The notes under the pieces: generated by a model
What the model was told of the DNA's origin: nothing
Seen by the model: only the letters and a program-made list of their open reading frames with translations
Database searches by the model: none
Made by a program: the position numbers and the translations under genes
NCBI GenBank assembly: GCA_027485235.1
Contig: JAIXRJ010000036.1
Span: 124,001 to 188,000, forward strand
Source of the DNA: Comamonadaceae bacterium
GTDB lineage: Bacteria > Pseudomonadota > Gammaproteobacteria > Burkholderiales > Burkholderiaceae_C
Direction of reading: 5' to 3'
Length of the DNA stretch: 64,000 nt
Shown here: positions 1-64,000 of the stretch, in pieces
Layout of the letters: every line of letters starts with the position of its first letter
Position numbering within the stretch: position 1 is the first letter of the stretch

Positions 1-1298
1 ATGGTGGTGCGCTCCACACTGAGCTTGGCCACCCTCGCCAGCACGAACAACACCATGCCCATGGGCGGGTGCAGCAGGCCGATCATCAGGTTGAGCACCA
101 TGATCAGACCGAAGTGCACCAGGTCGATGCCCAGCTGCTGGCAAATCGGCACCAGGATCGGCACGAGGATGGTGATGGCGGCCGTGGGTTCGAGGAAGCA
201 GCCCACAAACAGCATGAGCGCATTGGCCAGCAGCAAAAACACCCAGGGTTCTTGGGTAAAACCCAGCACCCATTCACTGATGGCGCTGGTCACGCCTGTG
301 GCGGTGAGCATCCAGCCAAAAATGCTGGCGGCGGCCACAATGAACAACACCGTGGCCGTGGTTTCCACGGTGTCCAGGCTGATCTTGACGAACATCTTGA
401 AGTTCAGTGTCCGGTACCAAAAGAAGCCCAGGACGATGGCCCAAACGCAAGCCGCGATCGCGCCTTCGGTGGGGGTGAAGACGCCGGTGGTCATGCCGCC
501 GATCAAGATGACCGGGGTCATGATGGGCAAGACGGCCTGGAAGTTGAAGAACTTGTCGGCGGCGAACAAGACAATCAGGGCCACCAACACGGTGAGTTGA
601 GGCGGTGTGCCCATGGCCGTGACCAGCCACCAAACCGCCACGGGCCAGCCCACCACCACAGCGGTTTCGGCCAGGGCCTTGATGACTTTGGGCCACTCGA
701 ATTTCACATCGGCGCCCCAGCCGTTTTTGTGCGCGAAGTACGCCACCGTCAGCATCATCAGCAGGGCCATCAAGATGCCGGGCAAGATGCCCGCCAAGAA
801 CAGCGCCCCCACCGAGACGTTGGCCATCATGCCGTAGATCACAAAGGGCAAGCTCGGCGGAATGATGGGCCCCAGCGTGGCCGAAGCGGCCGTGACGCCC
901 ACGGCAAATTCGGTGCTGTAGCCATGGTCTTTCATGGCCTTGATCTCGATGGTGCCCAGGCCTGCCGCGTCGGCAATCGCCGTGCCGCTCATGCCCGCAA
1001 ACACGACCGAGCCCACCACGTTGACGTGACCCAAGCCGCCCTTGAGCCAGCCCACCAAGGCCAGCGCGTAGTTGTAGATGCGGTTGGTGATGCCGGCGTT
1101 GTTCATCAGGTTGCCGGCCAAAATGAAGAAAGGCACGGCCAAGAGCGGAAAGCTGTCGATGCCCGACACCATGCGGTGGATCACCACAAAGGGCGGCGAG
1201 CTTTGGACAAACAAGAGGTAAATCAGTGACGCGCCCGCCATGGCAATGGCCACCGGGATACCGCCACTCATGAGAAAGAGAAAAATGATTTTCAGCAT
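1..1298 (-). CDS. dctM: TRAP transporter large permease (DctM family), 3' end outside window
   Basis: Inner-membrane channel subunit of a tripartite ATP-independent periplasmic transporter; it moves the solute delivered by the periplasmic binding protein using an ion gradient. The minus-strand frame opens at ATG 1298 (MLKIIFLFLMSGGIPVAIAM) and reads without a stop to base 1, giving 432 codons, so only the C-terminal end is missing. Family-typical stretches include AGNLMNNAGI, FAGMSGTAIADAAGLGTIEI, GPIIPPSLPFVIYG, FTPTEGAIAA and FLEPTAAITILVPIL, among many hydrophobic segments. It lies 25 nt after dctQ and is the last gene of the dctP-dctQ-dctM arm. The symbol denotes family, not substrate. 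Confidence 0.93.
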   Translation of the reverse strand, partial: MLKIIFLFLMSGGIPVAIAMAGASLIYLLFVQSSPPFVVIHRMVSGIDSFPLLAVPFFILAGNLMNNAGITNRIYNYALALVGWLKGGLGHVNVVGSVVFAGMSGTAIADAAGLGTIEIKAMKDHGYSTEFAVGVTAASATLGPIIPPSLPFVIYGMMANVSVGALFLAGILPGILMALLMMLTVAYFAHKNGWGADVKFEWPKVIKALAETAVVVGWPVAVWWLVTAMGTPPQLTVLVALIVLFAADKFFNFQAVLPIMTPVILIGGMTTGVFTPTEGAIAACVWAIVLGFFWYRTLNFKMFVKISLDTVETTATVLFIVAAASIFGWMLTATGVTSAISEWVLGFTQEPWVFLLLANALMLFVGCFLEPTAAITILVPILVPICQQLGIDLVHFGLIMVLNLMIGLLHPPMGMVLFVLARVAKLSVERTT

Positions 1299-1323
1299 GG
1301 GAAAACTTTCAGGAGGGGCGATT

Positions 1324-1899
1324 TCAGCGGTCGGTCATTTCGGATTCGGGGCGTTGCAGCACGCTGTAGCCGCGTTGCCAATGCACCTTGGCCACCCAAA
1401 TGGCGCGCAAGCACATGGCGGCAAAACCGGCCATCACCACGCCATACACCAGGTTCATCGGCAAATCGATGATGGTCATCTTGTAGCTCCCCAGCTTTTG
1501 CATCATCTGGCCGGTGAGGACCGTGGCGGCCCCAAAGAAGGCGATGCGCACCACATCGACCACCGTGCCCATGGCGCGGCCCATCCAGTCGGGCATGAAG
1601 CGGTAAAAGAAATCCACCTGGATGTGGTTGTTTTTGGCCACGCCGATGGTGGCGCCGGTGAACACCGCGGCGATCAGCAAATAGCGGGCGATTTCTTCGG
1701 TCCAGGAGGCCGAGTTGTTCAACACGTAGCGCGTGAAAAATTGGTAGAAAACCGTGAGCCCCAAGGCCCAGAAAAAGGCCAGGGCGACCCAGGCTTCGAT
1801 GGGCGTCCCCGACAAATCGACTTCGTCATCGGTGGCGTGAAACTGGCCATCGTCGCCCATGACTTTGGGCATGGTGTCGAGGTCGGGGAGGTTGCTCAT
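1324..1899 (-). CDS. dctQ: TRAP transporter small permease (DctQ family)
   Basis: Small membrane subunit of the TRAP transporter, 191 aa, which pairs with DctM. After a charged N-terminal tail of about 30 residues come four hydrophobic segments. The family landmarks WTEEIARYLLI and NNHIQVDFFYRFMP are present. It starts at ATG 1899, 69 nt after the dctP stop, and that gap holds a strong hairpin. The tail before the first membrane segment is longer than in many DctQ proteins. The subunit gives no clue to the substrate; neighbouring catabolic genes suggest a sugar acid. Confidence 0.92.
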   Translation of the reverse strand: MSNLPDLDTMPKVMGDDGQFHATDDEVDLSGTPIEAWVALAFFWALGLTVFYQFFTRYVLNNSASWTEEIARYLLIAAVFTGATIGVAKNNHIQVDFFYRFMPDWMGRAMGTVVDVVRIAFFGAATVLTGQMMQKLGSYKMTIIDLPMNLVYGVVMAGFAAMCLRAIWVAKVHWQRGYSVLQRPESEMTDR

Positions 1900-1925
1900 G
1901 GGGAATCCTTGAATTCGGGAAATAC

Positions 1926-1956
1926 CGCAGGTCGGGCGGTGTAGGCCCGACCTGCG
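1926..1956 (-). terminator. Intra-operon hairpin between dctP and dctQ
   Basis: A perfect 12-bp inverted repeat (CGCAGGTCGGGC, 7-nt loop, GCCCGACCTGCG) fills the dctP-dctQ gap. There is no long T-run after it on the minus strand, so a partial terminator or a 3' mRNA-stabilising structure is more likely than a full stop. Either would let the binding protein be made in excess over the permeases. Confidence 0.55.
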
Positions 1957-1968
1957 AAGCCGGGTGGC

Positions 1969-2958
1969 TTATTTGGCAGCCTGGATCTTGTCGAAGTCAG
2001 ACTGTGTGAAACCCATGCCGGTCAGAGGCTTGTTTTTCAGGACGGCATCCTGGAAAGACTTGCGGTCCACCTGCACCACTTGCAGGCCTTTTTTCTTGAA
2101 CTCGTCCACCAACTCGGCCTCGCGGGCCTTGACTTTGGACGATCCGCGCACAGCGGCTTCCTGGGTCACATCGGTGAAGATCTTTTTCTCGGCGTCGCTG
2201 AGCTTGTTCCACAGGTGCGGTGCAATTTGAGTGGTCACGCCGTCCACGATGTGGCCGGTGAGCATGATGGCTTTTTGCACTTCAAAGAACTTCTTGGCTT
2301 CGATGGTGGTCAAGGGGTTTTCTTGCGCTTCCACGGTGCCGTTTTGCAGGGCCAGGTACACCTCGGCAAAAGCAATCGGCGTGGGGTTGGCGCCGCAGGC
2401 TTCAGGCGTGGCGCGGTAAGCGGGCACATCGGGCACGCGGATCTTGATGCCCTTCATGCCCGCGCAGTTGGTGAAGGCTTTTTGGGCGGTGGTGTGGCGC
2501 GCACCGTAGTAGGTGTAAGCCGTCACCTGGATGCCGGTCTTCTCGCGGAACTCTTTGACCATCTCCTGGAACACGGGGCTCTTGGAGTAAGCAATCAGGT
2601 GGTCACCGTCGCGGAAGATGAAGGGGTAGTAGGCGATGCCAAAACGGGGGTAAGTGCGTGCCGCAAACGAGGGGCCGCTGATGATCATGTCCACCGTGCC
2701 CAGGGTCAGGCCCTGGTTGATGTCGGTCTCTTTACCCAGTGTGGAGGCGGGAAAGACCTGGATGTCGAACTTGCCGTTGCTGCGCTTTTTGATTTCTTCG
2801 GCGGCCCACACCGACTCGGTGTGGAAGGGCTCAGAGGTCTCGTAGACGTGGGCCCATTTGATTTTTTGCTGGGCCAGGGCGCTGGTGCTGACCAACAGCG
2901 TGCCCAGGGCCATGGCGCCGACGGCGGCCAGGGTTTTCAGGGTGAATCGTTTGCTCAT
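1969..2958 (-). CDS. dctP: TRAP transporter substrate-binding protein (DctP family)
   Basis: Periplasmic solute receptor of the TRAP system, 329 aa. A Sec signal peptide covers residues 1-29 (KR start, hydrophobic core, predicted cut after ALA). The mature part has DctP-type landmarks, including LGKETDINQGLTLGTVDMII and IRVPDVPAYRATPEACGANP. The arginine in the IRVP region usually contacts the substrate carboxylate, so an organic or sugar acid ligand is expected. GAGGAGACAACC just before ATG 2958 is a strong ribosome-binding site. The gene follows the GntR regulator by 54 nt and precedes dctQ. Ligand identity is inferred only from the divergent sugar-acid genes. Confidence 0.94.
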   Translation of the reverse strand: MSKRFTLKTLAAVGAMALGTLLVSTSALAQQKIKWAHVYETSEPFHTESVWAAEEIKKRSNGKFDIQVFPASTLGKETDINQGLTLGTVDMIISGPSFAARTYPRFGIAYYPFIFRDGDHLIAYSKSPVFQEMVKEFREKTGIQVTAYTYYGARHTTAQKAFTNCAGMKGIKIRVPDVPAYRATPEACGANPTPIAFAEVYLALQNGTVEAQENPLTTIEAKKFFEVQKAIMLTGHIVDGVTTQIAPHLWNKLSDAEKKIFTDVTQEAAVRGSSKVKAREAELVDEFKKKGLQVVQVDRKSFQDAVLKNKPLTGMGFTQSDFDKIQAAK

Positions 2959-3012
2959 GGTTGTCTCCTCGATGGGTTGGGAATGTGCTGACGCGGGAAC
3001 AGAAAAACCACC

Positions 3013-3750
3013 CTAACGGGCGGGTGCGCGGCGCCAGCTCGCGCTGTATCTTTTGTGGGCTTGTTTCAGGTGCTTTTGCATGGCCTTGCGCGCAGCGCTG
3101 GGGTCGTGCATTTCGATGGCGACCATCACCGCTTGGTGTTCGGTAATGGCGGCTTGCCAAGATTCGGGGCGTTCGAAGTGGTCGCCCAAGCGTTCAAACA
3201 GGGGGCCATTGCGCGCTTGCCAGTAACGCTGCACGGTGTCGAGCAAGACGCTGTTGCCGCAAGCCTGTGCGATGGCTTGGTGAAAGGCTTCGTCGCCTTG
3301 GCGGGGCGCTTCGTCACGGGCGGCTTCGCGTTGCATTTGTTTCAGGCCCGTCTGGATGGCTTTGATGTGGGACTTTTGGGCGCTTGCAGCGGCCAAAGCG
3401 GCCACTTCGGCTTCGACCAAAATGCGCGCACTCATGACCTCCAAAGGCCCCCAGTTGGCCGGGGTGTCGGCATCGAGTTCTGCGCTCAGCACCGCGGCAC
3501 GCGGCCCGCCGGTCGGCATGGCGTGTTGCACATAAATGCCCGAGCCGGTGCGCACTTCGATCATGCCTTCCACCTCCAGCGCAATCAAGGCTTCGCGCAC
3601 CGAAGGGCGGCTCACACCCAGTTGCATGGCGAGCTCACGTTCTGCCGGCAAGCGCGAGCCCGACGCGAACTCGCCCGACGCCATCAACTGCCGAAGCTGC
3701 TCGGCAATCTGGCGGTAAAGGCGCTGCGGGGCCACGGTATGCAAGGGCAT
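3013..3750 (-). CDS. GntR-family transcriptional regulator, FadR/FCD subfamily
   Basis: DNA-binding regulator of 245 aa. Residues about 10-75 form a winged helix-turn-helix (GSRLPAERELAMQLGVSRPS, then VREALIALEVEGMIEVRTGS). Residues about 95-225 look like the all-helical FCD ligand-binding domain, with His-bearing stretches such as DEAFHQAIAQACGN. It is the first gene of the minus-strand TRAP arm and diverges from the enolase-superfamily operon. A FadR-type operator palindrome lies 28 bp upstream of its start, so it probably represses itself and one or both arms until a pathway intermediate binds. The effector is not predictable from sequence. Confidence 0.9.
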   Translation of the reverse strand: MPLHTVAPQRLYRQIAEQLRQLMASGEFASGSRLPAERELAMQLGVSRPSVREALIALEVEGMIEVRTGSGIYVQHAMPTGGPRAAVLSAELDADTPANWGPLEVMSARILVEAEVAALAAASAQKSHIKAIQTGLKQMQREAARDEAPRQGDEAFHQAIAQACGNSVLLDTVQRYWQARNGPLFERLGDHFERPESWQAAITEHQAVMVAIEMHDPSAARKAMQKHLKQAHKRYSASWRRAPAR

Positions 3751-3777
3751 GGGTGATCAGGGATAACGTGAATTGGA

Positions 3778-3796
3778 CAAGTGGTCAGACCACTTG
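3778..3796. promoter_or_regulatory. Putative FadR-type GntR operator
   Basis: CAAGTGGTC-A-GACCACTTG is a perfect 19-bp palindrome. Its core TGGTCAGACCA matches the TNGT-N3-ACNA pattern known for FadR-subfamily GntR proteins. It lies in the 219-bp gap between gntR and the divergent catabolic operon. Confidence 0.75.
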
Positions 3797-3969
3797 CACA
3801 ATCATCACATGGTCCAGCACGCATGCCACTCCGCACAAACCCGTAAGGTGCGTGTCTCGAAAATGACGCATCTTCCCGGCTGAGCGCCTCATGCTTTGTG
3901 ACCTTGTCATTCGCCATTTTTTCCCTCGCTCTTTCCGATTGATCGTTTTCCCCAGCGCGCTCGCTCTTT

Positions 3970-5085
3970 ATGTCCCACGTCACCATTGACCGCGTCAGCC
4001 TTCGGCAAGTGAACTTGCCGCCCAAGGTCTTGCGCACCGACGCCATCCAGTCCTTTGTGACGCAAGAAACGCTGTTGCTCACGCTGCACTGTAGCGACGG
4101 CATCGCGGCCACGGGCTACGCTTACACGATTGGCACCGGAGGCTCGTCGGTCATCGCGCTGCTCAAGGACCATCTGGCGCCGCGCTTGATCGGCCGCAAC
4201 CCGGTGTTGGTGGAAGCGATCTGGAAGGATCTGTTTTTTCACACCCACGCCACCGCTGTGGGGGCCATGACCAGCTTGGCACTCGCGTGTGTGGACACCG
4301 CTTTGTGGGACTGGCGTGCACAAAGCCAGGGCCTGCCGCTGTGGCAGCTGCTGGGCGGGGCGCAAGCCCGTGTGCCGCTCTACACCACCGAAGGCGGATG
4401 GTTGCACCTGTCGCCTGAGGCGTTGGTGGACCAAACTTTGGAGGCGCAAGCCCAGGGCTTCAAAGGCGCCAAGATCAAGATCGGTCGCCCGCATGTGAGC
4501 GAAGATGTGGCGCGCCTGAGTGCGGTGCGCGAGGCGGTGGGGCCGGGCTTTGACCTGATGACCGACGCCAACCAGGGCTTCAAGCGTGCCGAGGCCGTGC
4601 GACGCGCGCGGGCCTTCGATGGCCTGGGGCTGGCCTGGCTGGAAGAGCCCTTGCCGGCCGAAGACGTGTCGGGCCACCGCCAGCTGCGCGAGCACACCAC
4701 CATCCCTGTGGCGGTGGGCGAGTCTTTGTACCACCCGATGCAGTTCCGTGAATATTTGGAGCAAGGCGCTTGTTCGATCGTGCAGCCCGATGTGGCGCGC
4801 ATGGGCGGCATCACGCCCTGGATCAAGACCGCGCACCTGGCCGAAACTTTTGACGTGGCGGTGTGCCCGCACTTCTTGATGGAGTTGCATGTGAGCCTGT
4901 GTGCGGCCGTGCCCAACGCCACTTGGGTGGAATACATCCCGCAGCTCGACGACATCACCACTTCGCGCATGCAGGTGCAGGACGGTTATGCGCTGCCCCC
5001 TGAAACCCCGGGTCTTGGCATCGCCTGGGACTGGGCCGCTATTTCACAACGACAAATCACCCATCTGGAGATCCAAACCCCATGA
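3970..5085 (+). CDS. Enolase-superfamily (mandelate racemase subgroup) sugar-acid dehydratase
   Basis: Protein of 371 aa with the capping N-terminal domain (about 1-120) and the TIM barrel of the mandelate racemase/muconate lactonizing family. Visible active-site set: KxK at K168-K170, metal ligands D199, E225 and E251, and a D274/H301 His-Asp dyad, which marks the mandelate racemase subgroup. Such enzymes remove the alpha proton of a sugar acid, usually to dehydrate it to a 2-keto-3-deoxy acid. It is first in a four-gene operon; its stop overlaps the next start by 4 nt. With the SDR and FAH genes downstream, a 6-deoxy aldonate such as L-fuconate or L-rhamnonate is a reasonable but unproven substrate. 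It is shorter than classic L-fuconate dehydratase (about 440 aa). Confidence 0.88.
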   Translation: MSHVTIDRVSLRQVNLPPKVLRTDAIQSFVTQETLLLTLHCSDGIAATGYAYTIGTGGSSVIALLKDHLAPRLIGRNPVLVEAIWKDLFFHTHATAVGAMTSLALACVDTALWDWRAQSQGLPLWQLLGGAQARVPLYTTEGGWLHLSPEALVDQTLEAQAQGFKGAKIKIGRPHVSEDVARLSAVREAVGPGFDLMTDANQGFKRAEAVRRARAFDGLGLAWLEEPLPAEDVSGHRQLREHTTIPVAVGESLYHPMQFREYLEQGACSIVQPDVARMGGITPWIKTAHLAETFDVAVCPHFLMELHVSLCAAVPNATWVEYIPQLDDITTSRMQVQDGYALPPETPGLGIAWDWAAISQRQITHLEIQTP

Positions 5086-5831
5086 GACTCAAAGGAAAAA
5101 TTGCGCTGGTCACCGCCGCCGGGCAGGGCATTGGCCAGGCCGCTGCGCTGGCCATGGCCGCGGAAGGCGCGACCGTGTACGCCACCGATGTGAACGCCGA
5201 GCTGCTCAAGGCCTATCAGGGGGTGGCCAATGTGCACACCGCCGTGTTGAACGTGCTCGACAAGTCAGCGATTGCCGCCCAGGTGGCCAGCCTGCCGCGC
5301 ATTGACATCGTCTTCAACTGTGCGGGTTTTGTGCACAACGGCAACATCGAGTTGGCCACCGACGAGGACTGGGACTTTGCCTTCAACCTGAACGTGCGCT
5401 CGCAGTTCTGGATGATCCAGGCGGTCATTCCCAAAATGGTCGATCAGTTCAAAAAAGAGGGTCACGGCGGCAGCATCATCAACATGGCCAGCGTGTGTTC
5501 CAGCGTGCGCGGCCTGCCCAACCGTTTCATTTACGGCGCCAGCAAAGCGGCCGTGATCGGTCTGACCAAAAGTGTGGCCGCTGATTACGTGCGCCAGGGC
5601 GTTCGGTGCAACTGCATTTGCCCCGGCACCGTGGACACGCCCTCGCTGCAAGACCGCATCAACAGTTACGCCGATCCGGTGCAGGCGCGGCAAGATTTCA
5701 TCAACCGCCAGCCCATGGGCCGCTTGGCGCAGGCGCACGAGATTGCGCCCATCGTCACTTTCCTCGCTTCCGACGAATCCATCTTCGCCACGGGCAATGC
5801 CTACATGGTCGACGGTGGCATGACCATTTGA
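5082..5831 (+). CDS. SDR-family dehydrogenase, probably a 2-keto-3-deoxy sugar-acid dehydrogenase
   Basis: Classical short-chain dehydrogenase of 249 aa. The cofactor motif TAAGQGIG starts at residue 11, with D36 after the second strand (an NAD preference is likely). NCAG occurs at 79-82, and the catalytic residues are S137, Y151 and K155. It ends in DGGMTI, typical of the family. The overall sequence resembles 2-keto-3-deoxy-L-fuconate dehydrogenases. The start ATGA overlaps the dehydratase stop, implying translational coupling. Expected reaction: oxidation of the dehydratase product to a 2,4-diketo-3-deoxy acid, which the FAH protein two genes later could cleave. Confidence 0.85.
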   Translation: MRLKGKIALVTAAGQGIGQAAALAMAAEGATVYATDVNAELLKAYQGVANVHTAVLNVLDKSAIAAQVASLPRIDIVFNCAGFVHNGNIELATDEDWDFAFNLNVRSQFWMIQAVIPKMVDQFKKEGHGGSIINMASVCSSVRGLPNRFIYGASKAAVIGLTKSVAADYVRQGVRCNCICPGTVDTPSLQDRINSYADPVQARQDFINRQPMGRLAQAHEIAPIVTFLASDESIFATGNAYMVDGGMTI

Positions 5832-5862
5832 TACGCATCACTTCAATCGCAGAAAGACACAC

Positions 5863-6621
5863 ATGAACTTGCTCGACATGAAAGGCCGCCATGCGGTCAT
5901 CACCGGTGGCGCCACCGGTTTGGGTTATGCCATTGCGCAGCGCATGCTGGCCTCGGGCGCCCGCGTCACGATCTGGGACCGTGATGTCGCGGGCATGGGC
6001 AAAGCCGCCGAGCAGCTGCGTCAAGGCCAGCTGGGCGCCGTGGTCAACACGGTGCAGGTGGATGTGGCCGACCACGCCTCGGTGGTCCAGGCCACCGCGC
6101 AAACCACTGCTTTGGCGGGCGTGGATGTGCTGGTCAACAGCGCTGGCATCACTGGCCCCAACGTCAAGGTGTGGGACTACCCGGTGGACGCCTGGAAGCA
6201 GGTGTTCGATGTGAACGTGCACGGGCTGTTCTATTGCTGCCGCGAACTGAGCGCCCACATGAAGTCGCGCAACTACGGGTGCATCGTCAACATCGCCTCG
6301 GTGGCGGGCAAAGACGGCAACCCCAACGCCAGCGCTTACAGCGCGAGCAAGGCGGCCGTGATTGGCCTGACCAAATCGCTGGGCAAAGAGCTGGCCGACA
6401 CCGGCGTGCGCGTGAACTGTGTCACCCCGGCGGCTGTGAAGACGGCGATCTTTGATCAAATGACGCCCGAGCACATCCAGTTCATGCTCTCCAAAATTCC
6501 GATGGCCCGTTTTGGCGAGCCCGAAGAAGTCGCCGCCATGGTGACCTGGCTGAGCACCGAAGACTGTTCCTTCTCCACCGGTGCGGTCTTTGACCTGTCG
6601 GGTGGCCGCGCCACCTATTGA
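5863..6621 (+). CDS. SDR-family NAD(P)-dependent dehydrogenase
   Basis: Second short-chain dehydrogenase of the operon, 252 aa. It has the glycine motif TGGATGLG at 14-21, an acidic D39 after beta-2, NSAG at 92-95, and catalytic S146, Y159 and K163. It starts 31 nt after the previous stop. The two SDRs differ clearly from each other, so they are not a recent duplication and should have different steps: probably this one oxidises the free sugar (for example at C1) while the first oxidises the keto-deoxy acid, though the roles could be swapped. No lactonase or mutarotase gene is present in the window. Confidence 0.85.
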   Translation: MNLLDMKGRHAVITGGATGLGYAIAQRMLASGARVTIWDRDVAGMGKAAEQLRQGQLGAVVNTVQVDVADHASVVQATAQTTALAGVDVLVNSAGITGPNVKVWDYPVDAWKQVFDVNVHGLFYCCRELSAHMKSRNYGCIVNIASVAGKDGNPNASAYSASKAAVIGLTKSLGKELADTGVRVNCVTPAAVKTAIFDQMTPEHIQFMLSKIPMARFGEPEEVAAMVTWLSTEDCSFSTGAVFDLSGGRATY

Positions 6622-6646
6622 TTGATTTGAAAACTGAAAGGCAACC

Positions 6647-7510
6647 ATGAAACTCGTTCGCTATGGCCAAGTCGGCAAAGAAAAACCAGGTCTGATCGAC
6701 GCCGAAGGCCGCTTGCGCGACCTCAGTGGTGTGGTCAAAGACATCTCTCCGGATCTGCTGAACGACAAGGCCCTGGCCAAGTTGGCCAAAGTCAAAACCG
6801 ACAAGCTGCCCTTGGTGCGCGGCAAAAAGCGTTTTGGCACGCCCATCTCGTACACCAGCAAGTTCATCGCGATTGGCCTGAACTATGCCGACCATGCGGC
6901 CGAGTCCAACATGCCCATCCCCAAAGAACCCATCGTGTTCACCAAAACCATCTCCTGCATTCAAGGTGCGGACGATGACGTGATGCTGCCCAAAGGCTCC
7001 AAGAAAACCGATTGGGAAGTCGAACTGGGCATCGTGATCGGCACCCGCACACGCTATGTCACGCAAAAAGACGCCCTGAACCATGTGGCGGGTTACTGTG
7101 TGGTCAACGACGTGAGCGAGCGCGAATACCAGCTCGAGCGCGGCGCCACCTGGGACAAGGGCAAGGGCTGCGACACCTTTGGCCCCGTGGGCCCTTGGTT
7201 GGTCACGCGCGATGAAGTGCCCAATCCGCAAGCCTTGGGCATGTGGCTCGATGTGAACGGTGTGCGCTTTCAAACCGGCAACACCAAGACCATGATCTTT
7301 GGCGTGGCCAAGCTGGTGAGCTACGTGAGCCAGTTCATGACGCTGGAGCCCGGCGACATCATCACCACCGGCACCCCTCCCGGCGTGGGCATGGGGGTCA
7401 AGGTCGACGGCAAGCCCGCCCCGGTTTACTTGAAGCGCGGCGATGTGATGCACTTGGGCATCGACGGTTTGGGTGAACAAACCCAGAAAGTCGTGGCTTT
7501 CAAGGCGTGA
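6647..7510 (+). CDS. Fumarylacetoacetate hydrolase (FAH) family protein, probable 2,4-diketo-3-deoxy sugar-acid hydrolase
   Basis: Protein of 287 aa with a short N-terminal domain (1-65) and the FAH catalytic fold. Metal ligands E124, E126 (in DWEVELGIVIG) and D155 (in VVNDVSERE) are in place, as is the TTGTPPGVGMG loop near residue 240. FAH-fold hydrolases of this length cleave C-C bonds of acylpyruvates. In the diketo-hydrolase route for L-fucose or L-rhamnose such an enzyme yields pyruvate and L-lactate. It ends the operon; two GC-rich hairpins follow. The role is inferred from the family plus its dehydratase and SDR partners. Confidence 0.88.
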   Translation: MKLVRYGQVGKEKPGLIDAEGRLRDLSGVVKDISPDLLNDKALAKLAKVKTDKLPLVRGKKRFGTPISYTSKFIAIGLNYADHAAESNMPIPKEPIVFTKTISCIQGADDDVMLPKGSKKTDWEVELGIVIGTRTRYVTQKDALNHVAGYCVVNDVSEREYQLERGATWDKGKGCDTFGPVGPWLVTRDEVPNPQALGMWLDVNGVRFQTGNTKTMIFGVAKLVSYVSQFMTLEPGDIITTGTPPGVGMGVKVDGKPAPVYLKRGDVMHLGIDGLGEQTQKVVAFKA

Positions 7511-7544
7511 TGGCGCAGGGCATAGGCTGTGCGACACCGATGAA

Positions 7545-7602
7545 CCCCGGGTCTTCGCCCGGGGTGAAACTGGCCTGCTGTCATCCCGGACGGGCTCCGG
7601 GA
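7545..7602 (+). terminator. Two GC-rich hairpins after the sugar-acid operon
   Basis: CCCCGGG-TCTTCG-CCCGGGG (7545-7564) and TCCCGGA-CGGGC-TCCGGGA (7584-7602) are perfect 7-bp stems in the gap behind the FAH gene. There is no T-run, so termination is only suggested. Confidence 0.35.
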
Positions 7603-7696
7603 GCCCCTTTGTTGACGAAACTGACAGCGCCTGAGCTCCCGATTTACCCTGACACGTCCAAGGCTTGCGTGATCTGACCGCGTTTTGGTGCAAAAT

Positions 7697-7710
7697 AGAA
7701 CGATCGTTCT
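7697..7710. promoter_or_regulatory. TetR-type operator palindrome overlapping the tetR start region
   Basis: AGAACGATCGTTCT is a perfect 14-bp palindrome flanked by A-rich and T-rich arms (7692-7715). It ends 6 bp before the first possible ATG of the adjacent TetR gene. The AACGATCGTT core is typical of TetR operators, so autoregulation is likely. Confidence 0.75.
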
Positions 7711-7716
7711 TTTTTA

Positions 7717-8448
7717 ATGCCCATGACCGATCGGAAATCTTCTTTGAAAATGCAGACACCGCCCACCCCCGAGACGGGGCGTCGTGTGCTGATCAAAGGC
7801 CAACAAACCAAGGCCGTGATCATCGACGCGGCTTTGGGCCTGGCCTCTCAAATTGGCCTGGAAGGTCTGTCGATCGGCGCGCTCGCCGAAGTCACCGGCA
7901 TGAGCAAGTCGGGCGTGTTTGCCCACTTTGGCTCCCGCGAAGAACTGCAAATTTCCGTGATCCGCGAATACCACGACCGCTTTGAGGCCGAGGTGTTTTA
8001 TGCGGCCATGCAAAAGCCGCGGGGTGTGCCGCGGCTGCAGGCCCTGTTTGACAACTGGGTGGTGCAGACCTCGGCCGAGATCGATTCGGGGTGCATTTAC
8101 ATCAGCGGTGCGGTGGAGTTTGACGACCGCAGCGGCCCAGTGCGCGATGCCTTGGCCTCGTCGGTGGCTACTTGGCAAGGCGCTTTGCGCCGCGCCGTTG
8201 AATTGGCCCAGGAAGAAGGCCAATTGAGCCGGCATCCGGATGCCCATCAGGTGGCCTTTGAAATCCACGGACTGATTTTGGCGCTGCATTACGAAGCCCG
8301 TTTTTTGCGCAACCCCTCGGCCTCTGACCGTGCACGTCAAGGTTTTTTGCAAATCCTCTCGCGCTACGCCGAGGCCCCCCCCGGCTTGCGTACCAGTTCG
8401 CCAACGCGGCCCCTTGCCAAAGCCCGCCGAACGAGCGCCGCCCCTTGA
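7717..8448 (+). CDS. TetR/AcrR-family transcriptional regulator
   Basis: Regulator of up to 243 aa. The N-terminal helix-turn-helix spans about residues 25-70 (LEGLSIGALAEVTGMSKSGV then FAHFGSREEL), followed by a helical ligand domain. ATG 7717 has no visible ribosome-binding site and sits next to the operator. ATG 7723 and ATG 7750 (with a weak GGAAA upstream) are alternative starts. The C-terminal tail after about residue 215 is rich in Arg, Pro and Ala. It lies 25 nt before the acyl-CoA dehydrogenase gene, so it probably controls this acyl-CoA cluster and senses an acyl-CoA or fatty acid; the effector is not visible. Confidence 0.88.
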   Translation: MPMTDRKSSLKMQTPPTPETGRRVLIKGQQTKAVIIDAALGLASQIGLEGLSIGALAEVTGMSKSGVFAHFGSREELQISVIREYHDRFEAEVFYAAMQKPRGVPRLQALFDNWVVQTSAEIDSGCIYISGAVEFDDRSGPVRDALASSVATWQGALRRAVELAQEEGQLSRHPDAHQVAFEIHGLILALHYEARFLRNPSASDRARQGFLQILSRYAEAPPGLRTSSPTRPLAKARRTSAAP

Positions 8449-8473
8449 TGTTGATTTTTTTCAGGAGCTTTTG

Positions 8474-10285
8474 ATGCCCGTCTACACCCCCCCCCTTCGC
8501 GACATGCAGTTTGTTTTGCACGAATTGCTCAACGTGAGCGCCGAACTCAAAGCCTTGCCCAAGCACGCCGACACCGATGCCGACACCATCAACGCGGTGC
8601 TCGAAGAAGGGGGCAAATTCGCCTCCGAGGTGGTCTTTCCCCTCAACATCTCGGGGGACACCCAGGGCTGCCAACTCAACCGCGACACCCACGAGGTCAA
8701 AGCGCCCGATGGCTTCACGGCGGCCTATGCGCAGTACGTGGCCGGTGGCTGGCCCTCGCTGAGCTGCGACCCCGAGTACGGCGGTCAAGGCTTGCCCTTT
8801 GTGGTCAACCAGTGTTTTTACGAGATGCTCAACTCGTCCAACCAGGCCTGGACCATGTACCCCGGCTTGTCGCATGGCGCTTATGAGTGCTTGCACGCGC
8901 ACGGCACGCCCGAGCAAAAAGCCCTGTACCTGCCCAAGCTGACCAGCGGCGAGTGGACCGGCACCATGTGCCTGACCGAGCCGCATTGCGGCACCGACCT
9001 CGGCATGTTGCGCACCAAGGCCGAGCCGCAAGCCGACGGCACGTACAAGCTGAGTGGCCAAAAGATTTTCATCAGCGCGGGCGAACACAACCTGGCCCCC
9101 AACATCGTGCACCTGGTGTTGGCCCGCCTGCCCGATGCGCCCCCCGGCAGCAAAGGCATCAGCTTGTTTCTGGTGCCCAAATTCAAGGTGGCGGCCGACG
9201 GCGCCATGGGTGAGCGCAACGGCATCTACTGCGGCGGCCTGGAGCACAAAATGGGCATCCACGGCAATGCCACTTGCCAGATGGTGTTGGACGAGGCCGT
9301 GGGCACCCTGGTGGGACAACCCCACAAAGGGCTGGCCGCCATGTTTGTGATGATGAACGCCGCCCGTCTGGGCGTGGGCAATCAGTCGCTGGGCCTGACC
9401 GAAGTGGCTTACCAAAACGCGCTGGCCTACGCCAAAGACCGCGTGCAAATGCGCTCGCTCACCGGCGTCAAGGCCCCCGGCAAACCGGCCGACCCGATCA
9501 TCGTGCACCCCGATGTGCGCCGCATGCTCATGACCGCCAAGGCCTACGCCGAAGGCGGTCGCGCCCTGGCGTGCTACTGCGCCTTGCTGCTCGACAAAGA
9601 GATCAACCACCCCGACGAGGCCGTGCGGGCCGAGGCTGCCGAAGTGGTGGCCTTGCTCACGCCCATCGTCAAGGCCTTCACCACCGACAACGCCTGGGAA
9701 GCCACTTCGGCTTGCCAGCAGGTGTTTGGCGGCCACGGCTACATCAAGGAGTGGGGCATGGAGCAGTTCGTGCGCGATGCCCGCATCAACATGATTTACG
9801 AAGGCACCAACACCATCCAGTCGCTCGATTTGTTGGGCCGCAAAGTGTTGGGCAACCAGGGTGCCACGCTCAAGAAATTTGGCAAGCTGGTGGAACAACT
9901 GGTCAAGGCCGAAATGGCCAACGAAGCCATGGGCGAGTTCATCAAGCCCCTGGCCGATCTGGGTCAAAAGCTCACCCAACTCACAGGCGAAGTCGGCATG
10001 AAAGCCATGAGCAATGCCGATGAGGTGGGCGCAGCCGCGGTGGACTACCTGCGCGTGGTGGGCCATTTGGTGTTGGGTTACTTCTGGGCCCGCTCGGCGC
10101 AAATCGCGCTGGCCAAATTGGCCGAGGCCGAAGAGCAGGCCCAGCGCCCCGACCCCTTCTACCAAGCCAAGCTGCAAACGGCACGGTTTTACTTCACCCG
10201 CCTGATGCCCGAGACTTCGAGCCTGATGCGCCGCATCCGCGCCGGCAGCGAGGGGCTGATGGACACCGACGCCGCGCTGGCATAA
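8474..10285 (+). CDS. Acyl-CoA dehydrogenase, long DmdC-like class with C-terminal extension
   Basis: FAD-dependent acyl-CoA dehydrogenase of 603 aa, longer than the 380-400 aa core family. It begins with the short N-terminal domain of this subclass (MPVYTPPLRDMQFVLHEL), then the dehydrogenase core (CLTEPHCGTDLG near 166, GHGYIKEWGMEQ near 420), the catalytic base E443 in IYEGTNTIQS, and a helical C-terminal domain (about 470-603). Start ATG 8474 follows CAGGAG by 6 nt. Relatives act on medium or long acyl-CoA or on methylmercaptopropionyl-CoA; the substrate here cannot be told. With the enoyl-CoA hydratase downstream it can perform the first two steps of a beta-oxidation cycle. Confidence 0.93.
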   Translation: MPVYTPPLRDMQFVLHELLNVSAELKALPKHADTDADTINAVLEEGGKFASEVVFPLNISGDTQGCQLNRDTHEVKAPDGFTAAYAQYVAGGWPSLSCDPEYGGQGLPFVVNQCFYEMLNSSNQAWTMYPGLSHGAYECLHAHGTPEQKALYLPKLTSGEWTGTMCLTEPHCGTDLGMLRTKAEPQADGTYKLSGQKIFISAGEHNLAPNIVHLVLARLPDAPPGSKGISLFLVPKFKVAADGAMGERNGIYCGGLEHKMGIHGNATCQMVLDEAVGTLVGQPHKGLAAMFVMMNAARLGVGNQSLGLTEVAYQNALAYAKDRVQMRSLTGVKAPGKPADPIIVHPDVRRMLMTAKAYAEGGRALACYCALLLDKEINHPDEAVRAEAAEVVALLTPIVKAFTTDNAWEATSACQQVFGGHGYIKEWGMEQFVRDARINMIYEGTNTIQSLDLLGRKVLGNQGATLKKFGKLVEQLVKAEMANEAMGEFIKPLADLGQKLTQLTGEVGMKAMSNADEVGAAAVDYLRVVGHLVLGYFWARSAQIALAKLAEAEEQAQRPDPFYQAKLQTARFYFTRLMPETSSLMRRIRAGSEGLMDTDAALA

Positions 10286-10304
10286 GGCTTTGAAAGGCAG
10301 GAAC

Positions 10305-10748
10305 ATGATCAAAGCAACCGTTGTGTTGACCCTCGGCCTGTTCACCTTGTTGGCGCAGGCGCAAATGAGTCCGGTGGGCCTGTGGCGCAGCATCGACGAC
10401 GACACCCAGCAGCCCAAAGCAGAGATCCGCATCACCCAAACGGCCAGTGCGGGCCTGTCGGGCGTGGTGGAGCGCGCACTGCAAAACAAGCCCAACACCG
10501 ACCCCCACTGCAACCTGTGCACCGACGACCGCAAGGGCCAGCCCAAAATTGGCATGGAAATCATCCGGGGCGGTCAACAAGGTGACGGCAAAGCGGTGTG
10601 GGAGGGTGGGAAAATCCTCGATCCCGATAACGGCAAGAACTACAGCCTGCGTCTGACCCCGATCGACGGCGGCAAAAAGTTGGAAGTGCGGGGCTACATC
10701 GGATCCCCCTTGCTGGGGCGTACCCAAACCTGGATTCGGGTTCAGTGA
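10305..10748 (+). CDS. DUF2147 family exported protein
   Basis: Small secreted protein of 147 aa. A Sec signal peptide covers about residues 1-19 (hydrophobic, ending AQA). The mature part has the family pattern: GLWRSIDDDTQQPKAEIRI near the start, a CNLC pair, GGKILDPDNGKNY, and an R-G-Y-I-G-S-P-L-L-G-R-T-Q-T-W end. Members have calycin-like beta barrels and unknown function. ATG 10305 follows GGCAGGA; the gene sits 19 nt after the acyl-CoA dehydrogenase and 21 nt before the enoyl-CoA hydratase, so it is co-transcribed with fatty-acid genes and may bind a lipid-like ligand (speculative). Confidence 0.85.
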   Translation: MIKATVVLTLGLFTLLAQAQMSPVGLWRSIDDDTQQPKAEIRITQTASAGLSGVVERALQNKPNTDPHCNLCTDDRKGQPKIGMEIIRGGQQGDGKAVWEGGKILDPDNGKNYSLRLTPIDGGKKLEVRGYIGSPLLGRTQTWIRVQ

Positions 10749-10769
10749 ACCCACACCACAAGGAACACC

Positions 10770-11531
10770 ATGTCTGACATCCTGACCCACATTGACGCGG
10801 GGGTGATGACCATCACCTTCAACCGTTTGGACAAGAAGAACTCCATCACCTCGACCATGTACACCGCCATGGCCGATGCGCTGGCCCAGGCTGCGGCCGA
10901 TGCCAGCGTGCGCGTGGTCTTGTTTCAGGGCCACGAAAGCATCTTCAGTGCGGGCAATGACATTGGCGACTTTTTGAACCAGCCGCCCAGCACGCAAGAA
11001 TCGCCCGTGTTTCGCTTTTTGCGCGGCATCGCCACTTTCGAAAAGCCCTTGCTGGCCGCCGTGGCCGGGCCTGCGGTGGGCATTGGCACCACCCTGCTGT
11101 TCCATTGTGATCTGGTCTATGCCGGTGACAACGCCGCGTTCTCCATGCCTTTTGTCAACTTGGGTCTGTGCCCCGAGGCGGCTTCCAGCTTGTTGGCCCC
11201 AAAGATGTTTGGGTACCACCGCGCAGCAGAGGCCTTGCTCATGGGCGAGCCCTTCTTTGCCGAAGCCGCGCAAGAAGTCGGTCTGGTCAACCGCGTGGTG
11301 CCGCCCACCGAAGTCAATGGCTACGCCCAAGCGCAGGCCCGCAAGCTGGCTGGCAAACCGCTGTCTTCGCTCATCGAGACCAAGCGATTGATGAAAGGCG
11401 ACTCGCAAGCCGTGTTGCAAAAGATGGACGAAGAAGGCCAAAGCTTTGGCCGCATGCTGCGTGAGCCCGCTGCCCAAGAGGCCTTTGGGGCCTTCATGGA
11501 AAAACGCAAGCCCGATTTTTCCAAGTTGTGA
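10770..11531 (+). CDS. Enoyl-CoA hydratase/isomerase family protein
   Basis: Crotonase-fold protein of 253 aa. Oxyanion-hole segments are FSAGNDIGDFL (59-69) and AVAGPAVGIGTTLL (97-110). One catalytic glutamate is visible at E136 in LGLCPEAASS; the position of the second hydratase glutamate is not a Glu in the AGPAVGIG loop, so an isomerase-like or other crotonase activity is possible. The FSAGND motif and C-terminal FGAFMEKRKPDF are common in proteobacterial enoyl-CoA hydratases of beta-oxidation operons. It lies 21 nt after the DUF2147 gene and 43 nt before a thioesterase. Confidence 0.9.
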   Translation: MSDILTHIDAGVMTITFNRLDKKNSITSTMYTAMADALAQAAADASVRVVLFQGHESIFSAGNDIGDFLNQPPSTQESPVFRFLRGIATFEKPLLAAVAGPAVGIGTTLLFHCDLVYAGDNAAFSMPFVNLGLCPEAASSLLAPKMFGYHRAAEALLMGEPFFAEAAQEVGLVNRVVPPTEVNGYAQAQARKLAGKPLSSLIETKRLMKGDSQAVLQKMDEEGQSFGRMLREPAAQEAFGAFMEKRKPDFSKL

Positions 11532-11562
11532 AGCGTCGGGGTGGCTGAGCGTGGTTCTTCTC

Positions 11563-11568
11563 TAGAAT
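11563..11568 (+). promoter_or_regulatory. Possible -10 element directly before the thioesterase ATG
   Basis: TAGAAT lies 6 nt before ATG 11575 and no Shine-Dalgarno sequence is visible, which would fit a leaderless transcript. No good -35 is seen 16-18 bp upstream, so this is tentative. Confidence 0.35.
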
Positions 11569-11574
11569 CACAGC

Positions 11575-12057
11575 ATGCCCCACCCTCCACCCCAAGCAGT
11601 CGTTCTGGAGCCCGCGTACATCGAGGGTTTTCGCCAGATCCACGAAGACAAAATCGTGTTCAACAAGACCCTGGGTCTGAAGTTGCTCAAGGTCACGCCC
11701 GAAGGGGTGGAGGCCCGCATCGACATGCGGTCCGATCTGGTGGGCCACTTCGTCTACAACCGCCTCCATGGCGGTGTCATCAGCGCGGTGCTCGACGCCA
11801 TCGGCAGCGCGGCCGTCATGGCGGCGATGGCCGCCAAGCACATGGACGAACCCCCTGAAAAGCGCTTGGAGCGCTTCACCAAGCTGGGCACCATCGACTT
11901 GCGGGTTGATTTTTTGCGACCCGGCATCGGTGAACATTTCACCATCACCGCCAACGCCTTGCGTGTGGGCTCGCGTGTGGGCTCCTCGCGCATGGAGTTG
12001 TTCGGACCCGATGGGACCTTGATGTCCACCGGCGCGGCCGCTTACATCGTGTCTTGA
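11575..12057 (+). CDS. Hotdog-fold thioesterase family protein (PaaI-like)
   Basis: Protein of 160 aa with the hotdog-fold signature LHGGVISAVLDAIGSAAV in the first half and LRVDFLRPG and VGSRVGSSRMEL in the second. Family members hydrolyse acyl-CoA thioesters in the cytosol. It is the last plus-strand gene of the acyl-CoA cluster and is convergent with a YciA-type thioesterase. Codon use matches the neighbours. The acyl specificity is unknown. Confidence 0.87.
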   Translation: MPHPPPQAVVLEPAYIEGFRQIHEDKIVFNKTLGLKLLKVTPEGVEARIDMRSDLVGHFVYNRLHGGVISAVLDAIGSAAVMAAMAAKHMDEPPEKRLERFTKLGTIDLRVDFLRPGIGEHFTITANALRVGSRVGSSRMELFGPDGTLMSTGAAAYIVS

Positions 12058-12136
12058 TCCGGACAGTGGCCTGCCCCTGCGCAGCGCGGGACAGGCCCAG
12101 GGTGAGTCTGCTCTGCGAAGGGGTGCCCGGCGGGGC

Positions 12137-12547
12137 TTATTCCGCGGGCACAGGTCGGGGCTGCCCCTGGTCGTCCACCGCCACATAGGTCAGGTTCGCC
12201 TCGGTCACCTTGATGTACTGGCCTTGCAACTGAAAACGTTCGGCAAACACCTCGACTTTGACGGTGACGGAGGTGCGGCCAACCCGAACAATCCGGGCGA
12301 AAAACGACAGGATGTCGCCCACTTTCACCGGCTGTTTGAAGATGAACTCGTTGACCGCCACGGTCACCATGCGACCGCGCACGCGCCGCGCGGGCAAGAC
12401 CGCGCCCGCCAAGTCCACCTGGGCCATGACCCAGCCGCCAAAAATGTCCCCGCTGGCATTGCAGTCGGCAGGCATGGGGATGACCTTGAGCACCAGTTCT
12501 TGGTCGGTGGGCAATGCCACAGCGTGGGGGTGTGGGGCGTCAGACAT
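12137..12547 (-). CDS. yciA: YciA-type acyl-CoA thioesterase
   Basis: Cytosolic hotdog-fold acyl-CoA hydrolase of 136 aa from ATG 12547 (a GTG two codons earlier is also possible). The YciA signature ADCNASGDIFGGWVMAQVDL near residue 30 contains the catalytic Asp, followed by VRGRMVTVAVNEFIFKQPV and VGDILSFFARI. Escherichia coli YciA has broad acyl-CoA specificity. It is convergent with the PaaI-like gene and divergent from the ABC exporter, whose start is 40 nt away. Two unrelated thioesterases side by side suggest recycling of CoA from acyl-CoA. Confidence 0.9.
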   Translation of the reverse strand: MSDAPHPHAVALPTDQELVLKVIPMPADCNASGDIFGGWVMAQVDLAGAVLPARRVRGRMVTVAVNEFIFKQPVKVGDILSFFARIVRVGRTSVTVKVEVFAERFQLQGQYIKVTEANLTYVAVDDQGQPRPVPAE

Positions 12548-12587
12548 GGGCACAATCGGTGGTTATCAAAGAACTGGATTGTCCCTT

Positions 12588-14420
12588 ATGCGCCAACACG
12601 GCGAAACCGCTCCTTCTGCTGCACCGTCCGGAAAATCACCGGGCGCTGCCACTCCGGCCCCTGCGGGTGGCGACTGGCAAACCTTGTCGCGCCTGTTGCC
12701 CTACCTGTGGGAGTACAAATGGCTGGTGGGCATTGCCCTGAGTCTGATGGTGTTTGCCAAACTGGCCAATGTGAGCGTGCCCCTGCTGCTCAAGGAACTG
12801 GTCGATGCCATGAGCCTCAAACCCGGCGATCCGCAGGTGGTGCTCGTGGTGCCGGTGGCGCTGTTGGTGGGTTATGGCGCTTTGCGCTTGCTGACCTCGG
12901 CCTTCACCGAGTTGCGCGAGTTGGTGTTTGCCAAAGCCACACAAGGCGCATCACGCAGCATCGCCTTGCAAACCTTTGAGCATTTACACGCTTTGAGCCT
13001 GCGTTTTCACCTGGCGCGGCAGACCGGCGGCATGACCCGGGACATTGAACGCGGGGTGCGCGGCATCGAATCCTTGATTTCATATTCCCTCTACAGCATC
13101 GTGCCCACCTTGATCGAGGTGTTTTTGGTGCTGACGATTCTGGCCGTCAAATTCGACGCCTGGTTTGCGGGCATCACCTTGATGGCCTTGGGCTTGTACA
13201 TCTTCTTCACGGTGCGCATCACCGAGTGGCGCACCCTCTACCGCAAGCAAGCCAACGAGTTCGATTCGGCGGCGCACACGCGCGCCATTGACTCTTTGCT
13301 CAACTACGAAACTGTCAAGTACTTTGGCAACGAGGTGTTTGAAGCGGGCCGTTATGACGAAAGCCTGGAGCGCCTGCGCCGGGCCCGGCTCAAGGCCCAA
13401 ACCAGCCTGTCCTTGCTCAACACCGGGCAACAACTCATCATCGCCGCGGCCCTGGTGACCATGTTGTGGCGCGCCACCGAAGGCGTGGTGGCCGGGCGCA
13501 TGACTTTGGGCGATTTGGTCATGATCAACGCCTTCATGATCCAGCTCTACATCCCGCTGAATTTTCTGGGCGTGCTGTACCGTGAGATCAAGCAGAGCCT
13601 GACCGATCTGGACAAGATGTTTGTCTTGATGGACCGCGAACGCGAAGTGGCCGATGCACCCGGTGCACCCGCACTGGCTTGGCAAGGGGCGCCCGATGTG
13701 GTGTTTGACCGCGTGTCGTTTGCCTACGAGAGCAATCGCCCCATCCTGAATGACATCAGCTTCACGATTCCTGCCGGTAAAACCGTGGCGGTGGTCGGGC
13801 CTTCCGGCTCGGGCAAGTCCACGCTGGCGCGCCTGATGTTCCGTTTTTACGACGTGCAGCAAGGCAACATCTGCATCGCGGGCCAGGACATCCGGCACGT
13901 CACGCAGTCGAGCGTGCGCCGGGCTTTGGGCATCGTGCCGCAGGACACGGTGCTGTTCAACGACAGCGTGGCCTACAACATCGCCTACGGCCGCCCCGGG
14001 GCCAGCCAGGCGGAGATCGAAGGGGCCGCCCGCGCGGCTCGGATTCACGATTTCATCGCGTCCACCCCTCAAGGTTATTTGACCTCGGTGGGCGAGCGCG
14101 GCCTGAAATTGTCGGGGGGTGAAAAGCAGCGCGTGGCGATTGCGCGCACCTTGCTGAAAGACCCGCCGATTTTGGTGTTCGACGAGGCCACCTCGGCGTT
14201 GGACTCGGCCAATGAACGCGCCATCCAGGCCGAACTGGCCAGTGTCGCGCAAAACAAAACCACCTTGGTGATCGCGCACCGGCTGTCGACGGTGGTCGAT
14301 GCCCATGAGATTTTGGTGATGGAGGCCGGACAAATCATCGAACGCGGCAAGCACGCCGAGCTGCTGGCCCGCCAAGGCCGCTACGCCAGCATGTGGGCGC
14401 TGCAGCAGTCGGCAGACTGA
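12588..14420 (+). CDS. ABC transporter, ATP-binding/permease half-transporter of the Atm1/HMT type
   Basis: Inner-membrane exporter half-transporter of 610 aa that should work as a homodimer. The transmembrane domain (about 35-340) has six hydrophobic segments and the Atm1-type stretch SLLNYETVKYFGNE. The nucleotide-binding domain has Walker A GPSGSGKS (K410), signature LSGGEKQR (508-515), Walker B ILVFDE (E533) and an H-loop in VIAHRLST. Relatives export glutathione-bound sulfur species or metals. The open frame extends upstream, but ATG 12588 is chosen since the upstream part overlaps yciA antisense. It stands alone; the next gene is a separate importer. Confidence 0.9.
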   Translation: MRQHGETAPSAAPSGKSPGAATPAPAGGDWQTLSRLLPYLWEYKWLVGIALSLMVFAKLANVSVPLLLKELVDAMSLKPGDPQVVLVVPVALLVGYGALRLLTSAFTELRELVFAKATQGASRSIALQTFEHLHALSLRFHLARQTGGMTRDIERGVRGIESLISYSLYSIVPTLIEVFLVLTILAVKFDAWFAGITLMALGLYIFFTVRITEWRTLYRKQANEFDSAAHTRAIDSLLNYETVKYFGNEVFEAGRYDESLERLRRARLKAQTSLSLLNTGQQLIIAAALVTMLWRATEGVVAGRMTLGDLVMINAFMIQLYIPLNFLGVLYREIKQSLTDLDKMFVLMDREREVADAPGAPALAWQGAPDVVFDRVSFAYESNRPILNDISFTIPAGKTVAVVGPSGSGKSTLARLMFRFYDVQQGNICIAGQDIRHVTQSSVRRALGIVPQDTVLFNDSVAYNIAYGRPGASQAEIEGAARAARIHDFIASTPQGYLTSVGERGLKLSGGEKQRVAIARTLLKDPPILVFDEATSALDSANERAIQAELASVAQNKTTLVIAHRLSTVVDAHEILVMEAGQIIERGKHAELLARQGRYASMWALQQSAD

Positions 14421-14647
14421 GGCAGGCCTGCTGTCGCGCGCGCAGGGGCCCACTTTTTGTGGTGCAGGCTGGGGAACACCCTGAGGCGGTCTGAACACAG
14501 AACTGACTATAGTTGCGGTTTGTGGCGTCTTAGGCACGTTTTGTGCTGAGCTCGGAGGGTACAGTCAGGGGGCTGCCCATGGGGTACACAACTGCTGCAG
14601 GCTTGTGGTGGTTGTCATTTTTTGTGCGATCTTTTCTGGAGAAATCA

Positions 14648-15538
14648 ATGAAAAAACAACTGTTGGCTGTTGCCGTGGCCACCCTGACTTGCCTGGCCTC
14701 TCACGCAGACACGCTTGACAAGGTCAAGTCGTCGGGCGCCATCACCATGGGTGTGCGTGACTCTTCGGGTGCCCTGTCCTACACCCTGGGGGATGGCAAA
14801 TACGCCGGTTTCCACTACGAAATTTGCCAGCGCATCATCGGCAACGTGGAAAAAGCCGTGGGCAAAAAGCTCGATGTCAAATTCCAGTCGGTCACTTCAC
14901 AAAACCGCATTCCTTTGGTGCAAAACGGCACCGTGGATATCGAGTGCGGCTCGACCACCAACAACACAGCGCGTCAAAAAGACGTGGCCTTTGTGGTGAC
15001 CACCTATGTGGAAGAAGTGCGCATCGCCACCAAAGTGGCTTCCGGCATCACCTCGATTGGCCAGTTGGTTGGCAAGAACGTGGCCACCACCACCGGCACC
15101 ACTTCGGTGCAGTTGTTGCGCAAACATGAGCGCGCCAACGGCGTTGACTTCAAGGAAGTCTTTGGCAAGGACCATGCCGACAGCTTTTTGTTGTTGGACT
15201 CTGGCCGTGCCGATGCCTTTGTGATGGACGGCTCCATCTTGGCCGGCAACATTGCCAACGCCAAGAACCCGGCCGATTTCCGCATCGTCGGTGAAGTGCT
15301 GGCCGTTGAACCCATTGCCATCATGATCCGCAAGGACGACCCCGCGTTCAAAAAATTGGCCGACGACACCGTGCGTGACCTGGTCAGAAGCGGTGACATG
15401 GCCAAGCTGTGGGACAAATGGTTCCTGCAAGCCATTCCACCCAAGAACGTCAAGATCGGTCTGGCTTTGAGCGACAGCACCAAGGCCGCATGGGCCAACC
15501 TGAACGACAGGCCCGCTGAAGATTACGCCAAGAAGTAA
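14648..15538 (+). CDS. gltI: Glutamate/aspartate ABC transporter substrate-binding protein
   Basis: Periplasmic amino-acid receptor of 296 aa. Residues 1-20 form a signal peptide (MKKQLL, cut after SHA). It carries family-3 solute-binding features: SGAITMGVRDSSGALSYTLG, DIECGSTTNNTARQKDVAF and DSGRADAFVMDG, which match the GltI branch. ATG 14648 follows CTGGAG. The 227-nt region upstream contains TATAGT at about 14507 as a possible -10 without a clear -35. The downstream genes encode the two permeases and the ATPase; a terminator-like hairpin separates gltI from them. Confidence 0.93.
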   Translation: MKKQLLAVAVATLTCLASHADTLDKVKSSGAITMGVRDSSGALSYTLGDGKYAGFHYEICQRIIGNVEKAVGKKLDVKFQSVTSQNRIPLVQNGTVDIECGSTTNNTARQKDVAFVVTTYVEEVRIATKVASGITSIGQLVGKNVATTTGTTSVQLLRKHERANGVDFKEVFGKDHADSFLLLDSGRADAFVMDGSILAGNIANAKNPADFRIVGEVLAVEPIAIMIRKDDPAFKKLADDTVRDLVRSGDMAKLWDKWFLQAIPPKNVKIGLALSDSTKAAWANLNDRPAEDYAKK

Positions 15539-15561
15539 GCCCTTCTTTGCAGCGCAAAACC

Positions 15562-15598
15562 AACCCCGCCGGGTACAGCTTGGGCGGGGTTTGTTTTT
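15562..15598 (+). terminator. Terminator-like hairpin between gltI and gltJ
   Basis: AACCCCGCC and GGCGGGGTT form a perfect 9-bp stem around a 12-nt loop, followed by TTTGTTTTT. It should terminate part of the transcripts after gltI, leaving more binding protein than permease. Confidence 0.75.
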
Positions 15599-15634
15599 GA
15601 GGGGGTGCTTTTGTACTTGAAAGAAAGATAAAAA

Positions 15635-16354
15635 ATGACATGGGATTGGCAGGTCTTTTTGACCGACGACGGCAGTGGCCGCACGTATCTGGAGTGGATG
15701 CTGGAGGCCTGGCGCTGGACCTTGGCCGTGGCCGCCAGTTCTTGGGTGGTGGCCATCGGGGTGGGTGCGGTGGTGGGCACTTTGCGCACTTTGCCCGGGC
15801 GCCCGGTGGTGGCGGCTTTGGCCAACGCCTGGGTGGAACTGTTTCGCAACATTCCGCTCTTGGTGCAGATTTTCTTGTGGTACTTCGTGGTGCCCAAACT
15901 GTTTCCTGCTTTCCAGCAAGTTCCCGGCTTTTTGCTGGTGGTCTTTGGTTTGGGCTTTTTCACCTCGGCGCGCATCGCCGAGCAATTTCGGGCCGGCATT
16001 CAGGCTTTGCCCAAAGGGCAACGTTATGCGGCCATGGCCATGGGCTTCACCACGGCGCAGTCTTACCGCCATGTGATCTTGCCCATGGCGTTTCGCATCA
16101 TCTTGCCGCCGCTGACCAGCGAGTCGATGAACTTGTTGAAAAACTCTTCGGTCGCATTTGCGGTCTCGATCGCCGAACTCACCATGTTCGCCATGCAGGC
16201 GCAAGAGGAAACCTCGCGCGGCATTGAGGTGTACTTGGCTGTGACGGCTTTGTACGCTTTCTCGGCCTTTGCTGTGAACCGCGTGTTCGCTTGGATCGAG
16301 AAGAAGATGCGTGTGCCAGGCTTCATTGTGTCGGCCGGAACGGGGGGGCACTGA
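15635..16354 (+). CDS. gltJ: Glutamate/aspartate ABC transporter permease GltJ
   Basis: Inner-membrane permease of 239 aa of the HisM/GltJ type. Early residues TDDGSGRTYLEWM are characteristic of GltJ. The permease motif that contacts the ATPase is present (FTSARIAEQFRAGIQALPKG with the EAA-like loop). About five membrane segments are visible. It starts 96 nt after gltI, past the hairpin, and is separated from gltK by 1 nt. Confidence 0.93.
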   Translation: MTWDWQVFLTDDGSGRTYLEWMLEAWRWTLAVAASSWVVAIGVGAVVGTLRTLPGRPVVAALANAWVELFRNIPLLVQIFLWYFVVPKLFPAFQQVPGFLLVVFGLGFFTSARIAEQFRAGIQALPKGQRYAAMAMGFTTAQSYRHVILPMAFRIILPPLTSESMNLLKNSSVAFAVSIAELTMFAMQAQEETSRGIEVYLAVTALYAFSAFAVNRVFAWIEKKMRVPGFIVSAGTGGH

Positions 16355-16355
16355 C

Positions 16356-17024
16356 ATGTTGGGACTGGATTTCTCCTACTTCGACCTGGAAGTGCTGCGC
16401 AAGTTCGTCTTGGGCGGTCTCTTGTTCAGCGTGCAGCTGACCCTCGTGGCCACCCTTGGCGGCGTGATCTTTGGCACCTTGTTGGCCTTGATGCGTTTGT
16501 CGGGTACCCCAATTTTGGCGATCCCCGCCACCATTTATGTCAACGGCATGCGCTCGGTGCCGCTGGTGATGGTCATCTTGTGGTTTTACCTGCTCATGCC
16601 CTTTGTGATCGGGCGTCCGATCGGCGCAGAGTGGTCGGCCATCATCACCTTTGTGGCGTTTGAGGCGGCCTACTTCAGCGAAATCATGCGCGCGGGCATC
16701 CAGTCGATCCCGCGTGGCCAAGTGTTTGCCGGGCAGGCGCTGGGCATGAGCTATGGCCAAAACATGCGATTGGTGGTCTTGCCACAGGCCTTTCGCAACA
16801 TGCTGCCGGTGCTGCTCACGCAAACCATCATCTTGTTCCAGGACACCTCGCTGGTGTATGCCATCGGTGCCTATGACCTGCTCAAGGGTTTCACCAACGC
16901 CGGCAAGATTTATGGCCGCACCGAAGAGGCCTACATCCTGGCAGCCCTCGTTTATTTTGTGATTTGTTTTGCACTGTCCTGGAGCGTCAAACGCTTGCAG
17001 ACCAAGATTGCCATCGTGCGCTGA
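16356..17024 (+). CDS. gltK: Glutamate/aspartate ABC transporter permease GltK
   Basis: Second permease, 222 aa from ATG 16356, one base after the gltJ stop. The N-terminus ([20 protein letters not shown]) and the EAA-type loop ([20 protein letters not shown]) are typical of GltK. The end [17 protein letters not shown] is also characteristic of this subunit. It forms the heterodimeric channel with GltJ and is driven by GltL. Confidence 0.93.
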
Positions 17025-17050
17025 GGCGTGTGCTGAATTGGGGAAAGAAA

Positions 17051-17788
17051 ATGATTGAAATCAAAAATGTGTCCAAGTGGTATGGTGCGGTGCAGGTGCT
17101 CAACGACTGCTCGGTCAGCATCAACAAGGGCGATGTGGTGGTGGTTTGCGGCCCTTCGGGCTCGGGCAAGTCCACCCTGATCAAAACCGTGAATGCTCTG
17201 GAGCCCGTGCAGCAAGGCAGCATCCATGTGGACGGCGTCTCGCTCATGGATGCCGGCACCGACCTGCCCCAGCTGCGTTCGCGTGTGGGCATGGTCTTTC
17301 AAAGCTTTGAGCTCTTCCCACACCTGTCGGTGACCCAGAACCTGACCATTGCCCAAACCAAGGTCTTGGGCCGCACAGAAGAAGAAGCCAAAGAGCGGGG
17401 CTTGAAGATGCTCGACCGCGTGGGCTTGCTGGCGCACAAGGACAAGTTTCCAGGCCAACTCTCCGGCGGCCAACAGCAACGCGTGGCGATTGCCCGTGCC
17501 TTGTCCATGGACCCGATCGTGATGTTGTTCGACGAGCCGACCTCGGCACTCGACCCCGAGATGGTCGGTGAGGTGCTCGATGTGATGGTGCAACTGGCCA
17601 ACGAAGGCATGACCATGATGGTGGTCACCCACGAAATGGGCTTTGCCCGCAAAGTGGCCAACCGGGTGATTTTCATCGACGTGGGCGGACGCATCCTGGA
17701 AGACTGCTCGAAAGACGAGTTCTTCAACCACCCCGAAAACCGCCAGCCGCGCACCAAGGATTTCCTGAACAAAATCTTGCAGCACTGA
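17051..17788 (+). CDS. gltL: Glutamate/aspartate ABC transporter ATP-binding protein
   Basis: Cytoplasmic ATPase of 245 aa for the GltJK channel. It has Walker [10 protein letters not shown] near residue 34, signature [15 protein letters not shown], Walker [13 protein letters not shown] and H-loop [12 protein letters not shown] 17051 follows GGGGAAAG by 6 nt; the same frame is open further upstream, inside gltK, but no site there is better. It closes the gltIJKL cluster, a complete importer. Confidence 0.95.
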
Positions 17789-18000
17789 GTTCGCATGGGG
17801 TTCAGTCATTGGAGCCCGGTCCCGACCCATGACCCTACGCGCTCGCAGACGATGTGGGGTAGCGGCTTGGGGCGATTTGGCGAGCGAAGCGAGTTATGAG
17901 CCCCGGCCCGCTGCCCCACCTCTGGGCCCTGTCCGGCCAGTTCATTTGCATTCAGGCCAGAGCGGCCATCAGCCTTGACAGGTTTGAGACAATACGCCCC
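17789..18000. other. 212-nt intergenic region between gltL and pyrC
   Basis: No convincing gene or terminator is seen. GACAAT at 17988-17993 lies 7 nt before the pyrC ATG, with no Shine-Dalgarno sequence, so pyrC may be leaderless; a matching -35 is weak. Confidence 0.35.
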
Positions 18001-19038
18001 ATGACCCAAGAACTCACCTTCACCCGCCCCGACGACTGGCACCTGCATGTGCGCGACGGTGCTGCCCTGAACGTGGTGGTGCCGCACACGGCCGCCCAGT
18101 TTGGCCGCGCCATCATCATGCCCAACCTCAAGCCGCCGGTGACCACCGCCGAGCAGGCCTTGGCTTACAAGGCGCGCATCCTGGCCGCCGTGCCCCAGGG
18201 CATGGCTTTCGAGCCCTTGATGACCTTGTACCTGACCGACAATCTGGCCCCGGCAGAAATCGCCCGCGCCAAGGCCGCCGGCGTGGTGGCCTGCAAACTC
18301 TATCCGGCGGGGGCCACGACCAACAGCGACGCCGGTGTGACGGACCTGCGCAAAATCTACCCCGTGCTGGAAGCCATGCAGCGCGAAGGCGTGTTGCTCT
18401 TGGTGCATGGCGAAGTCACCTCGTCTGACATCGACTTGTTCGACCGTGAGGCGGTGTTCATCGAGCAGCAACTCATCCCCCTGCGCCGGGATTTCCCGGG
18501 CTTGAAAATCGTGATGGAACACATCACCACCCAAGAAGCCGCGCAGTATGTGGCCCAAGGCGATGCCCAACTGGGCGCGACCATCACGGCGCACCACCTG
18601 CTGTTCAACCGCAACGCCTTGTTTTTGGGGGGCATGCGCCCGCATTACTACTGCCTGCCCGTGCTCAAGCGCGAAACCCACCGGCTGGCGCTGGTGCAAG
18701 CGGCCACCAGCGGCAACGCCCGTTTCTTTTTGGGCACCGACAGCGCCCCGCACCCGGCCCACCTCAAAGAGCACGCCAGCGGCTGTGCCGGTTGCTACAC
18801 CGCGCACGCGGCCATCGAGATGTACGCCGAGGTCTTTGACCAGGCGGGGGCCTTGGACCAGCTCGAAGCCTTTGCCAGCTTCAACGGCGCAGACTTTTAT
18901 GGCCTGTCACGCAACACGGGCCGCATCACGCTGCGCCGCGAAAGCTGGACACCTGCCGAAAGCTTTGCCTTTGGCGAGGCCGAACTCAAGCCCCTGCGCT
19001 CGGGCGAAAGCCTGCCGTGGCGGATGGTCAGCCGCTGA
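18001..19038 (+). CDS. pyrC: Dihydroorotase
   Basis: Enzyme of pyrimidine synthesis (carbamoyl-aspartate to dihydroorotate), 345 aa, type II as in Escherichia coli PyrC. Zinc ligands H14 and H16 are in [10 protein letters not shown], the carboxylated lysine is K99 ([17 protein letters not shown]), and further His/Asp ligands are in VHGE, MEHITT and [11 protein letters not shown] 18001 begins the conserved N-terminus [17 protein letters not shown]; upstream in-frame codons are not conserved-looking. Its 3' end overlaps the DUF3025 gene by 22 nt. Confidence 0.95.
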
Positions 19039-19856
19039 GCCACGGGCCCAAACCGGCGGGGTCCAAGAGCGCCCCCGTACCCCATTTGGGCGTACCCGAC
19101 ATCGATTGGCAAGCCCCCTGGCTGGCCGATTGGCGGGCCGCAGGTCAAGCCATAGCCCAGCGCGTGGCGGCCGGCCTGCCTCAGCCCCAAGCGCTGACGG
19201 ACGCCGGCTTGGCCCCGGTGCGCTTCGTACCGCAGGCCCATTTGCCCGAGGACCAGGCGTATGAAGACTTCATCTATGCCCACGGTGGGGTGCCCACCCG
19301 GGAGGGTTTGCACGACTTCTTCAATGCCTTGTGCTGGATGCACTTTCCTTTGGCCAAAAAGCGTTTGAACCAATTGCAGGCCAGCGAAATCGCCCGTGCG
19401 GGCGTGCGACAGGTGCGCGGTCCGGTGCGCGATGCCGCAACGGTCTTTGATGAAAATGCCTGCCTGATCCAGCCCTCAGACGCCCTGTGGGCGGCCCTGA
19501 CCGAGCACCGCTGGCACGAAGCCTTGGTGGGCTTGCGCGAGGAGTGGACGACCACCCGCCTGTGGGTCTTTGGTCACGCCGCGCTCGAAAAAGCGGTCCA
19601 GCCTTACAAATCGATCACGGTGCACCTGTGGCGGGTGCCACAAAACGTGCGGGCTTGCGACATCGACGCGTGGCTGGCGCAAGACCTCACGCCCGACAAA
19701 CTGGCCCGAAAACCCTTCAGTCCCCTGCCGCTGTTGGGCGTGCCGGGTTGGTGGCCGGCCAATGCCGACCCCGCGTTTTACGCCGATGCGCAGGTGTTTC
19801 GCCCGCGCCGCAGGCGAGATGCGGTGGAAAAACCGTACGCCAATCCGGAAATCTGA
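19017..19856 (+). CDS. DUF3025 domain-containing protein
   Basis: Protein of 279 aa without a recognisable catalytic motif. Family-typical text includes [54 protein letters not shown] and [20 protein letters not shown]. No signal peptide or membrane segment is seen. The best start is GTG 19017, inside the end of pyrC; no ATG occurs before the conserved region. Overlap suggests coupling to pyrC. The function is unknown. Confidence 0.85.
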
Positions 19857-19937
19857 CCGCAAAATGGATTTTGCGGGCCGACACCCTAACATTCGAACCC
19901 ACGTGCCCGCGTCTTTCGGGTGAAAGTGAAATTCCAT

Positions 19938-20810
19938 ATGAAACGCATTTTTCTCTTTGTCCTGACCAACTTGGCGGTCGTGCTGGTGTTGGGTGTTGTC
20001 GCCAACTTGTTGGGCGTGAACCGGTTCCTGACCTCCAATGGCCTGAACCTGGGCGCTTTGCTGGGCTTTGCGCTGATCATGGGCTTTGGCGGCGCCATCA
20101 TCTCTTTGCTGATCAGCAAGCCCATGGCCAAGTGGACCTCGGGCGTGAAAGTGATTGCGCAGCCCGCCAATGCCGACGAAGCCTGGATCGTGGACACCGT
20201 GCGCAAATTCGCCGACAAGTCCGGCATCGGCATGCCTGAGGTTGGCATTTTTGAAGGCGACCCCAACGCCTTTGCCACCGGCGCTTTCCGCGACTCGGCT
20301 TTGGTGGCCGTGTCCACCGGCTTGTTGCAAAACATGACGCATGAAGAAATCGAGGCCGTCATTGCCCACGAGGTGGCCCACATCGCCAACGGTGACATGG
20401 TCACGATGACCTTGATTCAGGGCGTGATGAACACCTTTGTGGTCTTCATTTCCCGCGTGGTCGGTTACGCGGTGGACAGCTTCCTGCGCAAAAACGACGA
20501 AGAAAACACCGGCCCCGGCATGGGCTACTACATCACCACCATCGTGATGGACATCGTGCTCGGCTTTGCCGCCGCCATCGTGGTCGCTTGGTTCAGCCGC
20601 CACCGTGAGTTCCGGGCCGATGCCGGCGCTGCCGATTTGATGGGCCGCAAGCAGCCCATGATCAATGCCTTGGCCCGCTTGGGCGGCGTGCACACCGCCG
20701 AGTTGCCCAAGACGGTGGCCGCCATGGGCATTGCTGGCGGCATTGGTCAGTTGTTCAGCACCCACCCGCCCATCGAAGAGCGCATCGCGGCCTTGCAGAA
20801 CCAGGCTTGA
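19938..20810 (+). CDS. htpX: Membrane zinc metalloprotease HtpX
   Basis: M48-family inner-membrane protease that removes misfolded membrane proteins, 290 aa. Two N-terminal membrane segments (about 4-26 and 38-59), zinc motif HEVAH at 144-148, two further hydrophobic segments (about 158-178 and 195-215), the third zinc ligand in [15 protein letters not shown], and the end [14 protein letters not shown] are all as expected. Start [11 protein letters not shown] at ATG 19938 matches the family; a GTG at 19920 is in frame but less likely. No heat-shock promoter was identified. Confidence 0.95.
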
Positions 20811-20909
20811 CCGACAGGACCCGCTCGGCGGGGTAACGGAAGTGACTGGGGTGCGGCCAGGTCTTGCCTAAGATGTGTCCGTGATTCACTCTCTTTCCTC
20901 TGGGCTTGC

Positions 20910-21860
20910 ATGAAACCGCGCAAGCCCTTTTTTTCGGCCACCCAGCCTGGGTCCACCGTGTACCAACGCGGTCTGAGGCGCTTTGAGTCTTGGCCTGCAG
21001 CGGTGCGCGGCATGCTGTGGATGGTGGCTGGGGGCCTCTTGTTTTCGCTGCTCAACACCATCGCTCGCGGCCTGTCCATGGCCCTCGATGTGTACCAGGC
21101 CCAGTTCCTGCGCTACTTCTTTGGCATCGTGGTCATCTTGCCCTGGGTCTACCGCGACGGCTGGCGTGCCTACCGACCGGTCAACATGCGTGGCCAGTTC
21201 TGGCGTGGCGCGGTGCACACGGTGGGCTTGATGTTGTGGTTCACCGCTTTGCCGCAGATCCCCCTGGCCGACATGACGGCGATCGGATTCACCGGGCCGA
21301 TTTTCATCATGCTGGGCGCCGCCTGGTTTTTGGGTGAACCCATGCGGCGCGACCGCTGGATCGCGGCCGTGATCGGCTTTGCCGGTGTGTTGGTGGTGGT
21401 TTTGCCCAAAATGTCCGGCACAGGGGGTTGGTACAACCTGGTGATGCTGGCTTCTGCGCCGGTATTCGCCGCTTCGTTCTTGATCACCAAGGCCCTCACC
21501 CGTTATGAAAAGCCCGGCGTGATCGTGCTGTGGCAAGCCATCACCGTGACGCTCATGAGTCTGCCCATGGCTTTGCCCAACTGGCAAGCACCCACTCTGT
21601 GGCAGTGGTGGGGGTTTGCCTTGACGGGGGTGTTTGGCTCTTTGGCCCACTACTGTTTGACGCGGGCGTTTGCCATTGCCGAGATTTCGGCCACGCAGTC
21701 CTTGCGATTTCTGGACTTGGTCTGGGCGTCCTTGTTGGGTTGGCTGATTTTTGGCGATGTGCCCAGCCAGTTCACATGGCTGGGCGCGGCGGTCATTTTG
21801 GGCGCCACGGTGTGGATTGCGCGGCGCGAAGGCCGCAGGCCCGTGGTCGTGCCCGACTGA
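20910..21860 (+). CDS. EamA/DMT-family permease
   Basis: Integral inner-membrane protein of 316 aa with about ten hydrophobic segments in two EamA repeats (about 25-155 and 170-300). Stretches such as GGLLFSLLNTIARGLS, FTGPIFIMLGAAWFLGEPMR and SLAHYCLTRAFAIAEISATQ are typical of drug/metabolite transporters of proteobacteria; some close relatives are annotated as S-adenosylmethionine or riboflavin carriers. The substrate cannot be assigned. It is convergent with the 5'-nucleotidase gene (4-nt gap). Confidence 0.88.
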   Translation: MKPRKPFFSATQPGSTVYQRGLRRFESWPAAVRGMLWMVAGGLLFSLLNTIARGLSMALDVYQAQFLRYFFGIVVILPWVYRDGWRAYRPVNMRGQFWRGAVHTVGLMLWFTALPQIPLADMTAIGFTGPIFIMLGAAWFLGEPMRRDRWIAAVIGFAGVLVVVLPKMSGTGGWYNLVMLASAPVFAASFLITKALTRYEKPGVIVLWQAITVTLMSLPMALPNWQAPTLWQWWGFALTGVFGSLAHYCLTRAFAIAEISATQSLRFLDLVWASLLGWLIFGDVPSQFTWLGAAVILGATVWIARREGRRPVVVPD

Positions 21861-21864
21861 AGTC

Positions 21865-22761
21865 TCAGTCGTTGGAGATGCCCGAGGCCACATGCCCGGC
21901 GGGCACATGACGCGCCGCCGATTCGATGTGCCCGGTCTGGTCATCAAAGAAAAAGTCCGGTTCAAACTCGCGCAAAAATTCACCTTTGGGCAAGCCTCCC
22001 AGGAACATGGCCTCATCGACTTCGATGTTCCAGTTCATCAGGGTGCGGATGGCACGCTCGTGCGCGGGTGCGCTGCGGGCCGTGACCAATGCGGTGCGGA
22101 TGCGCATGGCCGGTGTGCCTTCTTGTTGCAAGCGGTGCAGCGCTGCGAGCAGGGGTTTGAAAGGGCCGGCCAACAAGGGTTGAGCTGCTTTGTCGCTTTC
22201 GTGTTTCTGAAAGGCCGACAGCCCCTCGGCCTGGAACACCCGCTCGGCTTCGTCTGAAAACAGCACCGCATCGCCATCAAAAGCGATGCGCACTTCGTGC
22301 GGGTGGGCTGCTGAGGCGAGCGCCGAGTGCGGGTAGACCTGCGCGGCCGGCACACCCGCGTCCAAGGCGGCGCGCACATCGGACAGGTGGGTCGACAAAA
22401 ACAGGTTGGCATTGAGCGGCTTGAGGTAGCGCCAAGGCGACTGCCCACGGGTGAAGCTGCCGCGCTGGATGGGCAGCTCGTAGTGCTGGGCCGAGCGGAA
22501 CACCCGCATGCCCGAGACCGGGTCGTTGCGCGAGAGGATGACCACTTCCACGCGCTGGGCCCGTGCGTCGTTGAAAGCCAGCAGTTTGCGCACCAGAGAA
22601 AAAGCCACACCCGGCCGGGCGGGCTCTTCCAGCCGGTCGAGCTGCAGCTTCATGTAGGCGCGGTCATCGCCTTGCTCGAAGACCTGGTTTTCTTCTTCAA
22701 AATCGAACAGGGCCCTCGATGAAATGGCCACGACCAATTGGCCTTCAAGTGTCACGGGCAT
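21865..22761 (-). CDS. Cytosolic 5'-nucleotidase family protein (NT5C1-like)
   Basis: Protein of 298 aa matching the 5'-nucleotidase group that resembles eukaryotic cytosolic 5'-nucleotidase I. Landmarks: AISSRALFDFEEEN near the N-terminus, VEVVILSRNDPVSGMRVF, NANLFLSTHLSDV, VRIAFDGDAVLFSDEAE (HAD-like acidic motif) and EVDEAMFLGGLPKGEFL. Family members dephosphorylate nucleoside monophosphates. It follows gspF by 15 nt on the same strand and may be read through from the secretion operon, though no functional link is apparent. Confidence 0.87.
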   Translation of the reverse strand: MPVTLEGQLVVAISSRALFDFEEENQVFEQGDDRAYMKLQLDRLEEPARPGVAFSLVRKLLAFNDARAQRVEVVILSRNDPVSGMRVFRSAQHYELPIQRGSFTRGQSPWRYLKPLNANLFLSTHLSDVRAALDAGVPAAQVYPHSALASAAHPHEVRIAFDGDAVLFSDEAERVFQAEGLSAFQKHESDKAAQPLLAGPFKPLLAALHRLQQEGTPAMRIRTALVTARSAPAHERAIRTLMNWNIEVDEAMFLGGLPKGEFLREFEPDFFFDDQTGHIESAARHVPAGHVASGISND

Positions 22762-22776
22762 GTGGGCTCCTTCGGG

Positions 22777-24015
22777 TCATTTGACCCATTGGTTCAGTTC
22801 CATGATGGGCATCAGCACGGCCAGCACGATCAGCATGACCATGCCGCCCATGGCGACGATCAGCAAAGGCTCCAGGACCGTGGCCAGCGCCATGGCGCGG
22901 CGTTGCACGTCGGCCGACAACTGCTGGGCGGCGCGTTGCAGCATCACGGGCAGTTGACCGGTTTGTTCGCCCAGTTTGGCAAACATGCTCAGCAAGCCCG
23001 GGAAGCGGCCATTTTGTGCCAAGGCCGTGCCCAAGGGAGCCCCTTCGCGCACGCGCACCAAAGCCTCAAGGGCATCGGCACGCAAGGCTTGGTTGGACAA
23101 GGTGTCGGCCGCCGCCTGCAGGGCCTTGAGGATGGGGACACCCGCTGCCGTCAGCATGGCCAGCGTGGCGGCAAAGCGGGTGCTGTTGTAGCCCCGCGCC
23201 AGGCGACCCACGATGGGCAGGCGCAAGAAAGCCGCATCGAATCGCAAACGCCAGGCCTGCTGGCGCAAGGCCATGCGCAACACCCCGATGGTTGCGAACA
23301 ACACCAGCAGCATGAGCCAGCCCCAATGCCGCACCGCATCGCTGATGGCCAGCATGGCCGAGGTCAGGGCGGGCAATTGGCGTTGGCTGCCTGCAAATAC
23401 ACCGGCCACTTGGGGCACGACCGAGGCCATCAAAAACACCACGATGGCCAAAGCCACCAAGCTGACCACGGCCGGGTAAAGCGCTGCGCCCAACAGTTGG
23501 GTGCGCAGGGCTTGTTCGCTCTCCAGGTCGTTGGCCAGTTGTTCGAGCACCTGGCCCAAATGGCCGCTTTGTTCCCCCGCGGCGATGACCGCCAGGTCGA
23601 TCGCAGGAAATTCCTGGGGGTGCAGCCCCAGGGCCCGGCCGAGGCTGCTGCCGGCATTGACTTCGGCGCGGATGGCCGCCATCAATTGGCCTTGTCGCTC
23701 GTCTTCGGATTCGTCGGTCAGGGCCGACAAGGCCCGTTCAATCGACAGGCCGCTGCCGACCAGGCCCGCCAGTTGGCGTGTCCAGACCGCACGTTGAGCA
23801 GCGCTGAAAGCGCGTGAGCTGCCGATGGGGCGCTGCCACCATGGCAAAGCGTGCCGCTGTTCTGTGCCCGATGTGCCGGCGATGGCGTCGACCGACAAGG
23901 GCACCAGCGACTGCTGGCGAAGCTGGTGGCGTGCGGCTTTGAGGCTGTCGGCCTCGATCATCCCCCGGCGGGTGATGCCGTCGGTTTGCAGGGCTTCAAA
24001 ACGGTAAGCAGGCAT
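22777..24015 (-). CDS. gspF: Type II secretion inner-membrane platform protein GspF
   Basis: Polytopic protein of 412 aa that anchors the secretion ATPase. Two GspF repeats (about 75-195 and 280-400), each with a SGLSIERALSAL- or AGVPILKALQAA-type motif, and three main membrane segments (near 170, 225 and 385). N-terminal MPAYRFEALQTDGITRRGMI is characteristic. It is the last gsp gene of the minus-strand operon, starting 6 nt after the MipA/OmpV-like gene that separates it from gspE. Confidence 0.94.
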   Translation of the reverse strand: MPAYRFEALQTDGITRRGMIEADSLKAARHQLRQQSLVPLSVDAIAGTSGTEQRHALPWWQRPIGSSRAFSAAQRAVWTRQLAGLVGSGLSIERALSALTDESEDERQGQLMAAIRAEVNAGSSLGRALGLHPQEFPAIDLAVIAAGEQSGHLGQVLEQLANDLESEQALRTQLLGAALYPAVVSLVALAIVVFLMASVVPQVAGVFAGSQRQLPALTSAMLAISDAVRHWGWLMLLVLFATIGVLRMALRQQAWRLRFDAAFLRLPIVGRLARGYNSTRFAATLAMLTAAGVPILKALQAAADTLSNQALRADALEALVRVREGAPLGTALAQNGRFPGLLSMFAKLGEQTGQLPVMLQRAAQQLSADVQRRAMALATVLEPLLIVAMGGMVMLIVLAVLMPIMELNQWVK

Positions 24016-24021
24016 GGGCGC

Positions 24022-24915
24022 TCAATGGTCGAAAAACAGCACGCCGAATTGGGCCGAATAGGTCCATTCTGGCGAGGTGAGCAAAGGGTTTGAAAAGATC
24101 GGCTGGCGCGAACGCTGTGCCCCCGCCTGGCCGAACAGCCCCCAGTGCCGTGAGAGTTTGTGGCGGTAAGCCAGTTGGGTGCTGATGAGGCCAAAGCCGG
24201 TGCTGCGGGGCGCCAGAGGGTGGGTGTCCAAGCGCTGTTGCGTTTGCCAATGCGCCGCGCTGGCCCAGGTGGCCGATTGGCTGAGCACCAAGGTGCTGTG
24301 ATCCGTCAGAGGCAAGCGGTAGCTCAAAGTGGGTGTCAAGCTGGTGCCGTCACCCCGCAAGAAAAGGTCTTGGGTGGCGATCAAGCCCACCGACCAGCGC
24401 GTGGGCAAGCGGTAGTCGATTCCGGCCTTGGCGCGCAAGGTTTTGCGCCCGGATTTGAGCGCGTCAAAGTGGCTGTCTTGGTCGAGGTTGATGATGCGGC
24501 CCGACAGCGAGACGCTCCACTTGGAGTCTTGTCGCAGGTCGTAAGTGAGGTTGTTGTCTTGCAGCGCTTGACCGAAGCGGTGCCAGCCGACGCCATCGGT
24601 CTGCCCGATGCGCCAGCGCCCATAACGCAAGCCCAGACTGGGCCGCACGCGCATCTGGCCCGCATGGTTGAGGTTGGGGATTTCGGTGCGCAGACCCAGG
24701 CTGTAGGTCCACGGGGTGCTGACCGGGGAGTCGGGCAAGGCGGCCGGGGGAGGGGGAGTGGCCTGATCGCTGGGGTGAGGTGCCACAGGCGGTGCTGCAT
24801 CGGGTGAGACCTCAGTGGTCAACTGAGCGGCGTTTTGTGCCCCTGCATTCAGGCTCAAGCCCAGCGCCCAGCCCCACAGGGCCAGCCATTGCAGAGGCCA
24901 AGTAGCGGGTTTCAT
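24022..24915 (-). CDS. MipA/OmpV-like outer-membrane beta-barrel protein inside the gsp operon
   Basis: Exported protein of 297 aa. A signal peptide (about 1-26, ending LNAGA) is followed by a Pro/Ala-rich linker (about 35-65). Then come alternating amphipathic strands, with phrases such as YSLGLRTEIPNLNHAGQMRV, PSLGLRYGRWRIGQ, LTYDLRQDSKWSVSLSGRI and a terminal aromatic end (FGVLFFDH), which resemble MipA/OmpV-type barrels. Gaps of only 6 nt to gspE and gspF show co-transcription. It could be a structural accessory of the secretin, a substrate-related porin, or a passenger. MipA/OmpV assignment is by pattern only. Confidence 0.72.
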   Translation of the reverse strand: MKPATWPLQWLALWGWALGLSLNAGAQNAAQLTTEVSPDAAPPVAPHPSDQATPPPPAALPDSPVSTPWTYSLGLRTEIPNLNHAGQMRVRPSLGLRYGRWRIGQTDGVGWHRFGQALQDNNLTYDLRQDSKWSVSLSGRIINLDQDSHFDALKSGRKTLRAKAGIDYRLPTRWSVGLIATQDLFLRGDGTSLTPTLSYRLPLTDHSTLVLSQSATWASAAHWQTQQRLDTHPLAPRSTGFGLISTQLAYRHKLSRHWGLFGQAGAQRSRQPIFSNPLLTSPEWTYSAQFGVLFFDH

Positions 24916-24921
24916 GGCGGC

Positions 24922-26328
<1,407 letters not shown>

Positions 26329-26343
26329 GGTGTTGGGCAGGCC

Positions 26344-28452
26344 TTAAGGCTGGGTCGGCGTCACAGGCAGAACAGGCTTGAGCTCGGGCAGCACCGCAGC
26401 GCCTTCGATCGGCAGGCCCGGCGAGGCCACAGGCTGGACGCCCGTTTGGTTCAAGCGCATCTGCTCGTAGCGGCCCAAAGACAAGGCTTCGGTGGCTGCA
26501 CCATCGCGCACCACCACGGGCCGCAGGAACACCATCAGGTTGGTTTTTTTGCGGCTGCGCGCCTCGGCCTTGAACAGGTTGCCCAAAAACGGGATGTCGC
26601 CGATGCCCGGCACTTTTTCTTGTGTGCTGCTGGTGTCGTCTTGCAACAAGCCGCCCAAGACCACGATGGAGCCGTCTTCCACCAGCACGCTCGACTCGAT
26701 GGACCGCTTGTTGGTGATCAGGCCCGAACTGCTGGAGCTTTTGCTGTCGATGCTGCTGACCTCTTGAAAGATTTGCATCTTGACGGTGCCGTTTTCGCTG
26801 ATTTGCGGTTTCACCCGCAGGGTCAAGCCCACGTCCTTGCGTTCGATGGTTTGGAAGGGATTGACCGCTCCGCTGGCGCTGTTGTTGTTGGTGTACTGAC
26901 CGGTGACAAAAGGCACGTTTTGGCCGATCACGATCTTGGCCTCTTCGTTGTCCAAGGTCAGCAAATTGGGTGTGGACAAGATGTTGGCGTCGCCATTGGT
27001 TTGTAAAAAACGGGCCAATGCGCCCAAGGCCAAAACGCCGTTGCGTTGGCGGCCGGCGGCGATGTTCAAGCCGGTCGATGCGCTGTATTGCCCGTTGGCC
27101 GCGTTGGCGGCGAGGGTCAGCAAATTGGTGCCGCCCACCGAGAAGTTGGTGCCCAACAGACCCACGGTGCTGCCGCCGGTGCCGGTGCCGCTCATCCACT
27201 GGACGCCGAATTCGGCGGCCTTGTCGGCGCTGACTTCGGCGATCAAACTCTCGACAAACACCTGGGCACGGCGCTGGTCGAGCATGTCGATGACGCTGCG
27301 AAGTTGTCGGTATTGCGGCTCAGGCGCGGTGATGATGAGCGCGTTGGTGGCCGGGTCGGCCTGGATTTGACCGCCTGTGGAGGGCTGGGCCGATGGGCTG
27401 CTGCCCGGGGTGCTGGCGGCCGTGTTGTTGGGCGTGTTACCCGGCGTTGGAGCGGGCAGTCCCGACAGGTTGTTGAGGCCGCCGCCGCTGGCGCTGTTGC
27501 TGATGGCCGCACGCAAGGTGATGGCCAGTTTGGTGGCATCGGCATTTTTCAGATACACCACATGGATGTTGCCGCTTGCCGCATTCGCCCCGGTGGCGTT
27601 GGGCTGGTCGAGTTGTTCGATCAGGCTGCGCGTCAGGGCCAGTCGGGCTGGGTTGGCGGCGCGCACGATCAGGGCGTTGGTGCGGGCCTCGGCCAGCACG
27701 GTGGTCTTGAACAAGGTGTCGCTCAGGCCTTGTGCGGCGGGCGTGCCTGCGGCCGCACCCGAGTCGAGCAAGCGTTGCACCATGGGCGCCAAGTCGGCCG
27801 CGATGCCATGGCGCAGTCGGATCACCTCGACCCCGGTGGCATGGGCCACATCCAGAGCCGCGATGATGCGGCCCAAGCGCTGCAGGTTGTCACCGTAGTC
27901 GGTGATGATCAGGGCATTGGTGCCGGGGTTCACGTTGATGGTGTTGTTGGGACTGATCAAGGGACGCAGCACGGGCACCAGGTTGTTGGCGTTTTCGTGG
28001 TTGAGGCGGAAGATTTGCGTCACGATCTGGCCACTGCTGGCAGGGGCGCCGCCCGCATAGACGCTGCCGCTTTGCAGCTTGGCTTCGGCCTCGGGCAAGA
28101 CGGTGTACAGGCCTGCCGACTCCACCAGTGCAAAGCCTTGCATGCGCAACTGGGTGGCAAACAAATGCAAGGCCTGAGCGGGGGGCACCGCCACTTGGCT
28201 GGCGAGTGACATGGTGCCTTTGACGCGGGGGTCCACCACCACGTTGTGGCCCGACAGGCTGGCCAGTGTGCGTGCCACAGCGTCGATCTCGGCGTTGACA
28301 AAGTTCAGTGTGATCGGTTCTTTTTTGCCGGTCCCCGCCTTGTGGCTCGGGCTCTGGGCCCAGGCTTGGGCAGCACCGCCCAAAGCCATGCTGGCAGTAC
28401 AAGCGATCAGCGACAAGCGGCTGGCCTTGAAAAAAGTGTTCAGTGTGTGCAT
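26344..28452 (-). CDS. gspD: Type II secretion outer-membrane secretin GspD
   Basis: Forms the outer-membrane secretion channel, 702 aa. Signal peptide 1-32 (ends AWAQ); N0 domain about 45-120 (TLNFVNAEIDAVARTLASLS); N1-N3 repeats about 125-400, with a Gly/Asn/Pro/Thr-rich insertion near 315-365; and the secretin core about 430-640 with VPGIGDIPFLGNLFKAEARS and LMVFLRPVVVRDG. The C-terminal tail (about 650-702) may bind a pilotin, but no pilotin gene was found. It starts 4 nt after gspN ends. Confidence 0.95.
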   Translation of the reverse strand: MHTLNTFFKASRLSLIACTASMALGGAAQAWAQSPSHKAGTGKKEPITLNFVNAEIDAVARTLASLSGHNVVVDPRVKGTMSLASQVAVPPAQALHLFATQLRMQGFALVESAGLYTVLPEAEAKLQSGSVYAGGAPASSGQIVTQIFRLNHENANNLVPVLRPLISPNNTINVNPGTNALIITDYGDNLQRLGRIIAALDVAHATGVEVIRLRHGIAADLAPMVQRLLDSGAAAGTPAAQGLSDTLFKTTVLAEARTNALIVRAANPARLALTRSLIEQLDQPNATGANAASGNIHVVYLKNADATKLAITLRAAISNSASGGGLNNLSGLPAPTPGNTPNNTAASTPGSSPSAQPSTGGQIQADPATNALIITAPEPQYRQLRSVIDMLDQRRAQVFVESLIAEVSADKAAEFGVQWMSGTGTGGSTVGLLGTNFSVGGTNLLTLAANAANGQYSASTGLNIAAGRQRNGVLALGALARFLQTNGDANILSTPNLLTLDNEEAKIVIGQNVPFVTGQYTNNNSASGAVNPFQTIERKDVGLTLRVKPQISENGTVKMQIFQEVSSIDSKSSSSSGLITNKRSIESSVLVEDGSIVVLGGLLQDDTSSTQEKVPGIGDIPFLGNLFKAEARSRKKTNLMVFLRPVVVRDGAATEALSLGRYEQMRLNQTGVQPVASPGLPIEGAAVLPELKPVLPVTPTQP

Positions 28453-28456
28453 GGGT

Positions 28457-29281
28457 TCATCCCAAAGAAAGCAGGCTGCGTGCGCCTTGTCGGCGACCGA
28501 TGATGTTCAGCAAATTGGACAGGGCCGCTTCAGAGCCCGGTTCGGCGCTGGCTTCGCCTGTGAAACGCAGGCGCGATCCGACCCACTGGCCTTGACCTTG
28601 CAATTGCAGGGGCCCTTGCAAGGTGCTCAGCTGCAGCTCGGGTGTGGCGGTGCCTGCGGCGGTGCCGCGAATGTCCACGCGGTAACTGCCCATGGGCTTG
28701 AGGGTGCTCAAGCGCGACGAAAGGTCTTGTGCTTGCAAGCCGACTTGCCCTTGCATCTGCAGCCGCCCGGTTGCCCATTGCAGGCGCAAGGCGCTGGTGC
28801 TCAGCTGCAGTTGGCCTTCGGTTTGCAAGGTGTTCCACGGAGCCCCCAGGCCTGACAGCCAAGCCGCCGGCCAGCGTGAGGTGTGGTCGTTCAGTGCCAG
28901 GCCCAAGGTGGACAGACCGGCTTGGATTTGGGCCTCCAGGGCCTGGTCCATGCAGCAGTCTGCGTGCAGCGTGATCTGCCAGGCGGTCAGACCGGGCTGA
29001 ATGCGCCAGTGCAGCCGGCCTGGCAGGGTTTTGGCGTCCAGGGTGCCCGTGCCGCCACTGAGGGTGAGCTGGGCCGAGCCTTGCCACACGGTGCCGCGAG
29101 GGGTGTTCCATTGCACTTGGCCTTGGCTGGCCTGTGCCACGCCCCAGGCGAGCCAGCGGGCGGGTGCCCACAGCAGGCTGGCCAACAAGAGGCCCAGCGT
29201 GGCACCGCACAAGGCCCAAAGCCAAGCGGCGCCTGCTGTGCGGAGGGCTTGAGTGCGGCGCAGGGTCATGGGGACGGCCAT
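28457..29281 (-). CDS. gspN: Type II secretion protein GspN
   Basis: Accessory T2SS protein of 274 aa with one N-terminal membrane segment (about 15-38, WLWALCGATLGLLLASLLW) and a periplasmic beta-rich domain (PRGTVWQGSAQLTLSGG). ATG 29281 shares one base with the gspM stop (TGATG), favouring this start over the longer open frame. GspN is not present in all T2SS and its role is not well defined. Confidence 0.88.
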   Translation of the reverse strand: MAVPMTLRRTQALRTAGAAWLWALCGATLGLLLASLLWAPARWLAWGVAQASQGQVQWNTPRGTVWQGSAQLTLSGGTGTLDAKTLPGRLHWRIQPGLTAWQITLHADCCMDQALEAQIQAGLSTLGLALNDHTSRWPAAWLSGLGAPWNTLQTEGQLQLSTSALRLQWATGRLQMQGQVGLQAQDLSSRLSTLKPMGSYRVDIRGTAAGTATPELQLSTLQGPLQLQGQGQWVGSRLRFTGEASAEPGSEAALSNLLNIIGRRQGARSLLSLG

Positions 29282-29802
29282 CAGGGCAGGCGCAGCAACA
29301 AACTGCCGCTCCAGAGGAGGGGCTTGTCCCCTGTGGTGGGGGCCGTGGCCGTCGGAGCGTTGTGTTGCAGCTGCGCTTGGATCGGTCGCGTGTGCGCTTG
29401 TTCGCGGGCTTGCGCCAGCCATTGGGCCAGGGCCGGGGCAGGGGCAGCTTGCAAGCTCAAGCGCAGGTGCTCGCCCTGGGCTGTCAGCTGGGCCTTGGGG
29501 CCCAGCTCACTCAGGTGGCTTTCCAGCCATTGGATGGCGTCGCGGCGCGAGAGGGTTTGCGCTTGTTTCAGGGCGTCGGCTTGGGCTTGCAACTGGCGCA
29601 TCTGCTGGTTTTGAGTGTCCAGTTGGGCTTGCTTGATGGGGGCTTCTTGCCAGGTGCGCAGCGCCGGCGCCAAGCCCACCGTCCAGAGCAAGGCCAAGGC
29701 CAGCAACACAGCCGCCACGCCCAGCAGCCAGCGTTCGCGGGGGCTGCGTTGCTGCCACAGGGTCTGTGCCTGGGATGACAGGGTTTGGAGGCGTCGGGTC
29801 AT
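29281..29802 (-). CDS. gspM: Type II secretion protein GspM
   Basis: Inner-membrane partner of GspL, 173 aa. A cytoplasmic stretch (1-28, SPRERW), one membrane segment (about 29-46), a coiled-coil-like region (about 55-85, rich in Gln and Ala) and a small periplasmic ferredoxin-like domain follow the family plan. It overlaps gspL by 4 nt and gspN by 1 nt. Confidence 0.9.
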   Translation of the reverse strand: MTRRLQTLSSQAQTLWQQRSPRERWLLGVAAVLLALALLWTVGLAPALRTWQEAPIKQAQLDTQNQQMRQLQAQADALKQAQTLSRRDAIQWLESHLSELGPKAQLTAQGEHLRLSLQAAPAPALAQWLAQAREQAHTRPIQAQLQHNAPTATAPTTGDKPLLWSGSLLLRLP

Positions 29803-31031
29803 GGTGAGCCCTCTTGGATGCGCATGCGCCAGATGTCACCCTCGGCGCGCAATGGGTAGCCTTGTGTGGCCAATTTTTTTTGAACGTTTTGCAGCTCTTG
29901 CGGGCTGAGGGGCCAGGCGCTCAGCTCCAACAAGCCAGGCTCAAAACGCCATTGTCTTGGCGCAGCCGTCTGGGGCGGCAAAGCTTGGCCGAGTGCGCCC
30001 AGCATGGACTCCAGATCGCTCGGGCCGAGCCAGTGCGATGCCTGGCGAAGCTGGCCGACTTGCTGCGCCATTTGCAGGGGCGCATCCACCACCACGGTGG
30101 TGCCGGGAAAACTTTGACGCAAGATCTGTGTCCAAGAGGCTTGCTGGGCTTGCCAATCGCTGCGGGTCTTCCAGGCCCAGACGTTGAGCCCCAGCAGCTG
30201 GGCCAGCAGCAGTGCAGCGATTCCCCACCGCGCCATGCCCCATTGCGGCTGATGCCACAGCTGGCTGGTGCTGCGTTGTGCCGTTTTGAGCAGCCGCGCC
30301 CGGGGGTGCGTCTGGAAACCGAACTGGGCCAGGTCCCAACCGCTTTGCAGGGCGGCCCACCAGTGCTGGGCAGGGGGCATGAGGCGCGCTGGGGTTTGCA
30401 AGCGCTCGCTTGTGATGCTGAAGGCGGCAGGTTCTGCCTGAATCAGGGCCGCTTGCAGCTGCTCCGGGCTCAGGGCCAAGCTGTGGCGGTGGGCTTGGGC
30501 CAGAGGCAGACGCCACACACCTCGCTCCTCATCGCTCAGCCACAGCCAGCCTGTTTCGGCGTCGCCGGTGGCGGTGATGTGCAAGCGCTCAGGATGGGGG
30601 GCAAATTCGGGCACGATGCGGTGCACCGTGGTGCCTGTGGCTTCCAGTGCAGACAGATGCGCTTGAAGCCATGGACGGCTGCACACCGCCACCCACGGCT
30701 GTGGTGTGGTGGACCATTGGGGGGGCAAGGCCATGTGCAATTGCTCGGGGTCGTCCAGCAGACGCTCCTCGAGCAAACCATGCAAGGCGGCTTCGAGCCG
30801 GGCGCGCTGTTTGTGCAAACCTGCCGGCAAGGTCACCCGGTGCCAAGAAAGGGCCCCTGCGGGGACCAGCGCGACCACTTCGCACGAGCGGTCAGGTTTC
30901 GGCAACAAGTGGGCTTGCGCCCAACGCAGTTCCAAAGGGGGCTGTGCCGCCTCGGTCTGGGCCCAGGCGTGCAGGTAGGCCGTGCTGGCGCTGGCCTCAC
31001 CCATGGGTAGTTGAACGATCAGTGTGCGCAT
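29799..31031 (-). CDS. gspL: Type II secretion protein GspL
   Basis: Inner-membrane assembly protein of 410 aa. The cytoplasmic actin-like domain (about 1-240) binds GspE; one membrane segment (about 250-272, WGIAALLLAQLLGLNVWAWK) precedes a periplasmic domain (about 280-410). Start ATG 31031 (MRTLIVQLP) is chosen because it begins the conserved N-terminus and lies 7 nt after gspK; the open frame continues upstream inside gspK without conserved sequence. Confidence 0.9.
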   Translation of the reverse strand: MRTLIVQLPMGEASASTAYLHAWAQTEAAQPPLELRWAQAHLLPKPDRSCEVVALVPAGALSWHRVTLPAGLHKQRARLEAALHGLLEERLLDDPEQLHMALPPQWSTTPQPWVAVCSRPWLQAHLSALEATGTTVHRIVPEFAPHPERLHITATGDAETGWLWLSDEERGVWRLPLAQAHRHSLALSPEQLQAALIQAEPAAFSITSERLQTPARLMPPAQHWWAALQSGWDLAQFGFQTHPRARLLKTAQRSTSQLWHQPQWGMARWGIAALLLAQLLGLNVWAWKTRSDWQAQQASWTQILRQSFPGTTVVVDAPLQMAQQVGQLRQASHWLGPSDLESMLGALGQALPPQTAAPRQWRFEPGLLELSAWPLSPQELQNVQKKLATQGYPLRAEGDIWRMRIQEGSP

Positions 31032-31038
31032 GTGCCAT

Positions 31039-31998
31039 TCATTGTAGGGTGGGCGTGTGACGCTGCGATGGTGAGCGCACACGCCAGAGCATGCGCACTT
31101 GCTGGGCTTCGCGCCGCACCAGCGCTTGTTCTTGTTGCACCACCTGGTCGATGCGCATGCGCCCATGGATTTCAAAGTACTGGCTCTGGACGCTGTGCCG
31201 CTTGCTGTCCAGCGATGGGCCAGCCGGGCCCCAGGCTTGGCGTGCGGCTTCCAGGCTGTTCCAGGGTGCGCGTTCGCGCAGTGCCACCAATTGCCTGGCC
31301 GAGGCCAGATCCAGGCCCGGCACACTGGCCATGAGCACCTGCGCGCTGGCGGTGTTGAGGTTCACCGGGGTGGTTTCGGGCAGCACGGTGATGAAGGGCT
31401 CCAGCGCCTGCAGTGTGCTCGGGCTCAGCCCCAGCCAGACCAGTTGCGCCGTGCGTTGTGGCACCAAGGGAACGCGGCTTGCGGCCAGGGTGGCGTTGCT
31501 GGACGCGGACAGGGCCAGCGCCAATTGCTGAACAAACGCGACCAGCTCTTGCTGGGGCAAATTCATCCGTTCAAACAAGCGCCGCCAACTGGCCCATTCG
31601 GCGGGGACAATTTGGCCCTTGTCCACCAAGTTTCTGACGTTCAAACGCGACTGCGCATCGGTGATGTGGCCGGACAAAAACACCTCGGCATCGCCTTCTT
31701 GCCAACGTTGGTCTTGCGCCAAAAAGGTGGACAGCTTGGACTCTTGGACCGGCAAGGCCCAGGGTTCGCCCAAATGGTCCACACCAGCGCCTTGGGCTGA
31801 CAGGGCGTCTTCGCGCAGGATCAGGCGTGTCCAATCGAGCGCGCCGGTCATCATCCAGGCGGTTTGGCTGCGGGCGCGCTCGGCCGATTCAATTTCAACT
31901 TGTCGCCACTGTTGCCACAAGGCCCCGCTGGCGAGCGTGGCCACCAGGGCCACGGTCAGCATGGCCATGAGCAAGGCCGCGCCTTTTTGTGGCTTCAT
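31039..31998 (-). CDS. gspK: Type II secretion minor pseudopilin GspK
   Basis: Large minor pseudopilin that caps the pseudopilus tip, 319 aa. The short leader MKPQKG precedes a hydrophobic helix AALLMAMLTVALVATLASGA, cleaved by prepilin peptidase after the Gly. The GspK alpha-domain is visible as NLNTASAQVLMASVPGLDLA (helix-hairpin-helix-like) and WQEGDAEVFLSGHITDAQSR. It overlaps gspJ by 4 nt. Confidence 0.93.
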   Translation of the reverse strand: MKPQKGAALLMAMLTVALVATLASGALWQQWRQVEIESAERARSQTAWMMTGALDWTRLILREDALSAQGAGVDHLGEPWALPVQESKLSTFLAQDQRWQEGDAEVFLSGHITDAQSRLNVRNLVDKGQIVPAEWASWRRLFERMNLPQQELVAFVQQLALALSASSNATLAASRVPLVPQRTAQLVWLGLSPSTLQALEPFITVLPETTPVNLNTASAQVLMASVPGLDLASARQLVALRERAPWNSLEAARQAWGPAGPSLDSKRHSVQSQYFEIHGRMRIDQVVQQEQALVRREAQQVRMLWRVRSPSQRHTPTLQ

Positions 31999-32687
31999 GG
32001 GGTGGCCCCAGACAGGCTGGGCCGGACCCAGTCCAAGGTGATCCCACCCGCGCCTGCAGGGCCCGGTGGCAGGCGCAAGAGGAGGCGCACGCCATCGGGC
32101 ATGCTGGATTCGGCGCGGGGCGGCGCGCTGCTGTTGGCCGTGACCACGGCGCTGGACAAGGGGTTGGTCCAGCTGCCGCCGCGGTGCACAAAGATTTGCC
32201 AGCCTTCCAGGGGGTGGATGTTCACTTGGCCGCTTTGTGTTTGTGCGTCAGGGGTCTGTGCCCACTGCTCGGCCAAGCGCCAAGCGGACAGCCAGTCGCT
32301 GCGCACGGTCACGGGCGCAGATTGCCAGCGCTGCCAGTCGCCACCGCCGGCGCGAGCGGGATCGCTGCGCCAGGTCCAGGCCACGACCTGGACCGCTTCG
32401 GCGGGCGTGCTGGCGCGACGCGTCAGCCGCAGAACTTGGCCATTCCAGTCCCAAGCGGGTGTGCCCGTCAGTTCCATGGCTTGGTCGAGATCGCTTTGCC
32501 ATTGGGCCAGTCCGGCTTGCAGGGTGCGGATATCGTCGCCGCGGCTTTGCAAGCCACTTTGGGTGCGCAGCATCCCGTCCAGACCGCGCCAGGCCATGAG
32601 GGACATCAGCGCCATCACCGCGATCGCGACCAAGACCTCGATCAAGGTGAAGCCGACCGATGGGCCGTGCACAGGCCGCTGGCCCAT
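31995..32687 (-). CDS. gspJ: Type II secretion minor pseudopilin GspJ
   Basis: Minor pseudopilin of 230 aa. Prepilin site G|FTLIEVLVAIAVMALMSLMA occurs after a 12-residue leader. The body contains WRGLDGMLRTQSGLQSRGDD and LRLTRRAST, typical for GspJ. It overlaps gspI by 1 nt at its 5' end and gspK by 4 nt. Confidence 0.93.
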   Translation of the reverse strand: MGQRPVHGPSVGFTLIEVLVAIAVMALMSLMAWRGLDGMLRTQSGLQSRGDDIRTLQAGLAQWQSDLDQAMELTGTPAWDWNGQVLRLTRRASTPAEAVQVVAWTWRSDPARAGGGDWQRWQSAPVTVRSDWLSAWRLAEQWAQTPDAQTQSGQVNIHPLEGWQIFVHRGGSWTNPLSSAVVTANSSAPPRAESSMPDGVRLLLRLPPGPAGAGGITLDWVRPSLSGATP

Positions 32688-33058
32688 CAGTTGCGCCCCA
32701 TCACGGTGGACAGCTGCAGCACGTACTCGCCCCGGCTGAGCACCCGCGCGTCAACCCGTCGAAAGTTGGGGTTGGGGGTGGGCTTGACCGAGAGCGCCAC
32801 TTGCAAGCTGTGGCCGGCCTGAGGGCAAGCGATTTCGGTGTTGCCGGTGTCGGGCAGTTGGCGCAGCAGGCGCAGGCGGGCCAATTCGTTTTCGGCGCAC
32901 ATTTGACCCCAAAGGCTGAGGACTTGCCGTTCGGCTTGGCGGCTGAGGCCGCCCACAGCTTGCAGCCCGGCCATCAGCGCCAGGGCCACGATGCCCAGTG
33001 CGACCAGCACCTCGATCAGGGTGAAACCGCGGTGAGACCTTGCGCGGGGCGTGTTCAT
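32687..33058 (-). CDS. gspI: Type II secretion minor pseudopilin GspI
   Basis: Minor pseudopilin of 123 aa from ATG 33058. Leader MNTPRARSHRG, then FTLIEVLVALGIVALALMAG, and the GspI end WGQMCAENELARLRLLRQLP. The open frame extends upstream into gspH but without conserved residues. It overlaps gspH by 4 nt. Confidence 0.92.
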   Translation of the reverse strand: MNTPRARSHRGFTLIEVLVALGIVALALMAGLQAVGGLSRQAERQVLSLWGQMCAENELARLRLLRQLPDTGNTEIACPQAGHSLQVALSVKPTPNPNFRRVDARVLSRGEYVLQLSTVMGRN

Positions 33059-33522
33059 GGTGAGGGTCGGCTGCCTTGCACCTGGAATGGCCGCAGGCCA
33101 TCGGTGCTCACCCACAGGATGCGCTGGGATGAAGCGGTGTGGCTCAAGGCAATGCTTTGAGGTGGGATCAAAGGCTCGGGGCCGAGCACCACGCTTTGGT
33201 TGGCGCTGGTTTGCGTGCTGGGCGCCAGCCAATGGCGCGGCAAGCCCGGCGGCGCAAGCCCCTCAAAAACAAAGCCTTGGCCGGTGCTGCGCCAGACCAC
33301 GGGCAGGCCACTGGCCCGGGATTGGGCACGCGCGCTTTCCAGCAAGGCCGCCAATCGGGTGGCATCCCGTTCGAGCGCGCTGTCGGCCGTGTCGCGCAAC
33401 GACAGACCGACGCCGGCCGTGGCGATCGCGATCAAGGCCAGCACCACCAGCAGCTCCAGCAGCGTGAAACCAGCCGCAGGGGGGGTGGGCGAGGGCTTAT
33501 TGCCAGCTGCCAATGTCCGCAT
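33055..33522 (-). CDS. gspH: Type II secretion minor pseudopilin GspH
   Basis: Minor pseudopilin of 155 aa. Leader through PPAAG, then FTLLELLVVLALIAIATAGV, and the beta-rich GspH body (RDATRLAALLESARAQSRAS, PVVWRS). The best start, ATG 33522, lies inside the end of gspG (26-nt overlap), which is unusual; a shorter start nearer the leader is not available as ATG. Confidence 0.88.
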   Translation of the reverse strand: MRTLAAGNKPSPTPPAAGFTLLELLVVLALIAIATAGVGLSLRDTADSALERDATRLAALLESARAQSRASGLPVVWRSTGQGFVFEGLAPPGLPRHWLAPSTQTSANQSVVLGPEPLIPPQSIALSHTASSQRILWVSTDGLRPFQVQGSRPSP

Positions 33523-33934
33523 TGTTGCCCTCGCCACCGGCTTGGCCGTCAGCGCCGAAGGACAGCACATCGACCTCGCCTTTGACGCCGGGGTTCATGT
33601 AGAGGTAGGCGCGGCCCCAAGGGTCATTGGGCAGTTTGTCCAAATAGGGCTTCCAGTTGCCCGGCACAGGTTCGGTGGTGGGCTTGGCGATCAGGGCTTT
33701 CAAGCCTTGTTCAGCACTGGGGAAGCGTTGGTTGTCCAGCTTGTAGAGCTTGAGGGCCTGCACCAAGTTGCCTACATCGGTGCGGGCTGCCGTGATGCGG
33801 GCGTCGTCAGCGCGGCCGAGCACATTGGGCACGATCATGGCCGCGAGCACGCCAATGATGGCCAACACGACCATGAGTTCGATCAGGGTGAAGCCGCGTT
33901 GGCGGCGTGAAGCGGGTGACAGTGCTTTTTTCAT
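33497..33934 (-). CDS. gspG: Type II secretion major pseudopilin GspG
   Basis: Main subunit of the pseudopilus, 145 aa. Leader MKKALSPASRRQRG, then FTLIELMVVLAIIGVLAAMI, and the hallmark C-terminal region with DPWGRAYLYMNPG and DVLSFGADGQAGGEGNNADI (calcium-binding end). ATG 33934 is preceded by GGAG at a good distance; ATGs at 33946 and 33943 are in frame but less well placed. First gene of the long gsp operon and head-to-head with gspC. Confidence 0.95.
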   Translation of the reverse strand: MKKALSPASRRQRGFTLIELMVVLAIIGVLAAMIVPNVLGRADDARITAARTDVGNLVQALKLYKLDNQRFPSAEQGLKALIAKPTTEPVPGNWKPYLDKLPNDPWGRAYLYMNPGVKGEVDVLSFGADGQAGGEGNNADIGSWQ

Positions 33935-33955
33935 GCGCTCCATCATAATCTGCGC

Positions 33956-34417
33956 ATGTTACAAAATCACCGCCTTGGCGCTCCCAACTGGCTTTGGCCT
34001 TCCTTGGTGGCCGGCCTGCTTTGGTGTGCTGCTGCACTGAGTGCGGGCTATTGGTTCTTGCAAATGCCTGTTGGGGGCGCTCAGACCCCGCCCTCCAAGG
34101 TGCTGCCAGCGGGGGTCGAGTCCGCTTTGGGCGCTCATCAAGGCATGGCCCGTGCATGGGGCGTGAGCCTGGCCCAGCCTGCACAAACCACAGCGGCCGG
34201 GCAATTTCAGCTGTTGGGCGTGATCGCCGGCGCAGACGGACGAGGCAGCGCCCTGATCGCCACGGACAGTCAGGCGCCCAAAATTTACCGTGTGGGACAA
34301 AGTCTTGGCGATGGCTTGGTGCTGCAAAGCCTCAGTCCCCGAGGCGCCCAATTCGGTGCCAGCTTGAAGGGCCCTGCGCAACTTGAATTGAAGTTGCCCG
34401 TGACACCGCTGCCTTGA
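33956..34417 (+). CDS. gspC: Type II secretion inner-membrane protein GspC (short form, divergent)
   Basis: Connects the inner-membrane platform to the secretin. 153 aa: one membrane segment (about 12-34, WLWPSLVAGLLWCAAALSAG), a linker, and an HR domain (about 75-150, FQLLGVIAGADGRGSALIAT then IYRVGQSLGDGLVLQSLSPR). It lacks the C-terminal PDZ or coiled-coil domain of longer GspC proteins (about 270-300 aa). Transcribed away from the rest of the operon, only 21 bp from the gspG start. CATAAT at 33944-33949 lies 6 nt before the ATG, so the mRNA may be leaderless. Confidence 0.87.
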   Translation: MLQNHRLGAPNWLWPSLVAGLLWCAAALSAGYWFLQMPVGGAQTPPSKVLPAGVESALGAHQGMARAWGVSLAQPAQTTAAGQFQLLGVIAGADGRGSALIATDSQAPKIYRVGQSLGDGLVLQSLSPRGAQFGASLKGPAQLELKLPVTPLP

Positions 34418-34467
34418 TCTGAGGCAGTGGCCCGGCGTCTGTTCTGACGGGGCCAGCCCACCTGTTT

Positions 34468-36012
34468 TCAGCTGCGCAAGAACAAGCGGTACACCGGGTT
34501 GTGGGTCTCTTCCGCATACGGATACCCCAGCGTTTCCAGAAACTTGGCGAAGGCCTTGTCGTCTTTGGGCGGCACTTGCAGGCCGACCAAGATGCGCCCG
34601 TAGTCGGCACCTTGGTTGCGGTAATGAAAGAGGCTGATGTTCCAGCCCGGGCGCATCAGGCTCAAAAACTTGAGCAGCGCGCCGGGGCGCTCGGGGAATT
34701 CAAAGCGCAACAAGCGCTCGTCTTGAGACAGGGCCGAGTGCCCGCCCACCATGTGGCGGATGTGTTCTTTGGCCAGTTCGTCGTGGCTCAGGTCGATGGA
34801 CTGGAACCGGTGCTTGTTGAAGTTGGCCGTGATCTTGGCGCTTTCGCCCTTGCCGTGGGTGCTCAAGCCTAAAAACACATGGGCTTTGTCCGAGTCACTC
34901 ATGCGGTAGTTGAACTCGGTCACGTTGCGCGGGCCGCCGGGCAGGCTGCCGATCAGCTCCAGAAAACGTTTGAAGCTGCCGCGCTCTTCGGGAATCGTGA
35001 CCGCAAACAGGGCTTCTTTTTCTTCGCCCACGTCGGCGCGTTCGGCCACAAAGCGCAGGCGGTCAAAGTTCATGTTGGCGCCACACAAGATGGCGGCGTA
35101 GGTCTCGCCTTGGGTCTTGTGCTGGGCCACATATTGCTTGATGGCCGCCACCGCCAGTGCGCCAGCGGGCTCGACGATCGAGCGGGTGTCGACAAAAATG
35201 TCCTTGATGGCGGCACAGACCGCATCGGTGTCCACGGTCATGTAGTCATCGACCAAGGCGCGCGAGACGCGGAAGGTTTCTTCGCCCACCAGCTTGACGG
35301 CAGTGCCGTCCGAGAACAAACCCACATCGGTCAAGGTCAGGCGTTTTTTGGCGTGGACCGACTGGATCATGGCGTCCGAGTCGTTCATCTGAACGCCGAT
35401 GACTTTCACTTCGGGCCGCACGGCCTTGATGTAATTGGCCACACCGCTGATCAGGCCGCCACCGCCAATCGCCACAAACACCGCGTCGAGGGGGCCTTGG
35501 TGTTGGCGCAGCATTTCCATGGCAATCGTCCCTTGGCCGGCGATCACGTCCGGATCGTCAAAGGGGTGCACAAAGGTCAGGCCCTGTTTTTTCTCCAACA
35601 GCACCGAATGCTGGTAGGCGTCTGAATAGCTTTCCCCAAACAGCACCACTTCGCCGCCCAGGCCTTTGACGGCGTCGATCTTCACTTGCGGTGTGGTGGT
35701 CGGCATCACGATCACCGCACGGGTGCCCAGTTTGCTGGCGCTGAGCGCCACGCCCTGGGCATGGTTGCCGGCCGAGGCGCAGATCACGCCTTTCTTGAGT
35801 TGCTCGGGCGTCAGGTGCGCCATCTTGTTGTAAGCGCCGCGCAGCTTGAAACTGAACACCGCTTGTTGGTCTTCCCGCTTCAAAAGCACGGTGTTGTGCA
35901 GGCGAAGCGACAGGTTTTTGGCCGTCTCCAGTGCCGACTCGATCGCCACGTCATAAACCTTGGCGTTGAGGATTTTTTTGAGGTAGTCGGCGGGTTTGAG
36001 GTGTTTGGACAT
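34468..36012 (-). CDS. ilvA: Threonine ammonia-lyase, biosynthetic
   Basis: First step of isoleucine synthesis (threonine to 2-oxobutanoate), 514 aa. The PLP lysine is K56 in FSFKLRGAYNKM; the phosphate-binding GGGGL loop appears as AIGGGGLISGV. Two C-terminal ACT-like regulatory domains (about 335-420 and 430-514) imply feedback control by isoleucine. ATG 36012 begins MSKHLKPADYLKKIL. The minus-strand leader contains an intrinsic terminator about 66 nt upstream, suggesting attenuation. Confidence 0.95.
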   Translation of the reverse strand: MSKHLKPADYLKKILNAKVYDVAIESALETAKNLSLRLHNTVLLKREDQQAVFSFKLRGAYNKMAHLTPEQLKKGVICASAGNHAQGVALSASKLGTRAVIVMPTTTPQVKIDAVKGLGGEVVLFGESYSDAYQHSVLLEKKQGLTFVHPFDDPDVIAGQGTIAMEMLRQHQGPLDAVFVAIGGGGLISGVANYIKAVRPEVKVIGVQMNDSDAMIQSVHAKKRLTLTDVGLFSDGTAVKLVGEETFRVSRALVDDYMTVDTDAVCAAIKDIFVDTRSIVEPAGALAVAAIKQYVAQHKTQGETYAAILCGANMNFDRLRFVAERADVGEEKEALFAVTIPEERGSFKRFLELIGSLPGGPRNVTEFNYRMSDSDKAHVFLGLSTHGKGESAKITANFNKHRFQSIDLSHDELAKEHIRHMVGGHSALSQDERLLRFEFPERPGALLKFLSLMRPGWNISLFHYRNQGADYGRILVGLQVPPKDDKAFAKFLETLGYPYAEETHNPVYRLFLRS

Positions 36013-36324
36013 GGTGTACCGTCTGCAACCCAAGGGGTTGTGCTTTCAGGAAGATTCGCCTTAGATGATAACGGGGCAAAAAAAATGCCCCAGGCCTTGC
36101 GGCTTGGGGCAAATCCACCTTTTCGGAGGGTGGAGGAGACAAAGGGTGCGTGCATAAAAGCACGCATGTTCGAAATTGTAGCGGCGTTTTTGTTGCGGCG
36201 CAGCAAGACCGGCGTGTCATTTTGCAAAATGCATGTAAAGCATGGCTTGAAAATCCGTTTACGATCGCTGCGGAGCGGCATCTTGAGTGGATTCAAGTGC
36301 GCAGGGCAACACAAGGACAAGATC
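36013..36324. other. 312-nt intergenic region between ilvA and osmC-like gene
   Basis: This gap serves two divergent genes. Besides the T8 terminator it holds, on the minus strand and further upstream, TGCGTGC-N6-GCACGCA (36147-36166) and CCACC/GGTGG (36117-36135), which could form competing structures. A minus-strand reading frame starting MRAFMHAPFVSS at about 36168 spans them but is not rich in Ile, Val or Leu codons. No gene is called here. Confidence 0.5.
36078..36111 (-). terminator. Intrinsic terminator in the 5' leader of ilvA (attenuator candidate)
   Basis: On the minus strand TGCCCCA and TGGGGCA form a 7-bp stem, extended by GCC/GGC around a GCAA loop and followed by eight T. It lies about 66 nt before the ilvA ATG with no minus-strand gene immediately upstream, so it probably stops ilvA transcripts conditionally. 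Confidence 0.65.
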
Positions 36325-36774
36325 ATGGAATGCACAGTCAGCTGGACCGGCGCCGCGGGCACCCGATCGGGCATGGGTTTTTTGGCAGAAACAGGCTCAG
36401 GCCACGTCATCGCGATGGATGGGGCGCCGGATGCGGCCAAGCCTGAAAACGGCGGTCAGAACCTGGCGCCGCGCCCCATGGAAACCTTGCTGGCAGGCAC
36501 GGGGGGGTGTACGGCCTATGATGTGGTGTTGATCTTGAAGCGGGGCCGCCACGATGTGCGCGGCTGCAGCGTCAAGCTGACCAGCGAACGCGCCGAAGTC
36601 GACCCCAAAGTGTTCACCAAGATTCACATGCATTTCACCGTGACGGCCAAAGGCGTTCCCGCGCTGGCGGTGGAACGGGCCATCGCCATGAGCCACGACA
36701 AATACTGCTCGGCCAGCATCATGCTGGGCAAGACCGCCGAGATCACGACCAGCTTCGACCTGGTTGAAGTCTGA
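36325..36774 (+). CDS. OsmC family protein
   Basis: Protein of 149 aa of the OsmC/Ohr superfamily. The usual cysteine pair appears as one Cys in LLAGTGGCTAYDVVLILK and one in SHDKYCSASIML, matching thiol peroxidase-type OsmC proteins that reduce organic hydroperoxides. ATG 36325 follows AAGGA; the frame is open far upstream but that part is antisense to ilvA. It is divergent from ilvA and convergent with the cupredoxin gene. The YhfA-like branch has no proven function. Confidence 0.88.
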   Translation: MECTVSWTGAAGTRSGMGFLAETGSGHVIAMDGAPDAAKPENGGQNLAPRPMETLLAGTGGCTAYDVVLILKRGRHDVRGCSVKLTSERAEVDPKVFTKIHMHFTVTAKGVPALAVERAIAMSHDKYCSASIMLGKTAEITTSFDLVEV

Positions 36775-36831
36775 GGCTGCAAAGCTGTCTGGCCTTGGCT
36801 GGACCTTGCCAAGCTGGGCTCAGGTCACCGG

Positions 36832-37797
36832 TCAGTGGGCGTGTTTCCCGTGGTCGTGTGCAGGCTTGGCCTGGGCGGGTCGCGGCCCGATGATGGGGGC
36901 GCCCTGCCGCACTTCGAGCGTGCCGCGCATGCCGGCTTCGTAGTGACCCGGGATCAGGCAGGCCATCTCCAGGACGGTCGCTTGTGGGAAGCTCACCACC
37001 CATTCGGCCGTCTGGCCTGCGCCCACCGAGATCTCCACGCCGGTGCCATGGCTGTGCTGCATGGCGGTGCCTGAATGCGCGGCCACCTTCATGGCTTGCG
37101 CGTGGGCCGCGATCTCTTGCGCGCTGCCAAGCACCATTTCATGCGCAACGCGGCCGGCGTTGTGCACCACGAAGCGGATGGTTTCACCGGCCTGCACCGT
37201 GACCGAGGAGGGGCTGAAGCGCATCTGGTCGTCCATGCGGATGTCGATGCTGCGGCTGATGACCTGAGCGCTCATGCCCGTGGGGTGTGCGCCCTGCGCC
37301 GACGCGCTTGTTTCGCCGTGGTCATGGCCGATCGAGGCCCAGCCTGGGTGGCGTTCCAGCCATTGCCAAGCCCCGTAGCTGCCTGCGCTGACCAAGGTGC
37401 CGAGCAGCAGCACGTAGACCGTGGCCGCGCGTTGCCAAGCCCTGTTGTGGCTCCAACCCAGCGCCACCACCGACACGAAAAAGCCCAGTGGCACGACCCA
37501 GGCGCTGCGGGCCGGCGAGTCTGGAAAGTGTTGCAGACCTCCAGTGAAAAATCCCAGCCCCACCGACAGCAAGGAGCCTTGCGCCAGGGTCAGCAGCAAG
37601 CCCGAGCCGTTCTCGCTTGGCCCTTGCTGTCGGTGTTCAAGCCAAGCGCCCAAAACGAAGAGCACGATCCCGATGGCGGCGGTCCACAGTGAGCGTTCGC
37701 CACTGAAAAAGCCATGGTTGACGGCCCCCGAGATGAAACTGATGCCCGAATATTTGAGCAGCATCGCGCCGTGGTGTTGTTGAAAAGAAGAGGTCAT
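36832..37797 (-). CDS. Membrane protein with C-terminal type 1 copper (cupredoxin) domain
   Basis: Two-part protein of 321 aa. Residues about 15-145 hold four hydrophobic segments without a known enzymatic motif. A His-rich linker (HDHGETS) follows, then a cupredoxin domain (about 180-298) with a complete type 1 copper ligand set: H219 (in VAHEMV), C280, H285 and M290 (C-x4-H-x4-M). The tail is again His-rich (KPAHDHGKHAH). The periplasmic domain is therefore likely to bind copper and act in electron transfer or copper tolerance. ATG 37797 is preferred; ATG 37809 is an alternative. It is followed upstream by other putative metal genes. Confidence 0.82.
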   Translation of the reverse strand: MTSSFQQHHGAMLLKYSGISFISGAVNHGFFSGERSLWTAAIGIVLFVLGAWLEHRQQGPSENGSGLLLTLAQGSLLSVGLGFFTGGLQHFPDSPARSAWVVPLGFFVSVVALGWSHNRAWQRAATVYVLLLGTLVSAGSYGAWQWLERHPGWASIGHDHGETSASAQGAHPTGMSAQVISRSIDIRMDDQMRFSPSSVTVQAGETIRFVVHNAGRVAHEMVLGSAQEIAAHAQAMKVAAHSGTAMQHSHGTGVEISVGAGQTAEWVVSFPQATVLEMACLIPGHYEAGMRGTLEVRQGAPIIGPRPAQAKPAHDHGKHAH

Positions 37798-37888
37798 GTG
37801 TCCATCCATGCGCGGCATTGGCCTGCGCGTTTTGATTGATCAGCCGCGCGGGCCTGGGCCCGCACAAAATGAGAAAAGATGTGGCAGA

Positions 37889-38332
37889 TCAGGCGATGGG
37901 TGGGCGCAATACAGTCCGCACATGCGCGCTTTGCCAGCCATGTTGCTCGGGTACAGGCCGGGTCGCTGGTGCAGGATGCAGCGCCAGGACCGTCCAGTCA
38001 ATCAAGCCCAAGGAGCAGCAATCGTGGCAGTGGACATGTGACGTGCAGGCTGTGTTGGTTTCAGTTGAAGCGAGGGTCTGGTCGCTCGCTTGCTTGTCAG
38101 TGGGGTTGCCTGCGTGTCCATGGCATTCAGGCCAGACCGCTGCAAGTGCCGGGGCATTGCCTGCAAATTGAGGGCCTTTGGTTTTTTCTCCGGCCGCAGT
38201 GTCCTGATGCGCAGTTGACCAAGCGGTTTGCAAATGGTTCTGCCCATCCATGGAAATGGGCATGGCCATGACCGAGCTCAAGCTCAACTTGATGAGCATC
38301 AAACCCGTTAAAAACCATGAACAACAACGCAT
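37889..38332 (-). CDS. Small exported Cys/His-rich protein, possible metal-resistance accessory (CzcI/CopL-like)
   Basis: 147 aa. Residues 1-23 look like a signal peptide (hydrophobic, ending VMA). The mature chain contains ECHGHAG and a dense CTSHVHCHDCC cluster, then a short C-terminal end VRTVLRPPIA, a layout like small periplasmic proteins linked to copper or zinc efflux operons. It precedes the cupredoxin gene on the same strand by 91 nt. I do not recognise a defined family with certainty and the gene could be mis-called. Confidence 0.55.
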   Translation of the reverse strand: MRCCSWFLTGLMLIKLSLSSVMAMPISMDGQNHLQTAWSTAHQDTAAGEKTKGPQFAGNAPALAAVWPECHGHAGNPTDKQASDQTLASTETNTACTSHVHCHDCCSLGLIDWTVLALHPAPATRPVPEQHGWQSAHVRTVLRPPIA

Positions 38333-38548
38333 GAAGTCATCTTATCGGCTTAGCTCACAAAGATGCACTGATCCACAAAAAGCCCTGCAAGGCGAGAACC
38401 TTATGGGCTATGTTGTTGGCTGGGTGAGGGCCAAAAGCCGCAGTCCTTCACGTCAAGCGGACTGGCAGGTCTGAATTTGCCTGTCCGATTCAGGCTATTT
38501 TGAAGCGGGCATGATCGACCACATCCCCGTCAAGTTTGAAAGTACACC

Positions 38549-39052
38549 ATGCGCAATTCACCCATCAAAGCCATGCCCCGACGCCAATGGCTTGCAGCCG
38601 CGGCCCTGTTGGCGGTCACTGGTTTTCAGCGCACCGCGCTGGCGCAAGCGACCACGGTGCAAGTCTGGAAAGACCCCAACTGCGGCTGTTGCCAGCTGTG
38701 GGTGGAGCACTTACAGGCCAACGGCTTCAAGGTCGAGGTGCGCGACGTGGGCAACACCGCTGCCCGCAAGCGTTTGGGCATGCCGGAAAAACTCGGATCC
38801 TGTCACACCGCCAGCGTGGGCGGTTATGCCATTGAAGGCCATGTGCCCGCCGCCGACATTCACCGCCTGCTCAAGGAGCGGCCAGTTGCTTTGGGCTTGT
38901 CCGTGCCTGGCATGCCGATTGGCAGTCCGGGCATGGACGGCCCAGAATACAAAGGCCGCAAGGACGCGTTTGATGTCTTGTTGGTGCAAAAAGACGGCAC
39001 CTCGAAAAGCTTTCAACGTTACCCGGGTCAGGGCCGCATGGCGCAGCTTTAA
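38549..39052 (+). CDS. DUF411 metal-binding protein (CopG-like)
   Basis: Exported protein of 167 aa. The N-terminus (PRRQWLAAAALLAVTGF, then ALA) looks like a Tat- or Sec-type signal to about residue 32. The thioredoxin-like DUF411 domain has C45-G-C47-C48 in KDPNCGCCQLW and C85-H86 in GSCHTASVGGYAIEGHVPAA. DUF411 proteins are frequently encoded with copper-resistance genes and bind copper through these cysteines. It diverges from the Cys/His-rich gene and ends at a strong terminator shared with groEL. Confidence 0.9.
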   Translation: MRNSPIKAMPRRQWLAAAALLAVTGFQRTALAQATTVQVWKDPNCGCCQLWVEHLQANGFKVEVRDVGNTAARKRLGMPEKLGSCHTASVGGYAIEGHVPAADIHRLLKERPVALGLSVPGMPIGSPGMDGPEYKGRKDAFDVLLVQKDGTSKSFQRYPGQGRMAQL

Positions 39053-39078
39053 GTCTTGCAGACCTTGCGCCCATGAAA

Positions 39079-39117
39079 AAAGCCCCGCAAGGCTTTCACC
39101 TTGCGGGGCTTTGTTTT
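39079..39117. terminator. Bidirectional terminator between DUF411 gene and groEL
   Basis: AAAGCCCCGCAAGG and CCTTGCGGGGCTTT form a perfect 14-bp stem with a 6-nt loop. A-rich sequence on the left and T-rich sequence on the right allow termination in both directions for the convergent genes. Confidence 0.92.
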
Positions 39118-39161
39118 TTGCCGGGTGAGGGCGCAAACCCTCAGTCCAGACAGCGGGGCAT

Positions 39162-40835
<1,674 letters not shown>

Positions 40836-40895
40836 TTAATTAGTTGAGGACAGAGCGACTGGGCGCTTCGCGCGTCAGTCGGTCTGTCCCGCAAA

Positions 40896-41183
40896 TCACT
40901 CGACCACTGCGAACAGGTCTTCTTCTTTCATGACGAGCAACTCGTCGCCATCGACCTTGACGGTCTGGCCGCTGTACTTGCCGAACAACACACGGTCGCC
41001 AACTTTCACGCTCAGGGCCTTGGTCTCGCCTTTGTCATTGGTTTTGCCTGGGCCGACGGCCAAGACTTCACCTTGGTCCGGCTTTTCAGCCGCCGAGTCG
41101 GGGATCACGATGCCCGAGGCTGTTTTGGTTTCGCTTTCGACACGCTTGACGATCACGCGATCGCCCAAAGGACGCAGTTTCAT
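40896..41183 (-). CDS. groES: Co-chaperonin GroES (10 kDa)
   Basis: Heptameric lid of GroEL, 95 aa. [20 protein letters not shown], the mobile loop [15 protein letters not shown], and the end [14 protein letters not shown] are standard. ATG 41183 follows AGGAGATTCC. It is the first gene of groESL; the CIRCE operator lies 80-107 bp upstream. Confidence 0.97.
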
Positions 41184-41263
41184 GGAATCTCCTGGATTTG
41201 AAACAAGGGTTGAAAAACAAGAGCACCGAAGAGGTGCTGCTGGAATTGGTGGGGCGAGAGTTG

Positions 41264-41290
41264 TTAGCACTCATCCCCATCGAGTGCTAA
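41264..41290. promoter_or_regulatory. CIRCE element (HrcA operator) of groESL
   Basis: TTAGCACTC-N9-GAGTGCTAA matches the CIRCE consensus exactly, with spacer ATCCCCATC. HrcA repressor should bind here and be released on heat shock. Confidence 0.97.
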
Positions 41291-41317
41291 TGATAAGGCC
41301 TTTTGGGTCTTTTTCAA
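41290..41317 (-). promoter_or_regulatory. groESL promoter
   Basis: On the minus strand TTGAAA, 16 bp, TATCAT forms a good sigma-70 promoter immediately upstream of CIRCE. The same DNA reads CTTGAAA-N13-CCTTATCA, which also resembles a sigma-32 promoter, so dual control is possible. Confidence 0.75.
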
Positions 41318-41341
41318 GCCCCGCCTGTTTTCTTCAAGGGC

Positions 41342-41965
41342 TCATCGGTTCAAGAAAATGCCCGTTTCGCCGCTGGTGGCCATGGGCTGGGCAAGCTCCG
41401 GTTGGGGCTCAGGGGCATGCGCGGTGGAGCCCAAAACATAGCCAAAGACCAGGTCATGGCTGATGTCGCCGGGCATCTGTGAGAGCTGGTGGGCCTCCAA
41501 AAGTGCGCTGTTTGTTGGCGTGGACGTGCTGTTGTAAAGGATGATCTGGGCATCCCGGGCGCTGGTTTCTTGCAGGTGCAGGGGGGCGGCGTGAACCCAA
41601 GCAATGCGGGCATCGATGAACAAAGCGCCGATGCTGCGCCGAATACCCATCAGGTCCAACGGCTGGGTGATCACCTTGACTTGGGGCCATTGGCTCAGTT
41701 GCGCGAGGGTGTCAGTGACCTTGTCGCTGGCGTGCAGGATGCAGATCAAAGGATCGAGGGCTTGTGTTTTGGGCCTGGAAAAACCGTGTGCCTGGCAAAA
41801 CTGGTTCAGCGATGTGGACAAGATGCGGCGGTGGCCCCCTTGGGTCACAAAGGCCTTGAGTGCGCCGGTCTCGACCATGCGCTGAACGGTGCCCACCGAC
41901 AGGCTCAAATAGTGGGCGACCTCGCTGGTGCTGAAATAGGCGGGGGAAAGTTTGTCGGTTTTCAT
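41342..41965 (-). CDS. Excisionase/MerR-like helix-turn-helix DNA-binding protein
   Basis: 207 aa from ATG 41965 (MKTDKLSPAYFSTSEVAHYL). Residues about 8-60 are a winged helix-turn-helix of the excisionase type (SLSVGTVQRMVETGALKAFV, TQGGHRRI). The rest (about 75-170) has alternating hydrophobic strands and helices (ICILHASDKV, IGALFIDARIAWVHAAP, AQIILYNSTS) like a degenerate receiver-like domain, without an obvious phosphoacceptor site. No phage or integrase gene is near, so a chromosomal regulator is more likely than a true excisionase. It is read toward groES from the lpxL side. Confidence 0.72.
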   Translation of the reverse strand: MKTDKLSPAYFSTSEVAHYLSLSVGTVQRMVETGALKAFVTQGGHRRILSTSLNQFCQAHGFSRPKTQALDPLICILHASDKVTDTLAQLSQWPQVKVITQPLDLMGIRRSIGALFIDARIAWVHAAPLHLQETSARDAQIILYNSTSTPTNSALLEAHQLSQMPGDISHDLVFGYVLGSTAHAPEPQPELAQPMATSGETGIFLNR

Positions 41966-42165
41966 GGCGGGCTTTCTGTCGGTGGATGAAAAATGCGCTG
42001 TTGCAAGCATTTGCCTGTTTTGATGGTATGGGCTGTTTGACGGCTTGTCTGGGTGCTGAACCAGTAATGGCCCGAAGAAAACGGGTAGTGTCCGCCCACG
42101 GCAAGGCACGGTCAGGCCTGGGCTCTTGTTCATCCCCTCACCCGTTCAAGGCAGAATCACCCCTT

Positions 42166-42996
42166 ATGTTGCGATGGTTTCGTTTTTTCTCGGCTTGGCC
42201 TTTGTGGGCCTTGCATGCTTTGGGCTGGCTGGGCGGTTGGCTGGCTTTTGCCGCGTCACCCGCTTACCGCCACCGCTTTTTGGACAATGTCCGGCAAGCC
42301 GGCCTGAACTGGCGTTCCGTCTGCGGGGCGGTTGGGCATGCCGGCTGCATGTCCGCTGAGCTGCCCCGCTTGTGGCTGGGCCCGCCCTTGCCCGTGCAAT
42401 GGGCCCAGGACCAGGCCGCGGCTGAGGCCTATGCGTCGGGTCAAGGCGTTTTGTTTTTGACGCCCCACATGGGTTGTTTTGAAATCACAGCGCAGGCTTT
42501 GGCGAGCCGCTTTGGGGGTGCCCATGGTCCCTTGACCGTGTTGTACCGCCCGGCACGTCACGCCGGCTTGGCCGAGGTGATGGCGCTGGCGCGCAATCGC
42601 CCAGGGCTGCAAGCGGTGCCCACCACTTTGTCTGGCGTGCGCCAAATGATCAAGGCCTTGCGATCTGGCCATGCCGTGGGGCTGCTGCCCGACCAGGTGC
42701 CGCCAGAGGGCATGGGCCAATGGGCGCCATTTTTTGGCAAACCCGCTTACACCATGACTTTGGCCGCCAGATTGGCAGCCCAGACCGGTGCACGCGTGGT
42801 CTTGATCTGGGGAGAACGCTTGCGCTGGGGGCGGGGCTTCCGTTTGCACACGCAAGACTTGGGGCACGATTTGTCGCTGGATCTGGACGTGGCCGTGGTG
42901 CAAATCAACCAGGCCATGGAGCGCGTGATCATGGGCTGCCCCCATCAATACCTGTGGGGTTACGCCCGGTACAAAACGCCTCGGCAGGACGCATGA
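42166..42996 (+). CDS. LpxL/HtrB-family lysophospholipid acyltransferase (first copy)
   Basis: Inner-membrane acyltransferase of 276 aa that should add a secondary acyl chain to lipid A. One N-terminal hydrophobic segment, then the catalytic H-x4-E in LTPHMGCFEITAQAL, and VLYRPARHAGLAEVM and LLPDQVPPEGMGQWAPFFGK (substrate-binding motifs of the LpxL/LpxM family). ATG 42166 has no Shine-Dalgarno; CAGAAT occurs 8 nt upstream. Its 3' end overlaps the second copy by 4 nt. Confidence 0.88.
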   Translation: MLRWFRFFSAWPLWALHALGWLGGWLAFAASPAYRHRFLDNVRQAGLNWRSVCGAVGHAGCMSAELPRLWLGPPLPVQWAQDQAAAEAYASGQGVLFLTPHMGCFEITAQALASRFGGAHGPLTVLYRPARHAGLAEVMALARNRPGLQAVPTTLSGVRQMIKALRSGHAVGLLPDQVPPEGMGQWAPFFGKPAYTMTLAARLAAQTGARVVLIWGERLRWGRGFRLHTQDLGHDLSLDLDVAVVQINQAMERVIMGCPHQYLWGYARYKTPRQDA

Positions 42997-43856
42997 TTTC
43001 TTTTTTGATTGTCTGCATGCGCGGCATGGCCGGATGGCCCTTGTCGCGGGTGCGTGCCGTGGGCAGCGCTTTGGGATGGCTGCTGTGGTGGACAGCCGGT
43101 GCGCGGCGGCACATTGTGCTGACCAATCTGCGCCTTTGCATGCCCCTGCTCAGTGAGGCGGAGCGCTTGGCCTTGGCACGCCAGCACTTTCAACGGGTGG
43201 GCCAGTCTTTGCTCGATCGGGCCTGGCTGTGGCACGCCCCAGAGGCGGTCGTGCGCGCACGTTTGCGTTGGTGCGGCCAGCCGCAGGTGCTCGACGATGT
43301 GCAGCCCATGGTCTTGTTCGCCCCGCATTTTGTGGGCTTGGATGCGGGCGGCGCCGCGGTGGCCATGGACACCCGACAGCCCGTGGCCTTCATTTACGTC
43401 ACCCAAACCCATCCCCAGTTGGACGCTTGGGTGAGACAGGGCCGCGAGCGCTGGGGTGGGGTGAAGCCTTATTTCCGCCACGACGGGATTCGAAAAATCA
43501 TCGTGGCGCTCAAGCGCGGTGAACGCCTGCATTTGTCACCCGACATGGATTTGGGGCCGGAAGACTCGATCTTTGTGCCCTTCATGGGGGTCAATGCGGC
43601 CACCGTGCCCTCTCTCTCTCGCATGAGCAAATTGGCGGGGGCCAAGGTGGTGCCTGTGGTCACGCGCTTGACCGCGCAAGGTTATGACATCGACGTGGGG
43701 GAACCCTGGACTGACTTTCCCAGCGACGATGCCCTGGCCGACACGCGGCGCATGAACGCTGTGCTGGCGCAGTACATCGCGGTGGACCCCGCCCAATATT
43801 ATTGGGTGCACAAGCGCTTCAAAACCCGACCTCAAGGCGAGCCTGGCCTTTACTAG
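42993..43856 (+). CDS. LpxL/HtrB-family lysophospholipid acyltransferase (second copy)
   Basis: 287 aa, starting in ATGA overlap with the first acyltransferase. Catalytic H-x4-D in FAPHFVGLDAGGAAVAM and LHLSPDMDLGPEDSIFVPFM are in the expected order. The two copies differ strongly, so each may attach a different secondary chain of lipid A. The TAG stop lies in a CTAG shared with the convergent hydrolase gene. Confidence 0.88.
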   Translation: MISFLIVCMRGMAGWPLSRVRAVGSALGWLLWWTAGARRHIVLTNLRLCMPLLSEAERLALARQHFQRVGQSLLDRAWLWHAPEAVVRARLRWCGQPQVLDDVQPMVLFAPHFVGLDAGGAAVAMDTRQPVAFIYVTQTHPQLDAWVRQGRERWGGVKPYFRHDGIRKIIVALKRGERLHLSPDMDLGPEDSIFVPFMGVNAATVPSLSRMSKLAGAKVVPVVTRLTAQGYDIDVGEPWTDFPSDDALADTRRMNAVLAQYIAVDPAQYYWVHKRFKTRPQGEPGLY

Positions 43857-44848
43857 AGGGGCTTGAGGAACTGTGTGATTTCTGCGATCACCCTTTCGGG
43901 CTGTTCGTGCACCACCCAGTGGGTGGCCTTTTCAATGGGCACGGTTTTCAAATGGGGCACATGGCGCTCCAGGCCCAGCAACAGGCAGGGCCGCAGCGCG
44001 ATGTCGTCTTGAGCCCAAAGCACCAAGGTGGGCACCTCAATCCGCAGCAGGTCGTCAGGCAGCGCCAGGGTGGACACAGCGTCCTGCGTCGCCGTGGGCG
44101 GTCGCAAGGGTGATGCACGGTAGTAGTTCAAACTCCCGTCCAAGCCGTGCCGCCAAACTTGGCGGTAGCGCGCTTCCATCTCGGGGGTGAGCCAGGGGGC
44201 GGCGGTGGCCGCCAGGCTGGGTGTGCCTGCGAGCGGATCTTCGCTGCCGCGCAAAAAACCCATCAAGGGGGCAAAGCCATCGGCGCTCAATTGCGAGGCC
44301 GCTTGAGGGTGCACCAGCTGGGTCATGTAAGCGCTGGCCGCCTGTTGTGCGGGGTCGCTTTGCAAGGCTTTGAGAAAAGGGGCCGGGTGGGGTGCGTTGA
44401 CGATGACCAGCTGCCGCATGCGCGTGGGATGGGCATTGGCCACAGCCCAAGCCACAGCACCGCCCCAGTCATGGGCCACCAAGGCCGCCAAAGCTTGCTC
44501 AGGGCCGCATTCGGCGTCGATCAAGGCGGCGATGTCTTGCACCAGCCATTTGGCGCGGTAGTCCTTCACATCGGCTGGGGCGCTGGAGCGTTCGTAGCCC
44601 CGCATATTGGGTGCGACACAGCGGTAGCCGCCGTTTTCAGCTTGCGCGAAATGTTCCAGCAGTTCGTCCCAGACAAAAGCCGCCTCGGGAAAGCCATGTA
44701 AAAACAAAAGCACCGGACGGCCCTTGGGGCCGCAAGCTCGGCAGCTGAGGGTGATGCCGTGGGGCAAGGCTTGCAGCCAGGTCTCGATCTGGGGGGGCAA
44801 AGTGGTCGCTCCGTCAGGGGAAGCGACAGGGCTTGATCCACAGATCAC
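43853..44848 (-). CDS. Alpha/beta hydrolase, epoxide hydrolase-like
   Basis: 331 aa from a GTG at 44848 that overlaps the engB stop by 4 nt. Motifs HGFPE (51-55, oxyanion hole) and HDWGG with nucleophile D127 are those of epoxide hydrolases and haloalkane dehalogenases; the late acid and base are in WAQDDIALRP and ATHWVVHEQPERV. The substrate is unknown. The first 25-30 residues are not clearly conserved, so a later start is possible, but no ATG occurs before the core. Confidence 0.82.
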   Translation of the reverse strand: MICGSSPVASPDGATTLPPQIETWLQALPHGITLSCRACGPKGRPVLLFLHGFPEAAFVWDELLEHFAQAENGGYRCVAPNMRGYERSSAPADVKDYRAKWLVQDIAALIDAECGPEQALAALVAHDWGGAVAWAVANAHPTRMRQLVIVNAPHPAPFLKALQSDPAQQAASAYMTQLVHPQAASQLSADGFAPLMGFLRGSEDPLAGTPSLAATAAPWLTPEMEARYRQVWRHGLDGSLNYYRASPLRPPTATQDAVSTLALPDDLLRIEVPTLVLWAQDDIALRPCLLLGLERHVPHLKTVPIEKATHWVVHEQPERVIAEITQFLKPL

Positions 44849-45591
44849 TCGTCGAGCGCTTCGGGTTCGTCTTCGCTGGGCGACGCTGGGAGCGCCGCAG
44901 CCAAGGCTGAGCCCCCTTGGGGGTGCGTCCAGTCCCAAAGCAGCTGGGCCACATCGTCCACACCTTGTTTTTTCAAGGCCGAAAAGAGTTTGACCTCCCC
45001 GCCGCCGGCTTGCAGTCGCGCGATCGACAAGGCTTTGGCTTGCTCGGCGCGGGTCAGCTTGTCGGCTTTGGTCAGGATGATGAGGAACTTGAGGCCTTGT
45101 TCCACCCGGGGGCGAATCACCTCCAGCAGGATGTCGTCCAGTTCGGTCAAGCCATGACGCGGGTCGCACATCATCACGATCCCCATCAGGTTTTCACGGC
45201 TGACCAAGTAATTGGCCATGACCTGTTGCCAGCGCAATTTGTCCATCTTGGCCACGGCGGCGTAGCCGTAGCCTGGCAAATCGGCCAGGACGGTGTCGGT
45301 CACGCCCTGTTTGCCCAAGGCAAACAAGTTGATGTGCTGGGTACGGCCCGGTTTTTTGGAGGCAAAAGCCAGTTGCTTTTGTTGGGTGAGCGTGTTGATG
45401 CAGGTGGATTTGCCGGCGTTGGAGCGGCCCACAAAGGCGATCTCGGGGGTGTCCATTGCCGGCAAGTGGTGCAATTGGGCGGCGGTGGTCAAAAAGCGAG
45501 CGGTGTGCATCCAGCCCATGGGCGTCACAGCAGCCGGGGCTGCAGGGGCGGCTTTCAAATCGGAGCGCGGGGCGCGGGGGCTGGAACTCAT
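44845..45591 (-). CDS. engB: Ribosome biogenesis GTPase (EngB/YsxC/YihA)
   Basis: Small GTPase of 248 aa that assists large ribosomal subunit assembly. G1 GRSNAGKS (K61), G3 in LADLPGYGYA, and G4 TKADKL are present. N- and C-terminal extensions beyond the 200-aa core are Ala/Pro/Glu-rich. It diverges from the cytochrome c4 gene, a common arrangement in betaproteobacteria. ATG 45591 starts MSSSPRAPRSDLK. Confidence 0.95.
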   Translation of the reverse strand: MSSSPRAPRSDLKAAPAAPAAVTPMGWMHTARFLTTAAQLHHLPAMDTPEIAFVGRSNAGKSTCINTLTQQKQLAFASKKPGRTQHINLFALGKQGVTDTVLADLPGYGYAAVAKMDKLRWQQVMANYLVSRENLMGIVMMCDPRHGLTELDDILLEVIRPRVEQGLKFLIILTKADKLTRAEQAKALSIARLQAGGGEVKLFSALKKQGVDDVAQLLWDWTHPQGGSALAAALPASPSEDEPEALDE

Positions 45592-45639
45592 AAGTAGGGG
45601 AACCTTGGGGTCGTCAGGAAACTGACGCAGACCTCATTG

Positions 45640-45645
45640 TAGAAT
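45640..45645 (+). promoter_or_regulatory. Probable -10 of the cytochrome c4 gene
   Basis: TAGAAT, preceded by TTG to make an extended -10 (TTGTAGAAT), lies 43 nt before the cytochrome gene ATG. The -35 is weak. Confidence 0.5.
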
Positions 45646-45688
45646 CCTTGGGTTTTGCGCACCCTTCTTCCAACCCTTGGACGACGCC

Positions 45689-46330
45689 ATGAAGTCAATT
45701 GTTTCTCTCTTGAAGTCCGCCACTTTGGCCGCCACTGCCTCTGTTTTGATGGTGGGGACGGCATGGGCGGCAGGTCCTGCCCCTGTTGTGGCCAAACCTG
45801 ACCTGGCCAAAGGCGAAGCTTCTTTCGCCATGTGCGTCGCCTGCCACGCCGCCGATGGCAATTCGGCCATCCCGGGCAACCCTAAACTGTCACAGCAACA
45901 CCCCGAATACCTGATCAAACAGTTGCAAGAGTACAAATCGGGCAAGCGTGCCAACGCCGTGATGAGCGGCATGGCGGCCGGTTTGAGCGACGATGACATG
46001 CGCAACATTGCCCATTGGCTGGCCTCCAAGCAGGCCAAGCCTGGATTTGCCAAAGACAAAGACACGGTGGCTGCGGGTGAGCGCATTTACCGTGGTGGCA
46101 TTCCGGACCGTCAAATTGCCGCTTGCGCCAGCTGCCACTCCCCCAATGGTGCGGGCATGCCTGCGCAGTACCCCCGCTTGTCGGGCCAACACGCTGACTA
46201 CACGGCGGCACAGCTGGTTTATTTCAGGGATGGCGTTCGCAAGAACAACCTTCAGATGACCCAAGTGGCCGCCAAGATGAACGACCGCGAAATCAAAGCC
46301 GTTTCGGATTACATTGCCGGTCTGCGCTGA
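45689..46330 (+). CDS. Di-heme cytochrome c4-type protein
   Basis: Periplasmic electron carrier of 213 aa. A signal peptide (about 1-27, ending AWA) precedes two cytochrome c domains, each with CxxCH (C49-C52-H53 and C146-C149-H150). The c4-like pattern CHAADGNSAIPGNPKLSQQH and CHSPNGAGMPAQYPRLSGQH, with later Met ligands, is clear. It donates electrons to terminal oxidases. Downstream are the System II maturation genes that attach its hemes. Confidence 0.92.
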   Translation: MKSIVSLLKSATLAATASVLMVGTAWAAGPAPVVAKPDLAKGEASFAMCVACHAADGNSAIPGNPKLSQQHPEYLIKQLQEYKSGKRANAVMSGMAAGLSDDDMRNIAHWLASKQAKPGFAKDKDTVAAGERIYRGGIPDRQIAACASCHSPNGAGMPAQYPRLSGQHADYTAAQLVYFRDGVRKNNLQMTQVAAKMNDREIKAVSDYIAGLR

Positions 46331-46370
46331 AGCCCGTCGGCGTTTTTGCCGGGGCTGAGTTGCGGGTTTA

Positions 46371-46393
46371 CCCTGTCGTTGACAGGGGGTTTT
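46371..46393 (+). terminator. Terminator-like hairpin after the cytochrome c4 gene
   Basis: CCCTGTC-GTT-GACAGGG is a perfect 7-bp stem followed by GGTTTT. A second 9-bp hairpin, CAAGGCCGG-TTTTT-CCGGCCTTG, is at 46449-46471 in the same gap. Confidence 0.55.
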
Positions 46394-46554
46394 AAGGCAG
46401 CGCATACAGCCCTGCGGCACAATAGAAAACAGTTGCCATGTTTCGAGCCAAGGCCGGTTTTTCCGGCCTTGCTTGTTTCTGGCGGGTCGTGGCTGGCATT
46501 TTTTGCCGCATCGGTTTGCACCGCCTCTTTGTTTGGTCCTTTTTTGAACACCCC

Positions 46555-48681
46555 ATGACGACTGTTGCATCCAGCCCAGAATCCGAGCGTGGCACGCCCC
46601 GAAGGCAGGCCGTGATCGAGTTGCTGTCGTCCATGCGTTTCGCCATTTCCTTGTTGACGGTCATCTGCATCGCCTCGGTGATCGGCACGGTGCTCAAGCA
46701 AAACGAACCGAGTGCCAACTACGTCAACCAATTCGGGCCTTTTTGGGCCGAGTTGTTCACCACCCTCAAGCTCAACACGGTGTACGGCGCTTGGTGGTTT
46801 TTGTTGATCTTGGCTTTCTTGGTCATCAGCACCAGTCTGTGCATTGCACGCAATGCGCCGAAGATTTGGGTGGATCTGAGGAACTACAAGGAAAACATCC
46901 GCGAGCAAAGCCTGAAGGCTTTTCACCACAAAGCCGAAGGCGCTCTGAACGAACTGCCCGAAGCGGCTGCCCGGCGCCTGGGGGCTTTGCTGGCCACGGG
47001 CGGTTGGAAGGTCAAACTGCAAGAGCGTGAGACGCCTTTGGTCAAAGGGTGGATGTTGGCGGCCAAGGCGGGTGCGGCCAATAAACTGGGTTACATCGCA
47101 GCGCACTCGGCCATTGTCTTGGTGTGCGTGGGGGGCTTGCTGGACGGCGATTTGATCGTGCGCACCCAATTATGGTTTGGCGGCAAAGCCATTTACAGCG
47201 GTGGCGGTTTGATCGCCGACGTGCCCGAACAGCACCGTTTGTCGGAGCGCAACCCGGCGTTCCGTGCCAATTTGATGGTGGCCGAGAACACCACCGCGAG
47301 CACCGCGATTTTGAGCCAGTCCAATGGCATTTTGTTGCAGGAATTGCCCTTTGCCATCGAGCTGAAGAAGTTCATCGTCGAGTACTACAGCACGGGCATG
47401 CCCAAGTTGTTTGCCAGCGAGATCGTCATCCACGACCTGGACACGGGTGAGAAAAAAGAAGCCCGCGTGGAGGTGAACCACCCGGCCAGCTTCAAGGGCG
47501 TCAACATTTACCAGTCCAGCTTTGACGACGGCGGCTCCAGCGTCAAGCTCCAATCGGTGCCCATGTCTGCGGCCACCCAAGCGTTTGAGGTGGAGGGCAC
47601 CATTGGCGGCAGCACCGAACTGACCAAGGGCATGGAAAAAATGAGCTTGGAGTTCACCGGGCTGCGCGTCATCAACGTGGAAAACCTGTCGGGTGGTGAG
47701 GGTCCGCAGGCCACCAGCGTGGATGTGCGCAAGGTGGACCTGCGCAGTGCGCTGGAGGCGCGCTTGGGGGCCGGCAACAAAACCACCCAAACCCAGAACT
47801 TGCGCAACGTGGGCCCCAGCGTGAGCTACAAGCTGCGCGATGCGGCCGGCCAGGCGCGCGAATACAACAATTACATGTTGCCCGTGGACACGGGCGACGG
47901 GGTGCCGGTGTTTTTGTTGGGCATGCGCGAAACCCCCAGCGAGGCTTACCGTTACCTGCGTCCCCCCGCAGACGAAAACGGCGAGTTGACGGGCTTCATT
48001 CGTTTGCGTGCTGCCTTGGAAAATTCGGACTTGCGTCAGCGTGCCGTCCAGCGTTATGCCCGTCAATCGGTGGACCCGCAGCGGCCCGAATTGGCGCAAC
48101 AGTTGGCCGATTCGGCCGATCGGGCTCTGGGCTTGTTTGCGGGCAAAGAAGAAGTCAAAGGCCAAAAAGTCGCGGGCTTGCAGGCTTTGGCCGACTTTCT
48201 GGAAGCCAACGTGCCCGAAGCTGAACGTGCCCGTGCAGGCGAGATGTTGGTGCGCATTTTGAACGGGACCTTGCTCGAATTGGATACCGTGGCACGCGCG
48301 CAAGCCGCCGTCAAACCCTTGCCGCAAGACAAGGTTCAAGGCTTCATGTCGCAAGCGGTATTGGCCTTGTCCGATGCGCCGCTGTACACAGCCCCCATGA
48401 CGTTCTTGCTGAAGGACTTCAAGCAGGTGCAAGCCAGCGTCTTTCAGGTGGCCCGAGCCCCGGGGCAGTCGATTGTGTATTTGGGCTGTGCCCTTTTGAT
48501 CCTGGGTATTTTTGCAATGTTGTATGTTCGAGACCGTCGTCTGTGGGTCTGGCTGTCGCCTCAGGGTGAGGGTGCTCACGCCACCGTGGCGTTGTCGTCC
48601 AACCGCAAGACCATGGATGTCGACCGTGAATTTGAACAACTGACGGCCCGCTTGTTGGGCCGCGCCGAGAAAACACCATGA
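46555..48681 (+). CDS. resB: Cytochrome c maturation protein ResB/Ccs1
   Basis: 708-aa membrane protein of System II cytochrome c biogenesis. Hydrophobic segments lie near 25-50 (FAISLLTVICIASVIGTVLK), 75-100, 190-212 and near the C-terminus (YLGCALLILGIFAMLYV), with a large periplasmic domain between. It works with CcsB in heme transport and attachment. ATG 46555 (MTTVASSPESE) is taken; the frame is open 39 codons upstream, but those residues are not conserved. Its stop overlaps ccsB by 4 nt. Confidence 0.92.
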   Translation: MTTVASSPESERGTPRRQAVIELLSSMRFAISLLTVICIASVIGTVLKQNEPSANYVNQFGPFWAELFTTLKLNTVYGAWWFLLILAFLVISTSLCIARNAPKIWVDLRNYKENIREQSLKAFHHKAEGALNELPEAAARRLGALLATGGWKVKLQERETPLVKGWMLAAKAGAANKLGYIAAHSAIVLVCVGGLLDGDLIVRTQLWFGGKAIYSGGGLIADVPEQHRLSERNPAFRANLMVAENTTASTAILSQSNGILLQELPFAIELKKFIVEYYSTGMPKLFASEIVIHDLDTGEKKEARVEVNHPASFKGVNIYQSSFDDGGSSVKLQSVPMSAATQAFEVEGTIGGSTELTKGMEKMSLEFTGLRVINVENLSGGEGPQATSVDVRKVDLRSALEARLGAGNKTTQTQNLRNVGPSVSYKLRDAAGQAREYNNYMLPVDTGDGVPVFLLGMRETPSEAYRYLRPPADENGELTGFIRLRAALENSDLRQRAVQRYARQSVDPQRPELAQQLADSADRALGLFAGKEEVKGQKVAGLQALADFLEANVPEAERARAGEMLVRILNGTLLELDTVARAQAAVKPLPQDKVQGFMSQAVLALSDAPLYTAPMTFLLKDFKQVQASVFQVARAPGQSIVYLGCALLILGIFAMLYVRDRRLWVWLSPQGEGAHATVALSSNRKTMDVDREFEQLTARLLGRAEKTP

Positions 48682-49988
48682 CCACTGTGACTTTGAACCC
48701 TGGCTATTTCTCGAGCCGCTCGGCCCTGGACTGGGGCTTTGCCCTGCTCGCTTTGTTGGGAACGGTGTTCGCTTTCACCCGTTACCAGCAGGCGATGGAT
48801 GTCTATGAGCAAGCCATTTTGATCTGCACTTTGCCTGCCGCCATCTGGTTGGGCTGGTTCTGGCGTCCTTTGCGCACTTTGATGCTGGTGGTCACCGGCT
48901 TGTCGCTCTTGGCCATCGCCCTTTACCAAGGTGATCTGGCGCGCGCCGAGCAGGTGTTCTTGCTCAAGTATTTCCTGTCCAGCCAGTCGGCCATTTTGTG
49001 GATGAGCTTGCTGTTCTTCATGAGCACCCTCTTTTATTGGGCGGGCATGTTCATCCGTGGTCAAGCCGATGCGATGGAGTCCTTGGGCTCGCGTATGGCC
49101 TGGGTGGCCGTGGGTCTGGCCCTGATCGGCACCTTGGTGCGCTGGTACGAAAGTCACCAATTGGGCCCGGACATCGGGCACATCCCGGTCAGCAACCTGT
49201 ACGAAGTCTTTGTCCTGTTCTGCTGGATGACGGCGGCCTTCTATCTTTATTACGAGGCGCAATACAAAACCCGCGCTTTGGGTTCGTTTGTGATGTTGGT
49301 GGTCAGCGCGGCGGTGGGCTTTTTGCTCTGGTACACGCTGGTGCGCGAGGCGCACGCCATCCAGCCCTTGGTGCCCGCCCTCAAAAGCTGGTGGATGAAG
49401 ATCCATGTGCCGGCCAACTTCATTGGTTATGGCACTTTTGCCTTGGCCGCGATGGTGGCCTTTGCGTATCTGATCAAGCAAACCGCAGGCGAAACCCGTT
49501 GGTACAAGCTCGCACCTTTGTGGTTGTTGGGCATCGTGCTGTGTTTTGAGCCCGTGGTGTTCCGCAAGGCCCCCACCGAAGGAGGCGGCAGTTACTGGAT
49601 GGTGTATTTCGGGATTTCAGCACTCATCGTGGCGGGCATTTTGCTGGGCCGCCGCCGCATCGCCGAGCGCCTGCCTTCGTTCGAAATCCTGGACGATGTG
49701 ATGTACAAGTCCATCGCCGTCGGCTTTGCCTTTTTCACCATCGCCACCGTCTTGGGCGCTTTGTGGGCGGCCGATGCCTGGGGCGGTTACTGGAGCTGGG
49801 ATCCGAAAGAAACCTGGGCCCTGATCGTCTGGCTCAACTATGCCGCTTGGTTGCACATGCGGCTGATGAAGGGCCTGCGAGGCACCGTGGCTGCCTGGTG
49901 GGCATTGATGGGCTTGGCGGTGACCACCTTTGCCTTCTTGGGGGTGAACATGTTCTTGAGCGGCCTGCACAGCTACGGCACACTGTGA
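48678..49988 (+). CDS. ccsB: Cytochrome c maturation protein CcsB/CcsA (heme handling)
   Basis: Polytopic protein of 436 aa, partner of ResB. It carries the heme-handling WWD-type signature in AADAWGGYWSWDPKETWALI and about eight to ten membrane segments. Conserved His residues occur in HIPVSNLYEVF and in WWMKIHVPANFIGY and LHMRLMKGLRG regions. Start ATGA overlaps resB, so the two are translationally coupled. Confidence 0.93.
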   Translation: MTTVTLNPGYFSSRSALDWGFALLALLGTVFAFTRYQQAMDVYEQAILICTLPAAIWLGWFWRPLRTLMLVVTGLSLLAIALYQGDLARAEQVFLLKYFLSSQSAILWMSLLFFMSTLFYWAGMFIRGQADAMESLGSRMAWVAVGLALIGTLVRWYESHQLGPDIGHIPVSNLYEVFVLFCWMTAAFYLYYEAQYKTRALGSFVMLVVSAAVGFLLWYTLVREAHAIQPLVPALKSWWMKIHVPANFIGYGTFALAAMVAFAYLIKQTAGETRWYKLAPLWLLGIVLCFEPVVFRKAPTEGGGSYWMVYFGISALIVAGILLGRRRIAERLPSFEILDDVMYKSIAVGFAFFTIATVLGALWAADAWGGYWSWDPKETWALIVWLNYAAWLHMRLMKGLRGTVAAWWALMGLAVTTFAFLGVNMFLSGLHSYGTL

Positions 49989-49999
49989 ACCCTTGGTCT

Positions 50000-50038
50000 G
50001 CCATGAACAAAGGCCCGTTCAGGGCCTTTGTTCATGGC
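50000..50038. terminator. Long perfect hairpin after ccsB
   Basis: GCCATGAACAAAGGCCC and GGGCCTTTGTTCATGGC form a 17-bp perfect stem with a 5-nt loop. There is no T-run, but the length and position between the convergent ccsB and receiver genes suggest a bidirectional terminator. Confidence 0.7.
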
Positions 50039-50048
50039 GCAACTGGAA

Positions 50049-50450
50049 TCAAGTGCCGACGCAGTGCGAGCGGGAGCTTTCAAGGGACGCCAAGCCGCGC
50101 TCAATGGCTTGCAACAGTTCTTGGGTGCCGAAGGGTTTCCACAAGAAGCCAATCGGTCCAGCACTTTGGACCACGGGGGCTTCGTGGGGCAGGCACTCGC
50201 CGCTCATGAAAATCACAGGCCAAGCCATCTGCTTGGCTTGCAATTGCGCGTGCAACTCCGGGCCAGACATGCCAGGCATGCGGACATCCAAAATCAGCAG
50301 GCGTGGCATGGCGACTTCGGGAGCCTCCAAAAACGCCATGGCACTTTCGTGGGTGCGCACTTTAAAACCGTGGTTTTGCAAGACCAAGTTCAACATCCTT
50401 CGGATGTCCGGGTTGTCATCCACAACGTCGATGAGGGCAGAGGGGAACAA
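50049..50450 (-). CDS. Single-domain response regulator (CheY/FixJ-type receiver)
   Basis: 133-aa receiver domain without an output domain. Acidic pocket residues D11 and D12 (VVDDNPDIRRML), phosphoacceptor D55 (LLILDVRMPGMSGPEL), the Thr/Ser position in VIFMSGE and K in FLWKPF are present. No sensor kinase is nearby. The start is uncertain: TTG 50450 is the best candidate, with a stop seven codons upstream and no ATG near. Upstream DNA is notably AT-rich. It might pass phosphate to a kinase or regulator elsewhere. Confidence 0.82.
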   Translation of the reverse strand: MFPSALIDVVDDNPDIRRMLNLVLQNHGFKVRTHESAMAFLEAPEVAMPRLLILDVRMPGMSGPELHAQLQAKQMAWPVIFMSGECLPHEAPVVQSAGPIGFLWKPFGTQELLQAIERGLASLESSRSHCVGT

Positions 50451-50459
50451 AGATTTAAT

Positions 50460-50520
50460 CTCTAAAAATCGCTAAATTTATTTTAAATTGATTTTTTCAG
50501 TAAAAATTAAATCTTGCTCA
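50460..50520. promoter_or_regulatory. AT-rich stretch between receiver gene and msrP
   Basis: About 60 bp that are markedly AT-rich in an otherwise GC-rich window, within the 239-nt divergent gap. It probably contains the promoter of the receiver gene (on the minus strand, hexamers such as TAAAAT). Exact elements cannot be fixed. Confidence 0.45.
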
Positions 50521-50689
50521 ACATGGCATGCGGGCAGAGGCCTCTCCAGTTTCAAAGGCTTGTCAGTCAGCTTGTTCGCATGGCCCAAACGCACCAGGGC
50601 AAAGCCATGTAAAAGCGCATCACCATCAGGGCCGGCCAGAAATCGGCACAATGCTTGTGAACAGATCGGCTCATGAAGGGAAATTTTGC

Positions 50690-51685
50690 ATGATCATTCC
50701 TCGCTCCAACAATGGCTATGTCCATCCCATCGCCAGTGACATCACCAGCCCTGCGGCCTACATGTCTCGCAGGTCCATCATGCGTGGCCTCGCTGCAGGG
50801 GCAGCAGGCGTGGGCTTGTCAACTTGGGCGGCACGGCAGGCCTTGGCCCAGACCGCTCGCCCTGGGGTTTTGCCGGCTTTGAACTACGCCCCCTCATCCG
50901 TGTCTGGTGCTGTGACCCTGGACAAGCTCACGGCTTACAAGGACGCGACCACCTACAACAATTTCTACGAGTTCGGCACCGACAAGTCCGATCCCGCTCG
51001 CCGTGCCAGCAGTCTGAAAACCGATCCTTGGAGCGTCGAGATCGAAGGTTTGGTCAAAAAGCCGGGCCGCTACGCACTGGAGGACCTGATGAAGTGGGGC
51101 GCCATGGAGGAGCGGATTTACCGCTTGCGCTGTGTCGAGGGCTGGTCCATGGTGATCCCTTGGGTGGGCTACTCCTTGGCCGACTTGATCCGCCGGGTGG
51201 AGCCCCAAAGCGGCGCCAAGTTTGTCGAGTTCGTCACCCAAGCCGACGAAAAAACCATGCCCGGCTTGCGTTCGAGCGTGCTCGATTGGCCTTACATCGA
51301 GGGGCTGCGCATGGACGAGGCCATGCACCCCTTGAGTTTGTTGGCCTTTGGCATGTATGGCGAAATCATGCCCAAGCAAAACGGCGCGCCTTTGCGCCTG
51401 GTGGTGCCTTGGAAGTACGGTTTCAAAAGTGGCAAAAGCCTGGTCAAGATCCGTTTTGTGGACAAGCAGCCCGCCTCTTCCTGGACCCGATCTGCGCCGC
51501 AGGAATATGGCTTTTATTCCAATGTCAACCCGCTGGTGGACCACCCGCGCTGGAGCCAGGCCACCGAGCGGCGGATTGGCGAGGACGGTTTGCTGGCCAA
51601 GAAGCGCAAAACCCTCATGTTCAATGGTTATGAGGCACAGGTGGGGCAGTTGTACGCGGGCATGGATTTGAAGAAATTCTTTTGA
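50690..51685 (+). CDS. msrP: Protein-methionine-sulfoxide reductase catalytic subunit MsrP
   Basis: Periplasmic molybdenum enzyme repairing oxidised methionines, 331 aa. A twin-arginine signal ([20 protein letters not shown], about 25-44, ending ALA) implies Tat export after cofactor loading. The molybdenum-binding cysteine is C148 in [21 protein letters not shown] 50690 follows GAAGGGA. It shares one base with msrQ. Confidence 0.95.
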
Positions 51686-52332
51686 TGCTGGGGCTTGGCC
51701 GAAAACTGCTGCTCACGCGCCCTGCGTGGTGGCTGGTTTTGATTCTGGCTTTACTGCCGCTGCTGCATTTGGTGTGGCTGACCTGGCAAGACGGATTGGG
51801 GGCCAACCCGGCTGAATATTTGATCCGCGCCACGGGCGACTGGACTTTGCGGGGTTTGTGTTTGGGCTTGGCCATCACGCCGCTGCGGGTCCAACTGGGC
51901 TGGCCTGAACTGGCCCGCTTTCGGCGCATGCTGGGGCTGTTGACCTACCTCTATGCCTGCCTGCACCTGGTCTGTTACGCCTTGTTTGACATGGGTTTGG
52001 ATGTGCAGGAGATCCTGCTGGATGTGCCCAAACGCCCCTTCATCTGGCTGGGGGTGAGCGCTTGGTTCTTGCTCAGCGTGATGGCCGCCACCTCTTTTAA
52101 CCGGGCCGTGCGTTGGCTGGGCGGCGCCCGTTGGCAAGCTTTGCACCGAGTGGTCTTCGCGGTCGCCGCCCTGGCGGTGTTGCATTTTTGGTGGATGCGG
52201 GCCGCCAAAAGCAATTTCAACGAAGTGCTGGTGTACGGGGCGATTTTGGGCGCACTGCTGGCTTGGCGTCTGCAGCGGGCCTGGCGCAAAAGGCGTCAGC
52301 GCGCAGCAGCCCAAGCCACCTCAGCGACCTGA
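51685..52332 (+). CDS. msrQ: Heme-binding membrane subunit MsrQ
   Basis: 215-aa heme b membrane protein that feeds electrons from the respiratory chain or a flavin to MsrP. About six membrane segments; His ligands appear in the ferric-reductase-like core (YLYACLHLVCYALFD and WQALHRVVFAVAALAVLHFW). ATG 51685 overlaps the msrP stop (TGATG). Its 3' end overlaps the convergent NDUFA9-like gene by 12 nt. Confidence 0.93.
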   Translation: MLGLGRKLLLTRPAWWLVLILALLPLLHLVWLTWQDGLGANPAEYLIRATGDWTLRGLCLGLAITPLRVQLGWPELARFRRMLGLLTYLYACLHLVCYALFDMGLDVQEILLDVPKRPFIWLGVSAWFLLSVMAATSFNRAVRWLGGARWQALHRVVFAVAALAVLHFWWMRAAKSNFNEVLVYGAILGALLAWRLQRAWRKRRQRAAAQATSAT

Positions 52333-53280
52333 ACGGGCACGCCAAGCGTGGAGCCTGGAGCGCGGGCCGCGGTGGCCCAAATAGCCCGGCGCGACACCGG
52401 CAGCACTGCTGGCGGAGATGCCCAGGTCTTGCAAGCCAGGCCATTGCCCTGAAGCCACGTTGTCCACCTTCATCGAGGCCAGGTTGTCGCGGCTCATCAA
52501 GGGCTCGCCCGGGGCCAGCTCCATGCAGGCCGCTTGAAGCCAGCCCACCCAGTGCGGCAGAGGCAAGATGGGTCGCCCTTGTCCGCCCCGCACGCCGGCC
52601 CACTGACCGGATTTGTGGACCAACTCGCCCAGGCTCATCACCTCGGGGCCTGCCAGCTCATAGGTCTGGCCGATGGTGCGGCTGCTCTGCAGGCAGATCA
52701 CCACCGCACGGGCCACATCCCCCACCCAAACCGGTTGGAAGCGCGTGCTCGAGCCCGCCAGGGGCATGAAGGGGAACACGGCCTGCAGATCAGCAAAGAG
52801 GTTGAGGAATTTGTCTTCGGCACCAAAAATCACGCTGGGGCGCAAAACGGTCAAGTCCAACAAAGCGTTGTGCAAGACGGTTTCGCCCTGGGCCTTGCTG
52901 CGCTGGTACATCGAAGGCCCTTGCACATCGGCGCCCAAAGCACTGATGTGCACCAAGCGCTTCACGCCCGCAAGGTGCATGGCCTGCGCCACGAGGGCTG
53001 GCAACTGCACATGGACCTGTTCAAAGCGTGGCTCGTCGCCATGCAGGACGGCCACCAAATTGACCACGGCATCGTGACCGGGCATCAGCCTGGCCAGCTC
53101 GCTGGCGCTGTGCACCGAGGCCTCGACCACGGTGAGGCCCGGCAAGTTCTGGACCGCAGCCGCATGGGCCGCACGGCGTGTGGGCACGGTGACGCGCCAA
53201 CCCAGTCGGACCAGTTGTTCACACACTTGGCGTCCGACAAAGCCCGAACCTCCCAGAACCAGAATGCGGGGGGTGCTCAT
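52321..53280 (-). CDS. Complex I NDUFA9 subunit-like NAD(P)-binding protein
   Basis: 319-aa atypical SDR. Rossmann motif GGSGFVG at 9-15, VVNLVAVL and the active-site-like HISALGADVQGPSMYQRSKA with YxxxK. Ending residues are Arg-rich. Members resemble the NDUFA9 accessory subunit of mitochondrial complex I but also occur as free quinone-related or epimerase-like proteins. It overlaps the M20 amidohydrolase gene by 4 nt. Confidence 0.85.
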   Translation of the reverse strand: MSTPRILVLGGSGFVGRQVCEQLVRLGWRVTVPTRRAAHAAAVQNLPGLTVVEASVHSASELARLMPGHDAVVNLVAVLHGDEPRFEQVHVQLPALVAQAMHLAGVKRLVHISALGADVQGPSMYQRSKAQGETVLHNALLDLTVLRPSVIFGAEDKFLNLFADLQAVFPFMPLAGSSTRFQPVWVGDVARAVVICLQSSRTIGQTYELAGPEVMSLGELVHKSGQWAGVRGGQGRPILPLPHWVGWLQAACMELAPGEPLMSRDNLASMKVDNVASGQWPGLQDLGISASSAAGVAPGYLGHRGPRSRLHAWRARSGR

Positions 53281-54491
53281 GGCTGGCCCCCTTCAGTACG
53301 GCCGAGCCACTGTGTGGCCAGCGCCACCCAATAAGTGCCGCCCAGCGGGATCAATTCGTCATTGAAGTCGTAACTGGGGTTGTGCAGGGTGCAGGGGCCG
53401 CCGCCATGCCCCATTTCGCGGTGCGCGCCGTCACCGTTGCTGATGAACACATACGCACCGGGCTTGGCCTGCAGCATGTAAGAAAAATCTTCGGCGCCCA
53501 TGGTGGGCTCTTGCACCAGCACATTGGCTTCGCCCACGATGCCGGACATGACTTGGCGTGCAAAGTCGGCTTCAGCGGCGCTGTTGATGGTGGGGGGGTA
53601 ATTGCGCTCGAACGCGAATTCGCAGCGGGCGTCAAAGGCCGCGCAAATCGACTCGGCCACTTGACGCATGCGAGATTCGATCAGGTCCAGCACCTCGATG
53701 CTGAAGGTGCGCACCGTGCCTTGCAGCTCGCAGGAATCGGGTACCACATTGGTGGCTTCACCCGCATGGACCATGGTGACCGAGATCACGCCCGCATCCA
53801 CGGGCTTTTTGTTGCGGGTGATGATGGTTTGGAAGGCTTGCACCATCTGGCAGGCGATGGGCACCGGATCAATGCCGTTGTGCGGCAGGGCCGCGTGGCT
53901 GCCTTTGCCGCGGATGGTGATCTTGAACTCGTTGCTGGACGCCATCACGGGGCCTGGGCTGACGGCGAAAGTGCCGACGGCGCCGCCGGGCCAGTTGTGC
54001 ATGCCAAAGACGGCCTGCATGGGGAACTTCTCGAACAAGCCGTCCTGGATCATCTCGTGGGCGCCGCCACCGCCTTCTTCGGCAGGCTGGAAGATCAGGT
54101 AGACCGTGCCGTCAAAGTCGCGGTGTTTGGCGAAATGTTGGGCCGCTGCCAACAGCATGGCGGTGTGGCCATCGTGGCCGCAAGAGTGCATCTTGCCGGG
54201 GTACCGACTGGCGTGTGCAAAAGTGTTGAACTCTTGCATGGGCAGGGCATCCATGTCGGCGCGCAGGCCAATGCCACGGCCGCAAGCGCCGCCATCCCGC
54301 CCGTGCACGATGCCGACCACGCCAGTTTTACCCATGCCTTGGTGCACGGGGATGCCCCAGGCGATCAACTGCTTGGCGACCACATCAGCGGTGCGCACTT
54401 CTTCAAAGCACAGCTCGGGGTGGGCGTGGATGTCTTGGCGGATGGCCGCGATGCTGGCCGCGTCTTGGAGGATGGCGTCGATGATCTTCAT
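53277..54491 (-). CDS. M20-family amidohydrolase (hippurate hydrolase-like)
   Basis: 404-aa zinc-dependent amidohydrolase. Metal-binding elements HSCGHDGHTAMLL, PAEEGGGGAHEMI and the dimerisation domain (about 185-300) are clear; the last ligand region is EPTMGAEDFSYML. Members hydrolyse N-acyl amino acids, indole-acetyl-amino acids or hippurate. No operon partner suggests the substrate. Start ATG 54491 (MKIIDAILQDAAS). Confidence 0.9.
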   Translation of the reverse strand: MKIIDAILQDAASIAAIRQDIHAHPELCFEEVRTADVVAKQLIAWGIPVHQGMGKTGVVGIVHGRDGGACGRGIGLRADMDALPMQEFNTFAHASRYPGKMHSCGHDGHTAMLLAAAQHFAKHRDFDGTVYLIFQPAEEGGGGAHEMIQDGLFEKFPMQAVFGMHNWPGGAVGTFAVSPGPVMASSNEFKITIRGKGSHAALPHNGIDPVPIACQMVQAFQTIITRNKKPVDAGVISVTMVHAGEATNVVPDSCELQGTVRTFSIEVLDLIESRMRQVAESICAAFDARCEFAFERNYPPTINSAAEADFARQVMSGIVGEANVLVQEPTMGAEDFSYMLQAKPGAYVFISNGDGAHREMGHGGGPCTLHNPSYDFNDELIPLGGTYWVALATQWLGRTEGGQP

Positions 54492-54621
54492 GCGGACAGT
54501 CTAGCGAGACTTTGTGGCCCTTGCCATCACCCCAGAGTCTTTGGGGGCCATGAACAGCGCAGGGCGGGCGCTTTGCATGACAATCAGCAGTCTGCAATTT
54601 TCAGTTTTTCTCGGGGACACC

Positions 54622-56697
54622 ATGACCGATCCATTTGACGAAGTGGCCCAGACGGTGGTGCGTGGCGCTTGCCCGCACGATTGCCCGGACACCTGTGCCT
54701 TGTTGACCACGGTGGAAAACGGTCGGGCCATCAAGGTGCAGGGCAATCCAGCGCACGCAGAGACCGACGGGGTCTTGTGCACCAAGGTCTCGCGTTATGC
54801 CGAACGCACCTACCACCCCGAACGCTTGCTGCAGCCGCTCAAGCGAGTGGGGCCCAAGGGGTCGGGGCAGTTTGCGCCGGTCACTTGGGACGAGGCGCTG
54901 GACGAGATTGCCGCCCGCCTGAAAACCATCGCGGCGCGCGATCCGCAGGCCATCTTGCCTTACAGCTATGCAGGCACCATGGGCCTGGTGCAAAGCGAGT
55001 CGATCGCCGCACGGTTTTTTCACCAGTTGGGCGCTTCGCTGCTGGACCGCACGATTTGTGCGTCGGCCGGGGCCGAGGCGCTCACGCAGACGCTGGGCAA
55101 CAAGGTGGGCATGCCGGTGCGCATGTTTGCCCAATCCCGCCTGATCGTGATCTGGGGCAGCAATTCGATCGGCAGCAACCTGCATTTCTGGCGCATCGCC
55201 CAAGAAGCCAAACGCCAGGGCGCCAAGCTGGTGTGCATCGATCCGCGCCAGAGCGAAACCGCCGACAAGTGCCACGAGCACATCGCGGTACGGCCGGGCA
55301 CCGATGCGGCGCTGGCATTGGCCGTGATGCACGAACTGATCGTCAAGGGTTGGCTGGATCAGGATTACATCGACCGCCACACCCTGGGCTGGGCGGGTCT
55401 GCGTGAACGCGCTCTGCAATGGCCGCCCGAGCGAGCGGCCGAGGTGTGTGGTGTCCCTTCGGCCCAAATCCGGCAACTGGCGCGTGATTGGGGCACCACC
55501 CCCGCCGCGGCCATCCGATTGAACTACGGCATGCAGCGCGTGCGGGGTGGTGGCAATGCCGTGCGCGCAGTCGCCTGCCTGCCTGCCTTGACGGGCGCAT
55601 GGCGGCGCCCAGGGGGTGGCTTGCTCATGAGCAGCTCGGGCCATTTCCCGGTTCGGCGTGCGGCTTTGCAGCGGCCCGATTTGCTGGGCCCGCGGCGCCC
55701 GCGCACGATCAACATGAGCACGATCGGGGACGATTTGTTGCGCCCTGCTTCGCCTCAGTTTGGCCCGCAGATCGAGGCCATGATCGTCTACAACAGCAAC
55801 CCGGTGGCCGTCGCCCCTGAGTCGGGCAAGGTGGTGCAGGGCTTTGCCCGCGAAGACCTGTTCACCGTGGTGCTGGAGCACTTTCAGACCGACACGGCCG
55901 ATCACGCCGACTTCATCTTGCCGGCCACCACGCAGCTGGAGCATTGGGACATCCACACCAGCTATGGCCACACCGATGTCTTGCTCAACCGCCCAGCCAT
56001 TGCGCCCGTGGGTCAGGCGCGCACCAACACCGACATCTTCAGGGCGCTGGCCCAGCGCATGGGTTTTGACGATCCGTGTTTTGCGCAAAGCGATGAAAGC
56101 CTGTGCCGCAGCGCCATCGGCGATGCGGAGGATTTTGAGCAGTTGTTGGCGCACGGCTTTGTGTCATTGCCGGTGCCCGATGCGCCGTTTGCGCACGGCG
56201 GTTTCCCGACGCCTTCGGGGCGGTGTGAATTTTTCAGCCAGCGCCTGGTGGACCAGGGGCTGGATGGTTGGCCCGACCATCTGCCCAACTACGAAGTGCC
56301 GCAAGCCGGTGGGCGCTACCCCTTGGCGATGATTTCGCCACCGGCGCGGAACTTCTTGAATTCGACTTTTGTGAACGTGCAAAGCCTGCGCGACATCGAG
56401 GCCGAACCGCTGTTGGAGATGCACCCGCAAGACGCGGCCGAGCGCGGCATTGCCGACGGTGCGGTGGTGCGCGTGTTCAACGACCGGGGCACTTACCACT
56501 GCAAGGCGCGCATCACCCAGCGGGCGCGTTCGGGCGTGGTCCATGGCCTGGGCATCTGGTGGCGCAAGCTGGGACTCAACGGCACCAACGTCAACGAGCT
56601 GACCAGCCAGCACCTGAGCGACCTGGGGCGGGCGCCCGTGTTTTACGACTGTGTGGTGCAGGTGGCCTTGATGGACCCCGCGGCCCAGCCGGCGTAA
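54622..56697 (+). CDS. Molybdopterin oxidoreductase (DMSO reductase superfamily) with N-terminal 4Fe-4S site
   Basis: 691-aa molybdoenzyme. Cysteines C17, C21, C25 and C53 form the N-terminal [4Fe-4S] site. Molybdopterin-binding regions include VIWGSNSIGSNLHFWRIAQE, VCIDPRQSETADKCHEHI and the C-terminal MoCo-dinucleotide domain (LLEMHPQDAAERGIADG, VRVFNDRGTYHC). No Tat signal is present, so it should be cytoplasmic. The Mo ligand is not certain (DRTICASAGAEA may provide it). No electron-transfer subunit is adjacent. The substrate is unknown. Confidence 0.88.
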   Translation: MTDPFDEVAQTVVRGACPHDCPDTCALLTTVENGRAIKVQGNPAHAETDGVLCTKVSRYAERTYHPERLLQPLKRVGPKGSGQFAPVTWDEALDEIAARLKTIAARDPQAILPYSYAGTMGLVQSESIAARFFHQLGASLLDRTICASAGAEALTQTLGNKVGMPVRMFAQSRLIVIWGSNSIGSNLHFWRIAQEAKRQGAKLVCIDPRQSETADKCHEHIAVRPGTDAALALAVMHELIVKGWLDQDYIDRHTLGWAGLRERALQWPPERAAEVCGVPSAQIRQLARDWGTTPAAAIRLNYGMQRVRGGGNAVRAVACLPALTGAWRRPGGGLLMSSSGHFPVRRAALQRPDLLGPRRPRTINMSTIGDDLLRPASPQFGPQIEAMIVYNSNPVAVAPESGKVVQGFAREDLFTVVLEHFQTDTADHADFILPATTQLEHWDIHTSYGHTDVLLNRPAIAPVGQARTNTDIFRALAQRMGFDDPCFAQSDESLCRSAIGDAEDFEQLLAHGFVSLPVPDAPFAHGGFPTPSGRCEFFSQRLVDQGLDGWPDHLPNYEVPQAGGRYPLAMISPPARNFLNSTFVNVQSLRDIEAEPLLEMHPQDAAERGIADGAVVRVFNDRGTYHCKARITQRARSGVVHGLGIWWRKLGLNGTNVNELTSQHLSDLGRAPVFYDCVVQVALMDPAAQPA

Positions 56698-56723
56698 AAA
56701 AAGGGGCTGAAATTTCAGCCCCT
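56696..56723 (-). terminator. Terminator of the lptM-lysA operon
   Basis: AGGGGCTGAAATTTCAGCCCCT is a perfect 22-bp palindrome. On the minus strand it is followed by seven T, so it ends lysA transcription; the mirrored arms may also stop the oxidoreductase gene on the plus strand. Confidence 0.9.
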
Positions 56724-56747
56724 GGTTGTCGGGTGAGCCCCGGGCGG

Positions 56748-58037
56748 TCAGTCGACCAGCTGCTCCAGCGCGAAGGTGTCAAACGCCGATTCGCGCTGGC
56801 GGATCAGGTGGGTTGTTGTCCCGTCCACCAAGATTTCTGCGGCACGGCCGCGGGTGTTGTAGTTGCTGGCCATGCTCATGCAGTAAGCGCCCGCTGAGAG
56901 TACCGCCAGCGTGTCGCCCGCTGCGACCTGCAACTGGCGGTCACGGCCAATCCAGTCGCCGCTCTCGCACACCGGACCGACCACGTCGTACAACACGCCC
57001 TCACCGCTGTGGGCCGAAACCGGCACGATCTGGTGGAAGGCTTGGTACATGGCCGGACGGGGCAGGTCGTTCATGGCGGCGTCGACGATGCAAAAATTCT
57101 TTTGTTCGCCGGGCTTCAGATACAGCACCTCGGTCAGGCAAACGCCCGCATTACCGACCAGTGAGCGACCCGGCTCGATCATGAGCTGGCGATGGCCATA
57201 GCCGCGTGCATCGAGCTTGGCCAACAGCTGCGCCCACAGGGCATCGGCCTCAGGCGGGGTGTCGCCGTTGTAGTTGATGCCCAGACCGCCACCAAAGTCG
57301 ATGTGGTGGATGGCGATGCCCGCGGCCTCGATGTCGGCCACCAGGTCGAGCACCCGGTCCATGGCATCCAGGTAAGGCGTGCTGTCGGTGATTTGCGAGC
57401 CGATGTGACAGTCGATGCCCACCACCTTCAAGCCCGGCAGGCTGGCCGCATGGCGGTAGGCGCGCAGGGCTTCTTCGTGCGCGATGCCGAATTTGTTGCC
57501 TTTGAGTCCGGTCGAAATATAGGGGTGTGTCTTGGGGTCCACATTGGGGTTCACGCGCAGGCTGACCGGCGCTTGTTTGCCCAGGCTGACCGCCACCGCG
57601 CTCAGCACATCGAGTTCGGCTTCGCTTTCCACGTTGAAACAGCCAATACCGACTTTCAGCGCTTGTTGCATCTCGGCACGGGTTTTGCCCACGCCCGAAA
57701 AAATCACTTTGGCCGGGTCGCCGCCCGCGGCCAGCACCCGGGCCAGTTCGCCGGCAGAGACGATGTCAAAGCCACAACCGGCCTCGGCAAACACCTGCAA
57801 GATGGCCAAGCTGGAATTGGCTTTCATGGCGTAGCAAATTTGCGCCTGACGTCCGGCAAAACCACGTTGGTAGGCGGCCAAGGCCGACAACATGGCGGCT
57901 TTGGAGTACACAAACAGGGGGGTGCCGTGAGCCTTTGCCAAGTCGGCCAGTCGCACGCCTTCGACCATGAGCTCAGGGCCGTGGTAGGCGAGATGGGGTT
58001 GACCGGGCATGGCCAGGGCGGTGGGGGTGACGGTCAT
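56748..58037 (-). CDS. lysA: Diaminopimelate decarboxylase
   Basis: Last step of lysine synthesis, 429 aa, PLP-dependent. K72 in CYAMKANSS binds PLP. Further motifs: GIDCHIGSQITD, EPGRSLVGNAG (phosphate loop region) and GPVCESGDWIGRD (catalytic Cys). It overlaps lptM by 4 nt and ends at a strong terminator. Start ATG 58037 begins [14 protein letters not shown]. Confidence 0.96.
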   Translation of the reverse strand: MTVTPTALAMPGQPHLAYHGPELMVEGVRLADLAKAHGTPLFVYSKAAMLSALAAYQRGFAGRQAQICYAMKANSSLAILQVFAEAGCGFDIVSAGELARVLAAGGDPAKVIFSGVGKTRAEMQQALKVGIGCFNVESEAELDVLSAVAVSLGKQAPVSLRVNPNVDPKTHPYISTGLKGNKFGIAHEEALRAYRHAASLPGLKVVGIDCHIGSQITDSTPYLDAMDRVLDLVADIEAAGIAIHHIDFGGGLGINYNGDTPPEADALWAQLLAKLDARGYGHRQLMIEPGRSLVGNAGVCLTEVLYLKPGEQKNFCIVDAAMNDLPRPAMYQAFHQIVPVSAHSGEGVLYDVVGPVCESGDWIGRDRQLQVAAGDTLAVLSAGAYCMSMASNYNTRGRAAEILVDGTTTHLIRQRESAFDTFALEQLVD

Positions 58038-58303
58038 GGTGTGAGGAATGGTGCAGGGGATGGGGTTTCGGTGTGCTGCGGTGTTGCCGAAGTGTCCGGT
58101 GCGGGCTTGCCCGATGGGGCTGCACCCTGCTCACGCAGTGCAGGCGAATGCCAGGGGTTGAGGCTTTGCGGCAAAGTGGCACGGCCTGCTGACGCCGGCG
58201 TGTTGGGCATTTTCAGCGGGCCTTTCTGCCCGCAAGCGCTCAGTGTGACCGCACAGCCCACAAGGGCAAGCGCGGTGACTAAAATCTTCTTTACCTTCAA
58301 CAT
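58034..58303 (-). CDS. lptM: LPS translocon maturation chaperone LptM (YifL-like lipoprotein)
   Basis: 89-aa lipoprotein. The signal peptide ends in lipobox LSAC (Cys near residue 24), followed by GQKGPLKMP, the short conserved region of LptM, then a Pro/Ala/Ser/Thr-rich tail. LptM helps LptD fold. ATG 58303 is preceded at 6 nt by TACAAT on the minus strand and no Shine-Dalgarno, so the mRNA may be leaderless. It lies upstream of lysA, with a 4-nt overlap, and head-to-head with cyaY. Confidence 0.88.
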
Positions 58304-58309
58304 GCTGCG

Positions 58310-58315
58310 ATTGTA
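58310..58315 (-). promoter_or_regulatory. Putative -10 of lptM-lysA
   Basis: TACAAT on the minus strand, 6 nt before the lptM ATG, occupies half of the 12-nt gap to cyaY. No clear -35 lies at the ideal distance. Confidence 0.45.
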
Positions 58316-58645
58316 ATGACCGACCTTGAATTCATGGACCAAGCTGAGCGTGTGCTCGCTGGCGTAGAGATTTGCTGTGACCGATTGAATGACGCGGCCG
58401 ATACCGACATTGACAACCAGCGCGTGGGCGGGATGGTCACCTTGACCTTTGCCAACCGCAGCCAGATCGTCATCAATTTGCAAAAGCCCCTGCACGAGGT
58501 GTGGTTGGCAGCCCGTTGTGGTGGCTTCCATTACCGCTTTGATGGGCAAGCATGGCTGGACACCAAAGGCCAAGGGGAGTTTTGGTCGAGTTTGTCACGG
58601 TACGCCTCGGAGCAGGCTGACCAAGCCTTGGATTTCAAGGCCTGA
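58316..58645 (+). CDS. cyaY: Iron donor protein CyaY (bacterial frataxin)
   Basis: 109-aa frataxin homologue that binds iron and modulates Fe-S cluster assembly. N-terminal [18 protein letters not shown], an acidic helix ([20 protein letters not shown]), and the family end [20 protein letters not shown] are conserved. It starts 13 nt from lptM in the opposite direction. Confidence 0.95.
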
Positions 58646-58691
58646 ATATTTTCCAAAGCACTGCGTGAGATGCCCTTGACCGCCGAAGGCA

Positions 58692-61082
58692 TCAGCGGCG
58701 AAACAGATCAAGGATGCGGTTTCTTTCTTCTGCGGCCGGGGCAGAAGAAGGTTTGGCTGCAGGGCTCTCTTGGCCCAAACCCAAAGACGTGATGTTGCCC
58801 TCTTTGGACGAACCCTCAAACACCCAGTCACCGCTAAGCTGGACCAGGCCTTCTGGCAAAGCGGGTTCTGACACGGGCACGCCGCGAAGCGCCGACTCCA
58901 TGAAGCCGATCCAAACAGGGAGGCTCAACCCACCGCCTGTTTCACGATCGCCCAGCTTGCGCGGTGAGTCATACCCTATCCAAACCACGGCCGCCAGATT
59001 TTGTTGGTAGCCTGCAAACCAAGCATCCATGGCGTCGTTGGTCGTGCCCGTTTTGCCGTAAATGTCAGGTCTTTTCAGAGTGGCCTGTGCCCTGGCGGCA
59101 GTACCGGACCGTGTCACCTCCTGCAGCAAGCTGGTCATGACATAGGCGTTGCGCGCACTGATGGCGCGTTGGGTTTCTTCGGGATTGGAAGGGGTCGGGC
59201 TGTCAACGAGCACACGGTCCTTGTGGTCGGTGATGCGTGTGATCAAGTGGGGCTGCATGCGGTAACCGCCATTGGCAAAAACCGCATAACCCGTCGCCAT
59301 TTGCATGGGGGTGACCGAGCCTGCGCCCAAGGCCATGGTCAGGTAGGCCGGGTGTTTGTCTTTGTCAAAGCCAAAGCGGCCGATCCATTCTTGTGCGTTG
59401 CGCGGTCCGACCGATTGCAGGACTTGGATGGACACCATGTTCTTTGACTTGGCCAAGCCACGCCGCAAACTCATGGGTCCCTCAAACGTACCGTCGTAGT
59501 TTTTCGGCTCCCACGGCTGTCCCCCCGTCACACCCGCATCGAAAAACAAGGGAGCATCGTTGACCACAGTGGCGGGTGTGAAGCCCTTTTCGAGGGCTGC
59601 AGAATAAATAAAAGGTTTGAAGCTCGAGCCCGGTTGTCGCCATGCTTGTGTCACATGGTTGAATTTATTTTTGGCAAAGTCAAATCCTCCCACCAAAGCT
59701 CGAACGGCACCGGTTTGCGGCGTGATGGCGATCAAGGCGCCTTCGACCTCCGGCAATTGTGTGATTTCCCAACTGCCTGTGCTGGTTTGGGTGACACGCA
59801 CCACAGCGCCCCTTCGCACTTGTTTGGCCGGCAGGGCTTTGTCGGACAACCCTGATTGGACAGGTTTAAGCCCTTCACCTGTGATGGTGATTTGCTCGCC
59901 ATTTTGGCGAACAACGACCACTTTGCGAGGCGAGGCCTCCAACACGACGGCAGACATCACATCGCCATTGTCAGGGTGTTCTTCCAGGGCTTCGTCAACG
60001 GCCTCGTCCATTTTCTTGGGGTCTGCAGGCAAGTCAATGAACTTTTCAGGGCCTCGGTAAATTTGCCGACGCTCAAAGTCCATGATGCCTTGACGCAATG
60101 CCTTGTAGGCAGCCATTTGTTCGGCTGAGTTGACCGTCGTGCGAACGTTCAGACCCCGTGTGTAGGTCTCTTGACCGTATTGGGCAAAGACCATTTGGCG
60201 AACGGTCTCTGCGACGAACTCGGCATGCAAAGTCCGCTTGTCATCCAATGAGCGCAGGGTCAAGGGTTCGGCCTTGGCGGTTTTGGCCTGAGCCGAGGTG
60301 ATGTAGTTGTTGTCCTCCATGCGCTCAATGATGTAGAGCTGTCTTGATCGCGCACGTTTGGGGTTGCTGATGGGGTTGTAGGCCGATGGTGCCTTGGGCA
60401 GACCTGCCAGCATGGCGGCCTCGGCGATGGTGATGTCTTTGAGCGATTTTCCAAAATAAGTTTCTGCGGCCGATGCAAAACCGTAGGCACGGTTGCCCAG
60501 GAAAATCTGGTTCATGTAGATCTCAAGAATCTGGTCCTTGGTCAACAGGTGTTCGAGTTTGTAGGTCAATAAAATTTCATAGATTTTGCGGGTGTATGTT
60601 TTTTCGGACGACAAATACACATTGCGCGCCACCTGCATGGTGATGGTCGAGGCGCCTTGGCTTTTGAGCCGTCCGATGTTGGCGATACCCGCTCGCAAAA
60701 TGCCCAAATAATCCACGCCACCGTGTTGGTAGAAACGGTTGTCCTCGATCGACAACACCGCATTTTTCATGACTTGAGGAATGTCTTGGATGGGGGTGAG
60801 TTGTCGACGCTCCTCGCCGAACTCGCCCATCAGTTGTCCATCGGCTGTGTAAATGCGCAAGGGCAGTTTGGGCTTGTAATCGGCCAAGTCTGAAATGTCA
60901 GGCAGGTTGGGGTACGCCACGACCATCGCCACGCCGACAACCAAGAAGATGGACAGGAGAGCGGCCACCAAAAGACCGGTGCACCACAGGGTCAGTTTCA
61001 CGGCCCATGAAGACATGGACCTTGGCTGAGATGAGCGCGCCTGGCGTGTGGGTTCTTGGGGTGTTTTGTCTTGGGCTGGCAT
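58692..61082 (-). CDS. mrcA: Penicillin-binding protein 1A (bifunctional glycosyltransferase/transpeptidase)
   Basis: 796 aa from ATG 61082 (a GTG at 61118 and an ATG at 61016 are alternatives). A cytoplasmic tail, one membrane segment (about 29-55), the glycosyltransferase domain with EDNRFYQHGGVDYLGILRAG, and the transpeptidase domain with SSFKP (S-x-x-K), SKN and KTGTTND motifs are in order. An OB-like insertion lies between. It builds peptidoglycan strands in the periplasm. The pilM locus begins on the other strand, as is common in this order. Confidence 0.94.
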   Translation of the reverse strand: MPAQDKTPQEPTRQARSSQPRSMSSWAVKLTLWCTGLLVAALLSIFLVVGVAMVVAYPNLPDISDLADYKPKLPLRIYTADGQLMGEFGEERRQLTPIQDIPQVMKNAVLSIEDNRFYQHGGVDYLGILRAGIANIGRLKSQGASTITMQVARNVYLSSEKTYTRKIYEILLTYKLEHLLTKDQILEIYMNQIFLGNRAYGFASAAETYFGKSLKDITIAEAAMLAGLPKAPSAYNPISNPKRARSRQLYIIERMEDNNYITSAQAKTAKAEPLTLRSLDDKRTLHAEFVAETVRQMVFAQYGQETYTRGLNVRTTVNSAEQMAAYKALRQGIMDFERRQIYRGPEKFIDLPADPKKMDEAVDEALEEHPDNGDVMSAVVLEASPRKVVVVRQNGEQITITGEGLKPVQSGLSDKALPAKQVRRGAVVRVTQTSTGSWEITQLPEVEGALIAITPQTGAVRALVGGFDFAKNKFNHVTQAWRQPGSSFKPFIYSAALEKGFTPATVVNDAPLFFDAGVTGGQPWEPKNYDGTFEGPMSLRRGLAKSKNMVSIQVLQSVGPRNAQEWIGRFGFDKDKHPAYLTMALGAGSVTPMQMATGYAVFANGGYRMQPHLITRITDHKDRVLVDSPTPSNPEETQRAISARNAYVMTSLLQEVTRSGTAARAQATLKRPDIYGKTGTTNDAMDAWFAGYQQNLAAVVWIGYDSPRKLGDRETGGGLSLPVWIGFMESALRGVPVSEPALPEGLVQLSGDWVFEGSSKEGNITSLGLGQESPAAKPSSAPAAEERNRILDLFRR

Positions 61083-61194
61083 GAGGGGCGTTGGCTGGGC
61101 AAGCCGGTTGGCCACCACTTTGGATTATAAAAATCTCCGCCGTGATGGGTGATCTTTTTAGGAAAAAAATGAATTCTTTGGAATTAATAAACCA

Positions 61195-61223
61195 TTGTCC
61201 AACCGGAGATTAACTGCTATAAA
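61195..61223 (+). promoter_or_regulatory. Sigma-70 promoter of the pil locus
   Basis: TTGTCC, 17 bp, TATAAA gives a reasonable -35/-10 pair 44 nt before pilM. It is followed by GGGGAGGAG as ribosome-binding site before ATG 61267. Confidence 0.65.
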
Positions 61224-61266
61224 AGGCTGACAGAGGGCGTTCAAAGCCCCAATCGGGGAGGAGACG

Positions 61267-62019
61267 ATGCAAGCACTCAAGCGCCTTTGGCAAAAGACAG
61301 GGTTCGGCAGGGCGCGCCATGCTTGGGGTTTGGCGTCCGGTCGCCAAGCTTGGACCTTGGTGGGATTATCCCTTCAAAGTGCCAATTTGTGGCGGGTCCG
61401 CACATCGTCCGTGCTGAGCCCGCAACCCGGCTTGTCTTCGCTGGACGCTTCGTGGCTCAGTCAAGCCCTGGTCGATGCGTCCCACCCCTCTAAAGGCACG
61501 CGCCAGCCCTTGGCCATGAGCTTACCCGACGCGGATATTGTGAGCGGGCAGATGCCTTGTCCATTGCAGTTGCCAAAGCAAGACTGGCCAGCCGATGTGC
61601 AGTTGGAGGTGGCCCAGGCCTTGAACTTGCCGCCAGAGGCGGTCAATTTTGATTTTGTCCTGACGGCGCCGGGTGTGACGGGGCCTTCACACCTTCAATG
61701 GGTGGGCTGCGCGCGCAGTGTGGTCTTGCAACACCAGCAACAGATTCGGGCCAGCCGTGTTTGGCGCTTGGCCTCTGTGGAGCCAGAAATGGATGCGCTG
61801 CGGCGAGCGGCCCAGGCTTTGTTGGGTGGCTTGCCCAGTGTGTTGAAGCAAGCCCCACAAGACTGGCAATTTCGCTGGCCAGACGAACCGGGCGCAGCGG
61901 TGGGGGGCGCTGTTGTGGAGAACGGCGCGTTGAGCGACGATGTCTTGCGCGAAACCTTGGCTTCGCCAGCAGGTCCGCGCCTGGTCGCGGCAGGTTTGGC
62001 TTTGAAAGCGTGGGCCTGA
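61267..62019 (+). CDS. pilM: PilM-like type IV pilus assembly protein, reduced
   Basis: 250 aa, about 100 residues shorter than usual PilM (about 350 aa). PilM is a cytoplasmic actin-like protein that binds ATP and PilN. Here the expected N-terminal phosphate motif (GIDIG-S-x3-K) is not seen; the region reads SGRQAWTLVGLSLQSANLWR. The C-terminal end (SPAGPRLVAAGLALKAWA) keeps the family character, similar in size and form to HofM of enteric bacteria. Strong GGGGAGGAG precedes ATG 61267. Its stop overlaps pilN. Assignment rests mainly on locus order and the end region. Confidence 0.75.
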   Translation: MQALKRLWQKTGFGRARHAWGLASGRQAWTLVGLSLQSANLWRVRTSSVLSPQPGLSSLDASWLSQALVDASHPSKGTRQPLAMSLPDADIVSGQMPCPLQLPKQDWPADVQLEVAQALNLPPEAVNFDFVLTAPGVTGPSHLQWVGCARSVVLQHQQQIRASRVWRLASVEPEMDALRRAAQALLGGLPSVLKQAPQDWQFRWPDEPGAAVGGAVVENGALSDDVLRETLASPAGPRLVAAGLALKAWA

Positions 62020-62603
62020 TGTCGGGCTTCAATTTGCTCCACTATCCCACGTTGGACCAGCATCTGCGTTTGCGCCGACGCTGGCTTGCGCTGGGCTTGG
62101 GTGCGGCCTGGGGCGTGCTCTTGGCGGGGGGCTGGTTGCAATGGCAAATTGGGCAGACCGAGCAGTTGCGTCAGACTTTGCAGGGGCATGAGAGCCGATG
62201 GAAAGAGCACACAAGACAAGCCGAGGCTGGGCAATTGCTGCGCCAGCAAAACCAAGCCCAAAACGCACAAACGGCCTGGCTGACGCGTGTGCAAACGCAG
62301 CAGAGCGCGTGGACGGTCCTGCAAAGCAGTTTGCTCGAGGAAGCCCCCCGGCATGGCCTTCACTTGCAGCGCCTGCAAGTGGAAGCGGACCGGATCGAGG
62401 TGCATGGGCAAGCCCCTTCGGCGCAGGCCATGAACCGTGCTTTGCAAGCCTTGTCCAAGCGTTGGGGGCATGGCTTGTACCTGTTGAGTCAGGAAGCGGC
62501 TTTGGCCGCTGACACACCTGCACCCGGTGTGTCTTTCGTCTGGCAAGGCACATGGCCTGGTTTGAGCGATGGCCCCGTGTCCGACAGCAAGGTCAAACCA
62601 TGA
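62019..62603 (+). CDS. pilN: PilN-like type IV pilus inner-membrane protein
   Basis: 194 aa. A short cytoplasmic N-terminus FNLLHYPTLDQHLRLRRR corresponds to the PilM-binding INLLPxR motif but with changes; one membrane segment (about 25-44, ALGLGAAWGVLLAGGWLQW), a Gln-rich coiled-coil region (about 45-95) and a periplasmic ferredoxin-like domain follow. It starts within the pilM stop (TGATG) and overlaps the next gene by 4 nt. Confidence 0.82.
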   Translation: MSGFNLLHYPTLDQHLRLRRRWLALGLGAAWGVLLAGGWLQWQIGQTEQLRQTLQGHESRWKEHTRQAEAGQLLRQQNQAQNAQTAWLTRVQTQQSAWTVLQSSLLEEAPRHGLHLQRLQVEADRIEVHGQAPSAQAMNRALQALSKRWGHGLYLLSQEAALAADTPAPGVSFVWQGTWPGLSDGPVSDSKVKP

Positions 62604-63589
62604 AACCCCGTCGCCTGTTCATGAAACTGACCCGCCGCGCCCCCGGTTCTTGGCCTGCCTTGCAGCTGTGGTGTGAGCACCAGTTCAAGCGGTGGTCCCT
62701 GGCGATGGGAGGGATCGTTTTGGGTTTTGTGGGGGTCATGTGGGTGGCCATTGACCTGGGTGCTGAGTACGAACAAGTGCAGCAAGCGGTCGACGCCGCA
62801 GCGTTGCGCCTGCAGAAGCTCCCCGCCCCTTCCTTGTCGGTGCCCAGTCGGGACCCTCACCCAGCCAGCGCATTGCAAGCCCGTTTGACAGTGGGTGTGC
62901 CTGCGGACACCTGGACTGACGTGCAGCACGCCCTTCAGGTTCACGGCGTGCAAGTGGTGTCGCTGCGTGTCTTGCCGCAGGCCATGGGCGGACCCCTGCA
63001 CAGCCAAGCGGTGGCCCTGCGATTGCAGGCGCCGTTTGAACAATGGCTGCAAGCCTGGGTTGCTCTGGCCGAGGCCGGCCCCGTGGTCTCTTTGGATCGG
63101 ATGGGCGTCACGCCCATGGAGGCGTCCCAAGGGGTGCAGTTGGATGTGGTGATGCGCTTGTGGTTCAAGCCCGGCAGCGAAGTTTCTCAGGCCACAGTGG
63201 CCTGGTCTTTGGATGAGCTCAAGTCCGCGGGCTCCGGCTTGCGGGCAGGTGCCCACGCAGAAGTTTTTGTCCCGGTGGTGCGCACCCAACTGCCGCCAGT
63301 TTTGCCGCAAAGTGCCGTCGCCGCTCCAGAGCGCGCATCCGATGAAACCGCCTTGCCGGCCCATCCCTCGCTGTGGCCGATCAGCCGTGTTCGCTTGCTG
63401 GGGACATGGCAACAGGGTGTGCAATGGCAGGCGGTGTTGGGCGCTGCCCAGGCCTGGGCACCGTTTGGACTGGGGTCGCGCGTGGCGATCGAGGGCTACC
63501 AACTGGAGTCGATCCGCCCCGATGCGGTGATCCTCCGGTCGGCACAGGGGCAGACGTTGGAAATGAAAACCTCCGGAGGTGGGCCATGA
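62600..63589 (+). CDS. pilO: Apparent PilO-PilP fusion protein
   Basis: 329 aa. Residues 1-55: cytoplasmic tail and one membrane segment (about 34-52). About 55-200: PilO-like periplasmic region with a coiled coil and ferredoxin-like fold (VHGVQVVSLRVLPQAMGG). About 200-258: flexible Pro/Ala/Ser-rich linker. About 262-329: a small beta domain resembling PilP (ISRVRLLGTWQQGVQWQAVL, GSRVAIEGYQLESIRPDAVI). Normally PilP is a separate outer lipoprotein; no pilP gene follows here. It overlaps pilN and pilQ by 4 nt each. The arrangement resembles GspC of the T2SS. Confidence 0.75.
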   Translation: MKPRRLFMKLTRRAPGSWPALQLWCEHQFKRWSLAMGGIVLGFVGVMWVAIDLGAEYEQVQQAVDAAALRLQKLPAPSLSVPSRDPHPASALQARLTVGVPADTWTDVQHALQVHGVQVVSLRVLPQAMGGPLHSQAVALRLQAPFEQWLQAWVALAEAGPVVSLDRMGVTPMEASQGVQLDVVMRLWFKPGSEVSQATVAWSLDELKSAGSGLRAGAHAEVFVPVVRTQLPPVLPQSAVAAPERASDETALPAHPSLWPISRVRLLGTWQQGVQWQAVLGAAQAWAPFGLGSRVAIEGYQLESIRPDAVILRSAQGQTLEMKTSGGGP

Positions 63590-64000
63590 AGCGTGGGTGT
63601 GTTGTGGGTTTGGGCTGGCTGGGCCCGGCATTTTGGGCATCGGCGCAAGCCTTGCAGCCGGTCATCGATGGCGATGGCTTGTCTCCTGCGGCCAAATCGG
63701 CCGTCACGGCAGACGGTCAAGCGATCAGTTTGAATTTTCAGAACATCGAAATCCGCGCTCTTTTGCAAGTATTTGCACAGTTCACCGGTTTGAATTTGGT
63801 GGTGTCCGACACCGTTGCGGGCCAAATCACGGTGCGTTTGGTCGACGTGCCCTGGGTGCAAGCCTTGAGCATGGTGTTGCAATCGAAAGGCTTGGCATCT
63901 CGCCGCGAAGGCAATGTGCTCTGGGTGGCACCCCAAGAGGAATGGGCCTTGCGAGAGCGAAAAAACCTGGAGTCCAAGGCGGCACTCGAAGCGGTGAGTC
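63586..64000 (+). CDS. pilQ: Type IV pilus secretin PilQ, N-terminal part (truncated by window end)
   Basis: 138 codons of a secretin, open to the last base. A signal peptide (about 1-22, ending ASAQA) and a secretin N0/STN domain (about 40-115: AISLNFQNIEIRALLQVFAQ, FTGLNLVVSDTVAGQITVRL, VPWVQALSMVLQSKGLASR) are clear. No AMIN domain precedes the STN domain, unlike classic PilQ with one or two AMIN repeats, so this secretin is short at its N-terminus. GGAGGT precedes ATG 63586, which overlaps the previous stop. Confidence 0.87.
   Translation, partial: MKRGCVVGLGWLGPAFWASAQALQPVIDGDGLSPAAKSAVTADGQAISLNFQNIEIRALLQVFAQFTGLNLVVSDTVAGQITVRLVDVPWVQALSMVLQSKGLASRREGNVLWVAPQEEWALRERKNLESKAALEAVS

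Follow-up and report, generated by a model that had tools for sequence, protein, structure and literature searches.

The pil locus and its fused gene

The window, that is the whole 64,000-nucleotide stretch of DNA analysed here, corresponds to G000:C17:124001-188000 in a genome of the genus Limnohabitans, to use the NCBI name. Towards its end it carries a tightly packed type IV pilus operon on the + strand, in which the frames are open and overlap their neighbours by one to four bases. It comprises pilM (61267..62019), pilN (62019..62603), a single open frame of exactly 62600..63589 encoding 329 amino acids, and pilQ (63586..64000), whose 464-residue frame extends past the window end. The pilM stop and the pilN start overlap in TGATG (62017-62021), and ATGA overlaps are found at both joints of the 329-residue gene, with pilN and with pilQ, which is indeed the next gene, as had been read from the sequence alone. 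The divergent mrcA gene (PBP1a; 58692..61118, - strand) lies upstream and marks the usual place of pil operons; downstream of pilQ, aroK-like and aroB-like genes were recognised by eye. The same gene order and the same place beside mrcA are found in related genera, and, wherever pilQ was matched, mrcA adjoins its operon in 48 of 50 loci, among them 24/24 of Limnohabitans; it was not found beside the operon in genomes G081 and G158. A promoter scan upstream of pilM returned no candidate that passed on the + strand.

The window PilM has 250 residues, corresponding to the first lobe of a protein that usually has about 355; it scores 20.5 bits with Pfam PilM_2 (cut-off 27), and the genus PilM profile aligns to positions 1-208 of 355 in canonical PilM with a probability of 98.6. 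PilN begins with MSGFNLL (canonical: INLLP) and reaches 18.4 bits with a canonical PilN model and 14.1 bits, below cut-off, with Pfam PilN. Since both proteins fall below the Pfam cut-offs, their identities rest on place and profile comparison.

Domains and fold of the fused protein

The 329-residue gene encodes one protein with PilO and PilP domains. In the predicted fold, a single N-terminal transmembrane helix and coil (residues 18-73, 62651..62818) are followed by an alpha-beta-beta, ferredoxin-like PilO core (residues 100-191, 62897..63172), a disordered linker (residues 192-254, 63173..63361) and a C-terminal beta domain of the PilP / GspC-HR type (residues 255-326, 63362..63577), all on the + strand. 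The linker, with 44% Pro/Ala/Ser/Thr and pLDDT mostly below 50, contains neither a lipobox nor a second hydrophobic segment. Model confidence is moderate (pLDDT 65.9, pTM 0.38) and does not fix how the two halves lie relative to each other. A comparison of profiles, with PilO and PilP profiles derived from 20 source loci that include the G081 fusion described below, agrees with PilO and PilP halves. The genus alignment shows conservation in the two domains (0.59 and 0.65 identity), whereas the linker varies in length from 49 to 63 residues and has an identity of 0.26.

In Pfam searches the window protein itself passes neither the PilO model (PF04350, below cut-off) nor the PilP model (PF04351, no match), but some of its relatives do. 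PF04350 (cut-off 22) is passed by the Limnohabitans proteins of G015 (32.5 bits) and G034 (23.0 bits), and the PF04351 cut-off by the fused proteins of G015, G008, G139, G081 and G096; in G015 both domains are over cut-off in one protein. An NCBIfam search of the window protein gave no match over cut-off, and a homologue (P0010) is annotated as 'GspMb/PilO family protein [Limnohabitans sp.]'. A PDB sequence search yielded nothing beyond a pair of chains of ADP-ribose pyrophosphatase (E 0.006-0.007), which we take as chance matches. The fusion proposed in the sequence-only reading is thus borne out by the fold of both halves, including a PilP-type fold at residues 255-326, by profile comparison and by orthologues over the Pfam cut-offs.

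The C-terminal half no longer has the features of a lipoprotein. A lipobox is absent from the last 220 residues in 28/28 fused proteins, and the highest 19-residue hydropathy over the same region, 1.04 in the window protein, is at most 1.49 in the fused proteins except that of G182 (1.97). With no lipobox and no separate chain, what is present here is a PilP domain and not a PilP lipoprotein.

The sole Pfam match over cut-off in the window protein is T2SSM_b, and its model matches, among others, structures of GspC HR and of the GspM type, as would be expected if this were a GspM-GspC protein of type II secretion and not part of a pilus. We find this scarcely credible: the locus occupies the mrcA-aroK pil place with pilM, pilN and pilQ and is not made of gsp genes, its relatives score as PilO and PilP, and the window has type II secretion genes of its own at 24922-32687 (- strand), where a secretin and an ATPase were identified by family search and gspL-, gspK- and gspJ-like genes by eye. 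In type II secretion systems, GspC and GspM are two separate proteins; the likeness to GspC that had been drawn from the sequence holds with one qualification, that the counterpart would be GspM and GspC fused together and not GspC on its own.

Fixation of the fusion in Limnohabitans

A search of 60 genomes with the window protein matched 22, comprising 22/36 in the genus and 0/24 outside it. The 14 genus genomes missed by this search were traced through PilP matches or secretins, and 13 of them have the fusion at the same place; in G017, with 9% contamination, the secretin region (L123) looks Tad-type by eye. Both halves lie in one frame between mrcA and pilQ in 24/24 genus loci, a count obtained with a model built up from the genus itself and thus not an independent test, and 11 further genus genomes matched over both halves with no stops. 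The fusion is therefore present in 35 of the 36 genomes and is fixed in Limnohabitans. A search for related loci found none with the single window protein and two named loci with the alignment.

A separate PilP, too diverged to be recognised or lying in an assembly gap, could in principle act beside the fused protein. The window genome (G000) is a draft of 50 contigs and 95.85% complete, and PF04351 misses both the fused domain here and the separate PilPs of G085 (L076) and G150 (L077), where a strongly diverged PilO is accompanied by a lipoprotein-like PilP; Pfam absence alone thus does not mean fusion. We nonetheless consider such a second PilP very improbable. There is no room for one between pilM and pilQ, and each of the four PilP matches across the 36 genus genomes falls within the fused frame; the one-contig and nearly closed genomes contain no further PilP, within the same limit of the PF04351 model.

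Fusions in other genera and number of origins

PilP is widespread in the family, with a Pfam match in 139 of 150 genomes, and is usually a separate lipoprotein, as the sequence-only reading had stated. PilO and PilP lie in different frames, with no fusion, in all 42 canonical loci checked (30 within the family, 12 from elsewhere in the order), and 41 of them have a lipobox; all of these are best-scoring PilP rows and thus form a favourable sample. Because the PilP search counts frames from stop to stop, long frames are not fusions by themselves, and among the long PilP frames of G081, G097, G127 and G140 only that of G081 is fused. This fusion, from another genus (L105:3796-5004, + strand), is a little-diverged 403-residue frame scoring 93.2 bits for PilO and 95.7 bits for PilP. 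The fusion of G139 reaches 74.6 bits for PilP and 15.1 bits (E 4e-4) for PilO, and that of G096, with a GTG start, 41.9 bits for PilP and a weak 9.6 bits (E 0.02) for PilO; G182 is less surely fused, its PilP score of 18.8 bits being below cut-off and PilO not being seen. More fusions may exist among the remaining PilP matches of the family.

Limnohabitans forms one clade in the trees of PilQ (support 100/100) and MrcA (100/99). The fused label requires five changes on the PilQ tree, of which well-supported branches force one, and four on the MrcA tree, of which they force three; G096 and G182 are scored as fused in these counts despite a PilO that is weak or unseen, and several rows sit on long branches. 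The PilQ tree is without L087-L089 (no pilQ match above 100 bits) and L090 (a distant secretin, no mrcA), and the MrcA tree is additionally without L105 and the short rows L084 and L085. A repeated origin of the fusion within the family is likely on these change counts; a single origin is not favoured, since the MrcA tree forces three changes, although the PilQ tree forces only one.

In G139 the PilO-PilP fusion adjoins a second one, of PilM with PilN (L070:7155-8387, - strand; 411 residues), in which PilM_2 (31.0 bits) and PilN (25.8 bits) are both over cut-off. The PilM-PilN protein has 218 matches in the protein collection at E up to 0.001, and both Pfam domains occur in most of the 120 that were listed. 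This would bring the G139 platform down from four proteins to two.

A reduced type IVa pilus machine

The sequence-only reading had suggested that the fusion may mark a derived machine, and this agrees with the other components: PilM is one-lobed, PilB is short, the window PilQ lacks AMIN, and PilT was not found. The window PilQ keeps the N0/STN, Secretin_N and Secretin domains (Pfam), whereas AMIN was absent from it in the same search that gave 136 bits for AMIN in the canonical PilQ of G073. PilB of the window genome (L121:7914-9269, contig C7; 405 residues from ATG) matches positions 169-563 of the 564 of its model and is without the N-terminal domain, and no PilB passes the curated cut-off in any of 80 genus genomes (0/80). 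It lies in the order ispB-pilB-pilC-pilD-coaE, in which the adjoining PilC and PilD were named by eye. In the related genera, which share the place and gene order of the operon, PilM is two-lobed, AMIN is part of PilQ in the one case checked (G073), and most genomes have PilT.

No PilT was found in the window genome with TIGR01420, the three matches below cut-off lying at GspE, at PilB and at another ATPase, which is MSHA-like. The model works, as it detects PilT in 21 of the 25 family genomes searched outside the genus; PilT is over cut-off in 11 of 40 genus genomes and not found in the other 29, some of which are incomplete. In the sub-clade of the PilQ tree that holds the window (fork support 88/73), it was not found in 10/10 genomes. 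A link between the fusion and PilT loss was dropped, because fused genomes with PilT exist: PilT is over cut-off in three of the four other fused genomes. One of these three frames, the PilT-type frame of G139 (C1:173312-174313, - strand), holds one internal stop (TAA), and the retraction motor of this genome is possibly broken.

Such losses could also be those of a relic pilus operon in decay, with the fusion as one step of erosion; the missing PilM lobe and PilB domain, the lack of a detectable PilT and the strong divergence of PilM, PilN and the fused protein would all fit. This reading is improbable, as the overlapping frames of the window are all open, mrcA, pilQ and the fused frame are kept in 24/24 genus loci, and conservation is concentrated in the two domains and not in the linker.

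Proposed mechanism and function

The window genome encodes a type IVa pilus set of PilB, PilC, PilD, PilM, PilN, PilO, PilP, PilQ and pilins. Ten prepilin-type N-termini were counted, among which one major-pilin-like protein (contig C38) and a minor-pilin-like cluster (C16) were recognised by eye. DNA-uptake genes are also present, namely comEC, dprA and a candidate comEA (a 103-residue frame, HHH_3 30.8 bits), and ComEC turned up in 37 of 40 genus genomes; the three in which it did not have a completeness of 75-84%. ComEC and DprA are common in the control genomes (10/14 and 11/14) and are hence weak evidence for DNA uptake.

In Haemophilus influenzae, PilM, PilQ and PilB are likewise short (ComA, ComE and PilB), whereas PilO and PilP (ComC and ComD) are separate proteins. 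A passage of one paper reports that nontypeable Haemophilus takes up DNA with a type IVa pilus lacking PilT (PMC6668835), a PilT-less com/pil machine of the kind proposed here. From this parallel, together with ComEC and DprA, the machine is likely devoted to DNA uptake. The fusion would also be compatible with an adhesion or surface pilus, or a pseudopilus, with ComEC and DprA serving elsewhere or not at all; such a function shares the fusion with the explanation we favour and does not exclude its core. The major-pilin-like protein and the minor-pilin-like cluster are kept, and the lack of PilT fits a non-retracting fibre. We consider this rather unlikely, given the near-constant presence of ComEC in the genus and the PilT-less DNA uptake reported for Haemophilus in the passage cited above.

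We propose that the PilO-PilP protein is probably a one-piece arm by which PilQ is held above the platform in the inner membrane, in a reduced type IVa pilus whose likely role is DNA uptake. The PilMNOPQ complexes of Pseudomonas, Neisseria and Myxococcus have the same PilO and PilP folds and a secretin with N0, but PilP is there a separate lipoprotein. In P. aeruginosa, PilP binds PilNO through its N-terminus and PilQ through its C-terminal beta domain, as a passage of PMC5805733 states, which makes a join at PilO a natural shortcut. The PilO half would pair with PilN in the membrane, and the linker would span the periplasm in place of the unstructured PilNO-binding segment of PilP. In G081 this segment seems still readable (ELQAWM, cf. 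canonical DELRQWM), while in Limnohabitans the variable linker stands in its place. Given the PilP fold and the N0 domain, both of which are kept, the PilP half would dock on N0 of PilQ; the fusion would fix PilO:PilP at 1:1, and a PilP domain tethered in this way would no longer need a lipid anchor or a PilNO-binding segment. The direct tie between inner membrane and outer-membrane secretin that had been read into the fusion is accordingly plausible. Least certain is the last step, in which a pilus extended by the short PilB and retracted without PilT would feed DNA to ComEC.

More tentatively, and with some doubt on our part, the type IV pilus platform may have been pared down several times, in Limnohabitans and in other genera of the family, to a minimal engine for DNA uptake. 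In it, a 1:1 PilO-PilP chain would stand in for the lipid anchor of PilP, the second PilM lobe, the PilB N-terminal domain and the PilQ AMIN are discarded, with PilT lost too in the branch of the window, and a single genus is left with PilM-PilN and PilO-PilP alone.

The fusion is not unprecedented. A passage of PMC3169554 (2011) notes in passing that PilP and PilO are fused in 'a few cases', with P. putida Q88CU9 as the example, in an argument on stoichiometry in which the copy number of PilO/PilP (or GspM/GspC) facing the secretin is argued from rare fusions. Q88CU9 is likened to the window protein through that mention, PilO and PilP being joined there too in one type IV pilus protein. It differs in belonging to another lineage, whereas the Limnohabitans fusion is fixed in the genus, recurs in other genera and belongs to a machine that is further reduced; relative to that mention, what is new is genus-wide fixation in a reduced machine. 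Among the literature matches listed, no other paper on a PilO-PilP fusion, and none for Limnohabitans, was evident by title or abstract; no paper in the library searched joins Limnohabitans, type IV pili and competence, and none of the titles listed by a further search concerns its pili, which seem to have been little studied. A genus with a one-chain PilO-PilP throughout is natural material for counting subunits and for solving the arm as a single protein. This freshwater genus is also a natural deletion series (the PilM lobe, the PilB N-terminal domain, AMIN in the PilQ tested, and PilT by branch) that points to the dispensable parts of the machine.

The window genome also contains a further pilus locus (L122, C40:23000-42000), MSHA-like by eye, to which a secretin, an ATPase and prepilin-like proteins of its own belong.
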